This document shows, one piece after another, positions 1-64,000 of a stretch of 64,000 nt of DNA. Positions within the stretch are counted from its first letter, which is position 1. Every line of letters starts with the position of its first letter. Source of the stretch: Gordonia sp. SL306 (lineage in GTDB: Bacteria > Actinomycetota > Actinomycetes > Mycobacteriales > Mycobacteriaceae); the NCBI RefSeq assembly GCF_026625785.1, contig NZ_CP113063.1, positions 3,162,001 to 3,226,000 on the forward strand. Direction: 5' to 3'. The notes beneath the pieces were generated by a model. The model saw nothing but the letters and a program-made list of their open reading frames with translations. It searched no databases and was not told the origin of the DNA. The position numbers and the translations under genes were made by a program.

Positions 1-790
1 TCGTCATACCGCGCCAGTATGCGCTGAGCCCCTCGAGGAAGTGATACCGCTTGATGTAGTCGTTGTCGTCGGTGGGCGGCGCGTAGGGCGGGTCGAGGTA
101 GACGAGATCGGGAGCCGTACCAAGGCCGGAGATGTCGAGATCGAAGATGTCGCCGGTGACGCTGCGGTTCGACTGCCCGTTGCTGAACACGGTGGAGTTG
201 TACTCGTCCACCGCGCGCAGCCGGAAGTGGTCGCGCAACGACATCCGTAGGTCACGGCGTCCGTCGGCATAGCGGGACGAGTCGGTGAAGGTGAACACCC
301 CGCGTGGCTGCTTGCGCGCGGCCGACAACACGAGCGCGGAGATGGCGAGGTCGCGCCGATATCCGCGCAGCCGGTCGATGTGCGACCACGCCGAGTCGAG
401 AAAGGCGCGGTCCTCGGCGGAGAAGTAGAGACCGTCGAAGGTGGTCTGGATGAAGTCCCGGTCGTCGGCGGGCGGTCCGCAGATCTCCTCGACGAGGTCG
501 GGTTCGAGGTGCACGCTCGAGTTGGCGACCGTCGCCCTGGTGATGATGTGCGGGAAGTTCAGGAAATCGTTGCTGATGACCTGGAAACCCTGTCGCTTGA
601 GGAGGTACGACACCACGCCCGACCCGGAGAAGGCATCGACCGCCGTCGTACCGCCGATCTCGGCGAAGGTCCGTTCGAGGTGGGGAAGGAGCCGGTATTT
701 GGAACCCATGTACCGCAACCGCGGAAACCGCTGGGCCATCGCGACGACATCCGTCGACACGACGGTCCGGGTGAACTCTGGGCGACTCAC
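1..790 (-). CDS. DNA adenine methylase, D12 class (partial, C-terminus off the left edge)
   Basis: About 263 residues are visible on the minus strand, starting at a GTG (790-788) that has a stop codon four codons upstream. The start region reads RLRYMGSKYRLLPHL, followed by motif I (AFSGSGVVSYLL) and, near the left edge, the catalytic motif IV as YLDPPYAPP. This order (FxGxG, then DPPY) is that of Dam/D12-class enzymes that methylate adenine N6 with S-adenosylmethionine. No restriction endonuclease is visible beside it, although the left flank is missing, so it may be solitary or half of a restriction-modification pair. The gene diverges from the HIT gene with about 80 bp between them. The start is uncertain because no ribosome binding site is obvious; further in-frame GTG and ATG codons lie within the first 20 codons. 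Confidence 0.85.
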   Translation of the reverse strand, partial: MSRPEFTRTVVSTDVVAMAQRFPRLRYMGSKYRLLPHLERTFAEIGGTTAVDAFSGSGVVSYLLKRQGFQVISNDFLNFPHIITRATVANSSVHLEPDLVEEICGPPADDRDFIQTTFDGLYFSAEDRAFLDSAWSHIDRLRGYRRDLAISALVLSAARKQPRGVFTFTDSSRYADGRRDLRMSLRDHFRLRAVDEYNSTVFSNGQSNRSVTGDIFDLDISGLGTAPDLVYLDPPYAPPTDDNDYIKRYHFLEGLSAYWRGMT

Positions 791-858
791 ACGAAAAGAA
801 TGTCATGGACCCCCGACAGCCACCGCGACAACACGTCGGGCCGTGACATGTGAGCACC

Positions 859-864
859 TACACT
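859..864 (+). promoter_or_regulatory. -10 box (TACACT) of the HIT gene
   Basis: TACACT ends 7 nt before the ATG at 872, so transcription would start on or next to the initiation codon. No -35 hexamer is convincing. Confidence 0.5.
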
Positions 865-871
865 GACTGCC

Positions 872-1300
872 ATGGCATCGGTCTTCAGCATGATCATCAA
901 CGGAGAACTGCCCGGACGGTTCGTGTGGCAGGACGGTCAGGCCGTCGCATTCCTCACCATCAACCCGGTGACCCCGGGGCACGTGCTGGTCGTGCCCCGC
1001 AAGGAGGTCGACCACTGGGAGCAGATGGACACCGCGTCCTACGCGCACCTCGCCGATGTCTCGCAGAAGATCGGTCGCGCGGTCAAGCAGGCATTCGGGG
1101 TGTCGCGGGTCGGCACGATGATCGCCGGGCTCGAAGTACCGCATGTGCACGTGCACGTCTTCCCGCTCGAGAGCATGGACGCCTTCGACCTCGGTAACGC
1201 GCAGAAGGATCCCGACCCGGCCGAACTCGACGCCGCCGCCGAGAAGATCCGCACGGCCCTGCGTGACACGGGCTACGGCGAGTACGTCGCCGACGCCTGA
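872..1300 (+). CDS. HIT family nucleotide-binding hydrolase
   Basis: A 142-residue protein, the usual length for a HIT (histidine triad) hydrolase of the Hint/Fhit superfamily. The triad is seen as VPHVHVHVFP around residues 90-99, and the N-terminal half has the family pattern LTINPVTPGHVLVVPR. Such enzymes cleave nucleoside phosphoramidates or dinucleoside polyphosphates in the cytosol through a nucleotidyl-histidine intermediate; the substrate cannot be told from sequence. It converges on the RecQ-like gene with 24 bp between the stops. The ATG is supported by a -10 box 7 nt upstream and the lack of an SD sequence. Confidence 0.95.
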   Translation: MASVFSMIINGELPGRFVWQDGQAVAFLTINPVTPGHVLVVPRKEVDHWEQMDTASYAHLADVSQKIGRAVKQAFGVSRVGTMIAGLEVPHVHVHVFPLESMDAFDLGNAQKDPDPAELDAAAEKIRTALRDTGYGEYVADA

Positions 1301-1324
1301 GTCCCGCGATGTTACGCCATCGGG

Positions 1325-3421
1325 CTACACCGTCCGGTGGATGAGCAGCGGGAGGACGGTGTCGGCGCCCGTCTCGCGCAGCGCCGCTGCGGCGAGGGTG
1401 ATCGGCCACCCCGACGACGTCTCGTCGACGACCAGTAACACGTTCTGGCCTGCGACGTCGGGCATCTCGCCGAGATGATCACGCCAGTACACGGCCTCGG
1501 TGGCTCCGGTCGCATCGCGTCCGGCGCCGTCTCCGGGCCTCACCGGGACGGTCAGGCGAGGGCGTCGCCCGACCTCGCAGAGGTGATCGGCGACCTTGTC
1601 GGCGAGCACGGTCCCGGTCAGCCGCAGGGACGCGATGACGTCCGGCCGGATACCGCCCTCGCGCACCCACGACGACAACGTCGCCACGGCGGCATCACCG
1701 AGATCTGCCAGCGCCTGCCCGTCACCGCGCCGTGCGGCGGCGAGCAGATCGGTCCATTCCGGGGCGTCGGCGTGCGCCAGAACGCGTCCCGGCTCGGCCG
1801 CAAGACCGGCGGGAATCCGGCCGCGGGTCCCGAATACGCCGCCCGGCCACATCTTTCGCGGTTCCAGAGCCAGCGCCGATCGGCGGAGCGACCCGGTGAT
1901 CGTGCGGACGAGTTCCGGTGACACCTCCGACGACAACGGCTCGGTGAGCTTGCCGCGACACACCGAGCAGCGACCACACGGTTCTGCGGCCGGATCGTCG
2001 AGCGACGACGTCAAAAGCTGCATGAGGCATTCGCGGCCCGCCACGTAGGCGCGCATGATGTCCGCCTCGCGGCGCCGGACGGCCAACACCCCGTCGTAGT
2101 GCTCCTGGTCGTAGGTCCAGGGCTTGCCGGTCGACTCCCAGCCGTCCGGGCCGCGTTCGGTCGCGCCGTCGACGGCGAGCTGCTTCAACATCAATTCGAC
2201 CCGGCCCCTGCGGAATCCGGTCGACGACTCCAGCTGTGGTACCGACATCGGGCCGTCGGCGCCGCCGAGTGTGTCGAGCAGAACCTGCATCCGATCCGGG
2301 TCCGGGATGGTCGCGGTGGCGAAATGATCCCAGATCGCGTCGTCGGCGCGCGAGGCCAGCAGCATCACCACCGCGTCGTCGAGCGCGCGGCCGGCACGAC
2401 CGACCTGCTGGTAATACGAGACCGGTGACGGCGGAGAACCGACGTGCACCACGAATCCGAGATCCGGTTTGTCGTAACCCATGCCCAGTGCCGACGTCGC
2501 CACCAGGGCCTTGACCTCGTTGCGCAGCAAGGCGTCCTCGAGCCGATGACGACTGTCGCCGTCCAGCTGCCCGGTGTAGGCGGCGATCGGATAGTCGGCG
2601 CCGTGTACTGAACGAATCGCATCCACCAGCCGATCGGCGTCCGCGACCGTGAGCACGTAGACGATGCCGGACCCGGGCAGACTCGGCAGGTATTGCGCCA
2701 CCCAGCCGTACCGGTCGATCGGTGACAGTCCGTCGATCACGTTGAGGTGAAGTGATTTCCGCGCCAACGAACCGCGCAGCACGAGGGTGTCGTCACCCAA
2801 CTGGGCCGCGACGTCCTCGGTCACCCGCGCATTCGCGGTCGCGGTGGTCGCGAGCACCGGCGTCTGCGGATTCAGCGTCTGCAACACGTCGGACACCCGG
2901 CGATAGTCGGGCCGGAAGTCGTGCCCCCAGTCCGAGATCGCATGTGCCTCGTCGATGACCAGCAGGCCCAGCTGACCGGCCAGGGCGTCCAGTACGCGGC
3001 GCCCGAAACCGGGATTGGCCAGCCGCTCCGGCGAGACGAGCAGGACGTCGAGCTCGCCCGACCGGAGCTCACCCTCGATCGCCGACCACGCGTCGAAGTT
3101 CGACGAGTTCAACGTCGCCGCCCGCAGCCCGGCTCGCTCGGCCGCGCTGACCTGATCGCGCATCAACGACAGCAGCGGCGACACGATCAGGGTCGGCCCG
3201 CCGCCGCCTTCTCGGCGGATCGCCGTCGCCGACCAGTAGACCGCCGACTTCCCCCATCCGGTTGCCTGCACCACCAGCACTCGCGCAGCCGGTGCCATCA
3301 GCGCCGACACCGCGGTCAGCTGATCCGCACGCAGGTGCGCGCCCGGACCTGCCAGGCTTTCGATCACCCTGTCGGCGGCTCGCTGCTGGTCGGGTGACAA
3401 GGTCGCGGTCTCGGAGGACAT
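1325..3421 (-). CDS. RecQ-like ATP-dependent DNA helicase with PRTase-like C-terminal region
   Basis: A 698-residue superfamily 2 helicase. Visible motifs: Walker A ATGWGKSAVYW (residues 53-63), DEAH box VIDEAHAISDWGHDF, motif III VLATTATAN, and motifs V-VI GMGYDKPDLGFVVH...QVGRAGRA. A Cys cluster (ECLMQ...CGRCSVCRG, about residues 460-485) is the RecQ zinc-binding site. The last ~100 residues are not RecQ-like: they contain QNVLLVVDETSSGWPITLAA, which resembles the PRPP loop of phosphoribosyltransferases (usually VDDxxxTG) with Glu for the second acidic residue and Ser for Thr. It probably unwinds DNA in repair or recombination; the role of the tail is unknown. The ATG is supported by a TAGGTT box 6 nt upstream. 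Confidence 0.92.
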   Translation of the reverse strand: MSSETATLSPDQQRAADRVIESLAGPGAHLRADQLTAVSALMAPAARVLVVQATGWGKSAVYWSATAIRREGGGGPTLIVSPLLSLMRDQVSAAERAGLRAATLNSSNFDAWSAIEGELRSGELDVLLVSPERLANPGFGRRVLDALAGQLGLLVIDEAHAISDWGHDFRPDYRRVSDVLQTLNPQTPVLATTATANARVTEDVAAQLGDDTLVLRGSLARKSLHLNVIDGLSPIDRYGWVAQYLPSLPGSGIVYVLTVADADRLVDAIRSVHGADYPIAAYTGQLDGDSRHRLEDALLRNEVKALVATSALGMGYDKPDLGFVVHVGSPPSPVSYYQQVGRAGRALDDAVVMLLASRADDAIWDHFATATIPDPDRMQVLLDTLGGADGPMSVPQLESSTGFRRGRVELMLKQLAVDGATERGPDGWESTGKPWTYDQEHYDGVLAVRRREADIMRAYVAGRECLMQLLTSSLDDPAAEPCGRCSVCRGKLTEPLSSEVSPELVRTITGSLRRSALALEPRKMWPGGVFGTRGRIPAGLAAEPGRVLAHADAPEWTDLLAAARRGDGQALADLGDAAVATLSSWVREGGIRPDVIASLRLTGTVLADKVADHLCEVGRRPRLTVPVRPGDGAGRDATGATEAVYWRDHLGEMPDVAGQNVLLVVDETSSGWPITLAAAALRETGADTVLPLLIHRTV

Positions 3422-3427
3422 GACGCC

Positions 3428-3433
3428 AACCTA
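3428..3433 (-). promoter_or_regulatory. -10 box (TAGGTT) of the RecQ-like gene
   Basis: Read on the minus strand, TAGGTT is followed after 6 nt by the ATG at 3421, giving a leaderless arrangement. Confidence 0.45.
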
Positions 3434-3544
3434 TCGGGCGGCGGTGACAGGGGCACACCGTTGTCCACGGGGCACGAAACCGCTCACAGGAACCTGACAG
3501 CGTCGACGCAGAGTGGGTGAAGTTTGACACCCGATTCTTGGACC

Positions 3545-4828
3545 ATGACAACAGACGCCCTCCCGATGGCCGCCTCGCCGTCGACGATCGTCGCCGACAG
3601 TTCGACGCCGGCGCCCGTCCTCGACATCGTCGTGCCGGTCTACAACGAACAGGCCGACATCGCCGGATCGGTCCGACGCCTGCGCGATCATCTGCGCACC
3701 CACGTGCCGTACCCATCGCGCATCACCGTCGCCGACAACGCCAGCACCGACGCCACGCTCGCGATCGCCGCGCAGCTCGCAGGCGAGATCGACGGACTCC
3801 GCGTGGTCCATCTGGACGAGAAAGGCCGCGGCCGTGCCCTCAACGCGGTGTGGCGGGCCAGTGACGCCGAGATCGTCGCCTACTGCGACGTCGACCTGTC
3901 CACCGATCTCAACGCACTGATGCCGCTGATCGCACCGCTCATCTCCGGGCACTCCGACATCGCCATCGGGACGCGTCTGTCGCGCTCGTCGCGGGTCGTC
4001 CGGGGTCCCAAGCGCGAGTTCATCTCGCGTTCCTACAACCTGATCCTGCGGACCACGATGCGTGCGAAGTTCTCCGACGCGCAGTGCGGGTTCAAGGCGA
4101 TGCGCACCGACATCGCCCGGCAGGTGCTCCCGTACGTCGAGGACACCGGCTGGTTCTTCGACACCGAGCTCCTGGTGCTCGCCGAGCGGATCGGGCTGCG
4201 GATCGCCGAGGTCCCGGTCGACTGGGTCGACGATCCGAACAGCACGGTCGACATCGTGTCGACCGCCGTCGCGGACCTGAAGGGGTGCGCCCGCGTCGGG
4301 TACGCGCTCACCACCGGACGGTTGCCGATCGCCGAGCTGCGCGACACGATCGGACGGGACCGGGCTCCCGGTCCGCAGCTCGAGGGTGTGCCGTTCGGCC
4401 TGGTCGGCCAGCTGGCCCGGTTCTGTGTCATCGGCGTTGCGTCGACCATTGCCTACGCGGTGCTCTACCTGTTGCTGCACTCGTTCCTGGGTGCGCAGGT
4501 GTCCAACTTCGTCGCGCTGGCGATCACCGCGGTGCTCAACACCGCGGCGAACCGTCGCTTCAGCTTCGGCATCCAGGGTCGCGAGGGCGCCGTCCGGCAC
4601 CAGTTGTTCGGACTCGGGGTCTTCGTGTTCGGCTGGCTGGTCACGTCGGGAGCCCTGGTCGCGCTCCACGCCTTCGCCCCCGATTCCACCAAGCATCTGG
4701 AACTGGTGGTGCTCGTGGTCGCCAACCTGGTCGCGACGATGACCCGCTTCGTCGGGCTACGGTGGGTCTTCCGCGGACACCTGGCCGCAGCGAACCCCAC
4801 ACCGATCGCCGAAGGGGCAGCCGAATGA
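3545..4828 (+). CDS. Bifunctional GT2 polyprenyl-phosphate glycosyltransferase fused to GtrA domain
   Basis: A 427-residue protein. Residues ~20-260 form a GT-A glycosyltransferase family 2 domain of the dolichol-phosphate-mannose-synthase type, with LDIVVPVYNEQADI at its start, the nucleotide/metal motif AYCDVDLSTDL and AQCGFKAM further on. From about residue 290 four hydrophobic segments form a GtrA domain (LARFCVIGVASTIAYAVLY and NRRFSFG). The first half should make a polyprenyl-phosphate sugar in the cytosol, and GtrA is thought to help flip it across the membrane. An in-frame TTG at 3524 could add seven residues, but ATG 3545 is preferred. The stop overlaps the next start as ATGA, so the two genes are coupled. 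The sugar is unknown. Confidence 0.9.
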   Translation: MTTDALPMAASPSTIVADSSTPAPVLDIVVPVYNEQADIAGSVRRLRDHLRTHVPYPSRITVADNASTDATLAIAAQLAGEIDGLRVVHLDEKGRGRALNAVWRASDAEIVAYCDVDLSTDLNALMPLIAPLISGHSDIAIGTRLSRSSRVVRGPKREFISRSYNLILRTTMRAKFSDAQCGFKAMRTDIARQVLPYVEDTGWFFDTELLVLAERIGLRIAEVPVDWVDDPNSTVDIVSTAVADLKGCARVGYALTTGRLPIAELRDTIGRDRAPGPQLEGVPFGLVGQLARFCVIGVASTIAYAVLYLLLHSFLGAQVSNFVALAITAVLNTAANRRFSFGIQGREGAVRHQLFGLGVFVFGWLVTSGALVALHAFAPDSTKHLELVVLVVANLVATMTRFVGLRWVFRGHLAAANPTPIAEGAAE

Positions 4829-6894
4829 GCACCGTCGTCGACAGTCCCGCATCCGCCCCCGTTCCGCCCGACGCTCCCGCGTCCGGGCGGAACGCCCATG
4901 TGTGGCAACGTGTCTCGCTTGCGCTCCTACTGGTCGGCACCGGTGTGCTCTACATCGTGAACCTGTCGGCCAACGGTTGGGCCAACTCGTTCTACTCGGC
5001 TGCCATCCAGGCCGGATCCGAGTCATGGAAGGCCTGGTTCTTCGGGTCGTCGGACATGGCCAATTCCATCACCGTCGACAAACCTCCGGCCGCACTGTGG
5101 ATTCCGGGGATCTCGGTGCGGATCTTCGGACTCAACTCGTGGTCGATCCTGATCCCCGAGGCCCTGATGGGGGTCGCGTCGGTCGCGCTGCTCTACGTCA
5201 TCACCAAGAAGTACTTCGGGCACTGGGCGGGCATCCTGGCCGGTGCGGCTCTCGCGGTCACGCCTGTCGCGGCACTCATGTTCCGGTTCGACAACCCGGA
5301 AGCGCTGCTGATCCTGCTGATGGTCGCGGCCGTGTGGGCCACGCTCAAGGCAGTCGAGGACGGTCGTCTCCGGTGGATGATCCTGACCGGGGTGTTCGTC
5401 GGATTCGGATTCCTCACCAAGCAGTTGCAGGTGATGCTGATCGTGCCGCCATTGGCGATCACGTATCTCGCGTTCGGGCAGCACTCCTGGGTGAAGCGTC
5501 TCGGTCATCTCTTCGCGGCGCTGGGTGCATTGATCGCCAGTGCCGGGTGGTGGATTCTCACCGTCGAACTATGGCCGGCGTCGTCGCGGCCGTGGATCGG
5601 TGGTTCGCAGAACAACTCGATTCTCGAACTCACCCTCGGCTACAACGGTTTCGGGCGCCTCAACGGCAATGAGACCGGCAGCGTCGTCCCCGGTGGTGGC
5701 CGCGCGGGTGGCGGTCCCGGCGGCGGCAGCATGTGGGGCGAGACGGGCTGGCTCCGGATGTTCCAGCCGGCCCAGGGTGGACAGATCGCCTGGCTGATCC
5801 CTACCGGGCTGGTGCTGGCCATCGCCGCCCTGGTCATCATCGGCAAGGCCCGCCGCACCGATCTGCGGCGCGCATATCTCGCGGTGTGGGGACTGTGGCT
5901 GCTGGTCACCATGGCGGTGTTCAGCTTCATGGCGGGGATCTTCCACAGCTACTACACCGCTGCCCTGGCACCGGCTGTCGCCGCGGTGGTCGCCGGTGGC
6001 GCGGCGGTCTGCTGGTCGGCCCGTGACCGGCTCTGGGTGCGCATTGTGCTCGCCGCCGCGGTCTGGATCGCGGCGATCTGGGGCTTCGCGCTTCTGAATC
6101 GGTCGCCCGACTTCGTGCCGTGGCTGCGCTGGATGGTGCTGATCGTCGGCGTCGTCGGGGGTGCTGCCATGCTCGTCGCGCACCGTGCCTACCTGTCGGC
6201 GCTGGCACTGGCCACCGCCCTCGCCGCGGCACTCGCCGGTCCCGTCGCTTACACGATCGACACCGTGTCGACGGCGAAAGAGGGATCGATCATCTCGGCC
6301 GGCCCGCGCGTCAGCGGTGAGTTCGGTCCTGGTGGTGGACCAGGCGGTCATCATCGGTGGGGTGCGATGCGGGCCGGCGCAGGCGGGGCGCCGGGCATGA
6401 TGCCCGGTGGCGCAGCCAACGGACCCGGTGGGATGCCGGCAGGCGGCGGAATGGGTATGCCGGGCGGCCTGGCCGGCCCCGGTGGCATGCCCGCCGAGGG
6501 CGGACCCGGAGGGATGGGCGGCCCCGGTGGCCTGCTGAACGGATCGAAGCCGAGCGAGGAACTCGTCGCGATGCTGCGGACCGACGCCGACCAGTTCACC
6601 TGGGTGGCCGCGGCGGTCGGCTCGAATGAGGCGTCGGGCTATCAGCTCGAGTCCGGTCACTCGGTGATGCCGATCGGCGGGTTCAACGGCACGGACCCGT
6701 CGCCGACCCTGGACCAGTTCCAGAAGCTGTTGGCAGAGAAGAAGATCCACTACTTCATCGGGGGTGGGCGCGGTTTCGGCAGCTCGGACACGACGCAACC
6801 GTCCGCCCAGATCGCCGCGTGGGTGCAGGAGAACTACACCGCGACGACGGTCGACGGCACCACGGTCTACGACCTGACCGCGACGACCGACTGA
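4825..6894 (+). CDS. GT-C family membrane glycosyltransferase (ArnT/PMT-like, GT39/GT83)
   Basis: A 689-residue polytopic membrane protein beginning MSTVVDSPAS; the start overlaps the previous stop. The first extracytoplasmic loop has SITVDKPPAALWIPG, the ArnT/PMT-like pattern containing the catalytic Asp, followed by about a dozen hydrophobic helices. A Gly-rich loop lies near residues 289-303, and a longer Gly/Met/Pro-rich segment of about 75 residues (roughly 500-574) lies before the C-terminal extracytoplasmic domain. The family transfers a sugar from a polyprenyl-phosphate carrier to an acceptor on the outer face of the membrane, so it probably uses the product of the upstream GT2-GtrA protein. 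The acceptor (wall glycan, lipid or protein) cannot be inferred. Confidence 0.88.
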   Translation: MSTVVDSPASAPVPPDAPASGRNAHVWQRVSLALLLVGTGVLYIVNLSANGWANSFYSAAIQAGSESWKAWFFGSSDMANSITVDKPPAALWIPGISVRIFGLNSWSILIPEALMGVASVALLYVITKKYFGHWAGILAGAALAVTPVAALMFRFDNPEALLILLMVAAVWATLKAVEDGRLRWMILTGVFVGFGFLTKQLQVMLIVPPLAITYLAFGQHSWVKRLGHLFAALGALIASAGWWILTVELWPASSRPWIGGSQNNSILELTLGYNGFGRLNGNETGSVVPGGGRAGGGPGGGSMWGETGWLRMFQPAQGGQIAWLIPTGLVLAIAALVIIGKARRTDLRRAYLAVWGLWLLVTMAVFSFMAGIFHSYYTAALAPAVAAVVAGGAAVCWSARDRLWVRIVLAAAVWIAAIWGFALLNRSPDFVPWLRWMVLIVGVVGGAAMLVAHRAYLSALALATALAAALAGPVAYTIDTVSTAKEGSIISAGPRVSGEFGPGGGPGGHHRWGAMRAGAGGAPGMMPGGAANGPGGMPAGGGMGMPGGLAGPGGMPAEGGPGGMGGPGGLLNGSKPSEELVAMLRTDADQFTWVAAAVGSNEASGYQLESGHSVMPIGGFNGTDPSPTLDQFQKLLAEKKIHYFIGGGRGFGSSDTTQPSAQIAAWVQENYTATTVDGTTVYDLTATTD

Positions 6895-6916
6895 TCCAGT
6901 CCGGACGGCACCGCCG

Positions 6917-6982
6917 AGAGACCTCACTCGTCGTCGGAGACCTCTGCCCCGCAGTAGGTCTCCGACGGAGGGTGAGGTTTCT
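6917..6982. terminator. Imperfect 26-bp inverted repeat after the GT-C gene
   Basis: Arms 6917-6942 and 6957-6982 pair at about 21 of 26 positions around a 14-nt loop; the inner ten base pairs (GTCGGAGACC with GGTCTCCGAC) are perfect. There is no T tract, which is common for actinobacterial terminators. It probably ends the glycosyltransferase operon before ltrA. Confidence 0.6.
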
Positions 6983-7027
6983 GCGTTCACGTGGCGCGCA
7001 GGTCGCCCGGGCGACCTCAAGTGTCGT

Positions 7028-7033
7028 TAGAGT
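7028..7033 (+). promoter_or_regulatory. -10 box (TAGAGT) of the LtrA gene
   Basis: TAGAGT ends 7 nt before the GTG at 7041; this decides the start in a frame that stays open far upstream. Confidence 0.5.
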
Positions 7034-7040
7034 TCCGATC

Positions 7041-8294
7041 GTGAGCTTCACGATCGGACACCCCATACGGCGGATGACCGGACGCGACCCCCATGAGGAG
7101 GGCCGCGCCGCCACCAGTCTCGAGCTGTTCTACGACCTTGTCTTCGTGGTCGCCTTCTCCACTGCGGGGACGCAGGTCGCCCATCAGCTCGCCGAGGGGC
7201 ACTATCAGGTCGCCATCTTCGGCTACCTGCTGTGCACGTTCGCCGCGATCTGGGCGTGGATCAACTTCGCCTGGTTCGCTTCGGCATTCGACACCGACGA
7301 CTGGTTCTTCCGGGTGGTGACCCTGGTCCAGATGATCGGCGTCGCGATCATCGCGCTCGGTATCCCGCCGATCTTCGAGTCGCTGGGCCATCACGAGCAC
7401 GTCGACAACCGGGTGCTGGTCATCGGATACATCGTGATGCGCGTCGGGATGGTCGCGCAGTGGCTGCGTGTCGCCGTGCAGAGCGAACAGCATCGGCGTT
7501 GCGCGCTGATCTACGCCGGGATGACCCTCATCGCGCAGATCGGTTGGGTCGGCGTGCTGATCGCCGACATGAGGCCGCTGGCAACCATGTTCGCGATGAT
7601 CGGCTGCATCCTGGTCGAACTCCTCGGGCCCTATCTCGGTGAGCGCAACGGCGGCGGAACACCCTGGCATCCCCATCACATCGCCGAGCGCTACTCGTTG
7701 CTGACGATCATCACCCTCGGCGAGGGTGTGGTCGGCACGGTTGCCGTTCTGGGGGCGCTCATCGAGGTCGAGGGTTGGTCCGTGGAGACGGCAGTTCTCG
7801 GCTTGGCCGCCATGGGCGTCACCTTCGCGATGTGGTGGATGTACTTCATCGTCCCGGTCGGGGACGCACTCCACGCCCATCGGGAGAAGAGCTTCGTGTG
7901 GGGATACGGGCACATCCTGATCTTCATGGCGGCCGCGGCAGTCGGTGCCGGTCTGCACGTCGCGGCGCTCTACATCGAGCACGAGACCCACATCGGCCCC
8001 GGTGCGGTCGTCGCCACGCTCGCGGTGCCGTTGGGCATCTACTGTCTCGGTCTGCTCGCCGTGTACGACTACCTGCTGCCGTTCGATCCGCTGAGCGTGA
8101 TCCTCGCCCTGGGCGCAGTCGCCTTTCTCGTCGGCGGCGTCTGCCTCGCCGCTGCCGGTGTGTCGGTGGTGATCGCCGTGGTCGTGACGACCCTGGCGCC
8201 GGTGATGATCGTCGTCGTCGACGAGGTCATGGGTGTGCCGAGACGTGCCGAGGTGTTGGCGTCGATGGGGGTCGAGGTCAACGACCACGCGTGA
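7041..8294 (+). CDS. ltrA: Low-temperature-requirement A (LtrA) family membrane protein
   Basis: A 417-residue integral membrane protein of the LtrA family. The diagnostic N-terminal pattern is seen: GRDPHEEGRAATSLELFYDL then VFVVAFS, followed by roughly 11-12 hydrophobic segments and WHPHHIAERYSLLTIITLGE in the middle, typical of the family. The family was named after a Listeria locus needed for growth in the cold; its biochemical function is not established. The frame stays open upstream of 7041, but GTG 7041 fits the family N-terminus and sits 7 nt after a -10 box. It is followed by purD with 66 bp between, probably a separate transcript. Confidence 0.9.
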   Translation: MSFTIGHPIRRMTGRDPHEEGRAATSLELFYDLVFVVAFSTAGTQVAHQLAEGHYQVAIFGYLLCTFAAIWAWINFAWFASAFDTDDWFFRVVTLVQMIGVAIIALGIPPIFESLGHHEHVDNRVLVIGYIVMRVGMVAQWLRVAVQSEQHRRCALIYAGMTLIAQIGWVGVLIADMRPLATMFAMIGCILVELLGPYLGERNGGGTPWHPHHIAERYSLLTIITLGEGVVGTVAVLGALIEVEGWSVETAVLGLAAMGVTFAMWWMYFIVPVGDALHAHREKSFVWGYGHILIFMAAAAVGAGLHVAALYIEHETHIGPGAVVATLAVPLGIYCLGLLAVYDYLLPFDPLSVILALGAVAFLVGGVCLAAAGVSVVIAVVVTTLAPVMIVVVDEVMGVPRRAEVLASMGVEVNDHA

Positions 8295-8347
8295 TCGGCT
8301 GGTGCACGATTCACCGCGCCCCGCCGCCCGCCGACACGCGCGCCCAC

Positions 8348-8353
8348 TAGAGT
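8348..8353 (+). promoter_or_regulatory. -10 box (TAGAGT) of purD
   Basis: TAGAGT ends 7 nt before the purD GTG at 8361, indicating a transcript with no 5' leader. Confidence 0.5.
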
Positions 8354-8360
8354 CGACACC

Positions 8361-9614
8361 GTGCGCGTACTCGTGATCGGCTCGGGCGGCCGCGAACATG
8401 CCCTGCTCATCGGACTGTCGGCGGACCCTTCGGTGACCGCCCTGCATGTCGCCCCCGGAAATGCCGGGACGTCCGCGATCGCCACCAACCACGCCGTCGA
8501 CGTCGCGTCCGCGGACGCGGTCGTCGCGTTGGCGACGAGCATCGCCGCCGACCTCGTGGTCATCGGCCCGGAGGTGCCGCTGGTCCTCGGGGTCGCGGAT
8601 GCGTTGCGCGACGCCGGGTTCGCCACCTTCGGCCCGGGCGCTGCGGCGGCGCAGATCGAGGGGTCGAAGGCCTTCGCCAAGGACGTCATGGCGGCTGCAG
8701 GGGTGCGGACCGCGCACAGCGAGATCGTCGACAACCCCGCCAAGCTCGATGCGGCCCTCAACCGATTCGGCCCGACCTGGGTGGTCAAGGACGATGGGCT
8801 GGCGGCCGGCAAGGGCGTGGTGGTGACCACCGATCGGCTGACCGCGCGCGACCACGCGGCCGAACTACTCGAGAACGGGCATCCGGTCCTGCTGGAGAGC
8901 TTCCTCGACGGACCCGAGGTGTCGCTCTTTTCGCTGGTGGACGGCGACACAGTGGTGCCGCTCATTCCCGCGCAGGATCACAAGCGGGTCGGCGACGACG
9001 ACGCCGGACCCAACACCGGCGGGATGGGCGCGTACACACCGTTGCCCTGGCTGCCCGACGAGGTGACCCAGCGGATCGTCGACGACGTGGTGAAGCCCGT
9101 CGCCGCGGAACTCGTCAAGCGGGGGACGCCGTTCTCCGGCCTGCTCTACGCCGGCCTGGCGATCGGAGCGGAGGGCCCGTCCGTCGTCGAGTTCAACTGC
9201 CGGTTCGGCGATCCGGAGACCCAGGCCGTTCTCGCGTTGCTGAAATCACCACTGGGACAAGCACTCAACGCGGCCGCCACCGGTGCGCTGGACCAGTTGC
9301 CGCCGCTGGAATGGGCCGATGGTGCCGCCGTCACGGTGGTCGTCGCAGCCGAGAACTATCCGGGTAAGCCGCGCACCGGCGACGTGATCACCGGCGCCGA
9401 GGGCGACGGTGTGCTGCACGCCGGTACCGCGCGCAACGACGACGGCGCGGTGATCTCCGCAGGCGGGCGGGTGCTGGCCGTCGTCGGGACGGGTGCCGAC
9501 CTCGCCGAGGCACGTGCCCAGGCCTACGACCGGATCGAGAACATCAAGCTGCCCGGCTCGCACTACCGCACCGACATCGGGAAGGCCGCCCTCGACGGCC
9601 GCATAACCCTCTAA
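8361..9614 (+). CDS. purD: Phosphoribosylamine-glycine ligase (GAR synthetase)
   Basis: A 417-residue ATP-grasp enzyme that joins glycine to 5-phosphoribosylamine in the second step of de novo purine synthesis. The start [16 protein letters not shown] is the family N-terminal nucleotide-like fold. [30 protein letters not shown], a [21 protein letters not shown] block ([20 protein letters not shown]) and [13 protein letters not shown] are the ATP-grasp and metal-binding landmarks. The length matches the bacterial monofunctional enzyme. It is the only purine gene in this part of the window and appears to be transcribed alone from its own -10 box, with a strong hairpin downstream. Confidence 0.98.
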
Positions 9615-9647
9615 CCCCCTCCCACCCAACCCCCTTCCCCCAACCAA

Positions 9648-9736
9648 CCCCCTCCTGCAGCCGCGACGGTTTCCGTCATCCGCGACGGCATTCAGGGGGC
9701 GCGGTTGACGGAAACCGTCGCGGCTGCAGGAGGGGG
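9648..9736. terminator. Perfect 31-bp inverted repeat between convergent genes
   Basis: Arms 9648-9678 and 9706-9736 are perfectly complementary over 31 bp around a 27-nt loop. It lies between purD (+) and an esterase gene (-), so it can terminate both. The preceding ~40 bp (9610-9650) is a C-rich run interspersed with A and T. The arm is longer and more perfect than termination needs, so it could also be a mobile palindrome copy. Confidence 0.75.
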
Positions 9737-9764
9737 GTGGCGGGGGAGGAGTGTGTGTGTGCGG

Positions 9765-10721
9765 TTACTGGGCGAGGTTGCGGCCCAGGAACTCGACCTG
9801 CTCGGGGAGCACACTGCGCCAGTAGCGGTTGGTGTGACCACCCGCCGACGTCCCGAATGCAGCCGGTGGGTGCAGTCCGGCGGCCCACTGCCGGGTGTAG
9901 GTGAAGAACTGGTCCGACGAACCGATCGAGATCAGCAGCGGGATCTTGGCGAAGGCCGCCTGCTGACCGAAGAGCGAATTGGCCTGATAGTCCTCGAGTG
10001 AGTCGAAGGCCCGAGGCGGGTAGTTGCGCGGGTCCGCCCACAACGCCGGTGAGCAGACGGCGACCGCGGCCACGCGAGGAGCCCCGAGCAGCGCGGCCAG
10101 CCGCAAGGCACCGTAACCGCCCATGGACCAGCCGAACAGGCCGATCCGCTCGGTCGACAGATCGAGTTGAGGGTTCGACGCCAGCATCGGCAGGAACTCG
10201 TCGAGGATCATCGCCGCCGCATCGGTGCCGTCGGCGCGCGGGTGATAGTAGTTGCGCGCGGCGTCGGCCGCGGCCAGCGCGAACGGCGCATTGCCTGCGT
10301 CGACATACTTCTGCAGCACGTTCTGCATCTCGAGCTTCGAGGAGAAAATGGACTTCTCGTTGGTGTTCAGTGCGTGGAGCACGACCACAACGGGGAGTCG
10401 GCCCGACACACCGCTCGGCCGGGCGACTGCCCATCGAGTCTGCCGTCCGCCCATCTTGGCCGAGACGAAACTCCCGGTGACCAGTGGCGGACCGCTCGCG
10501 ATCGTCTGTGGGCTGGTCTCCGACGGCAGCTCGTCGTCGGCGGCGCGGGTCTCCAGCTTGCGGGGCTCGACCTTGGTGGGTTCCTCACCTGAGCACGCCG
10601 CGAGGCCGCCGATAAGGGCGGCACCGAGGCCCCCGGCCAGCACCGAACGCCGAGTGACCCGGCCGAGACCGAGCTCGGTCGGGTCAGCCGGATGCATCGG
10701 TGACTCGTGTTGGGGCTTCAT
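9765..10721 (-). CDS. Tat-exported lipoprotein esterase (alpha/beta hydrolase)
   Basis: About 318 residues. A twin-arginine pair (VTRRSVLAGG) precedes a hydrophobic stretch and a lipobox (GGLAACSGEE), so the protein is probably exported folded and lipid-anchored outside. The body is an alpha/beta hydrolase of the esterase D/antigen 85-like group: PVVVVLHALNTNE for the first strand and oxyanion region, FGWSMGGYGALRLA for the nucleophile elbow (Ser), and a C-terminal SAGGHTNRYWRS with the likely catalytic His. The substrate is unknown. A GTG at 10730 is in frame, but ATG 10721 is preferred because TAATCT ends 9 nt before it. It follows a hairpin that ends the exporter operon. Confidence 0.85.
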   Translation of the reverse strand: MKPQHESPMHPADPTELGLGRVTRRSVLAGGLGAALIGGLAACSGEEPTKVEPRKLETRAADDELPSETSPQTIASGPPLVTGSFVSAKMGGRQTRWAVARPSGVSGRLPVVVVLHALNTNEKSIFSSKLEMQNVLQKYVDAGNAPFALAAADAARNYYHPRADGTDAAAMILDEFLPMLASNPQLDLSTERIGLFGWSMGGYGALRLAALLGAPRVAAVAVCSPALWADPRNYPPRAFDSLEDYQANSLFGQQAAFAKIPLLISIGSSDQFFTYTRQWAAGLHPPAAFGTSAGGHTNRYWRSVLPEQVEFLGRNLAQ

Positions 10722-10822
10722 CGACTCCACAGATTACTGGTGCGGGGCGACTGGTTCGAAACACGCCGGATCCGCCACGCCGAGGTGTGACGGATGTGGC
10801 GCAACAAGACTCGGCAATGCGA

Positions 10823-10854
10823 CTGCCCGAGGTGATGCGCATCACCCCGGGCAG
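10823..10854. terminator. 32-bp palindrome after the exporter operon
   Basis: Sixteen-bp arms meet without a spacer, with one mismatch; the core GGTGATGCGCATCACC is perfect. It lies just beyond the stop of the ABC permease (minus strand) and before the esterase gene, so it is probably the operon terminator. Confidence 0.6.
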
Positions 10855-10869
10855 TAGATCGCATTCGGA

Positions 10870-11673
10870 TCAGGCGACGCGGCGCCGGTCGTAAGTGCGG
10901 AGAGCGGCGACGTAGCAGACGGCGGCGATCCCGATGCTCCACGCCAGCGCGGCGACGGCGGTGCCGGTTCCGATTGCGGTGCCGGTGAGCAGGCCTCGCA
11001 GCGTCTCCGCGACCGGGGTGAACGGCTGGTACTCGGCGAACTGGCGCAGACCGGGCGGCATCGACTCGGTCGGCACGAAGCCGCTGCCCAGGAACGGCAG
11101 CAGGGTCAGGAACATCGGGGTGTTGCTGGCGGTCTCCACGCTTTTCGCCGAGAGCCCGAGATACACCGCGAGCCAGATCAGTGCCACCGAGAAGAGGGTC
11201 AGCAGGCCGAGTGCTGCCAGCCACTCGACCACTGTCCCCGACGGGCGGAAGCCCAGGGCGAGGGCGACGGCGAGTACCACGACCAGACTGGCCAGGGTCT
11301 GCAGCAGGCTCCCGATCACGTGCCCGGTGAGCACCGACGACCGGCTGATGGCCATCGTCCGGAATCGGGCGATGATCCCGGAGGTCATGTCCATGGCGAC
11401 CGAGATCGATGTGCCCTGCACCGCCGCAGCGACCGTGATCAGCAGGACGCCGGGCACCACGTAGTCGAGATAGGCGGCACGTCCGGTGTTGCCCGACGGT
11501 GTGACCATGTCCGCGCCCAGTTGTCCGCCGAACACGTAGACGAACAGCAACAGGAACACGACCGGCATGCCGATGAGCAGCACAGTCATCGACGGGTAGC
11601 GGATGATGCGACGCAGACTACGGCGCAACATCGTGGTCGAGTCCTCGACGGCATAGGTGAGCGTGGACATCAT
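10870..11673 (-). CDS. ABC-2 type transporter permease (DrrB-like)
   Basis: A 267-residue permease with six hydrophobic segments. It has the ABC-2 features seen in daunorubicin-type exporters: an N-terminal cytoplasmic helix region (RRSLRRIIRYPSMTVLLIGM) and the segment RTMAISRSSVLTGHVIGSLL between the second and third helices, with FVPTESMPPGLRQFAEYQPF near the end. It should form the membrane channel for the ATPase encoded immediately upstream; the two genes overlap as ATGA (11670-11673). Substrate unknown; this family exports drugs or lipids. Confidence 0.92.
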   Translation of the reverse strand: MMSTLTYAVEDSTTMLRRSLRRIIRYPSMTVLLIGMPVVFLLLFVYVFGGQLGADMVTPSGNTGRAAYLDYVVPGVLLITVAAAVQGTSISVAMDMTSGIIARFRTMAISRSSVLTGHVIGSLLQTLASLVVVLAVALALGFRPSGTVVEWLAALGLLTLFSVALIWLAVYLGLSAKSVETASNTPMFLTLLPFLGSGFVPTESMPPGLRQFAEYQPFTPVAETLRGLLTGTAIGTGTAVAALAWSIGIAAVCYVAALRTYDRRRVA

Positions 11674-12653
11674 GCGGCTCCTTCGTGCGGGATGGTGTCG
11701 TCATCGGCCCGCGGCTCGGCGCGGCCCGTCAAGGCGAAGAAGACGTCGTCGAGGCTGGCGGTGTGCACCGAGACGTCGGTGAGGTCGAGCTGCTCGGATT
11801 CGATGCGCCCCAGTGCTTCTCGTAGCGATCGGACAGTGTCGTCGGTGGACAGGTCCAGGCGGCGCGAGCCGGGGACGGCGGTGGCGTCGGCGAACATCGA
11901 CCGCGCCCGGTCGAAGGTGTCGTCGTCGGCGAAGACGAGGTGGATCGACGATCCGGGGACGAGGCTCTTCAGTTCCGACGGCGTGCCCTGGGCGACGATC
12001 GACCCCTGGTCGAGGACTGCGACGCGGTCGGCGAGACGATCGGCCTCTTCGAGGTACTGCGTCGTCAAGAAGACCGTCACCCCGTCGCGTGCCAACCCAC
12101 TGATGGTGTCCCACAGGGTCCGCCGGCTACGCGGATCGAGTCCGGTCGTCGGTTCGTCGAGGAAGATCACCTCCGGCGTCGACACCAGGGTCATGGCGAG
12201 ATCCAGGCGCCGGCGCATGCCGCCGGAGTAGGTGGACACCGCGCGGTCGGCGGCGTCGACCAGGTCGAAGTCGGCCAGCAGTACATCGACGCGGGCACGG
12301 CCGGGTCCGCGGCCGAGATGATTCAGATCGGCCATCAGCTGGAGGTTCTCGCGACCGGTGAGCAGATCGTCGAGGGCGGCGAACTGCCCGGTCACCCCGA
12401 TGATGGATCGGATTCCGTTCGGGTTGTCGGCCAGGTCGTGACCGCCGACGACGACGCGTCCGGCATCGGCGTCGATCAGGGTCGACAGGATGTTCACCGT
12501 CGTCGTCTTGCCCGACCCGTTCGGCCCCAGCAGGGCGAAGACCTCGCCTCGCGGGATCGTCAGGTCGAGCCCATCGAGGACGAGCTTGTCGTCGTAGCGT
12601 TTCACCAGCCCACGGGCCTCGATCGCCGTGTCGTGCACACTTCGTGGATTCAT
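11670..12653 (-). CDS. ABC transporter ATP-binding protein (DrrA-like)
   Basis: A 327-residue ATPase: Walker A LGPNGSGKTTTVNI, signature STYSGGMRRRLDLAM, Walker B EVIFLDEPTTGLDP and a switch His replaced by Gln in FLTTQYLEEADRLADR, as is usual in the DrrA group. A ~90-residue C-terminal extension after the ATPase core is also typical. It powers the permease encoded next and is translationally coupled to both neighbours by 4-nt overlaps. The three-gene order, regulator-ATPase-permease, suggests an inducible exporter for a toxic small molecule or a lipid. Confidence 0.95.
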   Translation of the reverse strand: MNPRSVHDTAIEARGLVKRYDDKLVLDGLDLTIPRGEVFALLGPNGSGKTTTVNILSTLIDADAGRVVVGGHDLADNPNGIRSIIGVTGQFAALDDLLTGRENLQLMADLNHLGRGPGRARVDVLLADFDLVDAADRAVSTYSGGMRRRLDLAMTLVSTPEVIFLDEPTTGLDPRSRRTLWDTISGLARDGVTVFLTTQYLEEADRLADRVAVLDQGSIVAQGTPSELKSLVPGSSIHLVFADDDTFDRARSMFADATAVPGSRRLDLSTDDTVRSLREALGRIESEQLDLTDVSVHTASLDDVFFALTGRAEPRADDDTIPHEGAA

Positions 12654-13180
12654 TTCCGGTCTCCGTCCTCGTCGGGTGTGCCGTCGGCATTCGGGTCGTA
12701 GAGGTCACCCGACATGACCAGTGCTGCCCGGTGTTTCTTCCATTCCTCGTAAAGCGCGGGAATGCGATCGATGAGGAAATCCGCGAGAGCCGCTGTCTCC
12801 GACAGAGCTGCTCGACGTTCCGCGGTTGCGTCGCCGATGACCTCGAGGCCTTCGCGAGCGAGGTCCGCCAATTCCTCGTATTCGGTCATGTCGAATCCCA
12901 GTGACCGGGGTGTCGACAGGTCGATGGCGATGCGGTCCATGCGTTCGCCTGCAGTGCGGGTGCGTTTGACGACCCCGAGGTTCTCCAGGTTCTCGATGGC
13001 GCCGGTGATCGCGCTGCGGCTGGCGAGCAATGCTTCGCTCAGTTCGGCGATGCTCTGGCCGGGCGGGTCGCAGACCGACAGGTAGCCGATGACCCGGCCG
13101 ACCATCGGCGGAAAACTGAAGCGCCGCGCGTAGTAGCGGGCCATGTGATCGGCGAATGTGAGCTGTGCGTCATCGGGCAT
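12650..13180 (-). CDS. GbsR/MarR-type transcriptional regulator
   Basis: A 176-residue regulator with a winged-helix domain in residues ~20-100: FPPMVGRVIGYLSVCDPPGQ, then SIAELSEALLASRSAITGAI as the helix-turn-helix and ENLGVVKRTRTAGERMDRI as the wing. This is the GbsR subgroup often found in front of DrrAB-type exporters. It is the first gene of the operon and overlaps the ATPase gene. A 30-bp near-perfect palindrome lies 21 bp upstream of its start, so it probably represses its own operon and is released by an exporter substrate. Confidence 0.85.
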   Translation of the reverse strand: MPDDAQLTFADHMARYYARRFSFPPMVGRVIGYLSVCDPPGQSIAELSEALLASRSAITGAIENLENLGVVKRTRTAGERMDRIAIDLSTPRSLGFDMTEYEELADLAREGLEVIGDATAERRAALSETAALADFLIDRIPALYEEWKKHRAALVMSGDLYDPNADGTPDEDGDRK

Positions 13181-13201
13181 GCATCAACTATGCACCGATA
13201 A

Positions 13202-13231
13202 CTGAGATAACACAAATTTGTGTCATCTCAG
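13202..13231. promoter_or_regulatory. 30-bp palindromic operator upstream of the GbsR-like regulator
   Basis: The centre ACACAAATTTGTGT is perfect, and the outer CTGAGAT/ATCTCAG arms extend it to 30 bp with a single mismatched pair. It is AT-rich amid high-GC DNA and close to the start of the regulator, consistent with an operator for a dimeric winged-helix protein. Confidence 0.7.
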
Positions 13232-13277
13232 TCATGAGGGGAACGTCGGGCCCGATCCTCGCGGGAGCGGACCTCGG

Positions 13278-13676
13278 TCAGCGGGTCAGCGCCGCGATGG
13301 CGGCCTGCAACTTCTCCGATGCGGCAGCGGCGACGTCGCGTAGGCCCGGCGCGTCGGTGACCTGGACCATGATGTCCGGGTTCATCGCCTCGACGATCAC
13401 GGTGCCTGCGTTGTCGGTGTCGTCGCGGACCACGACGTTGCACGGCAGGAGTAGCCCGATCTGCCGGTCGACGTCGAGGGCGCCGTGCGCCAGGGACGGG
13501 TTGCAGGCGCCGAGGATGAGGTATTGCTCCATGTCGGCGTCGAGCTTCTGTTTGAGAGTGGCGGTCACATCGATCTCGGTGAGAACGCCGAATCCTTGTT
13601 CGGCCAGTGCATCTCGTGTTCGTGAGACCGCATCGTCGAAGGTGGTGGTTAGGGTTGTCGAGTATCCGAGTTGCAT
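13278..13676 (-). CDS. DUF302 domain protein
   Basis: A 132-residue single-domain protein: residues 1-50 (MQLGYSTTLTTTFDDAVSRT...GFGVLTEIDV) and the segment YLILGACNPSLAHGAL...IGLLLPCNVVVRDD are characteristic of DUF302, including the conserved ACNP and LLPCNV. The function of the family is not established; members are often encoded with CsoR-family regulators. Here it is 25 bp downstream of a CstR-like gene on the same strand, so the two are probably one transcript responding to thiol or sulfur chemistry. The two conserved Cys residues are candidates for redox or sulfane-sulfur chemistry (inference). Confidence 0.88.
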   Translation of the reverse strand: MQLGYSTTLTTTFDDAVSRTRDALAEQGFGVLTEIDVTATLKQKLDADMEQYLILGACNPSLAHGALDVDRQIGLLLPCNVVVRDDTDNAGTVIVEAMNPDIMVQVTDAPGLRDVAAAASEKLQAAIAALTR

Positions 13677-13701
13677 GATCTTTCCTTTCGGGTGGCGGCT
13701 G

Positions 13702-13983
<282 letters not shown>

Positions 13984-13999
13984 TCAGTCGCTCCGTTGA

Positions 14000-14015
14000 A
14001 TACCCTACGGGGTAT
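14000..14015. promoter_or_regulatory. CsoR-family operator, proximal copy
   Basis: ATACCCTACGGGGTAT is an imperfect palindrome of the CsoR-family ACCC-N-GGGT type, 28 bp before the regulator start. TAGGGT, read on the minus strand within it, could be the -10 box, which would make binding block transcription. Confidence 0.7.
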
Positions 14016-14029
14016 ACCTGGTGCCTTCA

Positions 14030-14049
14030 ATATACCCCAGGGGGTATAT
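14030..14049. promoter_or_regulatory. CsoR-family operator, distal copy
   Basis: ATATACCCCAGGGGGTATAT is palindromic except at the two central bases. Its centre is about 32 bp (three helical turns) from that of the proximal copy, so two tetramers could bind on the same face. Confidence 0.7.
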
Positions 14050-14103
14050 GGGTCGGCAAGTAGAGTTCCGACCGCAGGCCGGCGACCGGGCGGTGGTGAG
14101 GGG

Positions 14104-14670
14104 TCAGTGAGCTGCGACGTCTCGCATCTCGTCGAGACAGTCTCGGATCAGATCGGCCAGCGAGCGGTCATTGGCGGGATCGATCCAGCGGCCGAAGGCC
14201 ACCTTGAATGCGGCGACGCCCATCTCGGCCGCGAGTCGGGATGCGGTCTCGGGGACGTGCCGGGATGCCAATGAGTCACGGATGGCGTCGACGAGTGAGG
14301 CCATCTTGAGCAGCTCGCGCTCCTGGAGTTCCGGATTCGCGTCGATCACGGACTGTCGCTTCCTGGCGAAAGGCAGTCTGTCGGAGAATAATTCGGTAGC
14401 GGCGTGCACAAGTGCATGTTCGGCGGCTTCGAGTGGCCGCTCGTCGGCAGGGGATGTGGAAAGGTGCTCGGTGATGGCGAGTTGGAGTGACTCACCGCCG
14501 TCGAAGAGCACTTCGCGCTTCTCGCCGAACTGTCGGTAGAAGGTTCGTTCGGTGACGCCGGCCCGCGACGCGATGTCGGAGACCGACGTCTGGTCGAAGC
14601 CCTTCTCCACGAACAGGGCCAACGCCGCCTGCTGCAGGCGCTCGCGTGAGCCCGTCGGCCATCGTCCCAT
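14104..14670 (-). CDS. TetR family transcriptional regulator
   Basis: A 188-residue regulator whose N-terminal helix-turn-helix reads RLQQAALALFVEKGFDQTSV then SDIASRAGVTERTFYRQFGE, the classic TetR pattern. The C-terminal ligand domain is not diagnostic. Start ATG 14670 is preferred over an in-frame GTG at 14694 because TATCCT lies exactly 7 nt before it. It diverges from an NAD-dependent epimerase gene; a 29-bp inverted repeat between them is the likely operator, so it probably represses that gene and itself. Confidence 0.9.
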   Translation of the reverse strand: MGRWPTGSRERLQQAALALFVEKGFDQTSVSDIASRAGVTERTFYRQFGEKREVLFDGGESLQLAITEHLSTSPADERPLEAAEHALVHAATELFSDRLPFARKRQSVIDANPELQERELLKMASLVDAIRDSLASRHVPETASRLAAEMGVAAFKVAFGRWIDPANDRSLADLIRDCLDEMRDVAAH

Positions 14671-14677
14671 GCCGCCG

Positions 14678-14683
14678 AGGATA
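14678..14683 (-). promoter_or_regulatory. -10 box (TATCCT) of the TetR gene
   Basis: On the minus strand TATCCT is followed by 7 nt and then the ATG at 14670. Confidence 0.45.
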
Positions 14684-14715
14684 CGTGATGACACAACCTG
14701 ACATCAGAGGTACAG

Positions 14716-14744
14716 TCGGTGATGTCAGAACATGACATCACCGA
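14716..14744. promoter_or_regulatory. TetR-type operator with 12-bp arms
   Basis: TCGGTGATGTCA (14716-14727) and its exact complement TGACATCACCGA (14733-14744) are separated by 5 nt. A further TGACATCA half site lies at 14699-14706. The position between the divergent TetR and epimerase genes suits control of both. Confidence 0.75.
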
Positions 14745-14786
14745 ACGTGGGTCACCACCCCACGAGTCAAGGGCCAAGGAGGTCTC

Positions 14787-15689
14787 ATGCGGGTATTCAT
14801 CACCGGCGCGTCCGGACACGTCGGGTCTGCCGTCATCCCGGAGTTGTTGCAGGCCGGGCACGAGGTCGTCGGCCTCGCGCGCTCGGATTCCGCTGCCGCC
14901 GCGGTGGCAGATCTGGGCGCCGAGGTTCGTCGCGGCGACCTCGACGACCTGGAGGGGCTGGCCGATGCCGCGCGCGACGCCGACGGGGTCATCCACCTGG
15001 CGTTCAAGCACGACGCGATGACGGCCGGGGATCTGGCGTCGGCGGCGGCCGCGGACCTGGCGGCTCTCGACGCACTGGGGAACGCGCTGACCGGAACGGA
15101 CAAGCCGCTGGTCGGGACATCGGGAACCGCGATGATCCCGATGATGGGTGTGACCGGCCGGCCGGGTACGGAGTCGGATGCTTTCGACGGCGGCTACCGT
15201 ATCGACGCGGAGAACGCGCTCGTCGGGCTCGCGAAGCATGGCGTCAGGTCGTCGGTTGTCCGGCTGCCCTTGGTGCACAGTGACCTCGACGACCACGGGT
15301 TCGTGCCAGCGCTGATCGGATTCGCGCGGGAGAACGGGTTTTCCGGATATCCGGGCGCCGGGGACAATCGCTGGCCTGCCGTCCACACCCGCGATGCCGC
15401 GCGTCTGTATCGGCTCGCGCTGGAAGGCGCCCCGGCGGGAACGCGGTTGCACGCGGTGGGAGATGAGGGCGTCCCGTTCCGGGAGATCGCCGAAGCCATC
15501 GGCCGAGGTGCTGGGATTCCTACGCGCACAGTGAAACCCGAGGATACCGCGGAGGTGTTCCGGTTTCTGTCGGCCTTCGTCTCGGTGGACAATCCGACAT
15601 CGGCGGCGATCACCCGCGAACTGATGGACTGGAAGCCCGAACTGCCCGGCCTGATCGAGGACATCGACGCAGGCCATTACTTCGGGTAG
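14787..15689 (+). CDS. NAD(P)-dependent epimerase/SDR-type reductase
   Basis: A 300-residue extended short-chain dehydrogenase. The N-terminal Rossmann loop is FITGASGHVGSAVIPELLQAG; GDLDDLEG marks the cofactor-discriminating region, HLAFKHD follows, and GTSGTAM is in the catalytic stretch, although the usual YxxxK is not clear (a FDGGYRIDAENAL segment stands at that place). It is close to NAD-dependent epimerase/dehydratases annotated as plant dihydroflavonol reductase-like. A strong SD (AAGGAGG, 14775-14781) sets the start. It is probably controlled by the divergent TetR protein; the substrate is unknown. Confidence 0.88.
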   Translation: MRVFITGASGHVGSAVIPELLQAGHEVVGLARSDSAAAAVADLGAEVRRGDLDDLEGLADAARDADGVIHLAFKHDAMTAGDLASAAAADLAALDALGNALTGTDKPLVGTSGTAMIPMMGVTGRPGTESDAFDGGYRIDAENALVGLAKHGVRSSVVRLPLVHSDLDDHGFVPALIGFARENGFSGYPGAGDNRWPAVHTRDAARLYRLALEGAPAGTRLHAVGDEGVPFREIAEAIGRGAGIPTRTVKPEDTAEVFRFLSAFVSVDNPTSAAITRELMDWKPELPGLIEDIDAGHYFG

Positions 15690-15724
15690 CCCGAGACAAC
15701 GCCCCCCGAGGACGTTCCCTCAGA

Positions 15725-16198
15725 TCACGATGTCCGCCAGAATCCCGCATGGACCTCACGTGCGGCGGGGATGTCGAACGGGCCGCGCACCGCGGTGGGG
15801 TGCGCGCCGCGCGCGAACACCTCCCGACAGGGCAGGTCGAGCGACGGGTTCTTGGGATCGTCGCCGGTCATCGATCGTAGATCGGCCTCACTCAACGCGA
15901 ACACGACTGTCGGGATCGAGGCCCAGTAGATCGCACCGGCACACATCGCACATGGTTCGGTACTGGTGTACAGGGTCATCGACCGCCGCTCGTCGGAGGT
16001 GAATCGGCGGCCGGCGGCACGCACCAGATTCGTCTCGGCGTGGGCGGTCGGGTCGTCGTCGGTGCCGACGCTGTTCTGGGCGGTCAGGATCACCTCGCCG
16101 GAAGCGTCGGCGAGCAACGCCCCGAAAGGGTGGTCGCCTCGGGCGCGCGCGGCAGCGGCGAGATCGATCGCGTGGCGGAGGAGCGCATCGTCGTCCAT
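15725..16198 (-). CDS. Nucleoside/base deaminase (cytidine deaminase superfamily)
   Basis: A 157-residue zinc deaminase. The catalytic motifs are HAETNLVRAA (zinc His and proton-shuttling Glu) and PCAMCAGAIYWASIP (two zinc Cys). The spacing and the C-terminal DLPCREVFARG fit the guanine deaminase/TadA-like branch rather than CMP deaminase. A dedicated TadA would normally act on tRNA, but a guanine- or cytosine-type substrate is more likely here (inference). It converges on the epimerase gene and diverges from a TetR gene across a 152-bp region. Confidence 0.88.
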   Translation of the reverse strand: MDDDALLRHAIDLAAAARARGDHPFGALLADASGEVILTAQNSVGTDDDPTAHAETNLVRAAGRRFTSDERRSMTLYTSTEPCAMCAGAIYWASIPTVVFALSEADLRSMTGDDPKNPSLDLPCREVFARGAHPTAVRGPFDIPAAREVHAGFWRTS

Positions 16199-16291
16199 CC
16201 GGCCATCGTCCCAGGAATCGGTGCGCGCGGCGCACGTTCATGTCGCCGGCCGTGGGACACGTTCGTCCGACGTTCGGCGAATTCGTTGACC

Positions 16292-16339
16292 GCGTTACGG
16301 CTTTTGCCAAAGCAACCCGTGGCAGGTAACGCCTTTGGC
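16292..16339. promoter_or_regulatory. Two interlocked inverted repeats before a TetR gene
   Basis: GCGTTAC (16292-16298) pairs with GTAACGC (16326-16332), and GCCAAAG (16306-16312) pairs with CTTTGGC (16333-16339). The 7-bp arms are perfect and the block ends 12 bp before the TetR start, consistent with an autoregulatory operator that might also affect the divergent deaminase. Confidence 0.45.
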
Positions 16340-16350
16340 AGCATGATTCC

Positions 16351-16944
16351 ATGACGTCGGCGGCAACCCCGAAGGGACTGCGACGGCGGTCCCGACTGAT
16401 CGAGGCCGCCGGCGAGTTGCTGCTCGAAGGCGGATTCGATGCGGTCCGTCATCGGGCCGTCGCCGACCGGGCGAAGTTGCCGCTCGCGTCGACCACGTAC
16501 TACTTCGGGTCGCTGGAGGATCTGATGGCGGAGGCGGCCGCCTATGTGTGCCGCAACGACGAAGAGTGCATCGCGGCGCGCCGCGATGCCCTACCCCGAC
16601 GACGACGTGGCGGGCAGGCAACCGCCGATGCGCTCGCCGAGGTCTTCATCGGGCCCGACACGACCATCCAGACCCTCGCCGCGCGGTACGAGACCATCGC
16701 GCTGGCGGCCCGCTACCCGCGGTTGCGTGAGGTGGTGATCGACCGCCGGGTCCTGCTGGCAGAGATGCATTCGGACGTTCTGCAGAAATCGTTCCGGCTG
16801 GCCGAGCCGATGCACGTCCGGCAACTCATCGCCGTGGAGGACGGCGCGGTCGTCGGTGCACTCGGTCAGCGCCAGGTCAGCCCGTATGCCGCCGCACGCG
16901 AAGCACTGCACGAGGTCATCGACGTCCTCGCGCCGCGGGAATGA
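16351..16944 (+). CDS. TetR family transcriptional regulator
   Basis: A 197-residue regulator. The helix-turn-helix is RSRLIEAAGELLLEGGFDAV then RHRAVADRAKLPLASTTYYF, the TetR signature with a YYFGS recognition-helix end. The C-terminal region resembles a TetR_C ligand domain but gives no substrate clue. The stop lies 30 bp before the preferred start of a small secreted-protein gene on the same strand. It might regulate that gene or the divergent deaminase; the interlocked repeats upstream are the candidate binding site. Confidence 0.9.
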   Translation: MTSAATPKGLRRRSRLIEAAGELLLEGGFDAVRHRAVADRAKLPLASTTYYFGSLEDLMAEAAAYVCRNDEECIAARRDALPRRRRGGQATADALAEVFIGPDTTIQTLAARYETIALAARYPRLREVVIDRRVLLAEMHSDVLQKSFRLAEPMHVRQLIAVEDGAVVGALGQRQVSPYAAAREALHEVIDVLAPRE

Positions 16945-16973
16945 CGATCGAGGCAACCAGTGGAGGGGGAGAG

Positions 16974-17396
16974 GTGTCGAAGCAGCAGACAGTGGGGCGG
17001 CGCAGGAGGACCGCGCTGTCCGGGGCTCTCGCAATGGGTCTCGCGACAATCGGATTGACGATGGTGCCACCGGGTTCGGCCGGGGCCGTACCGGTCGGCA
17101 AAATCGACGCGGGCGTGCCGTTCTCGTCGGTGGTGTACGGAACCGGATGTCTCTACAACCTGACCGTCGACGTCAACGCGTCGGGGCCGGTCACCTTCTG
17201 GGAACGCAAGCAGGGGTACCCGGAGCGGTTCATCGGCGCCGCGCGGGCAGACGGGGCGATCGCAACGATCCGATGGGTGCCCCGCCGGATCGGCGATCGG
17301 TTGCTGTACGCGAAACAGGGTGGGGTCCAGGGGCCGGTCGCGGTGATGCGTGTGCACCAGGGGTACGGCTCCGGATGGGCGTGTTTCGCGCTCTGA
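16974..17396 (+). CDS. Small secreted protein of unknown function
   Basis: I do not recognise this family. The preferred start is GTG 16974, with an excellent SD (TGGAGGGGGA, 16961-16970); an in-frame ATG at 16941 would overlap the previous stop but has no SD. From the GTG the protein has 140 residues: a basic stretch (KQQTVGRRRRTA), a hydrophobic core and a probable cleavage after GSAGA near residue 37 give a Sec signal peptide. The mature ~100 residues contain two Cys, in GTGCLYN and GWACFAL, which could form one disulfide. The composition suggests a compact beta-rich exported domain. It converges on the LLM oxidoreductase gene with 10 bp between them. Confidence 0.7.
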   Translation: MSKQQTVGRRRRTALSGALAMGLATIGLTMVPPGSAGAVPVGKIDAGVPFSSVVYGTGCLYNLTVDVNASGPVTFWERKQGYPERFIGAARADGAIATIRWVPRRIGDRLLYAKQGGVQGPVAVMRVHQGYGSGWACFAL

Positions 17397-17406
17397 CCTG
17401 AGGTAT

Positions 17407-18456
17407 TCAGCGGGCGGGCTCGACTGTGTCGGCCGCGAGTTCGATCCCTTCGGCGAGATTCGAGAGCCGTTCGTCGAGCGTATCGCCTGCGGGATAGAGC
17501 CTCACGGTGGTGACGCCGGTCGCGGCCCAGTCGCGCAACCGCTGGGCGACCATCGGGCGTGTCCCGATCAGAGTTGTCGCCAGGACCATCTCGTCGGAGA
17601 CGAGTTCCACCGCACCCTCGCGATCGCCGCCCTGCCAACGACTCTGGATCTCACCGGTTACCTCGGACCATCCCTGCCGTGCGTAGGCGGCGTTGTAGAA
17701 GTTGGTGTCGGCGCTGCCCATCCCGCCGATGCTGAACGCAAGTTCCTTCTTCCGACCGTTGACATGCTCCGCCAGGCGGTCGGCATCGTCGAAGATGGCG
17801 ATCTCGGCACCCTGACAGACATCGATGTCGTCTCTGGTTCGTCCGGCTGTGCGTAATCCTGCGTCGAGATGGTCGAAATACGCGGCGGCCCCTTCGGGAA
17901 CGAAGCTCGTGCCGAGCCAGCCGTCGGCGATCTCTCCGGTGAGTTCGAGCATCTTCGGCGACATCGATGCCAGGTAGATGGGTATGTCGTCGCGGCCCGG
18001 GATCGACAGTCTCATCGGTTTGGAGTCCTCTGTGCGCGGTATGCGCACGGTCTCGCCTGCATACGAGATCCTGGCACCGGAGAACGCCTCCCGGATGACG
18101 TCGACGGTCTCCCGCATCCGGGTCATCGGGCGCCGGAACTCGACACCGTGCAGGCCCTCCATGACCTGTGGTCCCGACGCGCCGAGGCCGAGGAGGAAGC
18201 GGCCCTCCGACAGTCCGGCGAGCGTCAGTGCCGCCTGTGCGATCGCCACCGGCGTGCGCGTGCCGATCTGAATGATCCCAGAGCCCAGGAGGATTCGGTC
18301 GGTACGGGCAGCCAGGTAGCCGAGGTAGGACGGCGCGTCGGAACCCCACGCCTCGGCAACCCAACAGATGTCGAGTCCGAGGCGCTCGGCCTCCAGGACG
18401 AATGTGGTCGTCTCCGTCGCGTCTCGGGAGACCTCGACGGTTGTTGCCGTCCTCAT
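17407..18456 (-). CDS. LLM-class F420-dependent oxidoreductase
   Basis: A 349-residue TIM-barrel enzyme of the luciferase-like monooxygenase superfamily. The start VEVSRDATETTTFVLEAERLGLDICWVAEAWGSDAPSYLG (split here, residues ~7-45) and GLGASGPQVMEGLHGV are typical of actinobacterial F420 enzymes. The start overlaps the stop of the SRPBCC gene by 4 nt, so the two are co-translated. Such enzymes use F420 or FMN to reduce or oxidise small organic or lipid substrates; the substrate is not predictable. The divergently acting HxlR-type regulator just upstream of the SRPBCC gene may control both. Confidence 0.9.
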   Translation of the reverse strand: MRTATTVEVSRDATETTTFVLEAERLGLDICWVAEAWGSDAPSYLGYLAARTDRILLGSGIIQIGTRTPVAIAQAALTLAGLSEGRFLLGLGASGPQVMEGLHGVEFRRPMTRMRETVDVIREAFSGARISYAGETVRIPRTEDSKPMRLSIPGRDDIPIYLASMSPKMLELTGEIADGWLGTSFVPEGAAAYFDHLDAGLRTAGRTRDDIDVCQGAEIAIFDDADRLAEHVNGRKKELAFSIGGMGSADTNFYNAAYARQGWSEVTGEIQSRWQGGDREGAVELVSDEMVLATTLIGTRPMVAQRLRDWAATGVTTVRLYPAGDTLDERLSNLAEGIELAADTVEPAR

Positions 18457-19019
18457 GACCGTGCTTCGGGTGTCGTCGTCGCGCCGGGGGCGTGCCGGTC
18501 GGCACCCCGTGCGAGAAGTTCGGCGCGGTCCTTGATCTGGTCGAGGGTCGCGGTCATGTTCGCCTCGAACTCACGCATCCGCACGAAGACGATCTTCTGT
18601 TCCTTGTCAGGCATGGCGTCGATGGCGGCGGAAAGCCCTGACCTGCCGGGCCCCATCCGCACCCACTGGGTCAGCAGCGTCTCGTCGCCGTCGTCGTGGA
18701 GCGTGAACCGCCAGGTGGCGGACGGGGAGTCCACATCCTCGACGGCCCAGGCAAATGACTTGAGGGGAGTCCATTCGACGACGTGGGAGGTCGTCGACCA
18801 TTCGCCCATCGCCGGGTGCCGGCTCGAGCCGATGAAGGTGGCCCCCACCCCTGGCTCGGCAGTCGGGTCGGTCCAGCGGACCGACTGCAACTCCGAACTC
18901 ATCTCGGCCATGGACTCCACATCGCTGACGACCTGCCACACAGCGACGGGTGGCGCCGCCACCCTGATGCGCACCTGCGCGGTCGGCCCGTCGGCGTATC
19001 GGGCTCCTGTCCACTCCAT
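18453..19019 (-). CDS. SRPBCC (START-like) family protein
   Basis: A 188-residue protein with the polyketide cyclase/dehydrase-like helix-grip fold: VRIRVAAPPVAVWQVVSDVE at the start, then WTDPTAEPGVGATFIGSS, and WRFTLHDDGDETLLTQWVRM near residues 115-135. Members bind hydrophobic ligands. ATG 19019 is preferred over GTG 19052 because the latter would lie inside a palindrome that is more likely an operator. It is coupled to the LLM oxidoreductase by a 4-nt overlap, suggesting that it presents or modifies a hydrophobic substrate of that enzyme (inference). Confidence 0.82.
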   Translation of the reverse strand: MEWTGARYADGPTAQVRIRVAAPPVAVWQVVSDVESMAEMSSELQSVRWTDPTAEPGVGATFIGSSRHPAMGEWSTTSHVVEWTPLKSFAWAVEDVDSPSATWRFTLHDDGDETLLTQWVRMGPGRSGLSAAIDAMPDKEQKIVFVRMREFEANMTATLDQIKDRAELLARGADRHAPGATTTPEARS

Positions 19020-19045
19020 TGCCGTCCAATCTCTCGCGATCACTT

Positions 19046-19063
19046 CAACCACCCAGATGGTTG
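19046..19063. promoter_or_regulatory. CAACCA-N6-TGGTTG palindrome before the SRPBCC gene
   Basis: Six-bp perfect arms with a 6-nt spacer in the short gap between the HxlR and SRPBCC genes; a candidate site for the adjacent HxlR-type regulator. Confidence 0.45.
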
Positions 19064-19105
19064 CATGATGAGACCGTGGAGTTCAAGGCCTGGAAAGCGT
19101 CAGTG

Positions 19106-19615
19106 TCAGTCGTGGGACATCCGGTCGAATCGGGCCTTCACGTCGGGACGCTCCCGCAGCCGCACCGGGTAGCCGGGGCCGAAGGACATTCGGGACTCCT
19201 CGATCGGCATCGCCTCGCCGCAGTGTTCGCAGACCACCCGTGCTCGGGTCTCGTGCCCGCAGGCGGTGTGACGCAGGGTCAGCGGCGGGCCGGCATCGTC
19301 GGCCAGCCAGCGGTCACCCCACGCGGACATGGCCAACAGGACGTCCCAGAAGTCGGCCCCCTTGTCGGTCAGGACGTACTCGTGGCGAATCGGTTCGCTC
19401 GCATAGAGGTTCCGCTCCAGCATTCCCTCGTCGACCAGCCTTCGGAGGCGGTCCGTCAGGGTGTTGCGGGCGATGCCGAGCTCGCGTTGGAACTCGTCGA
19501 ACCGTCGGGTTCCGTAGAACGCCTCACGGAGAACCAGTGCGGTCCAGGGATCGCCCACAAGGTCGGCGGTACGAGCCATCGAGCAGGGCCAGTGCGAGAA
19601 AGACGCGCGACGCAT
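19106..19615 (-). CDS. HxlR family winged-helix transcriptional regulator
   Basis: A 169-residue regulator. The HxlR domain is clear: FSHWPCSMARTADLVGDPWT, LVLREAFYGTRRFDEFQREL, then GIARNTLTDRLRRLVDEGML and a wing with HEYVLTDKGADF. The C-terminal tail adds TACGHETRARVVCEHCGEAM, with Cys spaced C-x9-C-x2-C, a rubredoxin-like knuckle that may bind zinc or sense redox state. It lies directly upstream of the SRPBCC-LLM pair on the same strand. ATG 19615 follows TAGAAT by 6 nt. Confidence 0.9.
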   Translation of the reverse strand: MRRASFSHWPCSMARTADLVGDPWTALVLREAFYGTRRFDEFQRELGIARNTLTDRLRRLVDEGMLERNLYASEPIRHEYVLTDKGADFWDVLLAMSAWGDRWLADDAGPPLTLRHTACGHETRARVVCEHCGEAMPIEESRMSFGPGYPVRLRERPDVKARFDRMSHD

Positions 19616-19621
19616 CTGGTC

Positions 19622-19643
19622 ATTCTACGTCTCATCACGAGAC
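19622..19643 (-). promoter_or_regulatory. HxlR promoter: -10 box TAGAAT and adjoining GTCTC-N5-GAGAC palindrome
   Basis: The -10 (19622-19627, minus strand) is followed by 6 nt and the ATG. The 15-bp palindrome 19629-19643 lies immediately upstream, in the spacer region, where a bound dimer would block RNA polymerase. Confidence 0.5.
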
Positions 19644-19701
19644 TGAGCCGATCAGCCGCCATTCGGGTGACCGCGGTCGCGGGGGTCGACGCCCTCGCGA
19701 C

Positions 19702-19707
19702 TACACT
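19702..19707 (+). promoter_or_regulatory. -10 box (TACACT) of purB
   Basis: TACACT ends 6 nt before the purB GTG at 19714, which decides the start in a frame that is open for 470 bp upstream. Confidence 0.5.
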
Positions 19708-19713
19708 GTGCAC

Positions 19714-21141
19714 GTGTCGAAGCCTGCCATCTCCAACGTTCTGGCCAGTCGTTATGCCTCCGCGGACCTCGCGGAACTCTGGTCGTCGCGCCACAAGATC
19801 GCCCTCGAGCGTCAGCTGTGGATCGCCGTCCTCAAGGCCCAGCGCGACCTGGGCATCGACGTCCCCGACGGTGCGATCGCCGATTATGAGAAGGTCGTCG
19901 GCCAGATCGACCTCGAATCGATCGCCGAGCGCGAGCGCGTCACGCGCCACGACGTGAAGGCGCGGATCGAGGAGTTCAATGCCCTGGCCGGGCATGAGCA
20001 GATCCACAAGGGCATGACCAGCCGAGATCTCACCGAGAACGTCGAGCAGCTGCAGATCCTCCGCTCGCTCGAGCATGTGCACGCGCACGGCGTGGCGGTG
20101 CTCGCGCGCATCGTCGAGCGGGCCGCGCAGTATTCGACGGTGGTGATGGCAGGCCGCAGCCACAACGTGGCCGCCCAGGCCACCACACTCGGCAAGCGGT
20201 TCGCGAGCGCCGCCGACGAACTGATGGTTGCGCTCACCCGGTTGCGCGAGCTCATCGATCGTTATCCGCTGCGCGGCATCAAGGGGCCGATGGGGACCTC
20301 GCAGGACATGCTCGACCTCCTGGGCGGCGACGCCACCAAGCTCGCCGACCTCGAGGCGCGCGTCGCCGATCATCTCGGCTTCGCGCGTTCCCTGACCTCG
20401 GTGGGCCAGATCTATCCGCGGTCGCTCGACCACGACGTGGTGTCGGCGCTGGTCCAGGTCGCCGCCGGACCGTCGTCGCTGGCCCACACCATCCGCCTGA
20501 TGGCCGGCCACGAACTGGTGACCGAGGGCTTCCAGCCGGGGCAGGTCGGCAGCTCGGCCATGCCGCACAAGATGAACACGCGCAGCTGCGAGCGGGTCAA
20601 CGGACTCCAGGTGATCCTCCGTGGTTACGGTTCGATGGCCGCGGAACTCGCCGGGGCGCAGTGGAACGAGGGTGACGTCTTCTGTTCGGTCGTGCGTCGG
20701 GTCGCGTTGCCGGATGCATTCTTCGCGATCGACGGACTCATGGAGACCTTCCTGACCGTGCTCGCCGAGTTCGGCGCCTATCCGGCGGTGATCGCCAACG
20801 AGCTCGACCGCTACCTGCCGTTCCTGGCGACCACCAAGGTGTTGATGGCGTCGGTGCGGGCAGGCGTCGGTCGCGAGACCGCACACGAGGCGATCAAGGA
20901 GAACGCCGTCGCGGTCGCCCTCGCCATGCGTGAGCAGGGGCGGGAGCCGGATCTGCTCGATCGGTTGGCGGGTGACGATCGCATCCCGCTCGATCGTGCC
21001 CAGCTCGACGAGCTCCTCGCCGACAAGACGGTGTTCGTCGGCGCAGCGGAGCAGCAGGTGGCCGACGTCGTCGCCGCCGCGGAGAAGGTCATCGCCGACT
21101 ACCCGGACGCCGCCGGTTACGCGCCTGCGCCGATTCTCTGA
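19714..21141 (+). CDS. purB: Adenylosuccinate lyase
   Basis: A 475-residue fumarase/aspartase-superfamily enzyme. It splits SAICAR to AICAR and adenylosuccinate to AMP, each with release of fumarate. The superfamily signature is present as VGSSAMPHKMNTRSCERV, with the catalytic-loop Ser in the SSAMP run; the substrate His region is HKGMTSRDLTENVEQLQI and MAGRSHNVAAQATT. The start KPAISNVLASRYASADLAEL matches the family. A second block of purine genes follows: purC lies 430 bp downstream, separated by a repeat and a SelW-like gene on the other strand. Confidence 0.97.
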   Translation: MSKPAISNVLASRYASADLAELWSSRHKIALERQLWIAVLKAQRDLGIDVPDGAIADYEKVVGQIDLESIAERERVTRHDVKARIEEFNALAGHEQIHKGMTSRDLTENVEQLQILRSLEHVHAHGVAVLARIVERAAQYSTVVMAGRSHNVAAQATTLGKRFASAADELMVALTRLRELIDRYPLRGIKGPMGTSQDMLDLLGGDATKLADLEARVADHLGFARSLTSVGQIYPRSLDHDVVSALVQVAAGPSSLAHTIRLMAGHELVTEGFQPGQVGSSAMPHKMNTRSCERVNGLQVILRGYGSMAAELAGAQWNEGDVFCSVVRRVALPDAFFAIDGLMETFLTVLAEFGAYPAVIANELDRYLPFLATTKVLMASVRAGVGRETAHEAIKENAVAVALAMREQGREPDLLDRLAGDDRIPLDRAQLDELLADKTVFVGAAEQQVADVVAAAEKVIADYPDAAGYAPAPIL

Positions 21142-21179
21142 CCCTTCGAGACACTTCGCCGGCGCTCCGTTCCTCAGGG
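21142..21179 (+). repeat. Intergenic palindromic repeat, unit A
   Basis: Begins CCCTTCGAGAC and ends CCTCAGGG, directly after the purB stop. With unit B it forms a large inverted pair that could fold as a cruciform or terminator. The same end sequences flank the repeat pair downstream of clpC. Confidence 0.7.
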
Positions 21180-21201
21180 ACCGCGATATGCGAGCGCTGC
21201 G

Positions 21202-21235
21202 CCCTGAGGAGCGAGCTTGCGAGCGTCTCGAAGGG
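21202..21235 (+). repeat. Intergenic palindromic repeat, unit B (34 bp, identical copy after clpC)
   Basis: This 34-bp unit (CCCTGAGG ... TCTCGAAGGG) is identical to the reverse complement of 49229-49262, 28 kb away. It is inverted relative to unit A. A partial further copy of the TCTCGAAGGG end follows at 21236-21245. The arrangement is that of a REP-like dispersed element. Confidence 0.85.
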
Positions 21236-21245
21236 TCTCGAAGGG

Positions 21246-21536
21246 TTACGAAGGATCCGCTGACCGATCCGCGTGCCCCAGATTCCAGTCGGGTAGCGCG
21301 GTGTCGCGGACGAGGCGTTTGAGCGTCACCACGTCGGGAAACCCGCCGTCGCGTTTGCGTTCCCAGACCTGCTTCCCATCGACGTCTATATGGAACACAC
21401 CCCCGGTGCCCGGGACCAGTGTCACCGAGCCCAACTCGGTGCCGAACGTGGTGAGCAACTCGCTCGCCATCCACGACGCCCGCAGCAGCCAGTTGCATTG
21501 CGTGCAGTAGGTGATGGAGATCAACGGACCGGACAT
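21246..21536 (-). CDS. SelT/SelW/SelH (Rdx) family thioredoxin-like protein
   Basis: A 96-residue protein. The start [20 protein letters not shown] carries the CxxC of the Rdx family with Cys in both positions (no selenocysteine), followed by [10 protein letters not shown] and the C-terminal [20 protein letters not shown] and [13 protein letters not shown], all typical. The fold is thioredoxin-like; the role is presumed redox but no substrate is known. It lies between purB and purC on the opposite strand, diverging from purC with 35 bp between starts. Confidence 0.88.
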
Positions 21537-21558
21537 GCGATGCAGGATGTCATACCTC

Positions 21559-21564
21559 TAGGGT
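21559..21564 (+). promoter_or_regulatory. -10 box (TAGGGT) of purC
   Basis: TAGGGT ends 7 nt before the purC ATG at 21572. Confidence 0.45.
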
Positions 21565-21571
21565 CGAAGCC

Positions 21572-22462
21572 ATGCGTCCTGAACTGCAGTCGTACACGCA
21601 CCTGGCGTCGGGGAAGGTTCGCGAGATCTACGAGATCGACGCGAACACCCTTCTCCTGGTCGCCTCGGACCGGATCTCGGCGTACGACCACATCCTGAGT
21701 CCGGCGATACCGGACAAGGGCCGCATCCTGACCGCGATGAGCTTCTACTGGTTCGACGTGCTCGGAGTACCGAATCATCTGGCCGGCGGGCCGACCGACG
21801 AGCGGATCCCGGCCGAGTGCGTCGGGCGTTCGATGGTGGTCCGCAAGTTGCCGATGGTGCAGGTCGAGTGCGTGGCGCGCGGATACCTCACCGGTTCCGG
21901 TCTGCTCGACTACCGTGCGACGGGCGCCGTCTGCGGGGTGGAACTGCCGACGGGGCTCGATGAGGCGAGCGAGCTGCCGGAGCCGATCTTCACGCCGGCC
22001 ACCAAGGCCGCGCAGGGCGACCATGACGAGAACATCAGTTTCGAGCGGGTGGTGGAGCAAGAAGGCGCCGAACGCGCGGAGCGATTGCGTGCGTTGACTC
22101 TCGACATCTACGGGCGCGGCGCCGGCATCGCTGCCGAGCGCGGAATCATCCTGGCCGACACCAAGTTCGAATTCGGGCTCGGCGATGACGGCGAGCTGGT
22201 ATTGGCCGACGAGGTACTGACCCCGGATTCGTCACGGTACTGGGAGGCGGCCACATATCGGCCCGGCGAGGTGCAGCCGAGTTTCGACAAGCAGATCGTG
22301 CGGAACTGGCTGACGGGACCGGACTCCGGCTGGGACCGGGCGGCCGATCAGCCACCCCCGTCGTTGCCGGAGCCGGTGGTGAACCGAACCCGAGAACGTT
22401 ATATCGAGGCCTACGAGTGGATTTCGCAGAGATCCTTCGCCGACTGGCCGGATCACGAGTAG
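21572..22462 (+). CDS. purC: Phosphoribosylaminoimidazole-succinocarboxamide synthase (SAICAR synthetase)
   Basis: A 296-residue enzyme that joins aspartate to CAIR with ATP in de novo purine synthesis; purB acts on its product. Family landmarks: [21 protein letters not shown] and [20 protein letters not shown] at the N-terminus, [20 protein letters not shown], and [20 protein letters not shown] followed by [12 protein letters not shown]. The length is that of the longer bacterial/fungal form. The stop lies 9 bp before the oligopeptidase B start, so these two genes probably share a transcript. Confidence 0.97.
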
Positions 22463-22471
22463 GAGATGATT

Positions 22472-24610
22472 GTGAAGTCCGACGTCGCCGCCCCGGTGGC
22501 CAAGAAAGTGCCGAGCGAACGTGTTCACCATGGTGACACTTTTGTCGACGAGTACGAATGGTTGCGGGACAAGGAAGATCCCGAGGTCGTCGCCTATCTC
22601 GAGGCGCAGAACGCGTTCACCGAGTCACACACCGCCCAGCTCGACGGATTGCGCAAGCAGATCTTCGGCGAGATCAAGAGTCGCACACAGGAAACCGACA
22701 TGTCGGTGCCCAGCCGTCGTGGCCGGTACTGGTATTACGCACGGACCGAAGAGGGTAAGCAGTACGCGATTCGGTGTCGGTGTCCGATCTCCTCCGACGA
22801 CGACTGGACTCCGCCGGAGGTCGTCGCGGACGCGCCGCTCCCTGGTGAAGAGGTACTCCTCGACGCCAACGTCGAGGCCGAGGGGCACGACTTCTTCAGC
22901 CTCGGTGCGCTCTCCGTCAGTGACGACGGTGACTGGCTGGCCTACAGCACCGACACCGTCGGTGACGAGCGGTATCTGTTGCGGTTCAAGAACCTTCGCA
23001 CCGGCGAACTCCTCGACGACCAGATCGCCGACACCGCGGGCGGTGCGGTGTGGTCGTCGGATGCCCAGCACGTCTTCTATCAGACTGTCGACGACGCATG
23101 GCGCCCGGACACGGTGTGGCGTCACGACATGGGCGCGGGCACCGACGACGTGCGGGTGTTCCACGAGCCAGACGAGCGGTACTGGGTCGGTATGGGCTCC
23201 ACCCGAAGCGACAAGTACCTGATGATCGGCGTGGGGTCCAAGATCACCTCTGAGGTGTACGTGCTCGCCGCCGACGACCCGACCGGAGAATTCCGCAGCG
23301 TCGCGCCGCGGGTCGAAGGTGTCGAGTACAGCGTCGAGCACGCCGTGATCTCCGGCGACGACTATTACGTGATCGTGCACAACGACATTCGCGACGGGGT
23401 GAAGGCGGAGAACTTCGCCATCGACATCGCACCGGTCGACGATCCGTCGGCCCGCCACGAGTTCATCGCGCACGATCCGGAACGCCGGATCGAGGATCTC
23501 GACGCCTTCCGTGACTACCTCGTGCTCTCGTACCGTTATGCGGCACTTCCGAAGCTCGCCATTGCCGATCTGCGTGGCATCGACGGAATCCCCGCTCCCG
23601 CAGACTTTCACGAGATCGAGTTCGAGCAGGAACTCTCGTCGTCTGGGCTCGGTGGCAATCCGGAGTGGGTCACACCGAAACTGCGCATCGGATACGCCAG
23701 TTTCATCGAACCGACCGAGTTGCTGGATCTCGACGTCGCCACCGGCGAGCGCACCTTGCTGAAGCGGCAACCGGTCCTCGGCGGGTATGACCCGGCCGAT
23801 TACGTGCAATCACGCGAGTGGGCGACCGCGGCGGACGGCACAAGGATCCCGTTGTCGATCGTGCGGCGCAAGGGTGTCGACGACAACCGGCCCGCACCTC
23901 TGCTGCTGTACGGCTATGGGTCGTACGAGACGAGCATCGATCCCGGGTTCTCGGTCTCGAGGCTGTCGATGCTCGACCGCGGGGTGGTGTTCGTTCTCGC
24001 CCACATCCGTGGTGGCGGCGAGATGGGTCGATACTGGTACGACAACGGCAAGACCCTGACCAAGAAGAACACCTTCACCGACTTCGTCGATGCAGCCGGG
24101 TACCTGGTCGACACCGGCTGGACCACGCCGAAACAGATGGTGGCCGAGGGTGGTTCGGCAGGTGGCCTGCTGATGGGTGCGGTCGCGAACCTGGCGCCGG
24201 AGCTCTTCAACGGCATTCTCGCCTCGGTGCCGTTCGTCGACGCTCTGACGTCGATTCTCGACCCGTCGTTGCCGCTCACGGTGATCGAATGGGACGAGTG
24301 GGGAGACCCCCTACATGACCCGGACGTCTACGCCTACATGAAGACGTACTCACCGTACGAGAACGTCGGGGCCAAGCCCTATCCGCCGATCCTGGCTCTC
24401 ACCTCGCTCAACGACACCCGCGTGCTGTTCACCGAGGCGGCGAAATGGGTGGCACGTCTTCAGGAACTGAGCACGTCGGACAACCTGGTGCTGCTCAAGA
24501 CGGAGATGTCGGCAGGTCATGGCGGCGTGAGTGGCCGCTACAAGCAGTGGGAAGAGGTCGCCTTCGAGCTGGCGTGGATTCTCCAGCAGACCGGCGCCAT
24601 CACCGCCTGA
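22472..24610 (+). CDS. ptrB: Oligopeptidase B (S9A serine peptidase)
   Basis: About 712 residues, the normal size. The N-terminal beta-propeller begins KVPSERVHHGDTFVDEYEWL; the C-terminal peptidase domain has HIRGGGEMGRYWYDNGKTLT and the nucleophile VAEGGSAGGLLMGAVAN. The Asp lies in LTSLNDTRVLFTEAAKW and the His in EMSAGHGGVSGRYKQWEE. It cleaves small peptides after basic residues in the cytosol. Start: AGGAG at 22461-22465 abuts an ATG at 22466, leaving no spacing, whereas GTG 22472 is 6 nt away and is preferred. It is a likely second gene of a purC transcript. Confidence 0.93.
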   Translation: MKSDVAAPVAKKVPSERVHHGDTFVDEYEWLRDKEDPEVVAYLEAQNAFTESHTAQLDGLRKQIFGEIKSRTQETDMSVPSRRGRYWYYARTEEGKQYAIRCRCPISSDDDWTPPEVVADAPLPGEEVLLDANVEAEGHDFFSLGALSVSDDGDWLAYSTDTVGDERYLLRFKNLRTGELLDDQIADTAGGAVWSSDAQHVFYQTVDDAWRPDTVWRHDMGAGTDDVRVFHEPDERYWVGMGSTRSDKYLMIGVGSKITSEVYVLAADDPTGEFRSVAPRVEGVEYSVEHAVISGDDYYVIVHNDIRDGVKAENFAIDIAPVDDPSARHEFIAHDPERRIEDLDAFRDYLVLSYRYAALPKLAIADLRGIDGIPAPADFHEIEFEQELSSSGLGGNPEWVTPKLRIGYASFIEPTELLDLDVATGERTLLKRQPVLGGYDPADYVQSREWATAADGTRIPLSIVRRKGVDDNRPAPLLLYGYGSYETSIDPGFSVSRLSMLDRGVVFVLAHIRGGGEMGRYWYDNGKTLTKKNTFTDFVDAAGYLVDTGWTTPKQMVAEGGSAGGLLMGAVANLAPELFNGILASVPFVDALTSILDPSLPLTVIEWDEWGDPLHDPDVYAYMKTYSPYENVGAKPYPPILALTSLNDTRVLFTEAAKWVARLQELSTSDNLVLLKTEMSAGHGGVSGRYKQWEEVAFELAWILQQTGAITA

Positions 24611-24617
24611 CTCAGCA

Positions 24618-24679
24618 CCACACGCAAAACTCCCACAAACACCGGATGCATTCCGGGTTTGTGGGAGTTCTGCGTGTGG
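24618..24679. terminator. Strong bidirectional terminator hairpin
   Basis: The arms starting CCACACGCAAAACTCCCAC and ending GTGGGAGTTCTGCGTGTGG pair over about 27 bp with one mismatch and one bulge around a 7-nt loop. It separates the convergent oligopeptidase B (+) and DHA2 exporter (-) genes. Confidence 0.85.
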
Positions 24680-24689
24680 GAGTGACGAG

Positions 24690-26243
24690 CTAGTGCATGA
24701 CGATCGGCGCGCGATCCATGTCCTCTTCGGTCAGCGACGATGCGATCTTCTTGCGGGGCAGGAAGAACGCGGGGATCAGCGTGAGCGCGATCAGGATCGC
24801 GCCGACGACGAAGGTCGAGCCGAAGGCGTTCGCCGCGGCCTCGAAGAACGAGGTCGGAAGGGGTGCGCCCTGCATGTCGGCGGGGAGCTTGTCCGGCGCC
24901 GTGTTGGACACGATGGCGAGCATTCCCTCCGGCGCGTTCTTGAGATTCGTCGCCAGGATCACCGCGATGACGGCCGAACCGATCGACGAGGCGGTCTGCT
25001 GGACCACGTTCACCAGCGTTGAGCCGTCGGGCACCTGCGAGTTGGTCAGGGTCGCCAGGGCGGCGGTCATGATCGGCATCATGGTCATGCCCATACCCAG
25101 GCCCTGGACGAACAGTGCGCCGCAGAGGATGAGGTAGGACGTTTCCGCGCCGATGAACACGAACGTGCCCATGCCGAGGAACATCAGGACGATGCCGGCC
25201 AGCACGAACTTTCCGGGACCGATCTTGTCGGTCATCCGGCCGGCGATCGGCATGGTCAGCATCGCGCCGATACCCTGCGGGGCCAGCAGCAGACCGGCGG
25301 AGAGAGTCGTTTCACCGCGGACGCCGATGAAGTACTGCGGGAACAAGAGTGATGCACCGAAGAACGCGATCATGAACAGCGTCATCGAGATCACCGCGAC
25401 GGTGAGGGTGCGGTTGCGGAACAGACGCAGGTCCAGAAGTGGCTTGTCGCTGTGCAGTGCGTGCCAGATGAATCCGGCGATCAGGGCCGCGCCGATGATG
25501 GCCGGCACCAGGACCTTGGCCGAGATGAACGTGCCCGCCTCGCTGCTCGACGAGATGCCGTACAGGAACAACGCGAGACCTGGGGAGAGCAACAAGAGTC
25601 CGACGAAGTCGATCGACGGCCGGGAGGTCTCCTCGTCGTTGCGCAGTGCGAACCACGAGTAGATGATCGCGACGATGCCGATCGGCACGTTGATCAGGAA
25701 CACCCAGTGCCACGAGGCCTTCTCGATGAGCAGGCCGCCCAGGATGGGTCCTGCGATGGGGCCGAGGAGCATCGGGATGCCGAGCACGGCCATCACTGAA
25801 CCGACGCGCTCCGGACCGGCCGCCTTGGTCAGGATCATCATCCCGATGGGCATCAGCAGGCCACCGCCGAGACCCTGGATGACGCGGAACGCGACCAGCG
25901 AGCCGATGTTCCAGGCCAGGGCGCACAGCGCCGAACCGATGACGAACAGCACCAGAGAGGTGAGATAGACCTTCTTGGTACCGAAACGTGCTGCGGCCCA
26001 GCTGGACAGTGGGATGGCCGCGGCGAGCGCCAGCGTGTAGCCGGTCATCGTCCAGGCCGCTCCCGCGGCGTCGGTCCCGAACTCCTGCTGGAAGGTGTTC
26101 TGTGCCACCGACACAACGGTGACGTCGAGGATCGACATGATCGCGCCCAACACGACCACGCCGGCGACGATCAGGATGTGCCGGTCGAGCTTGGTGTCCG
26201 GCGGGCCCGCGTGTGCGTGCGCCGGCGTTGACGAGGAGGTCAT
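24690..26243 (-). CDS. DHA2 family MFS multidrug exporter (EmrB/QacA type)
   Basis: A 517-residue, 14-helix major facilitator. Landmarks: SILDVTVVSVAQNTFQQEFG in helix 1, WTMTGYTLALAAAIPLSSW, and the antiporter motif C region GIPMLLGPIAGPILGGLLIE, with PQGIGAMLTMPIAGRMTDKI in the second half. It is a proton-driven exporter for drugs or other toxic compounds. The start ATG 26243 overlaps the stop of the MarR gene as ATGA, so the pump is translated from the regulator's transcript. Confidence 0.95.
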   Translation of the reverse strand: MTSSSTPAHAHAGPPDTKLDRHILIVAGVVVLGAIMSILDVTVVSVAQNTFQQEFGTDAAGAAWTMTGYTLALAAAIPLSSWAAARFGTKKVYLTSLVLFVIGSALCALAWNIGSLVAFRVIQGLGGGLLMPIGMMILTKAAGPERVGSVMAVLGIPMLLGPIAGPILGGLLIEKASWHWVFLINVPIGIVAIIYSWFALRNDEETSRPSIDFVGLLLLSPGLALFLYGISSSSEAGTFISAKVLVPAIIGAALIAGFIWHALHSDKPLLDLRLFRNRTLTVAVISMTLFMIAFFGASLLFPQYFIGVRGETTLSAGLLLAPQGIGAMLTMPIAGRMTDKIGPGKFVLAGIVLMFLGMGTFVFIGAETSYLILCGALFVQGLGMGMTMMPIMTAALATLTNSQVPDGSTLVNVVQQTASSIGSAVIAVILATNLKNAPEGMLAIVSNTAPDKLPADMQGAPLPTSFFEAAANAFGSTFVVGAILIALTLIPAFFLPRKKIASSLTEEDMDRAPIVMH

Positions 26244-26815
26244 GAATTGGCTTTCTGTGAACTGTCCGATGAGGGGGCAGGATCGGAGGCCGGGGACGGG
26301 TCGCCGATACCGGAGAAATAGTCGACCTCGTTGTCGACGATGGGATTCAGGGCGCCGCACAGGCCCCGTCGCAGCGGCTCGGGGAGTCGACCGATGAAAC
26401 CACGGATCAGGTCCTGTTTGATGCTCAGCTGGGAGTCGACGATCTGCCGGCCCTCGGTGGTCAGTGACACCCGTTTGACCCGACGGTCGGCCGCGTCCTC
26501 GCGACGATCGACGAGCCCGGTACCGACGAGTTTGTCGACCGTCCGGCCCGCGGCGGCCAGCGACAGATTGACCTGATCGGCGATCTCGTGGACCGACATG
26601 CACTCGACGCCGTCACCGTCACCGTGCGCTCCGAGTGCGAACAGGACGCGCAGTTGGGAGAACGTCAGCTCGGTGGCGGCGAGCGTGTCCATGGTGTGCG
26701 CCTTGCCCATGCAGGCGAGCCGGTCGAGGAAGCCGATGAGCGTGTCGCAGGCGGCGTCGACGGAACCCGCTGGAGCGGGGGACGAGTCGCGGATCTGCGT
26801 CGGGGTTTCGGCCAC
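26240..26815 (-). CDS. MarR family transcriptional regulator of the exporter
   Basis: About 191 residues from GTG 26815. The winged helix is LTFSQLRVLFALGAHGDGDG, then MSVHEIADQVNLSLAAAGRT and a wing with DRREDAADRRVKRVSLTTEG, the MarR DxRxxR pattern. A Ser/Pro-rich tail (SPASDPAPSSDSSQKANS) is unusual for the family. The start is chosen because TACTTT lies 7 nt upstream; a TTG at 26857 would extend it by 14 residues but has no support. It probably represses itself and the DHA2 exporter until an inducing drug binds. Confidence 0.9.
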   Translation of the reverse strand: MAETPTQIRDSSPAPAGSVDAACDTLIGFLDRLACMGKAHTMDTLAATELTFSQLRVLFALGAHGDGDGVECMSVHEIADQVNLSLAAAGRTVDKLVGTGLVDRREDAADRRVKRVSLTTEGRQIVDSQLSIKQDLIRGFIGRLPEPLRRGLCGALNPIVDNEVDYFSGIGDPSPASDPAPSSDSSQKANS

Positions 26816-26822
26816 GGATACA

Positions 26823-26828
26823 AAAGTA
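26823..26828 (-). promoter_or_regulatory. -10 box (TACTTT) of the MarR-exporter operon
   Basis: Read on the minus strand, the box is followed by 7 nt and GTG 26815. It is part of a CGTTACTTT sequence; CGTTACTT occurs again 32 bp upstream as a direct repeat, a possible regulator site. Confidence 0.45.
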
Positions 26829-26944
26829 ACGCCTACGCAACTATTTCGGAAACGCAAGTAACGGTGAGATCCGGCATAACGGATGTCTTGCAGTGACGGG
26901 GGTCATACCGGGGGTGATCTCCGGCTCCGATCTCCAGGCTGCGA

Positions 26945-26950
26945 TAGCGT
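26945..26950 (+). promoter_or_regulatory. -10 box (TAGCGT) of the glutathione peroxidase gene
   Basis: TAGCGT ends 7 nt before GTG 26958 and supports this start over positions further upstream in the open frame. Confidence 0.4.
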
Positions 26951-26957
26951 CGAAGGG

Positions 26958-27440
26958 GTGAGCAACGTCAAGGACATCCCCGTCAAGGCGCTCGATGGCA
27001 GCGCGCTCGATCTCTCCGCCCTCCCCGGACCGATTCTGGTGGTCAACGTGGCGAGCAAATGCGGCCTGACCCCGCAGTACACCGGCCTCGAGGAGATCGC
27101 GAAGTCTTATGGTGATCGCGGTCTGACCGTCGTCGGCATGCCGTGCAACCAGTTCATGGGTCAGGAGCCCGGCACCGCCGAAGAGATCGCCACCTTCTGC
27201 TCGACCAGTTACGGTGTCACCTTTCCTCTCCTGGAGAAGGCCGACGTCAAGGGCGACGACCAGCACCCGTTGTATGCCGAGCTGACCAAGGCGACCGACG
27301 CGGACGGCGAGGCGGGCGACGTGCAGTGGAACTTCGAGAAGTTCCTCGTCGGCGCCGACGGCACTGTGATCAATCGCTTCCGTCCCCGCACCGAGCCGAA
27401 CGACCCTGCGGTGATCTCGGCCATCGAAGCGGCCCTCTGA
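26958..27440 (+). CDS. Glutathione peroxidase-family thiol peroxidase
   Basis: A 160-residue thioredoxin-fold peroxidase. The peroxidatic residue is Cys (not selenocysteine) in VNVASKCGLTPQYTGLEE, followed by GMPCNQFMGQEPG and the tetrad Trp/Asn region VQWNFEKFLVGADG. Actinobacteria of this group lack glutathione, so the physiological reductant is more likely thioredoxin or mycothiol-linked (inference from family knowledge). It reduces hydrogen or organic peroxides in the cytosol. It is monocistronic; purS follows after a 277-bp region with short tandem repeats. Confidence 0.93.
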   Translation: MSNVKDIPVKALDGSALDLSALPGPILVVNVASKCGLTPQYTGLEEIAKSYGDRGLTVVGMPCNQFMGQEPGTAEEIATFCSTSYGVTFPLLEKADVKGDDQHPLYAELTKATDADGEAGDVQWNFEKFLVGADGTVINRFRPRTEPNDPAVISAIEAAL

Positions 27441-27486
27441 CCCCAACCGTCGGCAGGCTCCGACCTCGCCGATCGGGCCCACTCCC

Positions 27487-27633
27487 CGTCGATCGTGCAC
27501 AGTTTTTCGTCGATCGTGCACATCAGTGCACGGTCGACGAGTTTCTGTGCCCGATCGATGAGGTTGTGGGCCCGATCGACGGGATTGTGGGCCCGATCGA
27601 TGAGGCTGTGCGTCCGGTCGGCGCAGTACGGCG
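27487..27633 (+). repeat. Degenerate 21-bp tandem repeats upstream of purS
   Basis: Six to seven units of 21 bp run head to tail. The clearest are 27550-27570, 27571-27591 and 27592-27612, which share CCCGATCGA and a TTGTGGG-like second half; the first two units share CGTCGATCGTGCACA. This fills most of the gap between the peroxidase and purS. I see no gene in it; the exact multiple of three yields 7-residue repeats in several frames, which is a by-product of the repeat. Confidence 0.7.
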
Positions 27634-27717
27634 GAGCGATGCAGGCGCCGTGTGGCCGGCGACCACCCGGTAAGGTGATCGCTGAACAGCGCACCAGCGA
27701 GAACGGAGCAAGTGCCC

Positions 27718-27957
27718 ATGGCGCGAGTGGTGGTCGACGTGATGCCGAAGGCCGAGATCCTCGACCCGCAAGGGCAGGCGATCGTGGGAGCTCTGGGTCG
27801 GCTGGGATTCTCCGGGATCGCCGACGTCCGGCAGGGCAAGCGGTTCGAACTCGAGGTCGACGACTCGGTCGACGACGTGGCGCTCGAACGTATCGCGGAG
27901 GAATTGCTCACCAACACGGTGATCGAGAACTTCAACGTCTCGCGCGTCGCGGACTGA
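27718..27957 (+). CDS. purS: FGAM synthase subunit PurS
   Basis: A 79-residue protein matching actinobacterial PurS closely: [20 protein letters not shown] and [18 protein letters not shown]. PurS bridges PurL and PurQ in the multi-subunit phosphoribosylformylglycinamidine synthase of Gram-positive bacteria. ATG 27718 is 9 nt after GGAG (27705-27708); an in-frame GTG at 27712 is only 3 nt from it. purQ follows after 10 bp. The partner purL is not in the window downstream, since an unrelated membrane protein and an aminopeptidase follow. Confidence 0.95.
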
Positions 27958-27967
27958 GGGCCGACTC

Positions 27968-28648
27968 ATGACTGCTCGTATCGGGGTCATCACCTTCCCT
28001 GGCACGCTCGACGACATCGACGCGGTGCGCGCGGCGCGACTGGCCGGTGCCGAGCCGGTGGAGCTGTGGCACGGCGACGCCGATCTCAAGAATGTCGATG
28101 CGGTGATCGTGCCGGGAGGCTTCTCTTACGGCGACTACCTACGTGCAGGCGCCATCGCCAGGTTTGCGCCGGTGATGGGGTCGGTTCTGGAGGCGGCGAC
28201 CAAGGGAATGCCGGTCCTCGGGATCTGCAACGGTTTCCAGGTGCTGTGCGAGGCGGGGTTGCTGCCGGGCGCGCTGACCCGTAACGAGGGCCTGCACTTC
28301 GTCTGCCGCGACGAATGGCTGAAGGTCGAATCGAACACGACGACGTGGACGAGCCGCTTCGAACGAGGCGCGGAGATCCTCATCCCGCTCAAGTCCGGCG
28401 AGGGCCGCTACGTCGCACCGCAGGGCAAACTCGAGGAGCTCGAGGGCGAGGGCCGTATCGCGTTCACCTATTCCGGAGGCAATCCGAACGGCTCGGCACT
28501 CGACATCGCGGGGATCTCCAGCGCCGACGGCCGCATCGTCGGACTGATGCCGCACCCGGAGCATGCCACCGAGGCGCTGACCGGACCCAGCGACGACGGT
28601 CTGGGACTCTTCTATTCGGTGATCGATTCCGTGCTCGCCGCCGCCTGA
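27968..28648 (+). CDS. purQ: FGAM synthase glutaminase subunit PurQ
   Basis: A 226-residue class I glutamine amidotransferase that supplies ammonia for FGAM synthesis. The catalytic Cys is in [20 protein letters not shown], the oxyanion region in [20 protein letters not shown], and the His-Glu pair in [14 protein letters not shown]. The start region [18 protein letters not shown] is typical. It is 10 bp behind purS, and its stop overlaps the start of the next gene by one base (TGATG), so a three- or four-gene operon is likely. Confidence 0.97.
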
Positions 28649-29328
28649 TGACCTCCCTGATCATGGCGGCCATCGGCGTCGCCATGCTCGGGTTGTGCAC
28701 TGTCGCTGTGCGTCTGCGGGCGCGGGTCGGCGGGATCGCGGTGGTCGTCGCGGCCATCCTGGTCGGTCTCGCGTATGACAATGTCGCAGTGGCAATCGGT
28801 CGTCTGATCGGTTACGGCGATGTGCTGCTGGCGATCAACGTGCCGCGCTTCTGGATTCATGCGATCGTCACCCCGCTTCTGATCATCGTCGCCGGGGTCC
28901 TGGTCGGTCGTCTGGGTGTGACCCGGGTACGAGACCGGAACATCGCGCTCGCGGGCTGGGCGCTGGTCGCGATGCTCATCGCGATCGGTGTGGTCGAGGA
29001 GATCGTCCGGGCCAGGCTGGTCCCCGAAGACGCGGGTGACGCCCTGCGATACGTGAACGCAGAGGCGCAAGGACCGCCGCTGCCGGCCATCATCACCATC
29101 CTCGCGCTGATCGTGCTCGGTGTGATGGCATGGCGCCATGCAGGTTTCCCGTGGCTTTTCGTCGGGGCGATCGTCATGCTGATCGCGGCTGCGGCCGGCA
29201 GTGCGGTCCTGTGGATAGGAAACCTCGGCGAACTCGTACTGCTCGCGGCCGTCGTCGCGACGATGGCCGCCGTCGGCGGCGGCGTCAGGCTGCCGCTGAC
29301 ATCAGCAACCGTAGGAGGTGCCCGTTGA
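28648..29328 (+). CDS. Seven-helix membrane protein of unknown function
   Basis: A 226-residue, very hydrophobic protein with about seven predicted transmembrane segments (for example [20 protein letters not shown] and [17 protein letters not shown]). A single charged cluster, [20 protein letters not shown], lies between helices 4 and 5 and is probably an external or cytoplasmic loop. I do not recognise a functional motif. It is tied to purQ by a 1-nt overlap and to the aminopeptidase gene by a TTGA overlap, so it is co-expressed with both. Transport of a purine-related compound would be guesswork. Confidence 0.75.
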
Positions 29329-30588
29329 TCACGACCACTGCCACCGCCGAGGGGCTCGGCGAATTCATCGATGCTTCACCGTCGCCGTTCCACGTGTGTG
29401 CCACCGTCGCTGCCGAATTGGAGGCGGCAGGTTATGTCCGACTGTACGAGCACGAGGAGTGGACGACCGCCCCGAGTCGGAACTACGTCATCAGGGGCGG
29501 CTCGGTGGTCGTGTGGGATACCGGCGAGGGCAATGCCTTTCGCATCGTCGGCGGACACACCGACAGCCCGAACCTGCGGGTCAAGCAGCGTCCGGACCGG
29601 ACGTCGGCCGGCGTGGGGATGGTGGCACTCGAACCGTACGGCGGGGCCTGGCTGAATTCGTGGCTGGACCGCGATCTCGGGCTGTCCGGCCGGTTGGCCT
29701 ATCGGGTCGGGGCCGGCGTCGAGCATGTGCTGGTCCACGTGACCGAACCGGTTATCCGAGTGCCGCAGTTGGCGATTCACTTGTCCGAGGACCGCAAAGG
29801 AGTCACCCTCGACCCGCAGCGGCACCTCGACGGGCTGTGGTCGGCGAGCGCGGAGGTGGCCGATGTCCTGGAGTGGGTGGCTTCCTATGCAGGCATCGAG
29901 CCGTCGTCGTTGCTGGGTTGGGAGTTGATGACCCACGACGTCACGCCGTCTCGGCTCATCGGTCCACGCGATGATCTGCTCAGCGCCCCACGCCTGGACA
30001 ATCAGGGGACGTGCTACGCCGGGCTGCGCGCGCTGCTCGATTCGGAGCCCTCGAAGGAGACCCGGATGGTGGCGCTGTTCGATCACGAGGAGGTGGGCAG
30101 CGGGTCCGAACGAGGCGCCGCCTCCGACTTCCTGGCCACCATTTGCGAGCGGATCGTGTTGGCCCGCGACGGTTCTCGCGCCGATTACCTGCAGGCGATG
30201 GCGGCGAGTGTCTGTGTGTCAGGCGACATGGCGCACGCGACCCACCCCAACTACCCGGATCGGCATGAGCCATCGCACCCGGATCGACATCAACGGCGGC
30301 CCGGTACTCAAGGTCAACCAGAACCTGCGGTATGCCTCGGATGCGGTGGGCGAGGCCGTGTTCGCGATCGCGTGTGACTCTGCGGGCGTGCCGATGCAGC
30401 GCTACACCCATCGCGCCGACCTGCCGTGCGGGTCGACGATCGGCCCCATCACGGCCGCACGCACGGGTCTGACCACCATCGACGTCGGGGCGCCGCAGCT
30501 GGCGATGCACAGCGCGCGCGAGCTCATGGGTGCCGACGACGTACCGATGTATTCAGCTGCGCTGCAGGCATTCCTGAGCGGGTCGTGA
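29325..30588 (+). pseudogene. M18 family aminopeptidase, frameshifted
   Basis: Two reading frames together encode a full M18 (aspartyl aminopeptidase-type) zinc peptidase of about 420 residues. Frame one starts at TTG 29325 (AGGAGG at 29313-29318) and holds the metal ligands in [42 protein letters not shown] and [18 protein letters not shown]. It then goes out of frame and stops at 30377. The rest ([48 protein letters not shown], with the last His ligand) continues in the +1 frame to 30588. The junction is at GAGCC (30267-30271): a second GAGCC copy would restore [15 protein letters not shown] exactly. So a 5-bp loss is likely, either real or a sequence error. Confidence 0.85.
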
Positions 30589-30591
30589 CCG

Positions 30592-31560
30592 TCAGTAGCT
30601 CCGAGCGAAGCCCAGCACATCGTCGACGTAGGTCATCGAGTTGTTGTACCGGAGGATGGCGGACACCTGTTCGGAGGTACTGCGGAGGTTCTTGTGCCCG
30701 TCGCAGAGATAACGCCCGGTGGTGAGCGCGGCGTCGTAGATGTTCTGCGGGTCGCTCTTGCCGTCGCCGTTGCCGTCGGCCCCGTAGTGCTCCCAGGTCG
30801 ACGGTAGGAACTGCATCGGGCCGACAGCACGGTCGTAGGTGGAATCGCCGTCGAGACGCCCACCGTCTGTGTCGGCGATGACCTCGTTGGCTGCCAGGCT
30901 GCCGTCCAGCGTCGGACCGTAGATGGGGGTGCGCAGTTCGCCGGTGGCCCGGTCCACGTCGCCGTTGTTGGCGTGATGGGACTCGACCCTGCCGATGCCT
31001 GCGATGACCGGCCACGGGATCCCGCAGCTGGGATTCGTCTTTGCCAGGATGTCGGCAGCCCTCTGGTAGGCATCGTAGTTCGGAGCGGGCACCTGGCCGT
31101 CGGCCACCGCGGCCGGTGGGCGAGGCGGTGGCGGCGGCGGAAGTGGAGCCGGCAGGCGGAAGGTCGCTGCGGCACGTCGAACCGTGGCCTGCGCGTCTCC
31201 GGTGATCGGCTGCGCGGAGACCTCCGAGGACGAGGCAGTCGCTTTCGGGGTGGTGGTGGTGGAGTGCCCGACACCGGTGGCGCTCGCGGCGATGACGCCG
31301 ATGGGGACGATGGCGGCCGCCAGGATGGGGGCGCGCACCTTCCAGACCTCCCGACGCGCATGACTGGTCGGAACTCTCGGTGTCTTCGGTTTCCTGGGAC
31401 CGGTGAGTGTGATCGGTTCGCTAGGCCAGAGCGGGGTGGTCTGCTCGAAGGGATTCCACTCGTCCGGTGGCCCGAGCGGGTCCCATTCGACCGGCGGTGG
31501 GGGTGGGGGAGTCAAGGTGAACGATGATGCACCAAGCGTGGATGCGGAATGCTTCCCCAA
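30592..31560 (-). CDS. Membrane-anchored lytic transglycosylase (MltB/SLT_2-like)
   Basis: A 322-residue protein. Residues ~1-75 are cytoplasmic with a Pro-rich run (LTPPPPPPVEWDPLGPPDEW); a helix at ~78-95 (APILAAAIVPIGVIAASATG) anchors it, and a second Pro-rich linker (LPAPLPPPPPPRPPAA) leads to a catalytic domain from ~175. There IPWPVIAGIGRVESHHANNG carries the catalytic Glu, followed by DRAVGPMQFLPSTWEHYGAD and SAILRYNNSMTYVDDVLGFA. The enzyme cleaves peptidoglycan glycan strands outside the membrane. The start is a TTG with only a weak GAGG upstream; no ATG occurs before residue 200. It ends 3 bp after the aminopeptidase stop. Confidence 0.85.
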   Translation of the reverse strand: MGKHSASTLGASSFTLTPPPPPPVEWDPLGPPDEWNPFEQTTPLWPSEPITLTGPRKPKTPRVPTSHARREVWKVRAPILAAAIVPIGVIAASATGVGHSTTTTPKATASSSEVSAQPITGDAQATVRRAAATFRLPAPLPPPPPPRPPAAVADGQVPAPNYDAYQRAADILAKTNPSCGIPWPVIAGIGRVESHHANNGDVDRATGELRTPIYGPTLDGSLAANEVIADTDGGRLDGDSTYDRAVGPMQFLPSTWEHYGADGNGDGKSDPQNIYDAALTTGRYLCDGHKNLRSTSEQVSAILRYNNSMTYVDDVLGFARSY

Positions 31561-31779
31561 GACGAATCAACCTCGCGAACAACACATCGGTGGACTGCTT
31601 ACCCGGTGTGGTCCCCCCCAGAGCGACCATCGACCGTCGCCGACCGTACACCAATTCTCGGGCCCACCGTTATCTTGCCGTTATCAAATCTGAGATGTTC
31701 CTGAAGGTCTTCGCAGTGGCGCAGTTCAGTGGTCTACGACCGGGCGCGCTGTGACGCCACGCACAGTTGGGGCCGCCGA

Positions 31780-33093
31780 TCAGTGGGGCCGCAGGACCGT
31801 GATCGAGGTGCCCTCATGAAGGACGATGTAGCCGTCGACCGCCTCGGTGGTGCCGATCACCGACCGCGTCCAGGCGATCTGGCCGGTCGTGGTGTCGACG
31901 GCCGTCACCTGATCGGGGTCGGCGAAGATCATGGTCGTGCCCGACGAGCCGACGCACGACAGGTGGTCGATGTTGCTCTCCGGTTTGTCGAACGCGGGAG
32001 GGTCCATCCGGCCGACCCGCTTGCCGTCCGCCAGGGTGTAGAAGAGCCGGGTCCGATCCTTGAGGGCGAGTGCCACCTCGGTGCCGCATGGCTTGGTGTT
32101 CGCCTTCGACAGTTCCGGGTCGGTGATCTGCCAGAGCGCATCCTCACGCGCCGGATCGCGGATCTCGTAACGGCCCTGGGTGGCCTGGACCTGGCCGTCA
32201 CCTGTGCCGGCCAGGACGGGCAGCGTCGACGGGCCGCCGAGAACCCGGAGTCCGTCGGAGACGGCGACCGGGGGAGTCTGTACGTCGCCGTCGGTGACCG
32301 CATAGGTCGCCACCCGCTCGTGGCCGAATTCGTTGTACTGCACGGTGATGCCGGTGTCGAACGAGGTGATTTCGCACTGGCTGCACGAGAGGCGGTCGGC
32401 TCCAGTGGCGGGGTCGAGGATGAACCGTGTGCCGTCCGCGGTGCTGACGATCAGCACGCCGTCGGGTCGGGTCCTGGCCTGTGCCGAGGCGGCGAACGTG
32501 CGCGACCAGATCTCACGGCCCGCCGGGTCTCGCATGGTCGCGCGGTATCCGGCCTGATCGATGCGGAGATAGTCCGATCCAACGCCGACGACGTGCTCGG
32601 TGTCGTCGAGGTCGGTACCCGAAGTGGGAGTGCCGGTGTCGTCGATCAGATAGAAGCCGTCCGGGACCCCGCCAAGCTTGATGGCGCAGCCGACCTGCCC
32701 GAGATCGTTGAGGCCGCAGCCGCCGAGTCCGGCGACCACGGGGTCCTTCCACAGCGGTGAGCCCGACCTCGCGGTCACGAGGACGAAGGCGCGACCGAGT
32801 CCGGATGGATAGGCGAGAAGCCATTCGTCGCGCCACGTGTCGACCACCTCGACGCCGGAGTCGGCGCGATAGCCGGGCAACGTGTCACTCGACTGGGTCC
32901 ATGCGACGTCGGGCTCGGTGGAGTAGCCGCGCAGATGCCCGTCGCGGTACTCGGTCGTATTGTCCGCCGGCGTACCGATGGCGAGGACCGCCGCGACCGA
33001 CGCGACCATCGCGGCGACGAGAAGCATCGTCACCGTGCCGATGCCGAAGGGCATGCGCCGCACGAGACCGGCGAGTGACGAGCGGATGGACAT
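31780..33093 (-). CDS. Membrane-anchored beta-propeller protein (PQQ-like repeats)
   Basis: A 437-residue protein with one N-terminal helix (GTVTMLLVAAMVASVAAVLA, residues ~18-38) and an extracytoplasmic region of repeated beta strands typical of PQQ-like/BamB propellers: GYLAYPSGLG-type strands, TADGTRFILDPATGADRLSC, DPDQVTAVDTTTGQIAWTRS. Several Cys pairs (GGCGLNDLGQVGC, LSCSQCE, KPCGTE) suggest disulfides. No enzymatic residues are obvious, so it is probably a scaffold or sensor. It starts 5 bp after the AraC gene on the same strand and could be in its operon. A 219-bp region between it and the transglycosylase gene holds no recognisable feature. Confidence 0.7.
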   Translation of the reverse strand: MSIRSSLAGLVRRMPFGIGTVTMLLVAAMVASVAAVLAIGTPADNTTEYRDGHLRGYSTEPDVAWTQSSDTLPGYRADSGVEVVDTWRDEWLLAYPSGLGRAFVLVTARSGSPLWKDPVVAGLGGCGLNDLGQVGCAIKLGGVPDGFYLIDDTGTPTSGTDLDDTEHVVGVGSDYLRIDQAGYRATMRDPAGREIWSRTFAASAQARTRPDGVLIVSTADGTRFILDPATGADRLSCSQCEITSFDTGITVQYNEFGHERVATYAVTDGDVQTPPVAVSDGLRVLGGPSTLPVLAGTGDGQVQATQGRYEIRDPAREDALWQITDPELSKANTKPCGTEVALALKDRTRLFYTLADGKRVGRMDPPAFDKPESNIDHLSCVGSSGTTMIFADPDQVTAVDTTTGQIAWTRSVIGTTEAVDGYIVLHEGTSITVLRPH

Positions 33094-33098
33094 GGCAA

Positions 33099-34076
33099 TC
33101 AGTGAACCATGAGCCCCGCGGCGCTCGCGTCGTCGCCGTCGGTCATCCGTGCACGGTAAGCCGCCGGGCTCACCCCGCGCCGACGTTTGAAGGCGGTGCT
33201 GAAGGCGAACGGACTGCCGTAGCCGACCTGGCGGGCAATCGAACTCAGGGATCTGGTGCGGTCTGACAGGAGATCGGCGGCCAGCGACAGCCGCCACTGC
33301 GTGAGGTAGGTCATTGGCGGCTCGCCCACCAGGTCGGTGAAGCGCCGGGCCAGCACGGGCCGCGACACCCCGGTTGCCGACGCCAGGGAGGCAACCGTCC
33401 ACTGGTGGTCGATGTTGTTGTGGAGCAGGCGAAGTGCATGACCTATCACCGGATCGGTATGCGCGCGGTACCACTGTGCCGCCCGAACCCGCCCGGATTC
33501 CATCGCTTGCCGCAGGCCGGTGATCAGCACCAGATCGAGGAGCCGGTTCAACACGGCTTCCTGTGCGGGGGAATCGCGGACGATCTCGATCTCCATCAGT
33601 GACACCAACGGGTGATCGTGCATGGACACCACCGTGAACCTGTCGAGGGCGTCGAGCAGGCGCTGGCTGACCTCCCCGCTCGCGTATGTGCCGATGAGCA
33701 TGACGGCGTCGGCCGATGGGGCGTCGACGCAGTTGCCCCATGACCGGACGCCGAAGCACATGTCCTCGGCGACGCTGTGCGTGCCGGTGGGATCGAAACA
33801 GTCGCCGTTCGCGTCGATCCGAGCCACCCAATGGTGCGTCGGGTCGTCGGCGATCGTGTACGGGTGGGTGCCGCGGATGAGCGCGACGTCGCCGGCCGCG
33901 AGGGGGTGTTCGGTGCCGTCGTCATAGGTGAGCGTCGATGTTCCGCGGGTGACCGCGACGACGGTCAGTGGGGCGGTGTCCTCGATGCGCACCGACCACG
34001 GCGCACTCATCGCCATCCGCAACATCATCGGGCTCTGTGCGCGAGGTCCGTTGAGGAGACTGCCGAGTGCATCCAT
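33099..34076 (-). CDS. AraC family regulator with N-terminal cupin
   Basis: A 325-residue regulator. The N-terminal cupin is of the AraC-ligand (cupin_6) type, beginning MDALGSLLNGPRAQSPMMLR with HPLAAGDVALIRGTHPYTIA. The C-terminal ~110 residues hold two helix-turn-helix units: WTVASLASATGVSRPVLARR and SLSSIARQVGYGSPFAFSTA, with FKRRRGVSPAAYR at the end. ATG 34076 is preferred over 34088 because it matches the family start and follows TATGCT by 7 nt. It diverges from an NmrA-like gene; a 10-bp-arm inverted repeat lies between. It probably controls the NmrA-DUF1772 pair and itself. Confidence 0.9.
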   Translation of the reverse strand: MDALGSLLNGPRAQSPMMLRMAMSAPWSVRIEDTAPLTVVAVTRGTSTLTYDDGTEHPLAAGDVALIRGTHPYTIADDPTHHWVARIDANGDCFDPTGTHSVAEDMCFGVRSWGNCVDAPSADAVMLIGTYASGEVSQRLLDALDRFTVVSMHDHPLVSLMEIEIVRDSPAQEAVLNRLLDLVLITGLRQAMESGRVRAAQWYRAHTDPVIGHALRLLHNNIDHQWTVASLASATGVSRPVLARRFTDLVGEPPMTYLTQWRLSLAADLLSDRTRSLSSIARQVGYGSPFAFSTAFKRRRGVSPAAYRARMTDGDDASAAGLMVH

Positions 34077-34083
34077 GGCATCG

Positions 34084-34089
34084 AGCATA
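34084..34089 (-). promoter_or_regulatory. -10 box (TATGCT) of the AraC-type gene
   Basis: On the minus strand TATGCT is followed by 7 nt and ATG 34076. Confidence 0.45.
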
Positions 34090-34097
34090 CGACAGGG

Positions 34098-34145
34098 CGA
34101 GACGATCTCGTATGTATCAGAGCCAATCGGCTATGGATCGTCTCG
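34098..34145. promoter_or_regulatory. Inverted repeat in the AraC/NmrA divergent promoter
   Basis: CGAGACGATC (34098-34107) and GATCGTCTCG (34136-34145) are perfect 10-bp arms with a 28-nt spacer. Their centres are 38 bp apart, close to 3.6 helical turns. Candidate AraC-type half sites in inverted orientation. Confidence 0.5.
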
Positions 34146-34168
34146 GTCGAGCGCGGTGAACTGAATGC

Positions 34169-35029
34169 ATGAACCAGAACACGAACCACCCGGAATCAGC
34201 ACCCGTCCTCGTCATCGGGGCGACCGGCAAGACCGGCCGCCACGTCGCCGACCATCTCGAGAAGAGGGGTCGGTCCGTGCGCAGAGCCGGCCGGTCCAGC
34301 GCGACGAGATTTGATTGGTCCGAACGTTCGACGTGGGCACCGGCGCTCGCGGGAGCCGGGGCCGTCTACATCGCGTATCAACCCGACCTCATCGTGCCCG
34401 GCGCCGACGACGACATCGCGGAGCTGGTCCGTCTCGCCGATGCGGCCGGGGTGAGGCGCCTGGTGCTGCTCGCCGGCCGGGGTGAGGCGCAAGCGCAGGA
34501 GGCCGGACGCATCGTGCACGCCGCTCGCGCGGAGTCGACTGTTCTCTCGTGCGCCTGGTTCGATCAGAACTTCTCCGAGGGTGGCTTCGCACCGGAGATC
34601 GCCGAGGGCTCACTGACTCTGCCGGTGGGTGAGGTGGGTGAACCGTTTGTGGACACCCGGGACATAGCGGAGGTGGCGGTGGCTGCCCTGCTCGACGAGA
34701 CGTTGCAGGGCGGTAGTCCCCATGCCGGGCAGACCTACGAGTTGACCGGACCGCGCCTGCTGACATTTGCCGAGGCGGCCGCCGAGATCGGTGCGGCGCG
34801 TCGGCGGACGATCTCCTTCAATCGCGTCGGCGCGCAGGAGTATCGCGATCTGCTCTCCGGCCTCGGGGTCGCGGAGGCGGAGATCGACCTGTTGTCGTCG
34901 TTGTTCGGCACGTTGTTCGACGGTCGCAATGCGCGGGTGTCCGGCGACGTCGCCCGTGTCCTCGGTCGCCCGCCGACAGATTTTGCCGACTTCGTGAAGT
35001 CCACTGTCGGTGAGGCGGTGTCGCGATGA
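34169..35029 (+). CDS. NmrA-like NAD(P)-binding protein
   Basis: A 286-residue atypical SDR: the cofactor loop is VLVIGATGKTGRHVADHLEK, followed by RSVRRAGRSSATRFDWSERS, typical of NmrA/HSCARG and azoreductase-like quinone reductases. No Tyr-x-x-x-Lys is at the usual place. It ends in an ATGA overlap with the DUF1772 gene and is divergent from an AraC regulator, a common arrangement for small-molecule-responsive pairs. It may bind NAD(P)H as a sensor or reduce a quinone-like substrate; I cannot choose between these. Confidence 0.88.
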   Translation: MNQNTNHPESAPVLVIGATGKTGRHVADHLEKRGRSVRRAGRSSATRFDWSERSTWAPALAGAGAVYIAYQPDLIVPGADDDIAELVRLADAAGVRRLVLLAGRGEAQAQEAGRIVHAARAESTVLSCAWFDQNFSEGGFAPEIAEGSLTLPVGEVGEPFVDTRDIAEVAVAALLDETLQGGSPHAGQTYELTGPRLLTFAEAAAEIGAARRRTISFNRVGAQEYRDLLSGLGVAEAEIDLLSSLFGTLFDGRNARVSGDVARVLGRPPTDFADFVKSTVGEAVSR

Positions 35030-35508
35030 GTCAGCTACGCGATGGGATTCTCGTCCTGGCGGTCACCACCGTGGGCCTGAGCGCGGGTCTGTTGTCGGCG
35101 TTCGCGTACGCGGTGATGCCCGGGCTCGATCGCGCCGGCGCGCAGGTCGCGGTGGTCGCGATGCAGCGCATCAACGCCGCGATCCTCAATCCTGTGTTCG
35201 CGCTGATCTTCTTCGGTGGGTTGGTGTTCGGTGTGCTCGGTATTGCGCTGTGGTGGCAGGAGACGACGCTGCGGTGGTGGCTGATCGTCGCGGTCGTCCT
35301 CTACCTCGTGGCCCTTCTCATCACCATGGGCATCAACGTTCCGCTCAACACCCGGCTCGACGGCGCAGGCTCGGTGTCGGCGGCCGACGCACCCACGGTC
35401 TGGGAGGATTTCGTGCGACCGTGGGTGCGGTGGAACATCGTCCGGGCGTTCGCGGCGGTGGCCGGATTCGTGGTCATGCTCGTGGGTCTGGTGCAGACCC
35501 GTGGCTGA
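35026..35508 (+). CDS. DUF1772 (anthrone oxygenase-like) membrane protein
   Basis: A 160-residue protein with four hydrophobic segments: LVLAVTTVGLSAGLLSAFAY, NAAILNPVFALIFFGGLVFG, LIVAVVLYLVALLITMGINV and a C-terminal helix. The conserved Asn-rich part INVPLNTRLD and WEDFVRPWVRWNIVRAFAAV is characteristic of DUF1772, whose fungal relatives act as anthrone oxygenases. The bacterial role is unknown. Translation is coupled to the NmrA-like gene by a 4-nt overlap. Confidence 0.85.
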   Translation: MSQLRDGILVLAVTTVGLSAGLLSAFAYAVMPGLDRAGAQVAVVAMQRINAAILNPVFALIFFGGLVFGVLGIALWWQETTLRWWLIVAVVLYLVALLITMGINVPLNTRLDGAGSVSAADAPTVWEDFVRPWVRWNIVRAFAAVAGFVVMLVGLVQTRG

Positions 35509-35536
35509 TCGGTTCGCAGACGTACTCCGCCCGAGA

Positions 35537-36877
35537 TCAGAAGAGCTGACCCAGGTAGAACTCGGTGCCCTGATCATCGGCACACAGGGCCATCACGCCG
35601 TACGCCTGGCTGTCGGGCTCGGTGATGACCCGGCCACCGGCGGTGACGACCCGCTCGACCGCCGCATCCATGTCGGCGACGTTCCACATCGGTACGGCCA
35701 CGGCCTTGTCGGAACCGCCGGCGATGCCGACCTGCGGGCGGACATCGTCGACCTCCCATCCGTCGTCGATGCGACCGCCGTGGAAGGTCCAGCCGAGCAC
35801 GGCGCCGTAGAAGGCCCGATAGCGCGAGCTGTCGGCGGTGTGCACGGTCAGATACGACATCTCTCCGATTCCGCGGGGATGTTGGTCTGGTCGCTGCTCG
35901 CCGGGGGCGGCGACGTGGACCGAGAAGGCGACTCCCGAATCGTCGGTGGCGTCGAGGACCTGCGTGCCGTCGCTCGAAACCTCGGACACCTCAGTGGCCT
36001 GCCCGCCTGCGGCGATGATGGCATCTCGCGCAGCGTCGAAATCGTCCACCGCATAGACGCAGTAGAGCGTGCCCGAGCCGTAACCGCCGGCGTCCGAGAT
36101 ACCCAGACGGTGACCGAGGTTGGTGACCTGCCGAGTTTCCGGATCGTAGTTCCAGCCGAGCACGGCGCCGTAGAAGCGTGCCGCTCGTCCGGCGTCGGGG
36201 GTCTGCAGAGACATGTAGACGATGTCGCCTGTGCGGATCCGGTTGTCGGTCTGTGCGCCCGTCTTCGACGGACCGGTCAGCATCCACCGGTGGCCGAACG
36301 GGTCGACGATCGTGCCGGTCCGGTTTCCGTAGCCCTCGTACGGCTCACGGGTCACCGCCGCGCCGCCTCGCTCGGCGGCGGCAACAGCGGCGTCGGTGTC
36401 GTCGACGGGCAGCATCAGGCTGACCGATACGTGCCCGGGGCTGGGCGCGCGCAGGCCCATGTCCTCGAACTCGGCGGCGAGATAGATGACACCACCGCCG
36501 ATCTCGAGTTCGGCGTGACCGATGCGTCCGTCGTCCATGACAATCGGCTCGCCGCGCAGGCGTGCGCTGAGGTTGGCGACGTACCAGTCGATGGCCGCGC
36601 GACCGTCGGCGACGGTGAGATAGGGGAGTGCGCCAGGACGTTCGACGGCCGGTTCGGTGGCGTCGGTGGCCGTGGTGTCGAGGGTGCTCGCAGTGCTCAT
36701 GACAACTCCTTGGGGCAGGGTCGCGCCACGCTCGAGTCGGTCCCGCAGCGTGCGGGCGAAGTCGGCGTCAGGCGCGACGGGTTCGGTCCAGCCGGGGGTA
36801 TCGGAGGCCCGCAGGACGACGAGCGGATCGGACGGCGTTGCGCGGCCGCGATTCTCGGTGCTGTTGTACTCGCTCAT
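35537..36877 (-). CDS. Triple VOC-domain protein
   Basis: A 446-residue protein. After a ~60-residue leader (WTEPVAPDADFARTLRDRLE, a segment often seen before VOC domains in actinobacteria) come three glyoxalase-fold units: LPYLTVADGRAAIDWYVANL (from ~70), IVYMSLQTPDAGRAARFYGA (from ~205) and MSYLTVHTADSSRYRAFYGA (from ~325). The first resembles PhnB/DUF-type glyoxalases, the other two the compact RFYGAVLGW type. Metal ligands are not conserved in an obvious set, so it may bind a ligand rather than catalyse. The start overlaps the ECF sigma stop (ATGA). An internal ATG at 36700 would give only the domains. Confidence 0.85.
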   Translation of the reverse strand: MSEYNSTENRGRATPSDPLVVLRASDTPGWTEPVAPDADFARTLRDRLERGATLPQGVVMSTASTLDTTATDATEPAVERPGALPYLTVADGRAAIDWYVANLSARLRGEPIVMDDGRIGHAELEIGGGVIYLAAEFEDMGLRAPSPGHVSVSLMLPVDDTDAAVAAAERGGAAVTREPYEGYGNRTGTIVDPFGHRWMLTGPSKTGAQTDNRIRTGDIVYMSLQTPDAGRAARFYGAVLGWNYDPETRQVTNLGHRLGISDAGGYGSGTLYCVYAVDDFDAARDAIIAAGGQATEVSEVSSDGTQVLDATDDSGVAFSVHVAAPGEQRPDQHPRGIGEMSYLTVHTADSSRYRAFYGAVLGWTFHGGRIDDGWEVDDVRPQVGIAGGSDKAVAVPMWNVADMDAAVERVVTAGGRVITEPDSQAYGVMALCADDQGTEFYLGQLF

Positions 36878-37428
36878 GCGTGACCTCCTCCCCGGGTGTG
36901 GTGGGGTTGGCCGGGCCGGGAATCGGTGTCCGGATAGGCCGCGCGAAAGGCCCGCTTGGCCCGGGTGAGCAGCGCTTCGGTCGCACCGACCGTGCGGTCG
37001 AGGACGGCGGCGCAGTCGCCGACCGGCAGGTCGTCGACATACCGCAGGGTCAGCACCGCACGGTGCGTCGGCGACAGCCTGGCGAGCGTGTAGTGCGCCA
37101 CCATGCGGTCGAGGTGGACCTCCCAGTCGTCGTCGATCGATTCCGGGAGTTGCTCGACGGGCTCGGGTGTCCGCTGCATGATCCGCCAGTGGTCCGCCAG
37201 TTTGTGCCGGGCGACCCCGATCAGCCATGGGGTGGTCGGTCGGGCGTCGTCGTCGCGGCGCACGGTGTCCATCGCGGCCAGGAAGGTCTCCGAGGTGAGA
37301 TCCTCGGCCACCCGCCGATCCGAACATCGGCGCAGCAGGTAGCCGTACACCGCGGGCAGTGCATCGTCGTACACCGCCAGCAGTGCCGGCGCCCCGCCCT
37401 GGGGCGGGCCATCCTGTTCGCCGCTCAC
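36874..37428 (-). CDS. ECF-type RNA polymerase sigma factor
   Basis: A 184-residue sigma factor with region 2 (YGYLLRRCSDRRVAEDLTSE then TFLAAMDTVRR) and region 4 (LTLRYVDDLPVGDCAAVLDR then TVGATEALLTRAKRAFRAAY). There is no anti-sigma gene; instead a triple VOC protein overlaps downstream. ECF factors paired with VOC or other small-molecule-binding proteins are frequent in actinobacteria, so the VOC protein might modulate the sigma factor or be its target (inference). The start is a GTG with weak SD. Confidence 0.92.
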   Translation of the reverse strand: MSGEQDGPPQGGAPALLAVYDDALPAVYGYLLRRCSDRRVAEDLTSETFLAAMDTVRRDDDARPTTPWLIGVARHKLADHWRIMQRTPEPVEQLPESIDDDWEVHLDRMVAHYTLARLSPTHRAVLTLRYVDDLPVGDCAAVLDRTVGATEALLTRAKRAFRAAYPDTDSRPGQPHHTRGGGHA

Positions 37429-37503
37429 ATCTTCATCGTCGTTTGTCGGACCCGTTTTCCGACGCCTGATCCGGAAAGAATTTGTCGCAGGGTCGGCGAC
37501 GCG

Positions 37504-38358
37504 TCAGATTCTCGCGGTTGTCGAGGCGATCGCGTCGGCGACCGCACGCGGCTGGTCGAGTGACACAAAGGTGCGCGCATTCGGGACATCGATGAAGCGC
37601 GCGTTCGGGAAGACCGCCGCGAAGCGCCGACCGTGCTCTGGCGTGAAGCACCGGTCGTCGACGCCCCACACCATGGTCACCGGCCGGTCGAAGCGTGCGA
37701 GACGTGGTGTCACCGCCGCGAGTTCGGCCGGGTCGATCTTCTTCAGGAATGCGATGAAGTCGTCTCGGATGCGGGCGTCGGTGCGCAGCGGCTCGAACAC
37801 CGAGAGCGTCAGATCGGGATCGGGATCGACGAGCAGCAGGCCGACGCCCAGCGGCGAGTGGCGTAGCGCCGTGATGCGCATGCTCTCGACCAGTGGCTTG
37901 AGCAGCGCCCGCTGACGCATCAGAGCGAAGTAGAAGCCGAACGGTTGCGGCGGGAACAGATCGAAGGCATCGCAATTGGTGAAGACCAGCGCGCGGACGA
38001 AGTCGGGGTCGGCGTCGAGGGCGAACTGGGTCACCGCACCCCCGGTGTCGTTCGCTACCAACGTCGCGTCGGAGAGGCCGAGTTCGGCGACGAACTCACG
38101 GACGAGTCGTGCCGCGCCCTGGGGGCTGCGGTCGGCGTCCGGGCCCCACGGAATGTGATGGGACCCGAGCGGGAGGGTCGGGGCATGGCACCGGTAACCG
38201 GCCTGCGCGAGGAGTTCGGCGACCGGACGCCACAGTCGATGGTCGACGACCGCGCCGTGCACGAAGACGATTGGTGGGTGCGGCGAGTCCTCGGGACCGT
38301 AGGTCGCATACTCGATGGTTCCGGAAGGCAATTCGATGGTGGTCGTCGTGCTGGTCAT
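37504..38358 (-). CDS. Alpha/beta hydrolase with an Asp at the nucleophile elbow
   Basis: A 284-residue alpha/beta-fold protein. The first strand and oxyanion loop are PPIVFVHGAVVDHRLWRPVA. The nucleophile elbow reads DATLVANDTGGAVTQFAL: Asp, not Ser, as in haloalkane dehalogenases and epoxide hydrolases. A second acidic residue sits in VWGVDDRCFTPEHG. The expected C-terminal catalytic His (usually GHF) is replaced, the sequence being NARTFVSLDQP. So the triad is incomplete and the reaction is uncertain. It is divergent from a TetR gene that probably regulates it. Confidence 0.85.
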   Translation of the reverse strand: MTSTTTTIELPSGTIEYATYGPEDSPHPPIVFVHGAVVDHRLWRPVAELLAQAGYRCHAPTLPLGSHHIPWGPDADRSPQGAARLVREFVAELGLSDATLVANDTGGAVTQFALDADPDFVRALVFTNCDAFDLFPPQPFGFYFALMRQRALLKPLVESMRITALRHSPLGVGLLLVDPDPDLTLSVFEPLRTDARIRDDFIAFLKKIDPAELAAVTPRLARFDRPVTMVWGVDDRCFTPEHGRRFAAVFPNARFIDVPNARTFVSLDQPRAVADAIASTTARI

Positions 38359-38404
38359 GAGCTCTCACCCTCTCGACTAGGCTTATCGTGAACTTACGAA
38401 CACT

Positions 38405-38438
38405 CTGTATGAAAGTTACGTGCAACCTGTATGAAAGT
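38405..38438 (+). promoter_or_regulatory. Two 12-bp direct repeats at the hydrolase/TetR divergent promoter
   Basis: CTGTATGAAAGT occurs at 38405-38416 and again at 38427-38438, 22 bp (two helical turns) apart. The second copy includes the ATG of the TetR gene at 38431. The likely function is autoregulation; repeats in the same orientation are unusual for TetR operators. Confidence 0.55.
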
Positions 38439-39048
38439 CAATCGTCGAACCCAGGCCGAGCGCACCGCCGCCACTCGATCCGCGCTGGTCGCGGCCGGCC
38501 GCGCGCTGTTCGGTGAGCTCGGATATGCCGACGTCGGTACGCAGGCGATCGTCGACAAGGCCGGTGTCACCCGTGGTGCCCTCTACCACCAGTTCAAGGA
38601 CAAACAGGGCTTGTTCGCGGCGGTGTACGACGACGTGGAGCAGGACATCACCGCCGAGGTCGCAGCTCGCGTCGGCGAACTCGCGATCACCGATCCGCTG
38701 TCTGCACTGAAGGCCGGTGTCCGCGTGTTCCTCGAGCGGGTGACAGACCCGGCGATCCACATGATCTCGTTGGTGGATGCACCGTCGGTGCTCGGCTGGA
38801 GCGAGTGGCGGGCGCGTGGCGAAGAGTTCGGCTTCGCGCTGATCGAGGGCATTCTGCAGGCGGCGATCGCTGCGGGGCAGATCGACGACCAACCCACGAG
38901 ACCTCTCGCCCATGTCGCCATCGGGGCCCTCGACGAGTCGGCGCTGTATGTCGCGAGCGCAGCGGACCGGGACGCTGCCACCGCAGAGGTGCTCGTCGTC
39001 CTCGACCGAATCGTCGATTCGTTCGCGGGACGTTCGCAGCAGCGGTGA
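38431..39048 (+). CDS. TetR family transcriptional regulator
   Basis: A 205-residue regulator with helix-turn-helix RSALVAAGRALFGELGYADV then GTQAIVDKAGVTRGALYHQF and KDKQGLFAAVYDDVEQDITA, a well conserved TetR N-terminus. The C-terminal domain resembles the TetR_C_33 group but the ligand is unknown. The ATG lies within a repeated 12-bp element, and the neighbouring hydrolase is divergent. There is no SD. Its stop is about 100 bp before the LLM gene. Confidence 0.92.
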   Translation: MKVNRRTQAERTAATRSALVAAGRALFGELGYADVGTQAIVDKAGVTRGALYHQFKDKQGLFAAVYDDVEQDITAEVAARVGELAITDPLSALKAGVRVFLERVTDPAIHMISLVDAPSVLGWSEWRARGEEFGFALIEGILQAAIAAGQIDDQPTRPLAHVAIGALDESALYVASAADRDAATAEVLVVLDRIVDSFAGRSQQR

Positions 39049-39147
39049 ATCCGAGACGGGGTGGCCTGCGATTTCGTCCGCACCGATGAATTCCGCGTTG
39101 CCCCGTCGTCGATACCTCTGGATCGACCGACTGACAGGAGTCCAGAC

Positions 39148-39954
39148 ATGACGAAGCCGTTTCGATTCGGGGTGGTTGCCCCGCTGAGGACCGACCTGCC
39201 GACGTGGCGCGATCGCGTGCGCCGCGTCGCCGACAGCGGTTACTCGACGCTGCTGGTACCCGACTTCCCGCAGATGCAACCGGCTCCCGGTCCGATGCTG
39301 GCCACGGTGGCGGCCTTGACCGACCTGCGCGTGGGGACGTGGGTCTACGCCTCGCCGCTACGCCCGGCCTGGCTGACGGCGTGGGAGGCGCATTCGTTGT
39401 CGCTGGTGACCGAGGGGCGCTTCGAGATGGGCATCGGCACCGGCCGGCCGGGAATCGAGGACGAGCTCCGCGACAAGGGAATGCCTCCGGTACCACCGCC
39501 GAACGAGCGGCTGGCCCAGATGCGTGAGACGGTGAGGGCGCTGCGGGAACTCGACGGCCCCGACCGCCACACGCCCGTGGCGATGGCCGTGTACGGGCCC
39601 AAGGCGCGAGCGTTGGCGGCCGAGCTCGCCGACACGGTCACGTTCGCGCTGGGGGATCAACCCCGGGGCGAGGTAGAGCGATTGGCACGTGACTTCCGCA
39701 CCGTCGGGGAGGTCGAGCTCGCGCTCGCCGTGCCGGTTGTCGGTGACGACGTCGCCCCGCACATGGCGCCGCCCGACACCGACCCGGCCGCACTTCGCGC
39801 GGCGGACGCGATGACCGTGCTCCCGGACGATCCGGCGGCAGCCATCGAGGAGATCCAGCGGCGGCGAGAAGAGATCGGCTTCTCCTACTTCATCTTCGGT
39901 GCCGACGTGGCCGACAGGTTTGCTCCGGTCGTCGCCGAACTCGCCGGACGTTAG
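39148..39954 (+). CDS. LLM-class oxidoreductase (F420-type)
   Basis: A 268-residue luciferase-like monooxygenase barrel: FRFGVVAPLRTDLPTWRDRV, TLLVPDFPQMQPAPGPMLAT, and LVTEGRFEMGIGTGRPGIED, a typical flavin/F420 phosphate-binding block. It is slightly shorter than the usual 300-340 residues. The start is set by CAGGAG (39135-39140), 7 nt before the ATG, although the frame is open further upstream. Its substrate is unknown. It converges on the DUF5996 gene with 65 bp between. Confidence 0.87.
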   Translation: MTKPFRFGVVAPLRTDLPTWRDRVRRVADSGYSTLLVPDFPQMQPAPGPMLATVAALTDLRVGTWVYASPLRPAWLTAWEAHSLSLVTEGRFEMGIGTGRPGIEDELRDKGMPPVPPPNERLAQMRETVRALRELDGPDRHTPVAMAVYGPKARALAAELADTVTFALGDQPRGEVERLARDFRTVGEVELALAVPVVGDDVAPHMAPPDTDPAALRAADAMTVLPDDPAAAIEEIQRRREEIGFSYFIFGADVADRFAPVVAELAGR

Positions 39955-40019
39955 CCCGGCATCGGGGATGATGCGGGCGGCCGCCGGGGACGCCCGAAAG
40001 CAGCTTCGTTGATCTGTCG

Positions 40020-40931
40020 TCAGCGCTCCAGCGCCTGCCGATCCCAACCTGCCCGGTCGGCGACGACCTCGTAGGTGCTCTGGAGGAACTCGAGCAGTGT
40101 CGCGTCGGGATCGGCCGCCTCTCGAACGGCGGTGTAGGGCAGTACGAACTCACCCAGGTTCTCGTCGAACCCCGCACCAGCCGGCGAGATGGTGGCGGTA
40201 CGGTAACCCGCGGGCTCGGGATAGGCGTACGAGTAGAAGTTGCCCTCGCCGTCCGGCCCGGGCCAGTATCCGGCGCTGCTCACTTCGTGCGAGTACGCCT
40301 CCCACATCACGTGCGGGCCGCAATTGGGAGCTCCGCCTGGGTGTTTGGGCGCTGATCGCCCCGAGAACCGTGTGACGGCGAGATCGCATGCTCCCCAGAA
40401 GAAGTGCGTCGGGCTGACCTTGCCGGTGTACCGCGACCGGAAGACGTCGAACACCCGGTTGATCTGCACCAATGCCTGCCAGAAGCGGTGCGCCGCATCG
40501 GCGTCGTACGCGACATGCTCGCGATCGATGTCGAACGGCACCGCGCCCGGGATCTCGACCGGCATCGCCCAGATGTCGGTCGAGAGTCCGAGTTCGTCGA
40601 GCACGGACATCACGTCTCCGTAGAAGTCGGCGATCGGCCGCGCTGTCAGGGGCACGGAGCGGCGATCTCCCGACGTGGTGGCGACGACGAGTTCGTGGTC
40701 GATGAAGTCGAAGTCCATCGTGAACCCGCGGTGGCCGTGAGGGATGACACCCGTGGTCAGACCCCGCGCCGAGACGTAGAGCACGACATTCCACCAGTGA
40801 CTCATCAACGGCGTGTTCGCCATCCGGACCTTGCCGACGATCTGCGTCATCAGCTGCACGGTGTCCCGCGTGTCGGCCCAGTCCGCCACCGGTATCGACG
40901 GCCACGCGGAATCGGTCTCAGTGGGCACCAT
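40020..40931 (-). CDS. DUF5996 family protein, last gene of the choline operon
   Basis: A 303-residue soluble protein of the DUF5996 family. Landmarks: WADTRDTVQLMTQIVGKVRM, LMSHWWNVVLYVSARGLTTG, FDFIDHELVVATTSG, VSPTHFFWGACDLAVTRFSG and PGGAPNCGPHVMWEAYSHEV. His-rich conserved positions (HWW, GHRGF, DFIDHE, THFFWGACD) suggest an enzyme or metal site, but no function is established. It overlaps the GMC oxidoreductase gene by 14 bp and is thus co-translated with a choline-oxidation operon; a role in that pathway is inferred only from position. Confidence 0.85.
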   Translation of the reverse strand: MVPTETDSAWPSIPVADWADTRDTVQLMTQIVGKVRMANTPLMSHWWNVVLYVSARGLTTGVIPHGHRGFTMDFDFIDHELVVATTSGDRRSVPLTARPIADFYGDVMSVLDELGLSTDIWAMPVEIPGAVPFDIDREHVAYDADAAHRFWQALVQINRVFDVFRSRYTGKVSPTHFFWGACDLAVTRFSGRSAPKHPGGAPNCGPHVMWEAYSHEVSSAGYWPGPDGEGNFYSYAYPEPAGYRTATISPAGAGFDENLGEFVLPYTAVREAADPDATLLEFLQSTYEVVADRAGWDRQALER

Positions 40932-42498
40932 CGGACTCTCCTTCCGAGACCAGCTCCGCGCACCGCTCGCCGACCAGCATCACCGTGATGTTCGGGTTGA
41001 CCGTGGTGTGCGCCGGGAACACCGAGGCATCGGCAACCCGCAGTCCCGACACACCTTTCACGCGCAGCTCCGGGTCCAGTGGTGACATCGGATCGTCGGA
41101 CGGCCCCATCCGGACCGTGCCGACCGGGTGATAGACGGTGTTGTGCGTCCGGCTGATGTAGTCAGCCAGTTCGGTGTCCGTCGTGGCATCCGTACCCGGA
41201 TAGAGTTCGCGCGCAACCCAATCGGACAGCGGTGCGGCCGTCGCGATCTCGCGCGCCGTGCGGATGCCTGCGATCATCACCCGCATGTCATGACCGTCGG
41301 GGTCGGTGAAGTAGCGAGGATCCACGCGCGGTTTGTCGCGGAAGTCTCGGGAGCGCAGCTGCACGGTGCCGCGCGACCGCGCGTGGGTGACATTCGGCGT
41401 GAGGCAGAAGGTGTTCTCGCTGGTGGGATATCCCTGCCGCAGCGTGTGCATGTCGAACGGCACACTGCCGTAATGCATCATCAGGTCGGGTCGGTCGAGA
41501 CCGTCGATGGTGGTGGTGAAGATGCCTGCCTCCCACCACTGGGTGGATTCGGTCGTCATCGGCCGCGTCGTCTCGAAGCCGATCACGCCCTCCGGGTGGT
41601 CCTGCAGATTCGCCCCGACGCCCGGCGAGTCGACCAGTACATCGATCCCGTGCTCGCGTAGGTGGACGGTCGGTCCGATCCCGGACAGCATCAGCAGTTT
41701 CGGGGTGTCGATGGCGCCCGCCGACACGATCACCTCGCGTGTGGCGTGCACCGTGGTGGTGCGGCCGAAGGCATTGTCGGTGATGTCGACACCGCTCGCA
41801 CGCAGACCGTCGCCGGATTGCTCGATGACGATGCGCTTCGCCCACGCCCCGGTGCGCACCGTCAGGTTGGGGCGGTCCAGATTCGGGTGGAGATAGCTGA
41901 CCGACGACGACGCCCGGATGCCGTCGGGACGCCGATTGATCTGGAAGAAGTTGGCGCCGTTGGTCACCGTGGTGCCGCTGTTGAACTCGACACGCGGGAT
42001 ACCGACCGCCTCGCACGCGTCGAGGAGCGCCACGCCACACGGGTCGTTCGGCGGCACGGTCATGATGTGCACCGGACCGCCACGACCGTGGTGGCCGCCG
42101 GGCGCGTCGTTGGTCTCGATCTGCGGGTACAGCCGGTATACCGATTCGGACCCCCAACCGGTGCAACCGAAGTCGCGCTCCCACGAGTCGAGGTCCTCGC
42201 GCGGTGCCCAGAACGCGATACAGCTGTTGTGCGAACTGCACCCGCCGAGCACCTTCGCCCGGGCGTGCCGCATGAAGTCGTTGCCGTTCTCCTGCGGCTC
42301 GATCGGGTAATCCCAGTCGTACCCCGATTCCAGTAGCTCCATCCACCGATCCAATCGCAGGATGGCATCATCGCCGACATCCGACGGACCGGCCTCGATG
42401 AGACAGACCGTGACAGCCGGGTTCTCGGACAGCCGTGAGGCGACCGCTGCGCCTGCCGAGCCACCCCCGACGACGACATGGTCGAAGGTGTCGGTCAT
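40918..42498 (-). CDS. betA: GMC oxidoreductase, choline dehydrogenase-like
   Basis: A 526-residue flavoprotein. The FAD-binding start is FDHVVVGGGSAGAAVASRLS; VLGGCSSHNSCIAFWAPRED is the GMC signature 1, IVSAGAIDTPKLLMLSGIGP signature 2, and the catalytic His lies in NTVYHPVGTVRMGPSDDPMS with VADASVFPAHTTVNPNITVM at the end. The enzyme oxidises choline to betaine aldehyde at the expense of FAD. It sits between an aldehyde dehydrogenase and DUF5996 with 4-nt and 14-nt overlaps. The symbol is by homology and operon context. Confidence 0.9.
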   Translation of the reverse strand: MTDTFDHVVVGGGSAGAAVASRLSENPAVTVCLIEAGPSDVGDDAILRLDRWMELLESGYDWDYPIEPQENGNDFMRHARAKVLGGCSSHNSCIAFWAPREDLDSWERDFGCTGWGSESVYRLYPQIETNDAPGGHHGRGGPVHIMTVPPNDPCGVALLDACEAVGIPRVEFNSGTTVTNGANFFQINRRPDGIRASSSVSYLHPNLDRPNLTVRTGAWAKRIVIEQSGDGLRASGVDITDNAFGRTTTVHATREVIVSAGAIDTPKLLMLSGIGPTVHLREHGIDVLVDSPGVGANLQDHPEGVIGFETTRPMTTESTQWWEAGIFTTTIDGLDRPDLMMHYGSVPFDMHTLRQGYPTSENTFCLTPNVTHARSRGTVQLRSRDFRDKPRVDPRYFTDPDGHDMRVMIAGIRTAREIATAAPLSDWVARELYPGTDATTDTELADYISRTHNTVYHPVGTVRMGPSDDPMSPLDPELRVKGVSGLRVADASVFPAHTTVNPNITVMLVGERCAELVSEGESDGAH

Positions 42499-44009
42499 CG
42501 TTGTCCCCCTCGATCGGCGAACCAGCCGGTCACGCCCGGCCGGAGGTTCTCGTAGACATGCTTGGCCTCCCGGTACTCGGCGAGCCCCGATGGTCCGAGC
42601 TCGCGGCCCACGCCGGAGTGTCCGAATCCGCCCCATTCTGCCTGCGGCAGATACGGTCCGAAGTCGTTGACCCACACGGTGCCGTGTCGCAGTCGGGCCG
42701 CGGCGCGACGGGCCCGTGCGGAGTCGGCGGACCAGACCGCACCGGCCAGTCCGTACTCGGTGTCGTTGGCGATGGTGACGGCTTCGTCCTCGTCGGTGAA
42801 GGTCTCGACGGTCACGGTTGGTCCGAAGGCCTCATCGTGCACGCACGCCATCTCCCGGGTGGCTCCGTCGATGATCGTCGGCAGGTAGAACCAGCCGTCG
42901 TCGAGACTTCCGGAGCCGTGGTCGCCGGTGCCGAATGCCCCGCCGGTTCGGATCAGCGCACCGTCGGCGCGGGCCTGCTCGACATACGCGTGCACCTTGT
43001 CGCGGTGCGCCGACGAGATCAGCGGGCCGGTCTCGGTGCCGTCGGCGAACGGCAGGCCGAGCCGGATCTGCTCCGCCCGGCGGACCAGTTCGTCGACGAA
43101 TCGGTCGTGCGCGGATTCTTCGATGATGAGACGTGCTCCCGCCGAACACACTTGACCCGAATGCAGGAATGCGGCGTTGAGTGCGTTGTCGACCGTGGCG
43201 GCGAGCCGGTCGTCGGTGTCGCAGGCGTCGGCGAACACGACGTTCGGGTTCTTGCCGCCGAGTTCGAGCGCCACCTTCTTCACCGTCGCGGCCGCCTGCC
43301 GTGCGATCACCCTGCCGGTGACGAGGCCACCGGTGAAGGAGATGAGATCGACATCGGGATGCGCCGACAGCGGCGCCCCGGCATCGGCTCCGGCGCCGAG
43401 GACGAGGTTCGCCACGCCGGGAGGCAGCCCCAGATCGTCGAGGACCCTCATGATGAGGATCGACGTGTGCGGGGTGAGCTCGGCGGGCTTCAGCACGAAG
43501 GTGTTGCCCGCGGCGAGGGCAGGCGCGATCTTCCACGCCGCCTGCAGGAGCGGATAATTCCATGGTGTGATCAGGCCGCAGACGCCCACCGGTTCGTAGA
43601 CGATCCGGGAGTCGACGTCCGTGGACCCGGCATCGACCACCCGGCCGGCATCCTCGGCTGCCAGCTTGCCGAAATAGCGGAAGCAATTGGCGATGTCGGT
43701 CATGTCGAGATCCGACTCGTACGGGCGTTTGCCGGTGTCGAGAGTCTCTGCGCGGACGAACTCGTCTCGGCGCGTGTCGATCTCGGACGCCACACGCAAC
43801 AACAGATCACCTCGCTCGGCGGCACCGGTCTGTCGCCAGGGGCCGTCGTCGAAGGCGCGGCGTGCCGCGGCGATGGCGGCCTCGGTATCTGCGGTGCCCG
43901 CCTCCGCGACGATACCGACGAGTGAACCGTCTGCAGGGCAGTGGATCTCACGGGTCTCGCCGGAGGTAGCGGAACACCACCGGCCGTCGATGAAGAGCGT
44001 GTCGCTCAT
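42495..44009 (-). CDS. betB: Betaine aldehyde dehydrogenase-like aldehyde dehydrogenase
   Basis: A 504-residue NAD(P)-dependent aldehyde dehydrogenase. Visible residues: general base Glu in VALELGGKNPNVVF, catalytic Cys in LHSGQVCSAGARLIIEES, cofactor-binding GLITPWNYPLLQAAWKIAPA, and EAFGPTVTVETFTDEDEAVT. The length is standard. In context it should convert betaine aldehyde, made by the GMC enzyme, to glycine betaine, an osmoprotectant. It overlaps both neighbours by 4 nt. Confidence 0.92.
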   Translation of the reverse strand: MSDTLFIDGRWCSATSGETREIHCPADGSLVGIVAEAGTADTEAAIAAARRAFDDGPWRQTGAAERGDLLLRVASEIDTRRDEFVRAETLDTGKRPYESDLDMTDIANCFRYFGKLAAEDAGRVVDAGSTDVDSRIVYEPVGVCGLITPWNYPLLQAAWKIAPALAAGNTFVLKPAELTPHTSILIMRVLDDLGLPPGVANLVLGAGADAGAPLSAHPDVDLISFTGGLVTGRVIARQAAATVKKVALELGGKNPNVVFADACDTDDRLAATVDNALNAAFLHSGQVCSAGARLIIEESAHDRFVDELVRRAEQIRLGLPFADGTETGPLISSAHRDKVHAYVEQARADGALIRTGGAFGTGDHGSGSLDDGWFYLPTIIDGATREMACVHDEAFGPTVTVETFTDEDEAVTIANDTEYGLAGAVWSADSARARRAAARLRHGTVWVNDFGPYLPQAEWGGFGHSGVGRELGPSGLAEYREAKHVYENLRPGVTGWFADRGGQR

Positions 44010-46171
44010 GGTGCGGGGGTTCCTTCGGGTTCGGCATCGGGTGTGTCGACCACGGGGATGTCGTGGCTGTCGGTGGCCGATCGTCGCAGATGAAGGTAGC
44101 CGAGGTGGCGCTCGTACTGGTCCAGGATGTCGCCGATGACCTGTTCTCGGTTGTAGGCGTTGAGCGAATAGCCCTGTGACCCTTCGGTCAGGTACACCTC
44201 GCACCGGAAGTAGCGATCGTCTGACCGCTGCGACAGCACGGCATAGGTCGGGGTCGGCGCCGACATCGGCCACACGCAGTATTCGAACCGCGGCTCCTGC
44301 GCGAGCTCGACGATCAGTCGAGGCGACGGCAGACCCTCGTTACTCGCCGATTCGTCGACCCGGGCCGCGATGCCACCCTTCGCGAACTCGTCGGCGACCT
44401 CACGCATCGCCGGAACGACGGACCTGGTGATGAACTTGCGCGTCGTCGACGGCCCCGGATATCTCAGGGTGCCCACGAGGCGTTGCCGCCAACTCCCGTG
44501 TTCCGACGAGCCTCGGCCCGCGGCGATCACCTTCGGCAGTGTGGTCCGGAAACTGTCCAGCTTGTACGACTCGTTCCGGACCGCCCTCAGCAGCGAAATG
44601 CAGATGAGGCCGAGCACGAACGAGAACGGCAGTCCCATGATCACCGTCGCGGCCTGCAACGTGAGGATCGATCCGTCGCCGCCGCCGGCGAACAACATCG
44701 ACAGCGTGAGCAGGCCGATGGCCACGGACCAGAAGATGCGGACGGATCGCGCGCAGTCGGCCATCGGATCCGGCAGCCGCGAGGTGAAATTGCCCATCAC
44801 GAGGGAACCGGAGTCGGCGCTGGTGACGTAGAACAGCAGACCGGTGATCGTGGCGATCCCGATGAGCAGCGTGGACCCGGGATACTGCTCGAGCAGCGAG
44901 TAGAACCCGGCTTCCGGGGTGGAGGCGGTGGTCTCGGCGAAGCCCTGGTCGCCGCGCGCGACCTCGAGCGCGCTGTTCCCGAAGATGGAGATCCACAGCA
45001 GGATGAAGGAGAACGGCACGACGAGGACGCCGAACACGAACTGGCGCATGGTGCGTCCGCGGGAGATCCGTGCCAGGAACAGGCCGACGAACGGCGCCCA
45101 CGCCACCCACCACGCCCAGAAGAACAGCGTCCAGCCGTCGACGAACCCGCGGGCGTCGTTGCCCGGCGTCGGATTGACCTGATCCCAGGCGAACGTGTCG
45201 AGCGTGCGGTCGGCGAAGGTGGATACATAGTCCCCGGCGTTCTGGGTGAGGCCGTTGAGCAGGAAGTCGGTCTTACCCGCGACGAGGATGTAGACGAGCA
45301 GGACGATCGCGAGGATGACGTTCAGCTCGGAGAGTCGGCGGATGCCCTTGTCGACACCCGAGGTGGCCGAGGCGGTCGCGATGACCACCGACAGCACGAT
45401 CAAACCGATCTGGGCGGCTTTGCCCTGCGATATCCCGAAGATCTCGTTGAGGCCGTAGTTGAGTTGCACCACACCGATGCCCAGCGACGTCGCGATCCCG
45501 AAGATGGTCCCGAGGACCGCGGCGACATCGATGGCGTCGCCCCAGCGTCCCTCGACCCGCTTCCCGAAGATCGGGTACAACGCGGCGCGGATGGTCAGCG
45601 GCAGGTTGTGGCGGAACGCGAAGTAGGCCAGGGCGCCGCCCATCAGTGCGTACATCGCCCACCCGGTGACGCCGTAGTGGAACACCGTCCAGGTGACCGC
45701 CTCGCGGGCGGCGGCGTTGGTCTCGCCGGGGCCGGTGGGGGGATTGAGGAAGTGGGTGACCGGTTCGGCGACCGAGAAGAACATGAGGTCGATCCCGATC
45801 CCGGCCGCGAACAGCATGGCGGTCCAGGTGAACAGGCTGTACTCGGGTCGGGATTCTTCGGGGCCGAGCCGGTACCGGCCGTACTTGCTGGCCCCCAGGA
45901 AGACGACGACCCCGACGATCGCGGTCGCGAGGATGAAATACCACCAGCCGAACCATCGGGAGATGAACTCCCGGACGTCGTTGATGACACTCTCGGCCGT
46001 GTCCGGTGAGACGAGGGCCCAGATGGCGAACGCGAGCACGATCGTCGCGCTCGTGATGAAGACCGCGAGATTGACCGAGCTGCGACCGGCCTCGGGATGT
46101 GGCGGATCGCTCGGGGAGGAATCGATGATGTCGCCGGTGCTGTGGTGGTGAGGCCGAGCGTCATCACTCAT
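44006..46171 (-). CDS. betT: BCCT-family choline/betaine transporter
   Basis: A 721-residue protein with 12 transmembrane helices in residues ~35-520 and a long cytoplasmic C-terminal domain of ~190 residues, as in BetT. Diagnostic segments are GIGIDLMFFSVAEPVTHFLN (the GxGxD/E-M/F-FxxAEP BCCT motif), WTVFHYGVTGWAMYALMGGA, and the aromatic box region WTLFFWAWWVAWAPFVGLFL. It imports choline or betaine with an ion gradient. It is the first gene of the operon: the transporter is followed by betB, betA and DUF5996. ATG 46171 follows TAACCT by 7 nt. Confidence 0.93.
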   Translation of the reverse strand: MSDDARPHHHSTGDIIDSSPSDPPHPEAGRSSVNLAVFITSATIVLAFAIWALVSPDTAESVINDVREFISRWFGWWYFILATAIVGVVVFLGASKYGRYRLGPEESRPEYSLFTWTAMLFAAGIGIDLMFFSVAEPVTHFLNPPTGPGETNAAAREAVTWTVFHYGVTGWAMYALMGGALAYFAFRHNLPLTIRAALYPIFGKRVEGRWGDAIDVAAVLGTIFGIATSLGIGVVQLNYGLNEIFGISQGKAAQIGLIVLSVVIATASATSGVDKGIRRLSELNVILAIVLLVYILVAGKTDFLLNGLTQNAGDYVSTFADRTLDTFAWDQVNPTPGNDARGFVDGWTLFFWAWWVAWAPFVGLFLARISRGRTMRQFVFGVLVVPFSFILLWISIFGNSALEVARGDQGFAETTASTPEAGFYSLLEQYPGSTLLIGIATITGLLFYVTSADSGSLVMGNFTSRLPDPMADCARSVRIFWSVAIGLLTLSMLFAGGGDGSILTLQAATVIMGLPFSFVLGLICISLLRAVRNESYKLDSFRTTLPKVIAAGRGSSEHGSWRQRLVGTLRYPGPSTTRKFITRSVVPAMREVADEFAKGGIAARVDESASNEGLPSPRLIVELAQEPRFEYCVWPMSAPTPTYAVLSQRSDDRYFRCEVYLTEGSQGYSLNAYNREQVIGDILDQYERHLGYLHLRRSATDSHDIPVVDTPDAEPEGTPAP

Positions 46172-46178
46172 GTGACGG

Positions 46179-46184
46179 AGGTTA
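46179..46184 (-). promoter_or_regulatory. -10 box (TAACCT) of the choline operon
   Basis: On the minus strand TAACCT is followed by 7 nt and the betT ATG at 46171. Confidence 0.5.
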
Positions 46185-46437
46185 CCCGGCGATGTCCGAA
46201 TTTTCGCCGGATGCCGTGGTCGACGATCTGATCGGCAGTGGGGCGGATCCCTGCACCAGGACGGCTGTGAGCAGGAAACGTCGTCGCGGTGGAGCGGAAA
46301 CGAGGCGTTCGCTCTCGGCGTAGCGTTGATGGAACAGAGCGCCCACGTGCACGGTTGTAGTGCGCAGATCCCCGGCATGACCATCACGGATATCGTTTCC
46401 GACCGACGTTAACGGTAGCTGCACTCCAAGCGACCAC

Positions 46438-46443
46438 TAGAGT
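46438..46443 (+). promoter_or_regulatory. Candidate -10 box (TAGAGT) of clpC
   Basis: TAGAGT lies 96 nt before the clpC ATG, implying a leader of about 90 nt that ends in an SD (GAGGGAGA, 46529-46536). No good -35 hexamer is 16-18 bp upstream. Confidence 0.4.
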
Positions 46444-46539
46444 GGAGGCAGGCTGGTCGTCATGTATACGGACACCGCTGCAGTTGTCGACGCTGTGGTT
46501 GTCACCGACGGCCGGGGCGCTAGCTAACGAGGGAGAACA

Positions 46540-49086
46540 ATGTTCGAACGGTTCACCGACCGCGCACGTCGTGTCGTCGTCCTGGCGCAAGAAGAAGCGC
46601 GGATGCTCAACCACAACTACATCGGCACCGAGCACATCCTCTTGGGCCTCATCCACGAGGGTGAAGGTGTCGCCGCCAAGGCACTCGAATCTCTCGGGAT
46701 CTCTCTTGAAGGTGTTCGCAGCCAGGTCGAGGAGATCATCGGCCAGGGGCAGCAGGCACCCTCCGGGCACATCCCGTTCACGCCGCGTGCCAAGAAGGTC
46801 CTGGAGCTCTCGCTGCGCGAGGCGCTGCAGCTCGGCCACAACTACATCGGCACCGAGCACATCCTCCTCGGCCTCATCCGCGAGGGCGAGGGCGTGGCCG
46901 CCCAGGTGCTGGTCAAGCTGGGTGCAGACCTCAACCGGGTCCGCCAGCAGGTCATCCAGCTGCTCTCGGGCTACCAGGGCAAGGAGCCACAGGAGGCCGG
47001 GACCGGCGGACGCAGCAGCGAGGCGGGTACACCGTCGACGTCGCTGGTTCTCGACCAGTTCGGCAGAAACCTGACCGCCGCGGCCGCCGAGGCCAAACTC
47101 GACCCGGTCATCGGGCGCGAGAAAGAGATCGAGCGGGTCATGCAGGTGCTGTCCCGCCGCACCAAGAACAACCCGGTGCTCATCGGTGAGCCCGGCGTCG
47201 GCAAGACCGCCGTCGTCGAGGGTCTCGCGCAGGCCATCGTCAACGGCCAGGTGCCGGAGACGCTCAAGGACAAGCAGCTCTACACCCTTGACCTCGGGTC
47301 GTTGGTTGCCGGCAGCCGCTACCGCGGTGACTTCGAGGAACGCCTGAAGAAGGTGCTCAAGGAGATCAACACCCGCGGTGACATCATCCTGTTCATCGAC
47401 GAGCTGCACACGCTGGTCGGCGCGGGTGCCGCCGAGGGCGCGATCGACGCCGCGTCGATCCTGAAGCCGAAGCTTGCCCGCGGTGAGCTCCAGACCATCG
47501 GTGCCACCACCCTCGACGAGTACCGCAAGTACATCGAGAAGGACGCCGCCCTCGAGCGCCGGTTCCAGCCGGTGCAGGTCGGCGAACCGTCGGTCGAGCA
47601 CACGATCGAGATCCTGAAGGGTCTGCGTGACCGCTACGAGAGCCACCACCGGGTGTCCATCACCGACGGTGCGCTCGTCGCGGCGGCGACGCTGGCCGAC
47701 CGCTACATCAACGACCGGTTCCTGCCGGACAAGGCGATCGACCTCATCGACGAGGCGGGCGCGCGCATGCGCATCCGCCGGATGACCGCGCCGCCAGATC
47801 TCCGCGAGTTCGACGAGCGCATCGCCGACGCCCGCAAGGAGAAGGAATCCGCGATCGACGCGCAGGACTTCGAGAAGGCCGCCAATCTCCGCGACAAGGA
47901 GAAGCAGCTGGTCGCCGAGCGGGCCGAGCGTGAAAAGCAATGGCGCAGCGGCGACATGGACGTCGTGGCGGAGGTCGACGACGAGCAGATCGCCGAGGTC
48001 CTGGGCAACTGGACCGGCATCCCGGTGTTCAAGCTCACCGAGGAGGAGACCACCCGTCTGCTTCGCATGGAGGACGAGCTGCACAAGCGGATCATCGGCC
48101 AGGAGGACGCCGTCAAGGCGGTCTCCAAGGCGATCCGCCGTACTCGCGCCGGTCTGAAGGATCCGAAGCGTCCGTCCGGTTCGTTCATCTTCGCCGGCCC
48201 GTCCGGTGTGGGTAAGACCGAGCTGTCCAAGGCGCTGGCGAACTTCCTGTTCGGCGAGGACGACGCGCTCATCCAGATCGACATGGGTGAGTTCCACGAT
48301 CGCTTCACCGCATCGCGCCTGTTCGGTGCTCCTCCCGGCTACGTCGGGTACGAAGAGGGCGGCCAGCTCACCGAGAAGGTGCGCCGCAAGCCGTTCTCGG
48401 TGGTGCTGTTCGACGAGATCGAGAAGGCGCACTCGGAGATCTACAACACGCTGCTTCAGGTGTTGGAGGACGGGCGTCTGACCGACGGTCAGGGACGCAC
48501 GGTCGACTTCAAGAACACCGTGCTGATCTTCACCTCGAACCTCGGTACCAGCGACATCTCCAAGGCGGTCGGCCTCGGCTTTACGCAGGGCAACAGCGAC
48601 GGCTCGCAGTACGAGCGGATGAAGCAGAAGGTCAACGACGAGCTGAAGAAGCACTTCCGCCCCGAGTTCCTCAACCGTATCGACGACGTCATCGTCTTCC
48701 ACCAGTTGACGCGCGACGAGATCATCCAGATGGTCGACCTGATGATCAACCGTGTGGAGACACAGTTGAAGAACAAGGACATGGCGATCGAGCTCACCGA
48801 CCAGGCCAAGGCCCTGTTGGCCAAGCGTGGCTTCGATCCGGTGCTCGGTGCCCGGCCGCTGCGTCGGACCATCCAGCGTGAGATCGAGGACCAGCTCTCG
48901 GAGAAGATCCTGTTCAACGAGATCGGCGCAGGCCAGATCATCCTGGTCGACGTCGAGGGCTGGGACGGCGAAGACGACGGCGAGGACGCCAAATTCGTGT
49001 TCACCGGCTCCGAGAAGCCGCGCGAGGTGCCCGACGCACCTGCCGAGCTGACCAAGGCCGGCGACAGCAACGGCGAGTCGAACTAG
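46540..49086 (+). CDS. clpC: ATP-dependent Clp protease ATP-binding subunit ClpC
   Basis: An 848-residue Hsp100 unfoldase. The N-domain holds two Clp repeats ([20 protein letters not shown], residues 1-145). The first AAA+ module has [16 protein letters not shown] (~217), the UVR middle region ends [20 protein letters not shown] (~450), and the second AAA+ module has [19 protein letters not shown] (~553) and [19 protein letters not shown]. It feeds substrates to the ClpP1P2 protease in the cytosol. SD GAGGGAGA precedes ATG 46540. It is monocistronic, with a strong terminator after the stop. Confidence 0.98.
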
Positions 49087-49108
49087 TCGCTCACACAACT
49101 GAACACAG

Positions 49109-49145
49109 ACGGGCCGCCGCGACAGTCATTGTCGCGGCGGCCCGT
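49109..49145 (+). terminator. Perfect 16-bp hairpin terminator of clpC
   Basis: ACGGGCCGCCGCGACA and its exact complement enclose a 5-nt loop; the stem is almost all G-C, and the hairpin starts 22 bp after the clpC stop. Confidence 0.9.
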
Positions 49146-49183
49146 TCGTGTCGGTCGCCTTCGTTCCCTGCGTAGTTCTTGTT

Positions 49184-49219
49184 CCCTGAGGTGCGAGGCG
49201 CCAGCCGAGCCTCGAAGGG
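49184..49219 (+). repeat. Intergenic palindromic repeat, unit C
   Basis: Starts CCCTGAGG and ends CTCGAAGGG, so it belongs to the same family as units A, B and D but differs inside. It faces unit D, 9 bp away. Confidence 0.7.
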
Positions 49220-49228
49220 GCCGGCGTG

Positions 49229-49262
49229 CCCTTCGAGACGCTCGCAAGCTCGCTCCTCAGGG
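49229..49262 (-). repeat. Intergenic palindromic repeat, unit D (34 bp, identical to unit B)
   Basis: The reverse complement of this segment equals 21202-21235 base for base. With unit C it forms an inverted pair between clpC and the ECF42 sigma gene. Confidence 0.85.
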
Positions 49263-49287
49263 GGCGGGGGTGCGGTGCCGGGAGCAC

Positions 49288-50520
49288 TCACAGCGCCGCG
49301 ATCTTCTCCTCGAGGACCCGACGTTGAGCTCCGTTGGCGGCGAGGTCGCGGGCGCGTTCGAGTTCGATCCGCGCATCGTCGGTCCGGCCGAGTCGCATGA
49401 GCAGCTCCCCGCGGACGCTCGGCAGCAGGTGCGACCCGGCAAGGGCCCTGTCGTCGACCTCTGCGGCGAGTAGCTCCAACGCCGTGTCGGCGCCCGACGC
49501 CATGGAGATCGCGACGATCTTGTTCAGGGTCACCACGGGGTTGCGGGTCAGTTGCTCCAGGGCCTCGTAGAGCACGACGATCTGGGGCCAATCGGTTGCG
49601 TCGACGTCGGGCGCACCTGCGTGGCAGGCGGCGATGGCCGCCTGCAGGGCATATGGACCGCGACCACGCCCGAGCGCGTCGGACCGCTCGAGTGCAGTCA
49701 GCCCGCGGGCGATCTGTCCGCGATCCCACCGACGACGGTCCTGGGCGGCGAGCAGCACCGGTCGCCCGTCGGCGCCGACACGAGCTGCGAAACGGGAGGC
49801 CTGCAGTTCCATCAACGCGAGAAGTCCGTGGACTTCGGGCTCGCGGGGGACCAGAGTGGCGAGAACACGCCCGAGGCGAACCGCCTCCTGCGCCAGGTCG
49901 TGACGCATCCAGGTCTCGCCCGCCGTCGCGGCATACCCTTCCGTGAAGATCAGGTAGATGACGCCGAGCACGCCGGAGAGGCGTTCTCGCCACTCCGGCG
50001 GCTCGGGGACCTCGTAGGGCACGCGGGCGGCCGAGAGCGTCTTCTTGGCGCGCACGATCCGCTGCTGCATCGTCGGCACCGACGTCAGGAACAACCGGGC
50101 GAGCTCCTCGGTGCTGAGCCCACCGACGACCCGTAGCGTCAAGGCCACCTGCGCTTCTCGTTTCAGAACGGGGTGGCACGCGGTGAACACCAGTTTGAGC
50201 ACGTCGTCGCGGACCGGTTCCCACTCCTCCTCGGTGACCGTGCCGAGATCGCGCGCGATGACCTCATATCGCTGATCGAGGCGTTCTTGTCGGCGCCACC
50301 CGTCGATCGCGCGTCGTTTCGCGACGGCCGTCAGCCAGGCGCCCGCGTTTCGCGGGACACCCGACCGCGGCCACTGTTCCAACGCCTCGGCGACGGCTTC
50401 TTGCGCAAGGTCCTCGGCAAGTCCGACGTCACCGACCACGCGGGCCAGAGTGGCGACGATCCGGGTGCCCTCGATGCGCCAGACCGCATCGACCCTGCGC
50501 CGTATCTCGACGTCGTTCAC
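49288..50520 (-). CDS. ECF42-type sigma factor with C-terminal TPR-like extension
   Basis: A 410-residue sigma factor. Region 2 contains GDVGLAEDLAQEAVAEALEQ and WLTAVAKRRAIDGWRRQERL; region 4 contains ALTLRVVGGLSTEELARLFL and TSVPTMQQRIVRAKKTLSAA. Beyond residue ~180, a long alpha-helical extension (GVLGVIYLIFTEGYAATAGE, ALLALMELQASRFAAR-type helices) is of the TPR-like type found in ECF42 sigma factors. These act without an anti-sigma factor and are linked to YCII/DGPF proteins, one of which overlaps its start here (50517-50520). The start is a GTG. Confidence 0.92.
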   Translation of the reverse strand: MNDVEIRRRVDAVWRIEGTRIVATLARVVGDVGLAEDLAQEAVAEALEQWPRSGVPRNAGAWLTAVAKRRAIDGWRRQERLDQRYEVIARDLGTVTEEEWEPVRDDVLKLVFTACHPVLKREAQVALTLRVVGGLSTEELARLFLTSVPTMQQRIVRAKKTLSAARVPYEVPEPPEWRERLSGVLGVIYLIFTEGYAATAGETWMRHDLAQEAVRLGRVLATLVPREPEVHGLLALMELQASRFAARVGADGRPVLLAAQDRRRWDRGQIARGLTALERSDALGRGRGPYALQAAIAACHAGAPDVDATDWPQIVVLYEALEQLTRNPVVTLNKIVAISMASGADTALELLAAEVDDRALAGSHLLPSVRGELLMRLGRTDDARIELERARDLAANGAQRRVLEEKIAAL

Positions 50521-50942
50521 TCCGAAGCGAGCTGTTCCCGCCAGCCCTTCTCCTTCTGGATGTACTCGTTGTCGGCGAACTCCGCGAAGTCGGTCTCGTC
50601 GTTGATCCGGCGGACCTCCAGTTTGGAACCGGTCCCGAGCGGGGCCTTCTTCGCCCACTCGAGCGCCTCTTCCCGGCTGGAGACCTGCAGAATCCAGAAT
50701 CCGTTGAACAGTTCGTGGACCTCGCCGTACGGACCGTCGGTGACCAGGGGTTCGTCGTCGTCGGAGAAGGTCACCACGACGCCTTCGGACGGGTCGCTGA
50801 GTCCCTCGCCGGCCGCGAGGACTCCGGCGTTGATCATCTCCTCGTTGTACCGGCCCATCGCGTTGATGATCTCGGTGAAATCGACCTCTGCAGAGGCTGC
50901 GATGGCTTCCTCGTTGTCTCGCATGATGAGCATGAACTTCAT
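50517..50942 (-). CDS. YCII/DGPF-domain protein
   Basis: A 141-residue protein with the family start KFMLIMRDNEEAIAA, the DGPYGEVHELFNGFWILQVS motif (DGPF type) in the middle and EEALEWAKKAPLGTGSKLEV at the end. The fold is a ferredoxin-like dimer; function in this context is thought to relate to ECF42 signalling but is unproved. The SD AAAGG is 7 nt before ATG 50942. The stop overlaps the sigma factor start, so the pair is an operon. Confidence 0.9.
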   Translation of the reverse strand: MKFMLIMRDNEEAIAASAEVDFTEIINAMGRYNEEMINAGVLAAGEGLSDPSEGVVVTFSDDDEPLVTDGPYGEVHELFNGFWILQVSSREEALEWAKKAPLGTGSKLEVRRINDETDFAEFADNEYIQKEKGWREQLASE

Positions 50943-51048
50943 GGTCTTGCCTTTCGTCACGGGGCCGCGGGGTCGAGGCCCTCTAACCATGCGTCGAACG
51001 GGCTCGCGACAGATCGACACAGTCCGGAGAATGATTTTCCGCCAGGGT

Positions 51049-51054
51049 TAGTAT
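51049..51054 (+). promoter_or_regulatory. -10 box (TAGTAT) of the enoyl-CoA hydratase gene
   Basis: TAGTAT ends 7 nt before GTG 51062. Confidence 0.45.
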
Positions 51055-51061
51055 CGCGAAC

Positions 51062-51925
51062 GTGACTTCAGATCAGACCGCTTCCGGCTTGTCCGCTGCC
51101 GAGTCGGAGGGTGTCATCTCCGTTGAGCTCGACGAAGAGATCGCGGTGATCCGTCTCAACCGCCCCGACCGCCTGAACGCCTTCACCTACCAGATGGGGG
51201 AGGAGATCAAAGCCGCCCTGGACAGGTGCGACGCCGACGACTCGATCCGGGCCGTCGTGATCACGGGGAACGGCCGGGCGTTCTGTGCGGGCGCAGACCT
51301 CGGTGGAGGAGCCACGACATTCGAACTCGAGGAGCCCGCTCCAGGCGAGATCCCGCCGGATTCCGGCGGACAATTGACCCTCCGGATCTTCGAGTCGTTG
51401 AAACCCGTCGTGATGGCGATCAACGGCGCCGCCGCGGGCGTCGGCGTGACGATGACGCTGGCCGCCGACGTCCGGATCGCATCCGAGGATGCGAAGTTCG
51501 GATTCGTGTTCGCCCAGCGAGGATTGGTCCCGGAGGCGTGCTCGACCTGGTTCCTGCCTCGACTCGTGGGACTGCCAACCGCGCTGCAATGGACGATGGG
51601 TGCACAGATGGTGCCGGTGGGCGAAGCCCACGAACAGGGGCTGGTGCAGCAGGTGGTGCCCAAGGCGGATGTGCTGGCCACCGCGATCGGGGTGGCGAGG
51701 AAGATGACGTCCGGCACCGCGCCGGTGTCGGTCGCCCTGACGCGCCAATTGCTGTGGCGGATGGCAGGTGCGCCGAGCCCCCGGGTGGCCCACGAGGCCG
51801 ATTCGAAGGCCATCTATTACCGCGGCACCATGCCCGACGTCGCCGAGGGGGTCACCTCCTTCTTGGAGAAGCGACCCGCCACCTTCACCGATCGGGTGTC
51901 GACAGATCTGCCGCAGATCTTCTGA
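51062..51925 (+). CDS. Enoyl-CoA hydratase/isomerase family protein
   Basis: A 287-residue crotonase-fold enzyme: IAVIRLNRPDRLNAFTYQMG at the start, the oxyanion hole in VVITGNGRAFCAGADLGGGA and in MAINGAAAGVGVTMTLAADV, and FGFVFAQRGLVPEACSTWFL with the Glu usually assigned as one catalytic acid. A single Glu is visible at the second position. It acts on acyl-CoA thioesters, probably in fatty acid breakdown or a related pathway. It seems to be monocistronic, between a -10 box and a weak hairpin. Confidence 0.92.
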   Translation: MTSDQTASGLSAAESEGVISVELDEEIAVIRLNRPDRLNAFTYQMGEEIKAALDRCDADDSIRAVVITGNGRAFCAGADLGGGATTFELEEPAPGEIPPDSGGQLTLRIFESLKPVVMAINGAAAGVGVTMTLAADVRIASEDAKFGFVFAQRGLVPEACSTWFLPRLVGLPTALQWTMGAQMVPVGEAHEQGLVQQVVPKADVLATAIGVARKMTSGTAPVSVALTRQLLWRMAGAPSPRVAHEADSKAIYYRGTMPDVAEGVTSFLEKRPATFTDRVSTDLPQIF

Positions 51926-51985
51926 TCACCCGGCGCGCACAACACCTTCGGCATGATCGGCGGGGTCTGTGCGCTCGGTGGGTGA
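51926..51985 (+). terminator. Weak hairpin after the enoyl-CoA hydratase gene
   Basis: TCACCC plus GCGCACA pair with TGTGCGC plus GGGTGA, with unequal internal spacers and a ~26-nt loop. It may terminate the hydratase transcript. Confidence 0.4.
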
Positions 51986-52006
51986 CCCTGTGTGAGACTA
52001 TCCGTC

Positions 52007-52909
52007 ATGAGGCGTGAACTCGTGACCCGCGCGGCGACCATCGCCGCGTCCGTGGCCGCCGTGGCCGCCGTCGTGGTCCCCGGTACCGCGATCACCGAGA
52101 CGGTCAGCCCTCCGGTGAAGGCGAATGCCGCGGGCTCCGGCCACATTCCCAAGACGTATGTGGCACTGGGCAGTTCCTATGCCGCCGGGCCCGAATTGTC
52201 GTCGGCGCCACGAACGCCCTGTATGCGATCGACCGACAACTACCCGCACCAGGTGGCCTCGGCCCGTCGGATGCGCCTGGTGGACGTCACCTGCTCCGGG
52301 GCAAAGACAGCCGACATCGTCGACCGCGCGCAGCGGGGCAAGACGAGCGAGCCGCAGGTCGCCGCGGTCACCCCGAAAACGGCCCTGGTGACGATCACGA
52401 CCGGCGGGAACGATCTCGACTACATCGGCCGTTTGACCTCACTCAGCTGCGGCAACGCAGTGCAACCAGCCGCTGCCGGAGTGGCCCAACGAGTCTGCGG
52501 TGCAGGGCGCCTGCCCGCTCCCGAGCCGACGCCTGCCGCCTACCGCGAGGTCGAGCGGACGATCGCCCGAACCGTCGAGGCCGTTCGTGCACGAGCTCCG
52601 CATGCCGAGATCGTCCTGGTCGATTACCCGCCGGTGATCGGGACGACCTCGACATCGTGTTCCGAGCTACCGCTCACGTACTCAGAACGCGCAGAGACCA
52701 AGCGTGTCTTCGACGGGCTGGCCGAGGCCACCGCCCGCGCCGCGCGGTCGACCGGAGCCGTACTGGTCACCGCATCGAAATCGGGTGCTGCCCATGCTGT
52801 GTGCTCGCAGCGCCCCTGGCTGTACGGATTCGAACGCGGAGTCTTCTACCACCCGAATCGCACGGGCAAGAGCGCTGTCACGCAGCTGATTCTCAGAGCG
52901 CTGCGGTAG
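52007..52909 (+). CDS. Secreted SGNH/GDSL hydrolase
   Basis: About 300 residues. A signal peptide (VTRAATIAASVAAVAAVVVP, cleaved near KANAAG) leads to an SGNH hydrolase: block I YVALGSSYAAGPELSS (nucleophile Ser), the CxR-S pattern DVTCSGAKTAD, block III TITTGGNDLDYIG, and block V FYHPNRTGKSAVTQL with the catalytic His. Several Cys suggest disulfides. It is probably an extracellular lipase or esterase. ATG 52007 is chosen; a GTG at 51992 is in frame. Its last 17 bp overlap the convergent acyltransferase gene. Confidence 0.9.
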   Translation: MRRELVTRAATIAASVAAVAAVVVPGTAITETVSPPVKANAAGSGHIPKTYVALGSSYAAGPELSSAPRTPCMRSTDNYPHQVASARRMRLVDVTCSGAKTADIVDRAQRGKTSEPQVAAVTPKTALVTITTGGNDLDYIGRLTSLSCGNAVQPAAAGVAQRVCGAGRLPAPEPTPAAYREVERTIARTVEAVRARAPHAEIVLVDYPPVIGTTSTSCSELPLTYSERAETKRVFDGLAEATARAARSTGAVLVTASKSGAAHAVCSQRPWLYGFERGVFYHPNRTGKSAVTQLILRALR

Positions 52910-54350
52910 CGGCTCGGCGCTGACGCCAGAACGCCAGACCCGCGGAGACGAGCAGCAGGGCGCCGGTGGCGACGATGAGATCGCCCACGAGAGCAGCGAA
53001 CACAACGCGCAGGAGCACACCCAGAGCGATGGCGATGGTCGCCACGGCCATCGATCGGCCGGGATTCTGGGTTCGCCAATCGATGGTGCTGCGGCCGGTC
53101 GTGATCAGACTGATCGGGCTGCGCCGCAACACCTCCACGATGAAGATCGTCAGGGCGACGGTGCCCACGTAGGCGACCAGGATCAGCGGCCAGGTCGGTA
53201 GATTTCGATGCTCGGCGATGATGGGCATCAATTCGCTGAGCGCGAGCGCATGCGCCAGGTAGATGCCGAACGAGCGGTCGGCGGCGGTCCGCATGAAGTT
53301 GTCGGGTACGGAGCCCTTGGTGCGGCGGCTCTGCCAGATCGTGCCGAGGCAGTAGAGGATCGTGATGATCGCGATGTAGGCGAATGTGTTGTGCACCATG
53401 AACACGTTGGTGGCCCGGAAGATGGTCTCGCCCATGTGTGTCTCGTGCAGGTAGTAGAGCAGCGTCAGCGCGATCACCACGGCTGCGCCGGCGATGAGCG
53501 GCCACCGCCACCGGGTCATGAAGTGCTGGAACGCCGGGTAGTGCATCGCAGCAACGCATCCGGCGAGCACGAAGAACTGGTACGGCAGGATCGTCGCGAC
53601 GAGATGCGCCCACAGCATGTGCTGGGGGCCGTGGGTGAAGAAGTCGAGCGGAGGCCGGACCATGAAGTACAGCAACGTCGTCTGCGCCGCAAAGCTCACG
53701 AGCAGCAGGTACCGGTGATATCCCCAGGTCTTGCGGAGCACGATCAGGATGAGGGGGAAGACCGCATAGATCTGCATGCTCACCGACAGGAAGTACAGGT
53801 GATACCAGGCGTTGCCGGTGACGAGGTCGTAGGCGATGCTCTTGAGCGACAACGCGATCGAGTGGGGGGAATCGATCAGATCGCCCAGAGCGGACATACC
53901 GCCCGCGCGGTAGCGTCCGTACACCCAGTAGAAGAGGCTCCACACCAGGAACGGCAGACCGATCAACTTGTATCGACGTCGCCAGAAGGTGAGGGGTTTC
54001 AGTTCGCGGTCGCGGTATTGGTATGTGAGGACGAAGCCGGTCAGCGCGAAGAACGAGTACCTGGTGTAGCGCAACAGGAGCCCGAGTGCTCCGGCGCCGA
54101 CATCAGTGCCGGTCGCGATGCCGAGGAGGACATGGTCGAGGATGACAGCTGCGAACGTCACCAGTCGGACGAAGTCGATCTGGTAGAGGTGCCGGTCCGG
54201 CTTTGCGGTCACCGGCTTCGCAGGGGCAGCCAATTGGGTTGCAGCGCTGTCCGGTTCGTCCGGATTCGGCGGAGGTTCGGGGGGCTGTGTCTGTTGTTCC
54301 TGTGTGACGATGCCCCGGCCCTCCCGCTTCACTACGGCCACCTCGGACAC
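52893..54350 (-). CDS. Acyltransferase 3 family membrane protein
   Basis: A 485-residue protein with a Pro/Glu-rich N-terminal tail of ~55 residues followed by ten or more helices. The acyltransferase-3 start is YQIDFVRLVTFAAVILDHVL, with YTRYSFFALTGFVLTYQYRD, GLPFLVWSLFYWVYGRYRAG and NAWYHLYFLSVSMQIYAVFP. Members O-acylate extracytoplasmic sugars or lipids of the envelope. A nearby secreted SGNH hydrolase, convergent with it, could be functionally linked, as AT3 and SGNH domains often act together (inference). The GTG start is uncertain. Confidence 0.88.
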   Translation of the reverse strand: MSEVAVVKREGRGIVTQEQQTQPPEPPPNPDEPDSAATQLAAPAKPVTAKPDRHLYQIDFVRLVTFAAVILDHVLLGIATGTDVGAGALGLLLRYTRYSFFALTGFVLTYQYRDRELKPLTFWRRRYKLIGLPFLVWSLFYWVYGRYRAGGMSALGDLIDSPHSIALSLKSIAYDLVTGNAWYHLYFLSVSMQIYAVFPLILIVLRKTWGYHRYLLLVSFAAQTTLLYFMVRPPLDFFTHGPQHMLWAHLVATILPYQFFVLAGCVAAMHYPAFQHFMTRWRWPLIAGAAVVIALTLLYYLHETHMGETIFRATNVFMVHNTFAYIAIITILYCLGTIWQSRRTKGSVPDNFMRTAADRSFGIYLAHALALSELMPIIAEHRNLPTWPLILVAYVGTVALTIFIVEVLRRSPISLITTGRSTIDWRTQNPGRSMAVATIAIALGVLLRVVFAALVGDLIVATGALLLVSAGLAFWRQRRAATAAL

Positions 54351-54526
54351 CAGATGGCCGAGGGACCCGCGGAGAGGTTACTCCTCGAACCTGAGAGTTC
54401 TCGGCTCACCCCGCGAGCCTTCGCGACGATGGTTCGGTGAACCGCCCCGAGCGGGCGTCGTGGTGAGTTAGCGTCAGTCGCGAATCCCGCCGACGACGAG
54501 GTCGGGGACCTGCAGAGGAGCGCACC

Positions 54527-55402
54527 ATGACCGAAACGTTCACCGTGACCGCAGGCGACGGGAGCCCGCTGCTGGGCCGCCGATGGGTTCCTGACGGCGA
54601 TGCCCGCGCGGCAGTGGTGCTGGTGCACGGCATGGGCGAACACTCACAGCGCTACGCGGAGACTGCCGAGGCGCTCGTCGATGCCGGGTTCGTGGTCCAC
54701 GCCTACGATCACCGCGGTCACGGTGGGTCGGTGCTGGCGGGACGTGAGCCCGGTGACCTCGGCCCCGACGGCTGGCAGCGCCTGGTCGACGATATCGGCG
54801 TCGTCGTGGCCGGCGTGCGCGCCGAGTGCCCCGGCCTGCCGGTGGCGATGATCGCCCACAGTATGGGGTCGTTCGCCGCGCAGCAGTTCCTCCTCGACCG
54901 CAGTGACGCCGTCGACGCGGTGGTCTTGAGCGGGACCGCTGCGCTCGACGGCCTCGAGCCCGCGCTCGACCTCGACTCCGAGATCGATCTGTCGGGATTC
55001 AACGCGCCGTTCGAGCCGGCTCGAACCGAATACGACTGGCTCAGTCGCGACGATGCGATCGTCGACGCCTACGTCGCCGATCCCCTGTGCGGCTTCGGCC
55101 TCGATGCCGAGTCGGGCAAGGACATGTTCGTGCAGGCCCGCGCGATCGCCGACCCCGATCGGGTGGGCGGCATGGCTTCGTCGCTGCCGATCCTCATCGC
55201 CGTCGGTGACCTCGATCCCGTCAACGGAGGGCTCGCCCTGTCGAATCTGCTCGCCGATCACTATCGGGCAGGCGGCCTTACCGACGTCACCGTGAAGGTG
55301 TATCCCGGTGCGCGGCACGAGATCCTCAACGAGATCAATCGTGACGAGGTGCGGCGCGATCTCACCGAATGGATCGAACGCACGCTGGCCGGCCGAGACT
55401 GA
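54527..55402 (+). CDS. Monoacylglycerol lipase-like alpha/beta hydrolase
   Basis: A 291-residue hydrolase of the monoglyceride lipase/lysophospholipase type. The HG loop is VVLVHGMGEHSQRYAETAEA, the nucleophile elbow MIAHSMGSFAAQQFL, the acid in IAVGDLDPVNGGLALS and the His in YPGARHEILNEINRDE. The C-terminal EINRDEVRRDLTEWIER is shared with mycobacterial monoacylglycerol lipases. AGGAG (54516-54520) sets the ATG. The gene converges on a DUF305 gene with 19 bp between, where CGGTCGGGGCGACCG could form a short hairpin. Confidence 0.92.
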   Translation: MTETFTVTAGDGSPLLGRRWVPDGDARAAVVLVHGMGEHSQRYAETAEALVDAGFVVHAYDHRGHGGSVLAGREPGDLGPDGWQRLVDDIGVVVAGVRAECPGLPVAMIAHSMGSFAAQQFLLDRSDAVDAVVLSGTAALDGLEPALDLDSEIDLSGFNAPFEPARTEYDWLSRDDAIVDAYVADPLCGFGLDAESGKDMFVQARAIADPDRVGGMASSLPILIAVGDLDPVNGGLALSNLLADHYRAGGLTDVTVKVYPGARHEILNEINRDEVRRDLTEWIERTLAGRD

Positions 55403-55421
55403 TCGCGGTCGGGGCGACCGG

Positions 55422-56066
55422 TCAGGTGGGCAGTGGCAGGGCATCGCGGGCGCGGAGCAGCAAGGTCATCTGCCCGATCTCGTCACCCTCGTCACTGATC
55501 ATCGTCAGGGCGAGCTGCTTTGTCACGGAACTCGCCCGGGCATCGTTGTGAGCTGCCGCGGCCATGTCGATCCCACCGCGATGGTGGCGGATCATCAACT
55601 GTAGGAAGAGGATTTCGGCGGCACGGCCGTGGGCGACCGACAGCCGCGTCAGTTCGTCGATGCTCGCCATCCCGGGCATCGGCGGCCGATCGTCCGGGGA
55701 CACGTCGTGATGATGGCTCTGCGGGTGGTCCATCCACGACATCGGATGATCCGAGGTGACCGGGAGGCCGAACCACGTCAGCCATCCGCGCATTGTCGAC
55801 GTCTCGGCCGTCTGCGACACGACGATCCGGTCGGCCAGACCGCGGATCTCGGGTGCGGTGTCGGGAGAGAGGCTCTGTGCCATGAGGATCGCCTGATCGT
55901 GGTGGGCCGACATGTCCTGGGCGAACCCGATGTCGGTGACGCTCGGGCGGTACGAGGTGCCGGTGCCGTCGTGGGTGCTCTGCCATGCCACGCCTGCCAC
56001 CACCCCGACCGAGATGAGCAGCACCGCGACGGCGGCGGTGGCGACGGCGCGGATGGTGGTGCTCAT
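55422..56066 (-). CDS. DUF305 family membrane-anchored protein
   Basis: A 214-residue protein with an N-terminal helix (AVATAAVAVLLISVGVVAGV) and a helical DUF305 domain outside. Paired His/Met motifs are seen: FAQDMSAHHDQAILMAQSL near residue 50 and LMIRHHRGGIDMAAAAHNDA near 165. A His-rich loop (DHPQSHHHDVSPDD) lies between. The motif set suggests metal binding, perhaps copper, but no function is established. Its start overlaps the stop of the LVIVD protein gene by 4 nt. Confidence 0.9.
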   Translation of the reverse strand: MSTTIRAVATAAVAVLLISVGVVAGVAWQSTHDGTGTSYRPSVTDIGFAQDMSAHHDQAILMAQSLSPDTAPEIRGLADRIVVSQTAETSTMRGWLTWFGLPVTSDHPMSWMDHPQSHHHDVSPDDRPPMPGMASIDELTRLSVAHGRAAEILFLQLMIRHHRGGIDMAAAAHNDARASSVTKQLALTMISDEGDEIGQMTLLLRARDALPLPT

Positions 56067-57634
56067 CCGATCGTCGACTGCTGGTCGGCGGGCGGCGTGT
56101 AAACCTTCGGGCTCAGGGCGAGTGCGTAGAACCCGCCGTCGGCACACGTCGTCCAGAGTTCGTTGCCATGGAACTCGGGTGGCGAGAGGCACCAGTCGGT
56201 GGACATGTCGCCGCCGATCACCATGCCGGAGCGCGGGCCGATGACGTCGCCGAGCTTCACCTTCCCGTGCGCCATCGACATCCCGAGGCTCAGGAAATCG
56301 ACGGCCGGGACTCCGATGACGGACCCGAGAACGTGCGGTGAGTTGGGCGCATCGGCAAGGGTGGCGCCCTTGCGTGCGGGTGGATTGAAGTAGGCGATCT
56401 CCCGGATCCTCGTGAAGTCGCGGATGTCGAAGACCCGGATTCCGGACGACTCCCAACCACACGCCAGGGTGGTCGGATTCGTGGGGCGGTCGACGGCGCA
56501 GTAGTGCGGATTGCTGCTGAACAGCGACCCACCCATCGACGAGCGCACGTTGCGGTCGAGATTGTCGGGCAGGTTGATCTCGAGTTTGATCTGTGCGGCA
56601 TATCTCGGCCGGTCGACCGTGCTGACGTCGAAGATCTTCACGCCGCCGGAGCCGCCCTCGTCGGCGGTGATGATGTACGGCCGAGATCGGCTGGTGATCG
56701 GGATCGAATGCTGATTGAGCTGGCCGTCCGGCCACAGATAAGCGGCGAGATGAGGGACCTGCGGATAGGGGGCGCGACGCTGCACGGCACTGATGTCGAG
56801 GACGGTGATCCCCGCCATGTTCGAGAGGTACATCCGATTGCCGTCGGGGGAGATACCGAACCCGTGCCCGAGCAGACTGTGCAGGCCCTGCCAGATGACC
56901 CTTGGCCTGCGCGGATTCGAGACGTCGATCGCCGACAGGTGCCCCGGCGACAGGCCGGAGGCCCAATAGGTTCGCCCGTCCGGGGAGAATCCGCCTTCGT
57001 GCGAGGTGAACGGCAACGGCGTGGCGAGGCCTGGACCGCCGGCATTGAGCAGTTTGGGGTGTGCGCAGTCGGAGATGTCGTAGACGGCGAAGAGGCCGCC
57101 ACCCCACAGCAACGGGACGGCCGTCGCCGCCAAGAGCTTGCGTTGCCGGTTGACCTTCAGCGTTTCCCAGGTGCCACCACGCATGGCGGGATCGGTGAGC
57201 GAGCCGACGACGTGCGGGCGCTCGGGATTCGACGCATCGACCACCTGCACGCCGGGCTGCTTCACGAAGTTGTCGCCCGGGAACAGACTGCCCGTATAGC
57301 TGCAGTGGTCAAAGGTGGCCGAGACGATCCCGCCGCCCGCGCCGCGCACATTTCCGAGTTGGGTCAGGTTGCATCGATAGCCGCGTGTACTGCGACCCGA
57401 GTTGCGGTCCTCGGCGCTGACCTCGCCCTGCAGGCCACGTTCGGGAAGTGCCCCCGGGCCGCATTCGGCCTTCGGTACCGACTTCTCCGAGATGTCGGGG
57501 AAGTAGTGCGTGGCGGCAGTGGCAGGTGCCGCGCCGAGGATCGAGATGAGCACCATGCCCACCGTGAGCACGGCTGACGCCGCGATGTGCGGGCGACCGC
57601 CCGACCGACGTGAGAACAACGCACGGCCCGACAT
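56063..57634 (-). CDS. Secreted LVIVD-repeat beta-propeller protein
   Basis: A 523-residue secreted protein with a signal peptide (HIAASAVLTVGMVLISILGA, cleaved after ATA-type residues) and repeats of the LVIVD/PQQ-like type: PGVQVVDASNPERPHVVGSL, LFAVYDISDCAHPKLL, LSAIDVSNPRRPRVIW, ITVLDISAVQRRAP and VKIFDVSTVDRPRYAA. These make a beta propeller outside the cell. Numerous Cys suggest disulfides. It is probably a scaffold or binding protein. It is co-translated with DUF305, a pairing that is suggestive of a metal- or lipid-related function (inference). Confidence 0.85.
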   Translation of the reverse strand: MSGRALFSRRSGGRPHIAASAVLTVGMVLISILGAAPATAATHYFPDISEKSVPKAECGPGALPERGLQGEVSAEDRNSGRSTRGYRCNLTQLGNVRGAGGGIVSATFDHCSYTGSLFPGDNFVKQPGVQVVDASNPERPHVVGSLTDPAMRGGTWETLKVNRQRKLLAATAVPLLWGGGLFAVYDISDCAHPKLLNAGGPGLATPLPFTSHEGGFSPDGRTYWASGLSPGHLSAIDVSNPRRPRVIWQGLHSLLGHGFGISPDGNRMYLSNMAGITVLDISAVQRRAPYPQVPHLAAYLWPDGQLNQHSIPITSRSRPYIITADEGGSGGVKIFDVSTVDRPRYAAQIKLEINLPDNLDRNVRSSMGGSLFSSNPHYCAVDRPTNPTTLACGWESSGIRVFDIRDFTRIREIAYFNPPARKGATLADAPNSPHVLGSVIGVPAVDFLSLGMSMAHGKVKLGDVIGPRSGMVIGGDMSTDWCLSPPEFHGNELWTTCADGGFYALALSPKVYTPPADQQSTIG

Positions 57635-57698
57635 GTAGCCCCCCAGGTTCGACCGACTTCCGTGTGGCGATCACCCTAGACGGTTGGACGTCCTCGCA

Positions 57699-59021
57699 TC
57701 AGTGGTTTCCGGTATCTGGTTCGGTAAGGGTGTCGGTGGGAGTCAGTCGCGCTCTCTGCACGCGTCGGCGGCGCCACACCAGCACGCCGAGCGCGGCTGC
57801 TACGAAACACGCGGCGGCACCGACCGCCAGGCCAACGCGTGCACCTGCCGATTCGCTGATCGCCCCGATGATCGGCCCGCCGATCGGGGTCGATCCCATG
57901 AACGCCACCGACCACAACGACATCACCCGTCCCCTCATCCGGGGCTCGGCGTTGAGCTGCAGCGTCGCATTTCCGGTGGACATGAACGTCACGCTCAGCC
58001 ACCCGACGAAGAACAGGGCCGCTATCGCGACCGGCAGGGTGGGCGCCACGGCGGTGATCGCGATCGTCACCCCGAAGCCTGCCGCTGCGATCGTGAGCGG
58101 CCGCAGGCCCGTGGTTCCACGGGCGGCCACCAGGAGACCGCCGACCACCGCGCCGATGCCCATCGCGGACGTCATGAATCCGAGGGCCTGTGGCCCACCG
58201 TCGAACGTCTCCTTGGCTGCCGCGGGCAACGACACCTGGAACTCGTAGGCGAGGGTGCCGACGAGTGCCATCATCACCAGGGGAATCCACAGTGTCGGTG
58301 ACCCGGCGACGTAGCGCAGACCTTCGCGCAGCTGTCCACGCGCCCGGACGATCGGTTCCTCGTGTTCGATCGACGCGGTGTTCATCACGATGAGGGATAC
58401 GACGACCGCGACGAAACTCCCGGCGTTGACGGCGAAACACCAGCCCGCGCCGACCGCGGCGAGTAGCACGCCCGCGACTCCGGGGCCGACGGCGCGTGCG
58501 GCATTGACCATCACCGAGTTCAGCGTGACCGCATTGCGGATCAGCGACTCACCGACGATCTGGTGGATGAACGCCTGCCGAGCCGGATTCTCGAATGCGT
58601 TGTTGAGCCCGAGTAGCAGGGCAAGGACGGCCACGTGCCAGATCTGCACCCGGCCGGCGAGGGTCAGCGCGGCGAGCACCGCGGCGAGCACGCCCATGAC
58701 GGACTGCAGGATGATCATCAGCCGTCGACGATCGACCCGATCGGCGATCACGCCGGCGTAGGGCCCGAGGAGCAGCACCGGCAGCGCCTGAAGCGCGACG
58801 ATGACGCCGAGGATCGATGCCGACCCGCTGAGGGTGAGGACGAGCCAGGCCTGTGCGGTGGCCTGCATCCAGGTGCCGACCAGGGACAGCGCCTGCCCGA
58901 AGAAGTAGAGCCGGTAATTCGGGTTGGCCAAGGAGGCGAATGCGCCGCCGGCGGCCGGTTTCGCGGCTTCGGGTTGCGGAGTACCCGGTTCGTAAACGTC
59001 GGGCATCCGGTCTTCGGTCAT
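57699..59021 (-). CDS. MFS transporter (EntS/MFS_3 type)
   Basis: A 440-residue 12-helix transporter. Landmarks: ANPNYRLYFFGQALSLVGTW MQ at the first helix, PYAGVIADRVDRRRLMIILQ (loop 2-3 motif A), ENPARQAFIHQIVGESLI and VTLNSVMVNAARAVGPGVAG, all typical of the EntS-like MFS_3 group. ATG 59021 is preferred over an in-frame ATG at 59090 because TACGAT lies 8 nt upstream and the shorter start fits the family. The group includes siderophore exporters, but the substrate here is not known. Confidence 0.92.
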   Translation of the reverse strand: MTEDRMPDVYEPGTPQPEAAKPAAGGAFASLANPNYRLYFFGQALSLVGTWMQATAQAWLVLTLSGSASILGVIVALQALPVLLLGPYAGVIADRVDRRRLMIILQSVMGVLAAVLAALTLAGRVQIWHVAVLALLLGLNNAFENPARQAFIHQIVGESLIRNAVTLNSVMVNAARAVGPGVAGVLLAAVGAGWCFAVNAGSFVAVVVSLIVMNTASIEHEEPIVRARGQLREGLRYVAGSPTLWIPLVMMALVGTLAYEFQVSLPAAAKETFDGGPQALGFMTSAMGIGAVVGGLLVAARGTTGLRPLTIAAAGFGVTIAITAVAPTLPVAIAALFFVGWLSVTFMSTGNATLQLNAEPRMRGRVMSLWSVAFMGSTPIGGPIIGAISESAGARVGLAVGAAACFVAAALGVLVWRRRRVQRARLTPTDTLTEPDTGNH

Positions 59022-59029
59022 CGACTTCC

Positions 59030-59035
59030 ATCGTA
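59030..59035 (-). promoter_or_regulatory. -10 box (TACGAT) of the MFS gene
   Basis: Read on the minus strand, the box is followed by 8 nt and ATG 59021. Confidence 0.4.
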
Positions 59036-59106
59036 TGCCGAGCGATCTGGGCCGCCGTGCCCCTACCCGTTGGTCGAGTGGCCGCGCCACCGACCGGCAA
59101 GCGAAA

Positions 59107-59583
59107 TCACATCCATACCGCCCGCGAGCCGCTGTCGCCGATTCTGTAGATCGTGATCACCGATCCTATTGCCACGACGAGCGTCGCGGCGCCGAGCAAC
59201 CAATCGACGGCCCGGCCCGCTCGCCCGAACACAGGAAAACGGTCGGACACGAACGCTCTCACGCGTTCGTCGTGCGCTGCCCACCAGAGAAATGTCAACG
59301 CGAAAAGCGGTCCAGCCCAGTAGATCATCTGCTCGCCCAGTTGGGTGTGGTGCTCCACGGCTTCGGTGTGCGGTACCCGTGCCTCCAGCGCTTCACCCGC
59401 ACTGGTGGCCAGCGGCACCGCGATCAGGGCGGCCAGCGCGGCCAGTGGGACAAGGAATTCCAGACGCCGGCGTGCGGCGGGCCAGAGCACTGCGAGTACC
59501 GCCATCAGCGAAGCCAATGGGACGAGCACGACAACCGCATGAACGAGTAACGGGTGCGCGGGCAGTCCATTGACCGTGTTCAC
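59107..59583 (-). CDS. DUF2231 membrane protein
   Basis: A 158-residue protein with four hydrophobic helices. The start NTVNGLPAHPLLVHAVVVLV, with a conserved HPLLVH, and the third-helix region HHTQLGEQMIYWAGPLFALT are typical of the DUF2231 family. GTG 59583 is chosen; the frame is open further upstream. The function is unknown; a haem or redox role has been proposed for related membrane proteins, but nothing here proves it. Confidence 0.82.
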   Translation of the reverse strand: MNTVNGLPAHPLLVHAVVVLVPLASLMAVLAVLWPAARRRLEFLVPLAALAALIAVPLATSAGEALEARVPHTEAVEHHTQLGEQMIYWAGPLFALTFLWWAAHDERVRAFVSDRFPVFGRAGRAVDWLLGAATLVVAIGSVITIYRIGDSGSRAVWM

Positions 59584-59645
59584 GCCATGAACGTAGACCC
59601 GCGAAGTTGAAAGGAAGCTGAAAGCGTGGCACCGCTGGTCCGCGG

Positions 59646-60734
59646 TCAGGCCCCCAGCGCCCGTGCGAACATGGGCCACGACTCGTGCATCTGGTCCTGC
59701 CAGTAGCCCCACGAATGTGTGCCGGTGGCAGGGAACCTCACCGTTGCCGGGATATGGAGCTGGCTCAACCGCCGGACGAGGGCGTCGGTGCAGTATCGTG
59801 CTGCCGCCTCGTCAACTCCTCCGGCGATCACCTGCTGAGCGAGTCGACCGCCGTTCCCGGCGATTCTGCGGTCGGCGAGGTTGTCGTGACCACCGGGGAG
59901 TCCGCTTGCCGCGCTTATCCACAGCGCTGGGGTACGCCGAGCCAGCTTGTGCGCGTTGATGACCGGGTCCTGTGCCGCCCACTCGGGGTCGCCCGGCGGC
60001 CCGTACATGTTGCTGGCATCGGCGCCGTCGGGGAGCCCGGTGACGATGCGGACGATGAGTTGTCCTTGTACAGAGGCCGTCTCGGCACACCCCGAGTACG
60101 CGCCGACGGCACGGTACATTCCGGGATGGTTCTCGGCGATCCGCACGACAGATGTACCCGACATCGAGATCCCCGCGATCCCGCGCGAACGACCGGGACC
60201 TGGTCCCCCATGGGCGCGCTCGAATGCCGACGGCAGTTCCGACGTCACAAATGTCTCCCACCGGAGCGGTCGGGTGGTCTTGACCCCGAACCGGAAGTTC
60301 GCAGCCGGATCCACTCTCTGCCAGTCGGCGTAGTAGGTCGCCGCACCACCGATCGGCGTCACGGTCCACACGTTCTTTGAACCGTAGAAAGCATTGGCAT
60401 CGGTGGCGTGTGTCCAGTCGTCGCCGCGTTCGCCTCCGCTCGAGCCGTTCAGAAGGTACATGACCGGTGCGCCGGGGTTCCGATTCGCCGGCGCCTGCAC
60501 CAACACGGGCACTTGTGTGGCCATGGATCGGGACCACACCGATGCGACGAGGTTTCTCGGCGAGAGCCTGGTCTCACGATAAGGGTGGGCAGCGCTCGCA
60601 TGTGCGTAGCTGATGCCGTCCAACGTGTCCGCCGTAGCGGCGGGTGATCCGGTGAGTGTCATCCCGACGGCGGCCGCCACCGACAGGACCAGCACGCTGA
60701 CCCTGGCAAAGAGTGCGTACCTCGTGCGCTGCAT
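59646..60734 (-). CDS. Secreted antigen 85-like esterase/mycolyltransferase
   Basis: A 362-residue secreted alpha/beta hydrolase: signal peptide ALFARVSVLVLSVAAAVGMT with cleavage near PAATADT, then APVMYLLNGSSGGERGDDWT, the nucleophile elbow IAGISMSGTSVVRIAENHPG and a C-terminal catalytic His in FPATGTHSWGYWQDQMHESW. The ending GTHSWGYWQDQM is that of the corynomycolyl/mycolyl-transferase (Ag85) family. Such proteins attach mycolates to trehalose or arabinogalactan, which fits a mycolic-acid-containing host. A non-mycolyl esterase cannot be excluded. Confidence 0.9.
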   Translation of the reverse strand: MQRTRYALFARVSVLVLSVAAAVGMTLTGSPAATADTLDGISYAHASAAHPYRETRLSPRNLVASVWSRSMATQVPVLVQAPANRNPGAPVMYLLNGSSGGERGDDWTHATDANAFYGSKNVWTVTPIGGAATYYADWQRVDPAANFRFGVKTTRPLRWETFVTSELPSAFERAHGGPGPGRSRGIAGISMSGTSVVRIAENHPGMYRAVGAYSGCAETASVQGQLIVRIVTGLPDGADASNMYGPPGDPEWAAQDPVINAHKLARRTPALWISAASGLPGGHDNLADRRIAGNGGRLAQQVIAGGVDEAAARYCTDALVRRLSQLHIPATVRFPATGTHSWGYWQDQMHESWPMFARALGA

Positions 60735-60774
60735 GCCGAGATGTTCCCATGGTCGACACGAGTTCGGGGCGAAC

Positions 60775-61029
60775 TCAGCGAGCTGCTCCGCTCGGTCGAA
60801 TGGTGCCACGGCCGAGTTTGTGCGATCCGTCGCACATCGGCGTGATGGAACTGCGTCCACACCGACACAATGCAACGGTCGAACGTCGGACCGGGATTGG
60901 GCTACCGTCGGAACGGCAGAGATCTATCGGTCCTCGCACAAGCAGGGGTCCGTCGTCGCAGACCACGATCATCGTCGGTGCGATGCGCCTGCCTCGGTCG
61001 TCGTCATCATCTTGGAGGCTGGAGTCCAT
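60775..61029 (-). CDS. CDGSH iron-sulfur protein
   Basis: An 84-residue protein with one CDGSH domain: VALCRCGRSSITPMCDGSHK gives the C-x-C-...-C-x3-H ligands for a [2Fe-2S] cluster (residues ~54-70). The N-terminal part, VVCDDGPLLVRGPIDLCRSD, is the typical bacterial MitoNEET-like extension. An SD (AAGGTGAGG) is ~5 nt before ATG 61029. It is divergent from a haem-oxygenase-like diiron protein with about 70 bp between starts, so the two probably share a regulatory region. Confidence 0.9.
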   Translation of the reverse strand: MDSSLQDDDDDRGRRIAPTMIVVCDDGPLLVRGPIDLCRSDGSPIPVRRSTVALCRCGRSSITPMCDGSHKLGRGTIRPSGAAR

Positions 61030-61098
61030 TTGTCCTCACCTTCCGCACACCCGATCGACAGCAGTGGCGTCGACGCTACCAGCGCAGGTCAGCCGCGA

Positions 61099-62112
61099 AT
61101 GCCGCTTCCAGCGCCACGTGGGCCGTTGAGCCGCACCGTCGTATCGACCCTCACCGGCCATCACACCGGACTCGATCAACTGCGTGACCGCATGGTTGCG
61201 GATCTGCCTACGGGCAACGACTTTCTGCTCGACGAAGACATCGCGATCACGCTGACAATGCTCTACGAGCTGCACCTCAGGGGAATCGTGGGAGTGTCCG
61301 ACGACTGGGAGTGGAACGCGGACCTGCTGGCTGCGCGCGCGGTTCTCGAAGCCCGCTTTCTCGAGGCCATCGACGACCTGGTCGGAATGGTGCACCCGCC
61401 GGCCGACCTGGAAGGTGCTCTGTGGGCGGTCGGTAATGCGGATGACGGTCCGCCTCTGTCGTCGTTCATGGCGCGAACGGCCGAATGCGATCACTTTCGC
61501 GAATTGATCGTTCACCGCTCGTTCCATCAGCTTCGCGAGGCCGACGTGCACACGATGGCAATACCGCGCTTGCACGGCGCCGCGAAGGCAGGTCTTGTCG
61601 AAGTCCAGATGGACGAGTACGGCGGTGGATCCGTCGACAGAATGCACGCGACTCTCTACGCGCGGATGATGCGTGCACTGGGGCTGAACAGCGACTATGC
61701 ACACTATATCGACGTGATTCCGGCGTCGACGCTGGCCGGGGTGAATGCGTTGTCGATGTTCGGCGTGCATCGCTCTCTGAGGTATGAGCTGATCGGTCAC
61801 CTGTGCACAGTCGAGATGACCTCGGCGCTACCGAGCAGGAAATACAGTCGAGGGCTTGCCAGGCTCGGGTTCGGCCCCGATGCGCGACTCTTCTTCGATG
61901 AACACGTGGAGGCGGATTCGGTTCACGAGCAGCTCATTGTTCGCGAGGTGGCTGGTCGTCTGGCGGCCGGCGATCCCGCTGCCGGGACAGCGTTGATCCG
62001 AGGTGCCCGTGCCTGCGCCGCTTTCGACGTACTGGCCGCAGAGCATGTCTGGCAATGCTGGGAGTCTGCCGAGACGTCACTGCTGCGTTCACTCGAGGGC
62101 GTTACATCGTGA
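61099..62112 (+). CDS. Haem-oxygenase-like diiron protein (iron-containing redox enzyme family)
   Basis: A 337-residue all-helical protein of the haem-oxygenase-like diiron oxidase (HDO) fold. The start PLPAPRGPLSRTVVSTLT fits the family. Likely iron ligands are in GLVEVQMDEYGGGSVDRMHA (Glu/Glu/His) and RLFFDEHVEADSVHEQLIVR (Glu/His, Asp, His). HDOs use O2 in unusual oxidations in natural-product pathways. ATG 61099 is preferred; a TTG at 61030 would butt against the divergent CDGSH start and leave no promoter. A HemK-like methyltransferase gene follows 144 bp downstream. Confidence 0.82.
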   Translation: MPLPAPRGPLSRTVVSTLTGHHTGLDQLRDRMVADLPTGNDFLLDEDIAITLTMLYELHLRGIVGVSDDWEWNADLLAARAVLEARFLEAIDDLVGMVHPPADLEGALWAVGNADDGPPLSSFMARTAECDHFRELIVHRSFHQLREADVHTMAIPRLHGAAKAGLVEVQMDEYGGGSVDRMHATLYARMMRALGLNSDYAHYIDVIPASTLAGVNALSMFGVHRSLRYELIGHLCTVEMTSALPSRKYSRGLARLGFGPDARLFFDEHVEADSVHEQLIVREVAGRLAAGDPAAGTALIRGARACAAFDVLAAEHVWQCWESAETSLLRSLEGVTS

Positions 62113-62256
62113 GTTTCAGCCGAATTTAAGTGTCTGGGTATTAGCGTCGATGAGATGTCCACAGTCAATGAGGAGAGTAGCCACCGGTGTGCGGCGGGAG
62201 GGTTGTGAACTGCATGATGAATGCTGACCGGGCCGTAATGCGTGGGCGCGGAGCAC

Positions 62257-62976
62257 ATGGGTGACGCGATCCTTGACCGGCGGACCCACGGCATCCTCAG
62301 TGCACTCCCCGGTCCCGTGCCTCAGATCGCGGAGCATCCCGAGGTGTACCGACCGTCGGTCGACTCCGCGCTGCTGTGTCTTGGGCTCGCCGAGGAGTTC
62401 CGGGTACGTCCGTCCCGATCGTCGTCGGCCACCGAACTCTGTGCGGGCGCAGGTCTAGCGAGCCTCTATGCGACCCGCTGGGCGTCCACGGTCATCGCCG
62501 TCGATCGGAACCCGGCAGCGATTGCGGTGATGCGGTCGAACGCTCGGGTGAACGGCGTCGCGCTGGATCTCCGCTGTGCCGATGCGAACGACCTGGACCG
62601 TTCCTTCGCGGCCGACGTGGTGTTCGCGAACCCGCCCTATGTGCCGACTTCTCCCGATGCGACTCGATCCGCACTCGGGTATGCCTGCAACGGTGGTGAA
62701 CTCGGCCGCGATGTGATCGACTCGATCATCGAGCGCGCACCGATTCTCGTTCGCCCCGGTGGGACCTTGCTTCTGGTCCAGTCGACGATCAGCGGTGCCG
62801 AGCAGACCATGGCCGCACTGTCTGCTCTGGGCTTTCAGGTATCGGTGTCACACACGCGGACAATACCTTTCGGGCCGGTCATGCTGGGGCGTGCGGTGTG
62901 GATGGAAGAGCGAGGGCTGATCGCACCCGGGCAGCGATGGGAGCAGCTCGTGGTGATCCGAGCACGTCGACGGTGA
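62257..62976 (+). CDS. HemK/PrmC-like class I methyltransferase
   Basis: About 239 residues. SAM motif I is ATELCAGAGLASLYATRWAS, with AVDRNPAAIAVMRSNARVNG as motif II, and the catalytic NPPY appears in VVFANPPYVPTSPD. NPPY and the organisation fit HemK2/Mtq2-like N5-glutamine methyltransferases, which modify GGQ motifs, although other substrates occur. GTG 62242 or ATG 62257 may be the start; neither has a good SD spacing. The stop overlaps the NRPS start (GTGA). Confidence 0.82.
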   Translation: MGDAILDRRTHGILSALPGPVPQIAEHPEVYRPSVDSALLCLGLAEEFRVRPSRSSSATELCAGAGLASLYATRWASTVIAVDRNPAAIAVMRSNARVNGVALDLRCADANDLDRSFAADVVFANPPYVPTSPDATRSALGYACNGGELGRDVIDSIIERAPILVRPGGTLLLVQSTISGAEQTMAALSALGFQVSVSHTRTIPFGPVMLGRAVWMEERGLIAPGQRWEQLVVIRARRR

Positions 62977-64000
62977 AGCCCGTGTCTACATCCAGGATGA
63001 TTCCGATGAATCGGGCACAGTCAGCTCTCTGGTACGCCCAGCAGGCTCTGGGGGACGTCCCACTTGCAGTGGCGCACTACATCGAGTTGGCGGGCGACGT
63101 CGACGTCGACACGTTGTGTTCGGCAGGTTCGCAGGCGGCGGTCGAGCTCGGTATTGCTTCGTCTCGGGTGATCACCGGGGCGGAGGGTGAGCCCCGACTT
63201 GTGATCGGGGCGGGGTCGCCCGACGCCGTACCGCGGATGTCCGCGAGTTCCGTCGCAGACGCGCTCCGACAGATGGAGGAAGCTGCGGCGAGTCCGCTTC
63301 CGCTCGACGGCCCGCTCACCGAGTCGATGGTGATCGAGGCCGACGGGCGGTGGTTCTTCTATCTCCGTGCCCACCATCTCGTGATCGACGGGTACGGTGC
63401 CGCAGCATTGCTGTCCCGGACTGCCGAGTTGTACCGGCGCGCGGTCAGGGCCGAGACGGACGCAGACGGCCCCGCCCCGCAGTCGCCGGAGGTGATCGTG
63501 GATTATGAGCAGAAGTATCGCTCGTCGTCGCGTCATGGGCAGGATGGGCAATACTGGTTCGAGGAGCTTACCAAGCGTCCGGAACCGTTGTGGCTGAACG
63601 GATCACCGGCGGACCCGGTTGTCTCACCGGTCCTCTCCGGCATCGACATCGAGGCGTCGATAGCGGCCGGAATCGAGGAATGTGCGCGGACTCACCGTAC
63701 GGCCGTTGCGGCCATCTGGATTGCGGGTATCTGCCTTTACCTCTCGCGTGCGCGTGACCGTGCCGATATCCCGTTGCTCATCGCCAGCTCCGGGCGTACG
63801 ACAGCGAGGCTGCGAGCGGCCGCTGGATGCATGTCGAATCTGCTTCCGGTCGCGGTTCAGGTGAACACGGGCGCCTGCGTCGCGGACTGGATCGGTGAGG
63901 TGTCGGCAGTGCTCTCAGAGATGTTGCGGCACCAGCAATTTCGTGTAGAAGAGATGAGACGCGACCGTGACCCGGGGATGTCCTCGCCGTTGCACGACGC
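62973..64000 (+). CDS. Non-ribosomal peptide synthetase, condensation domain (partial)
   Basis: The frame is open from GTG 62973 to the right edge (342 codons, no stop). The start reads NRAQSALWYAQQALGDVPLA, the entry pattern of LCL-type condensation domains; the catalytic motif is LRAHHLVIDGYGAAALL (HHxxxDG), and VIVDYEQKY, DGQYWFEELTKRPEPLWL and GCMSNLLPVAVQVNTG follow as in condensation domains. Because an NRPS begins with condensation and no adenylation domain is in view, its product is unknown. It is coupled to the methyltransferase gene by a 4-nt overlap. An in-frame ATG at 62997 or 63006 is another possible start. Confidence 0.9.
   Translation, partial: MKPVSTSRMIPMNRAQSALWYAQQALGDVPLAVAHYIELAGDVDVDTLCSAGSQAAVELGIASSRVITGAEGEPRLVIGAGSPDAVPRMSASSVADALRQMEEAAASPLPLDGPLTESMVIEADGRWFFYLRAHHLVIDGYGAAALLSRTAELYRRAVRAETDADGPAPQSPEVIVDYEQKYRSSSRHGQDGQYWFEELTKRPEPLWLNGSPADPVVSPVLSGIDIEASIAAGIEECARTHRTAVAAIWIAGICLYLSRARDRADIPLLIASSGRTTARLRAAAGCMSNLLPVAVQVNTGACVADWIGEVSAVLSEMLRHQQFRVEEMRRDRDPGMSSPLHD

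What the first reader, a model, noticed from the sequence alone, without database searches (positions are those of the whole stretch)
60775..64000. CDGSH / haem-oxygenase-like diiron / HemK-like methyltransferase cluster leading into an NRPS
A [2Fe-2S] CDGSH protein is divergent from a diiron-oxidase-fold protein, followed by a methyltransferase that overlaps an NRPS gene by 4 nt. Haem-oxygenase-like diiron proteins make unusual N-oxidations, decarboxylations and C-C cleavages in natural product pathways. Seeing one in a row with a condensation-first NRPS suggests an undescribed biosynthetic cluster, with the CDGSH protein as a possible electron donor. The trio may, however, be a conserved redox module merely adjacent to the NRPS.
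Basis: partly seen in the sequence, partly recalled or inferred. Interest (0 to 1): 0.75.

Follow-up and report, generated by a model that had tools for sequence, protein, structure and literature searches.

The report
Diiron oxygenase cassette beside peptide synthetase
A bacterial gene set that pairs an oxygen-using iron enzyme with a small iron-sulphur protein, elsewhere apparently part of a stress response, here sits inside a small peptide-making gene cluster, which makes it testable where such iron enzymes get their electrons.

Summary
In detail: a CDGSH [2Fe-2S] gene divergent from a haem-oxygenase-like diiron (HDO) gene, then a HemK2/MTQ2-like methyltransferase overlapping (GTGA) a condensation-first NRPS, which is one 4.3-kb C-A-T-C gene.
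The trio alone is an old module: in the window's genus 51 of 51 HDO loci have a CDGSH domain within 4.5 kb, and 26 of 40 fetched HDO loci are trios without NRPS. The own genome has such a copy beside a sigma factor. SigF-type promoter motifs precede 21 of 27 such HDOs, but 0 of 14 HDOs of the window's clade.
Thirteen of those 14 lie beside a C-A-T-C NRPS, in three gene orders; in one genome CDGSH is fused in frame to the NRPS. Yet 13 of 26 genomes with this NRPS family lack the HDO there. An Ag85/Cmt1-like gene, also in the window, occurs in 17 of 59 genus genomes, each time next to this NRPS.
Best reading: an optional oxidation cassette, recruited from a stress module, tailors the product of an NRPS cluster; CDGSH is the HDO's probable electron donor. 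Nearest folds are N-oxygenases (HrmI, SznF, RohS). Product, reaction and electron transfer are untested.

The parts
59646..60734 (-). Ag85/Cmt1-type mycolyltransferase-like protein (PF00756) with a signal-peptide-like start; likely member of the cluster
   Evidence: Pfam; best solved relatives Cmt1 and antigen 85; at E 1e-90 in 17 of 59 genus genomes, each time within 2.3 kb of the C-A-T-C NRPS (coordinates)
59107..59583 (-). DUF2231-like membrane protein, possible member
   Evidence: Pfam match just below cut-off; relatives near the NRPS in several loci
60775..61029 (-). CDGSH [2Fe-2S] protein, divergent from the HDO; probable electron donor
   Evidence: PF09360; CDGSH domain within 4.5 kb in 51 of 51 genus HDO loci
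61099..62112 (+). haem-oxygenase-like diiron oxygenase (start may be GTG 61069)
   Evidence: PF14518; presumed ligands E147 E173 H183 H269 D273 H276 invariant in 20 of 20 and 32 of 32; model pLDDT 93.7, nearest folds HrmI, SznF, RohS
62242..62976 (+). HemK2/MTQ2-like methyltransferase (start may be ATG 62257)
   Evidence: TIGR00537 above cut-off; NPPYVP in 15 of 15 aligned
62973..64000 (+). NRPS, N-terminal part; the gene continues outside the window to window-equivalent 67292: condensation, adenylation, carrier, condensation
   Evidence: Pfam; motifs; adenylation code DTVLVGACSK

Best explanation
The genes are one end of a small NRPS cluster found so far only in this actinobacterial genus. 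The core is a C-A-T-C NRPS (adenylation code D[TS]V[LFI][VI]GACSK), often with a mycolyltransferase-like protein. The HDO-CDGSH pair, here with a methyltransferase, is an optional oxidation cassette of that cluster, taken from an older stress-type module and without its stress promoter. Likely working: the NRPS loads one amino acid, and its two condensation domains join it to an acyl or peptidyl donor and to a last acceptor; the HDO oxidises the amino acid or the carrier-bound intermediate, most likely at a nitrogen; CDGSH returns the HDO's iron pair to the ferrous state between turnovers; the methyltransferase methylates a planar nitrogen or the new oxygen; the mycolyltransferase-like protein may attach the exported product to the envelope. 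Shown: gene content, conservation, gene overlaps, intact motifs, predicted fold, the fusion frame. Inferred: electron transfer, reaction, order of steps, product.
For: HDO, MT and NRPS follow each other on one strand, CDGSH divergent, in 7 genomes (G000, G032, G081, G071, G082, G077, G069); 4-base overlaps at both junctions in 3 of 6 relatives measured. HDO beside the NRPS in 8 of 12 class I and 5 of 14 class II genomes; an HDO of this clade in 13 of 26 NRPS genomes against 1 of 33 others, Fisher 2.7e-5, relatedness not corrected. Three gene orders. Fusion in G064: CDGSH, C, A, carrier and C in one 1509-residue frame, no ATG, GTG or TTG between the CDGSH motif and the C-domain start. Same kind of adenylation code in 17 of 17 NRPSs of the family that were read, in 0 of 14 other modules read. 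CDGSH beside the HDO in 51 of 51 genus loci and 75 of 80 named loci. SigF-type motif ahead of 21 of 27 canonical HDOs, 0 of 14 of the window's clade (13 of them beside an NRPS), 57 of 1640 random stretches. N-oxygenases fill Foldseek ranks 1-17 and the best PDB sequence matches. An HDO, PolF, needed an outside reductant (PMC12614342, passages).
Against: 13 of 26 NRPS genomes have no HDO beside the NRPS, and G072 has HDO, CDGSH and MT but no NRPS. Nine of 12 class I genomes lack the mycolyltransferase-like gene; the 5 class II loci with HDO lack the methyltransferase. No donor module or thioesterase among the genes scanned, window 56063 to L002 18117. Class I plus class II adenylation domains have a node support of only 0.704. 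CDGSH proteins also have cluster-transfer and sensing roles (recalled). No expression data.
Confidence: 0.6

Rival explanations
1. The HDO-CDGSH-MT set is only the old stress-type module lying by accident next to an NRPS; both copies act on a cell metabolite or protein.
For: 26 of 40 fetched HDO loci are trios without NRPS; of 80 named loci 75 have the CDGSH gene and only 3 a weak NRPS-like match; half of the NRPS genomes do without the HDO; of the Rhodococcus relatives in the same HDO clade, L114 lies near a sigma factor and has a SigF-type motif (1 of 5).
Against: Overlapping genes, three gene orders with the same partners, the CDGSH-NRPS fusion, no SigF-type motif in the NRPS-linked copies, and nine of 14 genomes keep a canonical copy as well.
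Confidence: 0.22
2. The cassette serves self-protection: HDO, CDGSH and MT modify the finished product or the cell's own target.
For: Optional presence (13 of 26) and a stress-type origin fit; HemK-type enzymes can modify proteins (recalled).
Against: MT-NRPS overlap and the CDGSH fusion point to making rather than shielding. PADLOC gave one partial match, of the MT to mad2 (138 residues, 51 bits).
Confidence: 0.1
3. CDGSH is not the electron donor but helps to assemble, or senses, the iron centre of the HDO.
For: HDO metal sites are labile (PMC13108848, section 4); CDGSH proteins can transfer clusters (recalled); no NAD(P)H reductase for CDGSH was noticed in the loci, though none was searched for.
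Against: The pairing fits a donor as well, and the HDO MboA has a dedicated flavin and Fe2S2 partner, MboB (PMC13185094, passages). Nothing here separates the two.
Confidence: 0.25

Closest known systems
HDO N-oxygenases HrmI, SznF and RohS
   Same: fold (Foldseek E 1e-9 to 5e-7), the presumed ligand pattern, biosynthetic setting
   Different: 17-24% identity over the Foldseek alignments; no CDGSH partner is mentioned for them in the passages read; substrate here unknown
MboA/MboB of mangotoxin biosynthesis (PMC13185094, passages)
   Same: HDO with a dedicated iron-sulphur redox partner in a peptide pathway
   Different: MboB is a flavin and Fe2S2 reductase using NADH; here the partner is a lone CDGSH domain, and the peptide machinery is an NRPS, not ATP-grasp ligases
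SigF-regulon genes of Mycobacterium smegmatis around MSMEG_1771, 'methylase, putative' (PMC4694148, passages)
   Same: stress-sigma promoter motif and a methylase gene, as at the canonical trio
   Different: whether the neighbours there are HDO and CDGSH was not tested; the window copy has no such motif
C-A-T-C NRPSs such as RapP/FkbP (recalled, no call)
   Same: one module with a second, terminal condensation domain
   Different: relation not tested
EntF and MxcG
   Same: best NCBIfam models for the NRPS N-terminal part
   Different: about 100 bits against cut-offs of 2300-2400; a terminal condensation domain ends the protein here

Membership tests
haem-oxygenase-like diiron oxygenase (HDO) | HDO helical fold | tested here: met
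   model pLDDT 93.7, pTM 0.91; HrmI, SznF, RohS, FlcD best, BesC and UndA weaker
haem-oxygenase-like diiron oxygenase (HDO) | three His and three carboxylate ligands | tested here: met
   E147, E173, H183, H269, D273, H276 invariant in 20 of 20 and 32 of 32; which residues are ligands was taken from the alignment with SznF and recall, not from a metal-bound model
haem-oxygenase-like diiron oxygenase (HDO) | binds two irons and activates O2 | not testable with these tools
   needs protein
HDO N-oxygenase (HrmI/SznF/RohS type) | oxygenates a nitrogen | not testable with these tools
   only nearest by fold and sequence
CDGSH iron-sulphur protein | PF09360 with three Cys and one His | tested here: met
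   64.1 bits, cut-off 29.5; motif in translation
HemK2/MTQ2-type methyltransferase | TIGR00537 above cut-off and NPPY motif | tested here: met
   103.6 against 87; NPPYVP in 15 of 15
HemK2/MTQ2-type methyltransferase | methylates glutamine of a release factor | not tested
   the other HemK/PrmC/PRK14968 models fall below their cut-offs
NRPS | C, A and carrier domains with catalytic motifs | tested here: met
NRPS | release by a thioesterase or reductase domain | tested here: not met
   the protein ends in a condensation domain; such NRPSs exist (recalled)
SigF-type stress regulon | GTTT/GGTT, 14-18 bases, GGG[TAC]A upstream | tested here: not met
   0 of 9 class I-clade and 0 of 5 class II HDOs, the window's included; 21 of 27 canonical HDOs
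antigen 85 / mycolyltransferase family | sequence relation to Cmt1 and Ag85 | tested here: met
   E 1e-47 and 7e-32; activity not testable

The most novel reading that the evidence does not exclude
A lone CDGSH [2Fe-2S] protein is the dedicated electron donor of a whole HDO lineage in actinobacteria, a second kind of HDO redox partner after MboB, and in this NRPS cluster the pair acts on the carrier-bound amino acid, the fused CDGSH-condensation protein of G064 bringing the electron source onto the assembly line itself.
Probability: 0.35. Interest if true: 0.8.

Novelty: new variant of a known kind. Interest (0 to 1): 0.6.

Why it matters
How HDOs are re-reduced in cells looks largely open: the passages read describe ascorbate, dithiothreitol or mediators in assays and say that MboA/MboB may be the first characterised dedicated pair (PMC12614342; PMC13185094). 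A small CDGSH protein paired with an HDO in 51 of 51 genus loci, and once fused to an NRPS, makes the question testable with two small proteins. It also links a stress-type module of unknown function, present in many actinobacteria, to specialised metabolism, and marks a cluster that joins an NRPS to a mycolyltransferase-like protein.

Tried and rejected
Siderophore reading (EntF/MxcG matches; PF00756 also holds enterobactin esterases, recalled): dropped, because the PF00756 protein is nearest to Cmt1/Ag85 and its NRPS code is not the serine code as I recall it. Defence reading: one partial PADLOC match, of the methyltransferase to mad2. RNA elements: no Rfam match at gathering score in the window. 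Naming the amino acid from the code: not done. Naming the organism: no call names it; Gordonia is my guess from the number and size of the genomes in the genus and from its mycolic-acid-type genes; the plasmid search gave Tsukamurella, Nocardia and others. The VIA-align second look was not available.

Limits of the counts. In some searches only the ten best first-look candidates per genome were scored, two per genome, at most 34; absence there is at the stated cut-offs, and class II was not searched for outside the genus. The nine class II NRPSs without HDO were not put into the adenylation-code count, and one background stretch (L193) was dropped because it lacked the YGPTE motif. The HDO tree used 131 of 134 sequences, those of at least 231 residues. 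The methyltransferase promoter count used 14 of the 27 canonical loci. Three weak NRPS-like matches near L136, L151 and L170 (23-27%) were not followed. Fifteen papers listed for Gordonia, NRPS and genome mining were not opened. L004 was fetched and not used; of L003 three frames were scanned without a match. A note of mine gave 0.958 as support of the class I + II adenylation clade; the tree gives 0.704 for that node and 0.958 for class I.
Full report
What is there. The window is bases 3162001-3226000 of a single-contig 5.36-Mb genome. At its right end lie a CDGSH gene (60775-61029, minus), an HDO gene (61069 or 61099 to 62112, plus), a HemK2/MTQ2-like methyltransferase gene (62242-62976) and an NRPS gene starting at 62973 with a GTGA overlap. 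Stretches beyond the window show that the NRPS is one gene of about 1430-1440 residues with domains C-A-T-C, two HHxxxDG motifs and the carrier motif. Downstream in L002 follow a mycothiol-type protein, WYL and TetR regulators and an MPAB-type oxygenase on mixed strands; L003 was scanned only in three frames and L004 not at all. To the left of the CDGSH gene is a PF00756 protein (59646-60734, minus), nearest among solved structures to Cmt1 and antigen 85.

The HDO. Six residues that I take for the iron ligands, from the alignment with SznF and recall, E147, E173, H183, H269, D273 and H276 counted from ATG 61099, are invariant in 20 of 20 aligned relatives and in 32 of 32 of a second set. An AlphaFold model (pLDDT 93.7) matches HrmI, SznF and RohS best: Foldseek ranks 1-17 are structures of these N-oxygenases, and the same proteins are the best sequence matches in the PDB. 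Nitrogen oxidation is therefore my first guess at the reaction; HDOs do many reactions (PMC13108848, section 4) and the guess is untested.

The trio without the NRPS. Of 61 genomes (own and 60 relatives) 36 have a relative of the HDO. Around these hits 40 loci of up to 20 kb were fetched: 26 (L049-L075 without L054) have HDO, CDGSH and methyltransferase and no match to the window's NRPS; 6 have HDO and CDGSH only; 4 have only the HDO; 4 have an NRPS. The window's own genome has a trio at 1799792 (L064), beside a sigma factor, a hemerythrin, a CsbD protein and an ATPase of the anti-sigma kind (27.2 bits, just under Pfam's cut-off of 27.4). Among 59 genus genomes 42 have an HDO. All 51 HDO loci have a CDGSH domain within 4.5 kb (match start to match start), and 51 of 53 CDGSH hits have an HDO; the other two lie together on one contig of G015. 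Of the best 80 named loci from other actinobacteria 75 have a CDGSH match in the fetched stretch, 11 a methyltransferase match and 3 a weak NRPS-like match; of the five without CDGSH four end within 2 kb of the HDO, and one, Arthrobacter sp. Soil782, is a true exception.

Stress control. A published SigF regulon of Mycobacterium smegmatis lists promoters of the form GTTT-N15/16-GGG(T/A/C)A, and among its genes a 'methylase' MSMEG_1771 (PMC4694148, passages). I looked for GTTT or GGTT, 14-18 bases, GGG[TAC]A in about 350 bases upstream: 21 of 27 canonical HDO genes (18 at 150 bases or less by the printed distances), 10 of 14 canonical methyltransferase genes, 0 of 9 class I-clade HDO genes (8 beside an NRPS, and G072), 0 of 5 class II HDO genes, and 57 of 1640 random stretches; of five Rhodococcus relatives one, L114. 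Many starts were match starts, not checked start codons.

The trio with the NRPS. The window's NRPS has relatives at 39-44% identity (88% in G032) in 12 of 59 genus genomes, own included (class I); a second set, about 30% identical to the window's, is in 14 of 59 (class II); no genome is in both lists. In a draw of 298 genomes of the order, two, both of the same genus and one of them the own genome, passed E 1e-190. These searches scored only the best candidates per genome (ten, ten and two). All 17 NRPSs of the family whose adenylation domain was read (12 class I, 5 of 14 class II) have the code D[TS]V[LFI][VI]GACSK; 14 other modules read do not. Class I adenylation domains form one clade (0.958); class I with class II has 0.704. 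HDO and CDGSH lie beside the NRPS in 8 of 12 class I and 5 of 14 class II genomes. The gene orders differ: CDGSH<- HDO-> MT-> NRPS-> in seven genomes; NRPS-> <-CDGSH HDO-> in five; and in G064 a CDGSH domain in the same frame as the NRPS, with the HDO divergent and the MT facing it. The G064 frame holds zf-CDGSH, condensation, AMP-binding, carrier and condensation domains, and no ATG, GTG or TTG stands between the CDGSH motif and the start of the condensation domain. Among 53 CDGSH hits it is the only one in a frame of that length (1539). Junctions: HDO-MT and MT-NRPS overlap by 4 bases in L097, L099 and L100; by 43 and 1 bases in L096; by 43 with a gap of 2 in L095; L038 has gaps of 129 and 20. 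In G069 the NRPS was called with 1044 residues, and the class II NRPS of G018 is in two frames. A gene for an MFS transporter of one kind lies near the NRPS in six class I and two class II loci of those tested, not in the window.

HDO tree. The 14 HDOs of class I and class II and five Rhodococcus HDOs form one clade (0.923; class I with Rhodococcus 0.974; class II alone 1.0), apart from the canonical clade of 28 plus two order-level sequences (1.0). The five Rhodococcus loci have CDGSH divergent from the HDO, two have the methyltransferase, none an NRPS match; in L114 a sigma factor lies near, in L116 stress-type genes by their translation only. The likely history is recruitment of a stress-type pair into the NRPS cluster. 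Nine of the fourteen genomes with an HDO of class I or II keep a canonical copy.

The mycolyltransferase-like gene. At E 1e-90 it is in 17 of 59 genus genomes: all 14 class II and 3 of 12 class I genomes, each time within 2.3 kb of the NRPS, and in 0 of the 33 others (Fisher 1.1e-8 without correction for relatedness). More distant members of its family exist elsewhere (for instance L056, 32%). It suggests that the NRPS product meets the mycolate envelope, in class II above all.

How it most likely works, and what is not known. I take the NRPS to load one amino acid, the HDO to oxidise it or the bound intermediate, the CDGSH protein to re-reduce the HDO, and the methyltransferase to methylate the product. 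The HDO PolF needs an outside reductant (PMC12614342, passages); the authors of the mangotoxin work write that MboA/MboB may be the first characterised dedicated HDO-redox partner pair (PMC13185094, passages); the main text of the review PMC13108848 (section 4 and passages) does not hold the word CDGSH. Library searches for CDGSH with 'heme oxygenase-like' and with 'iron-containing redox enzyme' gave no paper, with 'nonribosomal peptide synthetase' one, on bentgrass, and with 'diiron' seven, six listed, unrelated by title except one on AlkB loci, of which I saw one passage, a figure legend. Mycolyltransferase, NRPS and Gordonia together gave none. These are open-licence papers only, and 15 listed papers on Gordonia, NRPS and genome mining were not opened. 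Against the reading stand the optional presence of the cassette (13 of 26), the single fusion, G072 with HDO and MT but no NRPS, and the lack of any expression or chemical data.

Verdict. Observation confirmed, interpretation partly supported: a new variant of a known kind (HDO in an NRPS cluster) with an unusual likely redox partner that can be tested directly.

Noticed in passing
window 46529-49008 (ORF 46540-49086, +): The stretch is 89% identical to a Nocardia farcinica record and 88.8% to a Tsukamurella plasmid; in matched Arthrobacter and Acinetobacter plasmids the feature is a Clp ATPase or clpK heat-shock gene. It may be a mobile heat-resistance gene.
   Followed up: no
L064 (G000:C1:1790501-1810500): Second, canonical HDO-CDGSH-methyltransferase copy of the same genome, near a sigma factor, a hemerythrin and a CsbD gene, with SigF-type motifs before HDO and methyltransferase. 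Its function is unknown.
   Followed up: partly
L035 7956-9265: Curtobacterium plasmid pW21 carries an HDO gene that overlaps a CDGSH gene, so the pair can also be plasmid-borne.
   Followed up: no
L037 3881-7939: On a Kitasatospora plasmid the trio follows a YbdK-type carboxylate-amine ligase and a dimethylargininase gene, perhaps a hint at a guanidino substrate.
   Followed up: no
L206-L210: In these class II NRPS loci without HDO a 741-755-residue frame near the NRPS looks like a catalase-peroxidase, in three of them with a Fur-like frame (read from the translations only).
   Followed up: no
L098 8981-11010: G072 has the window-clade HDO, the methyltransferase and CDGSH but no NRPS beside them, perhaps after loss of the NRPS.
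   Followed up: no
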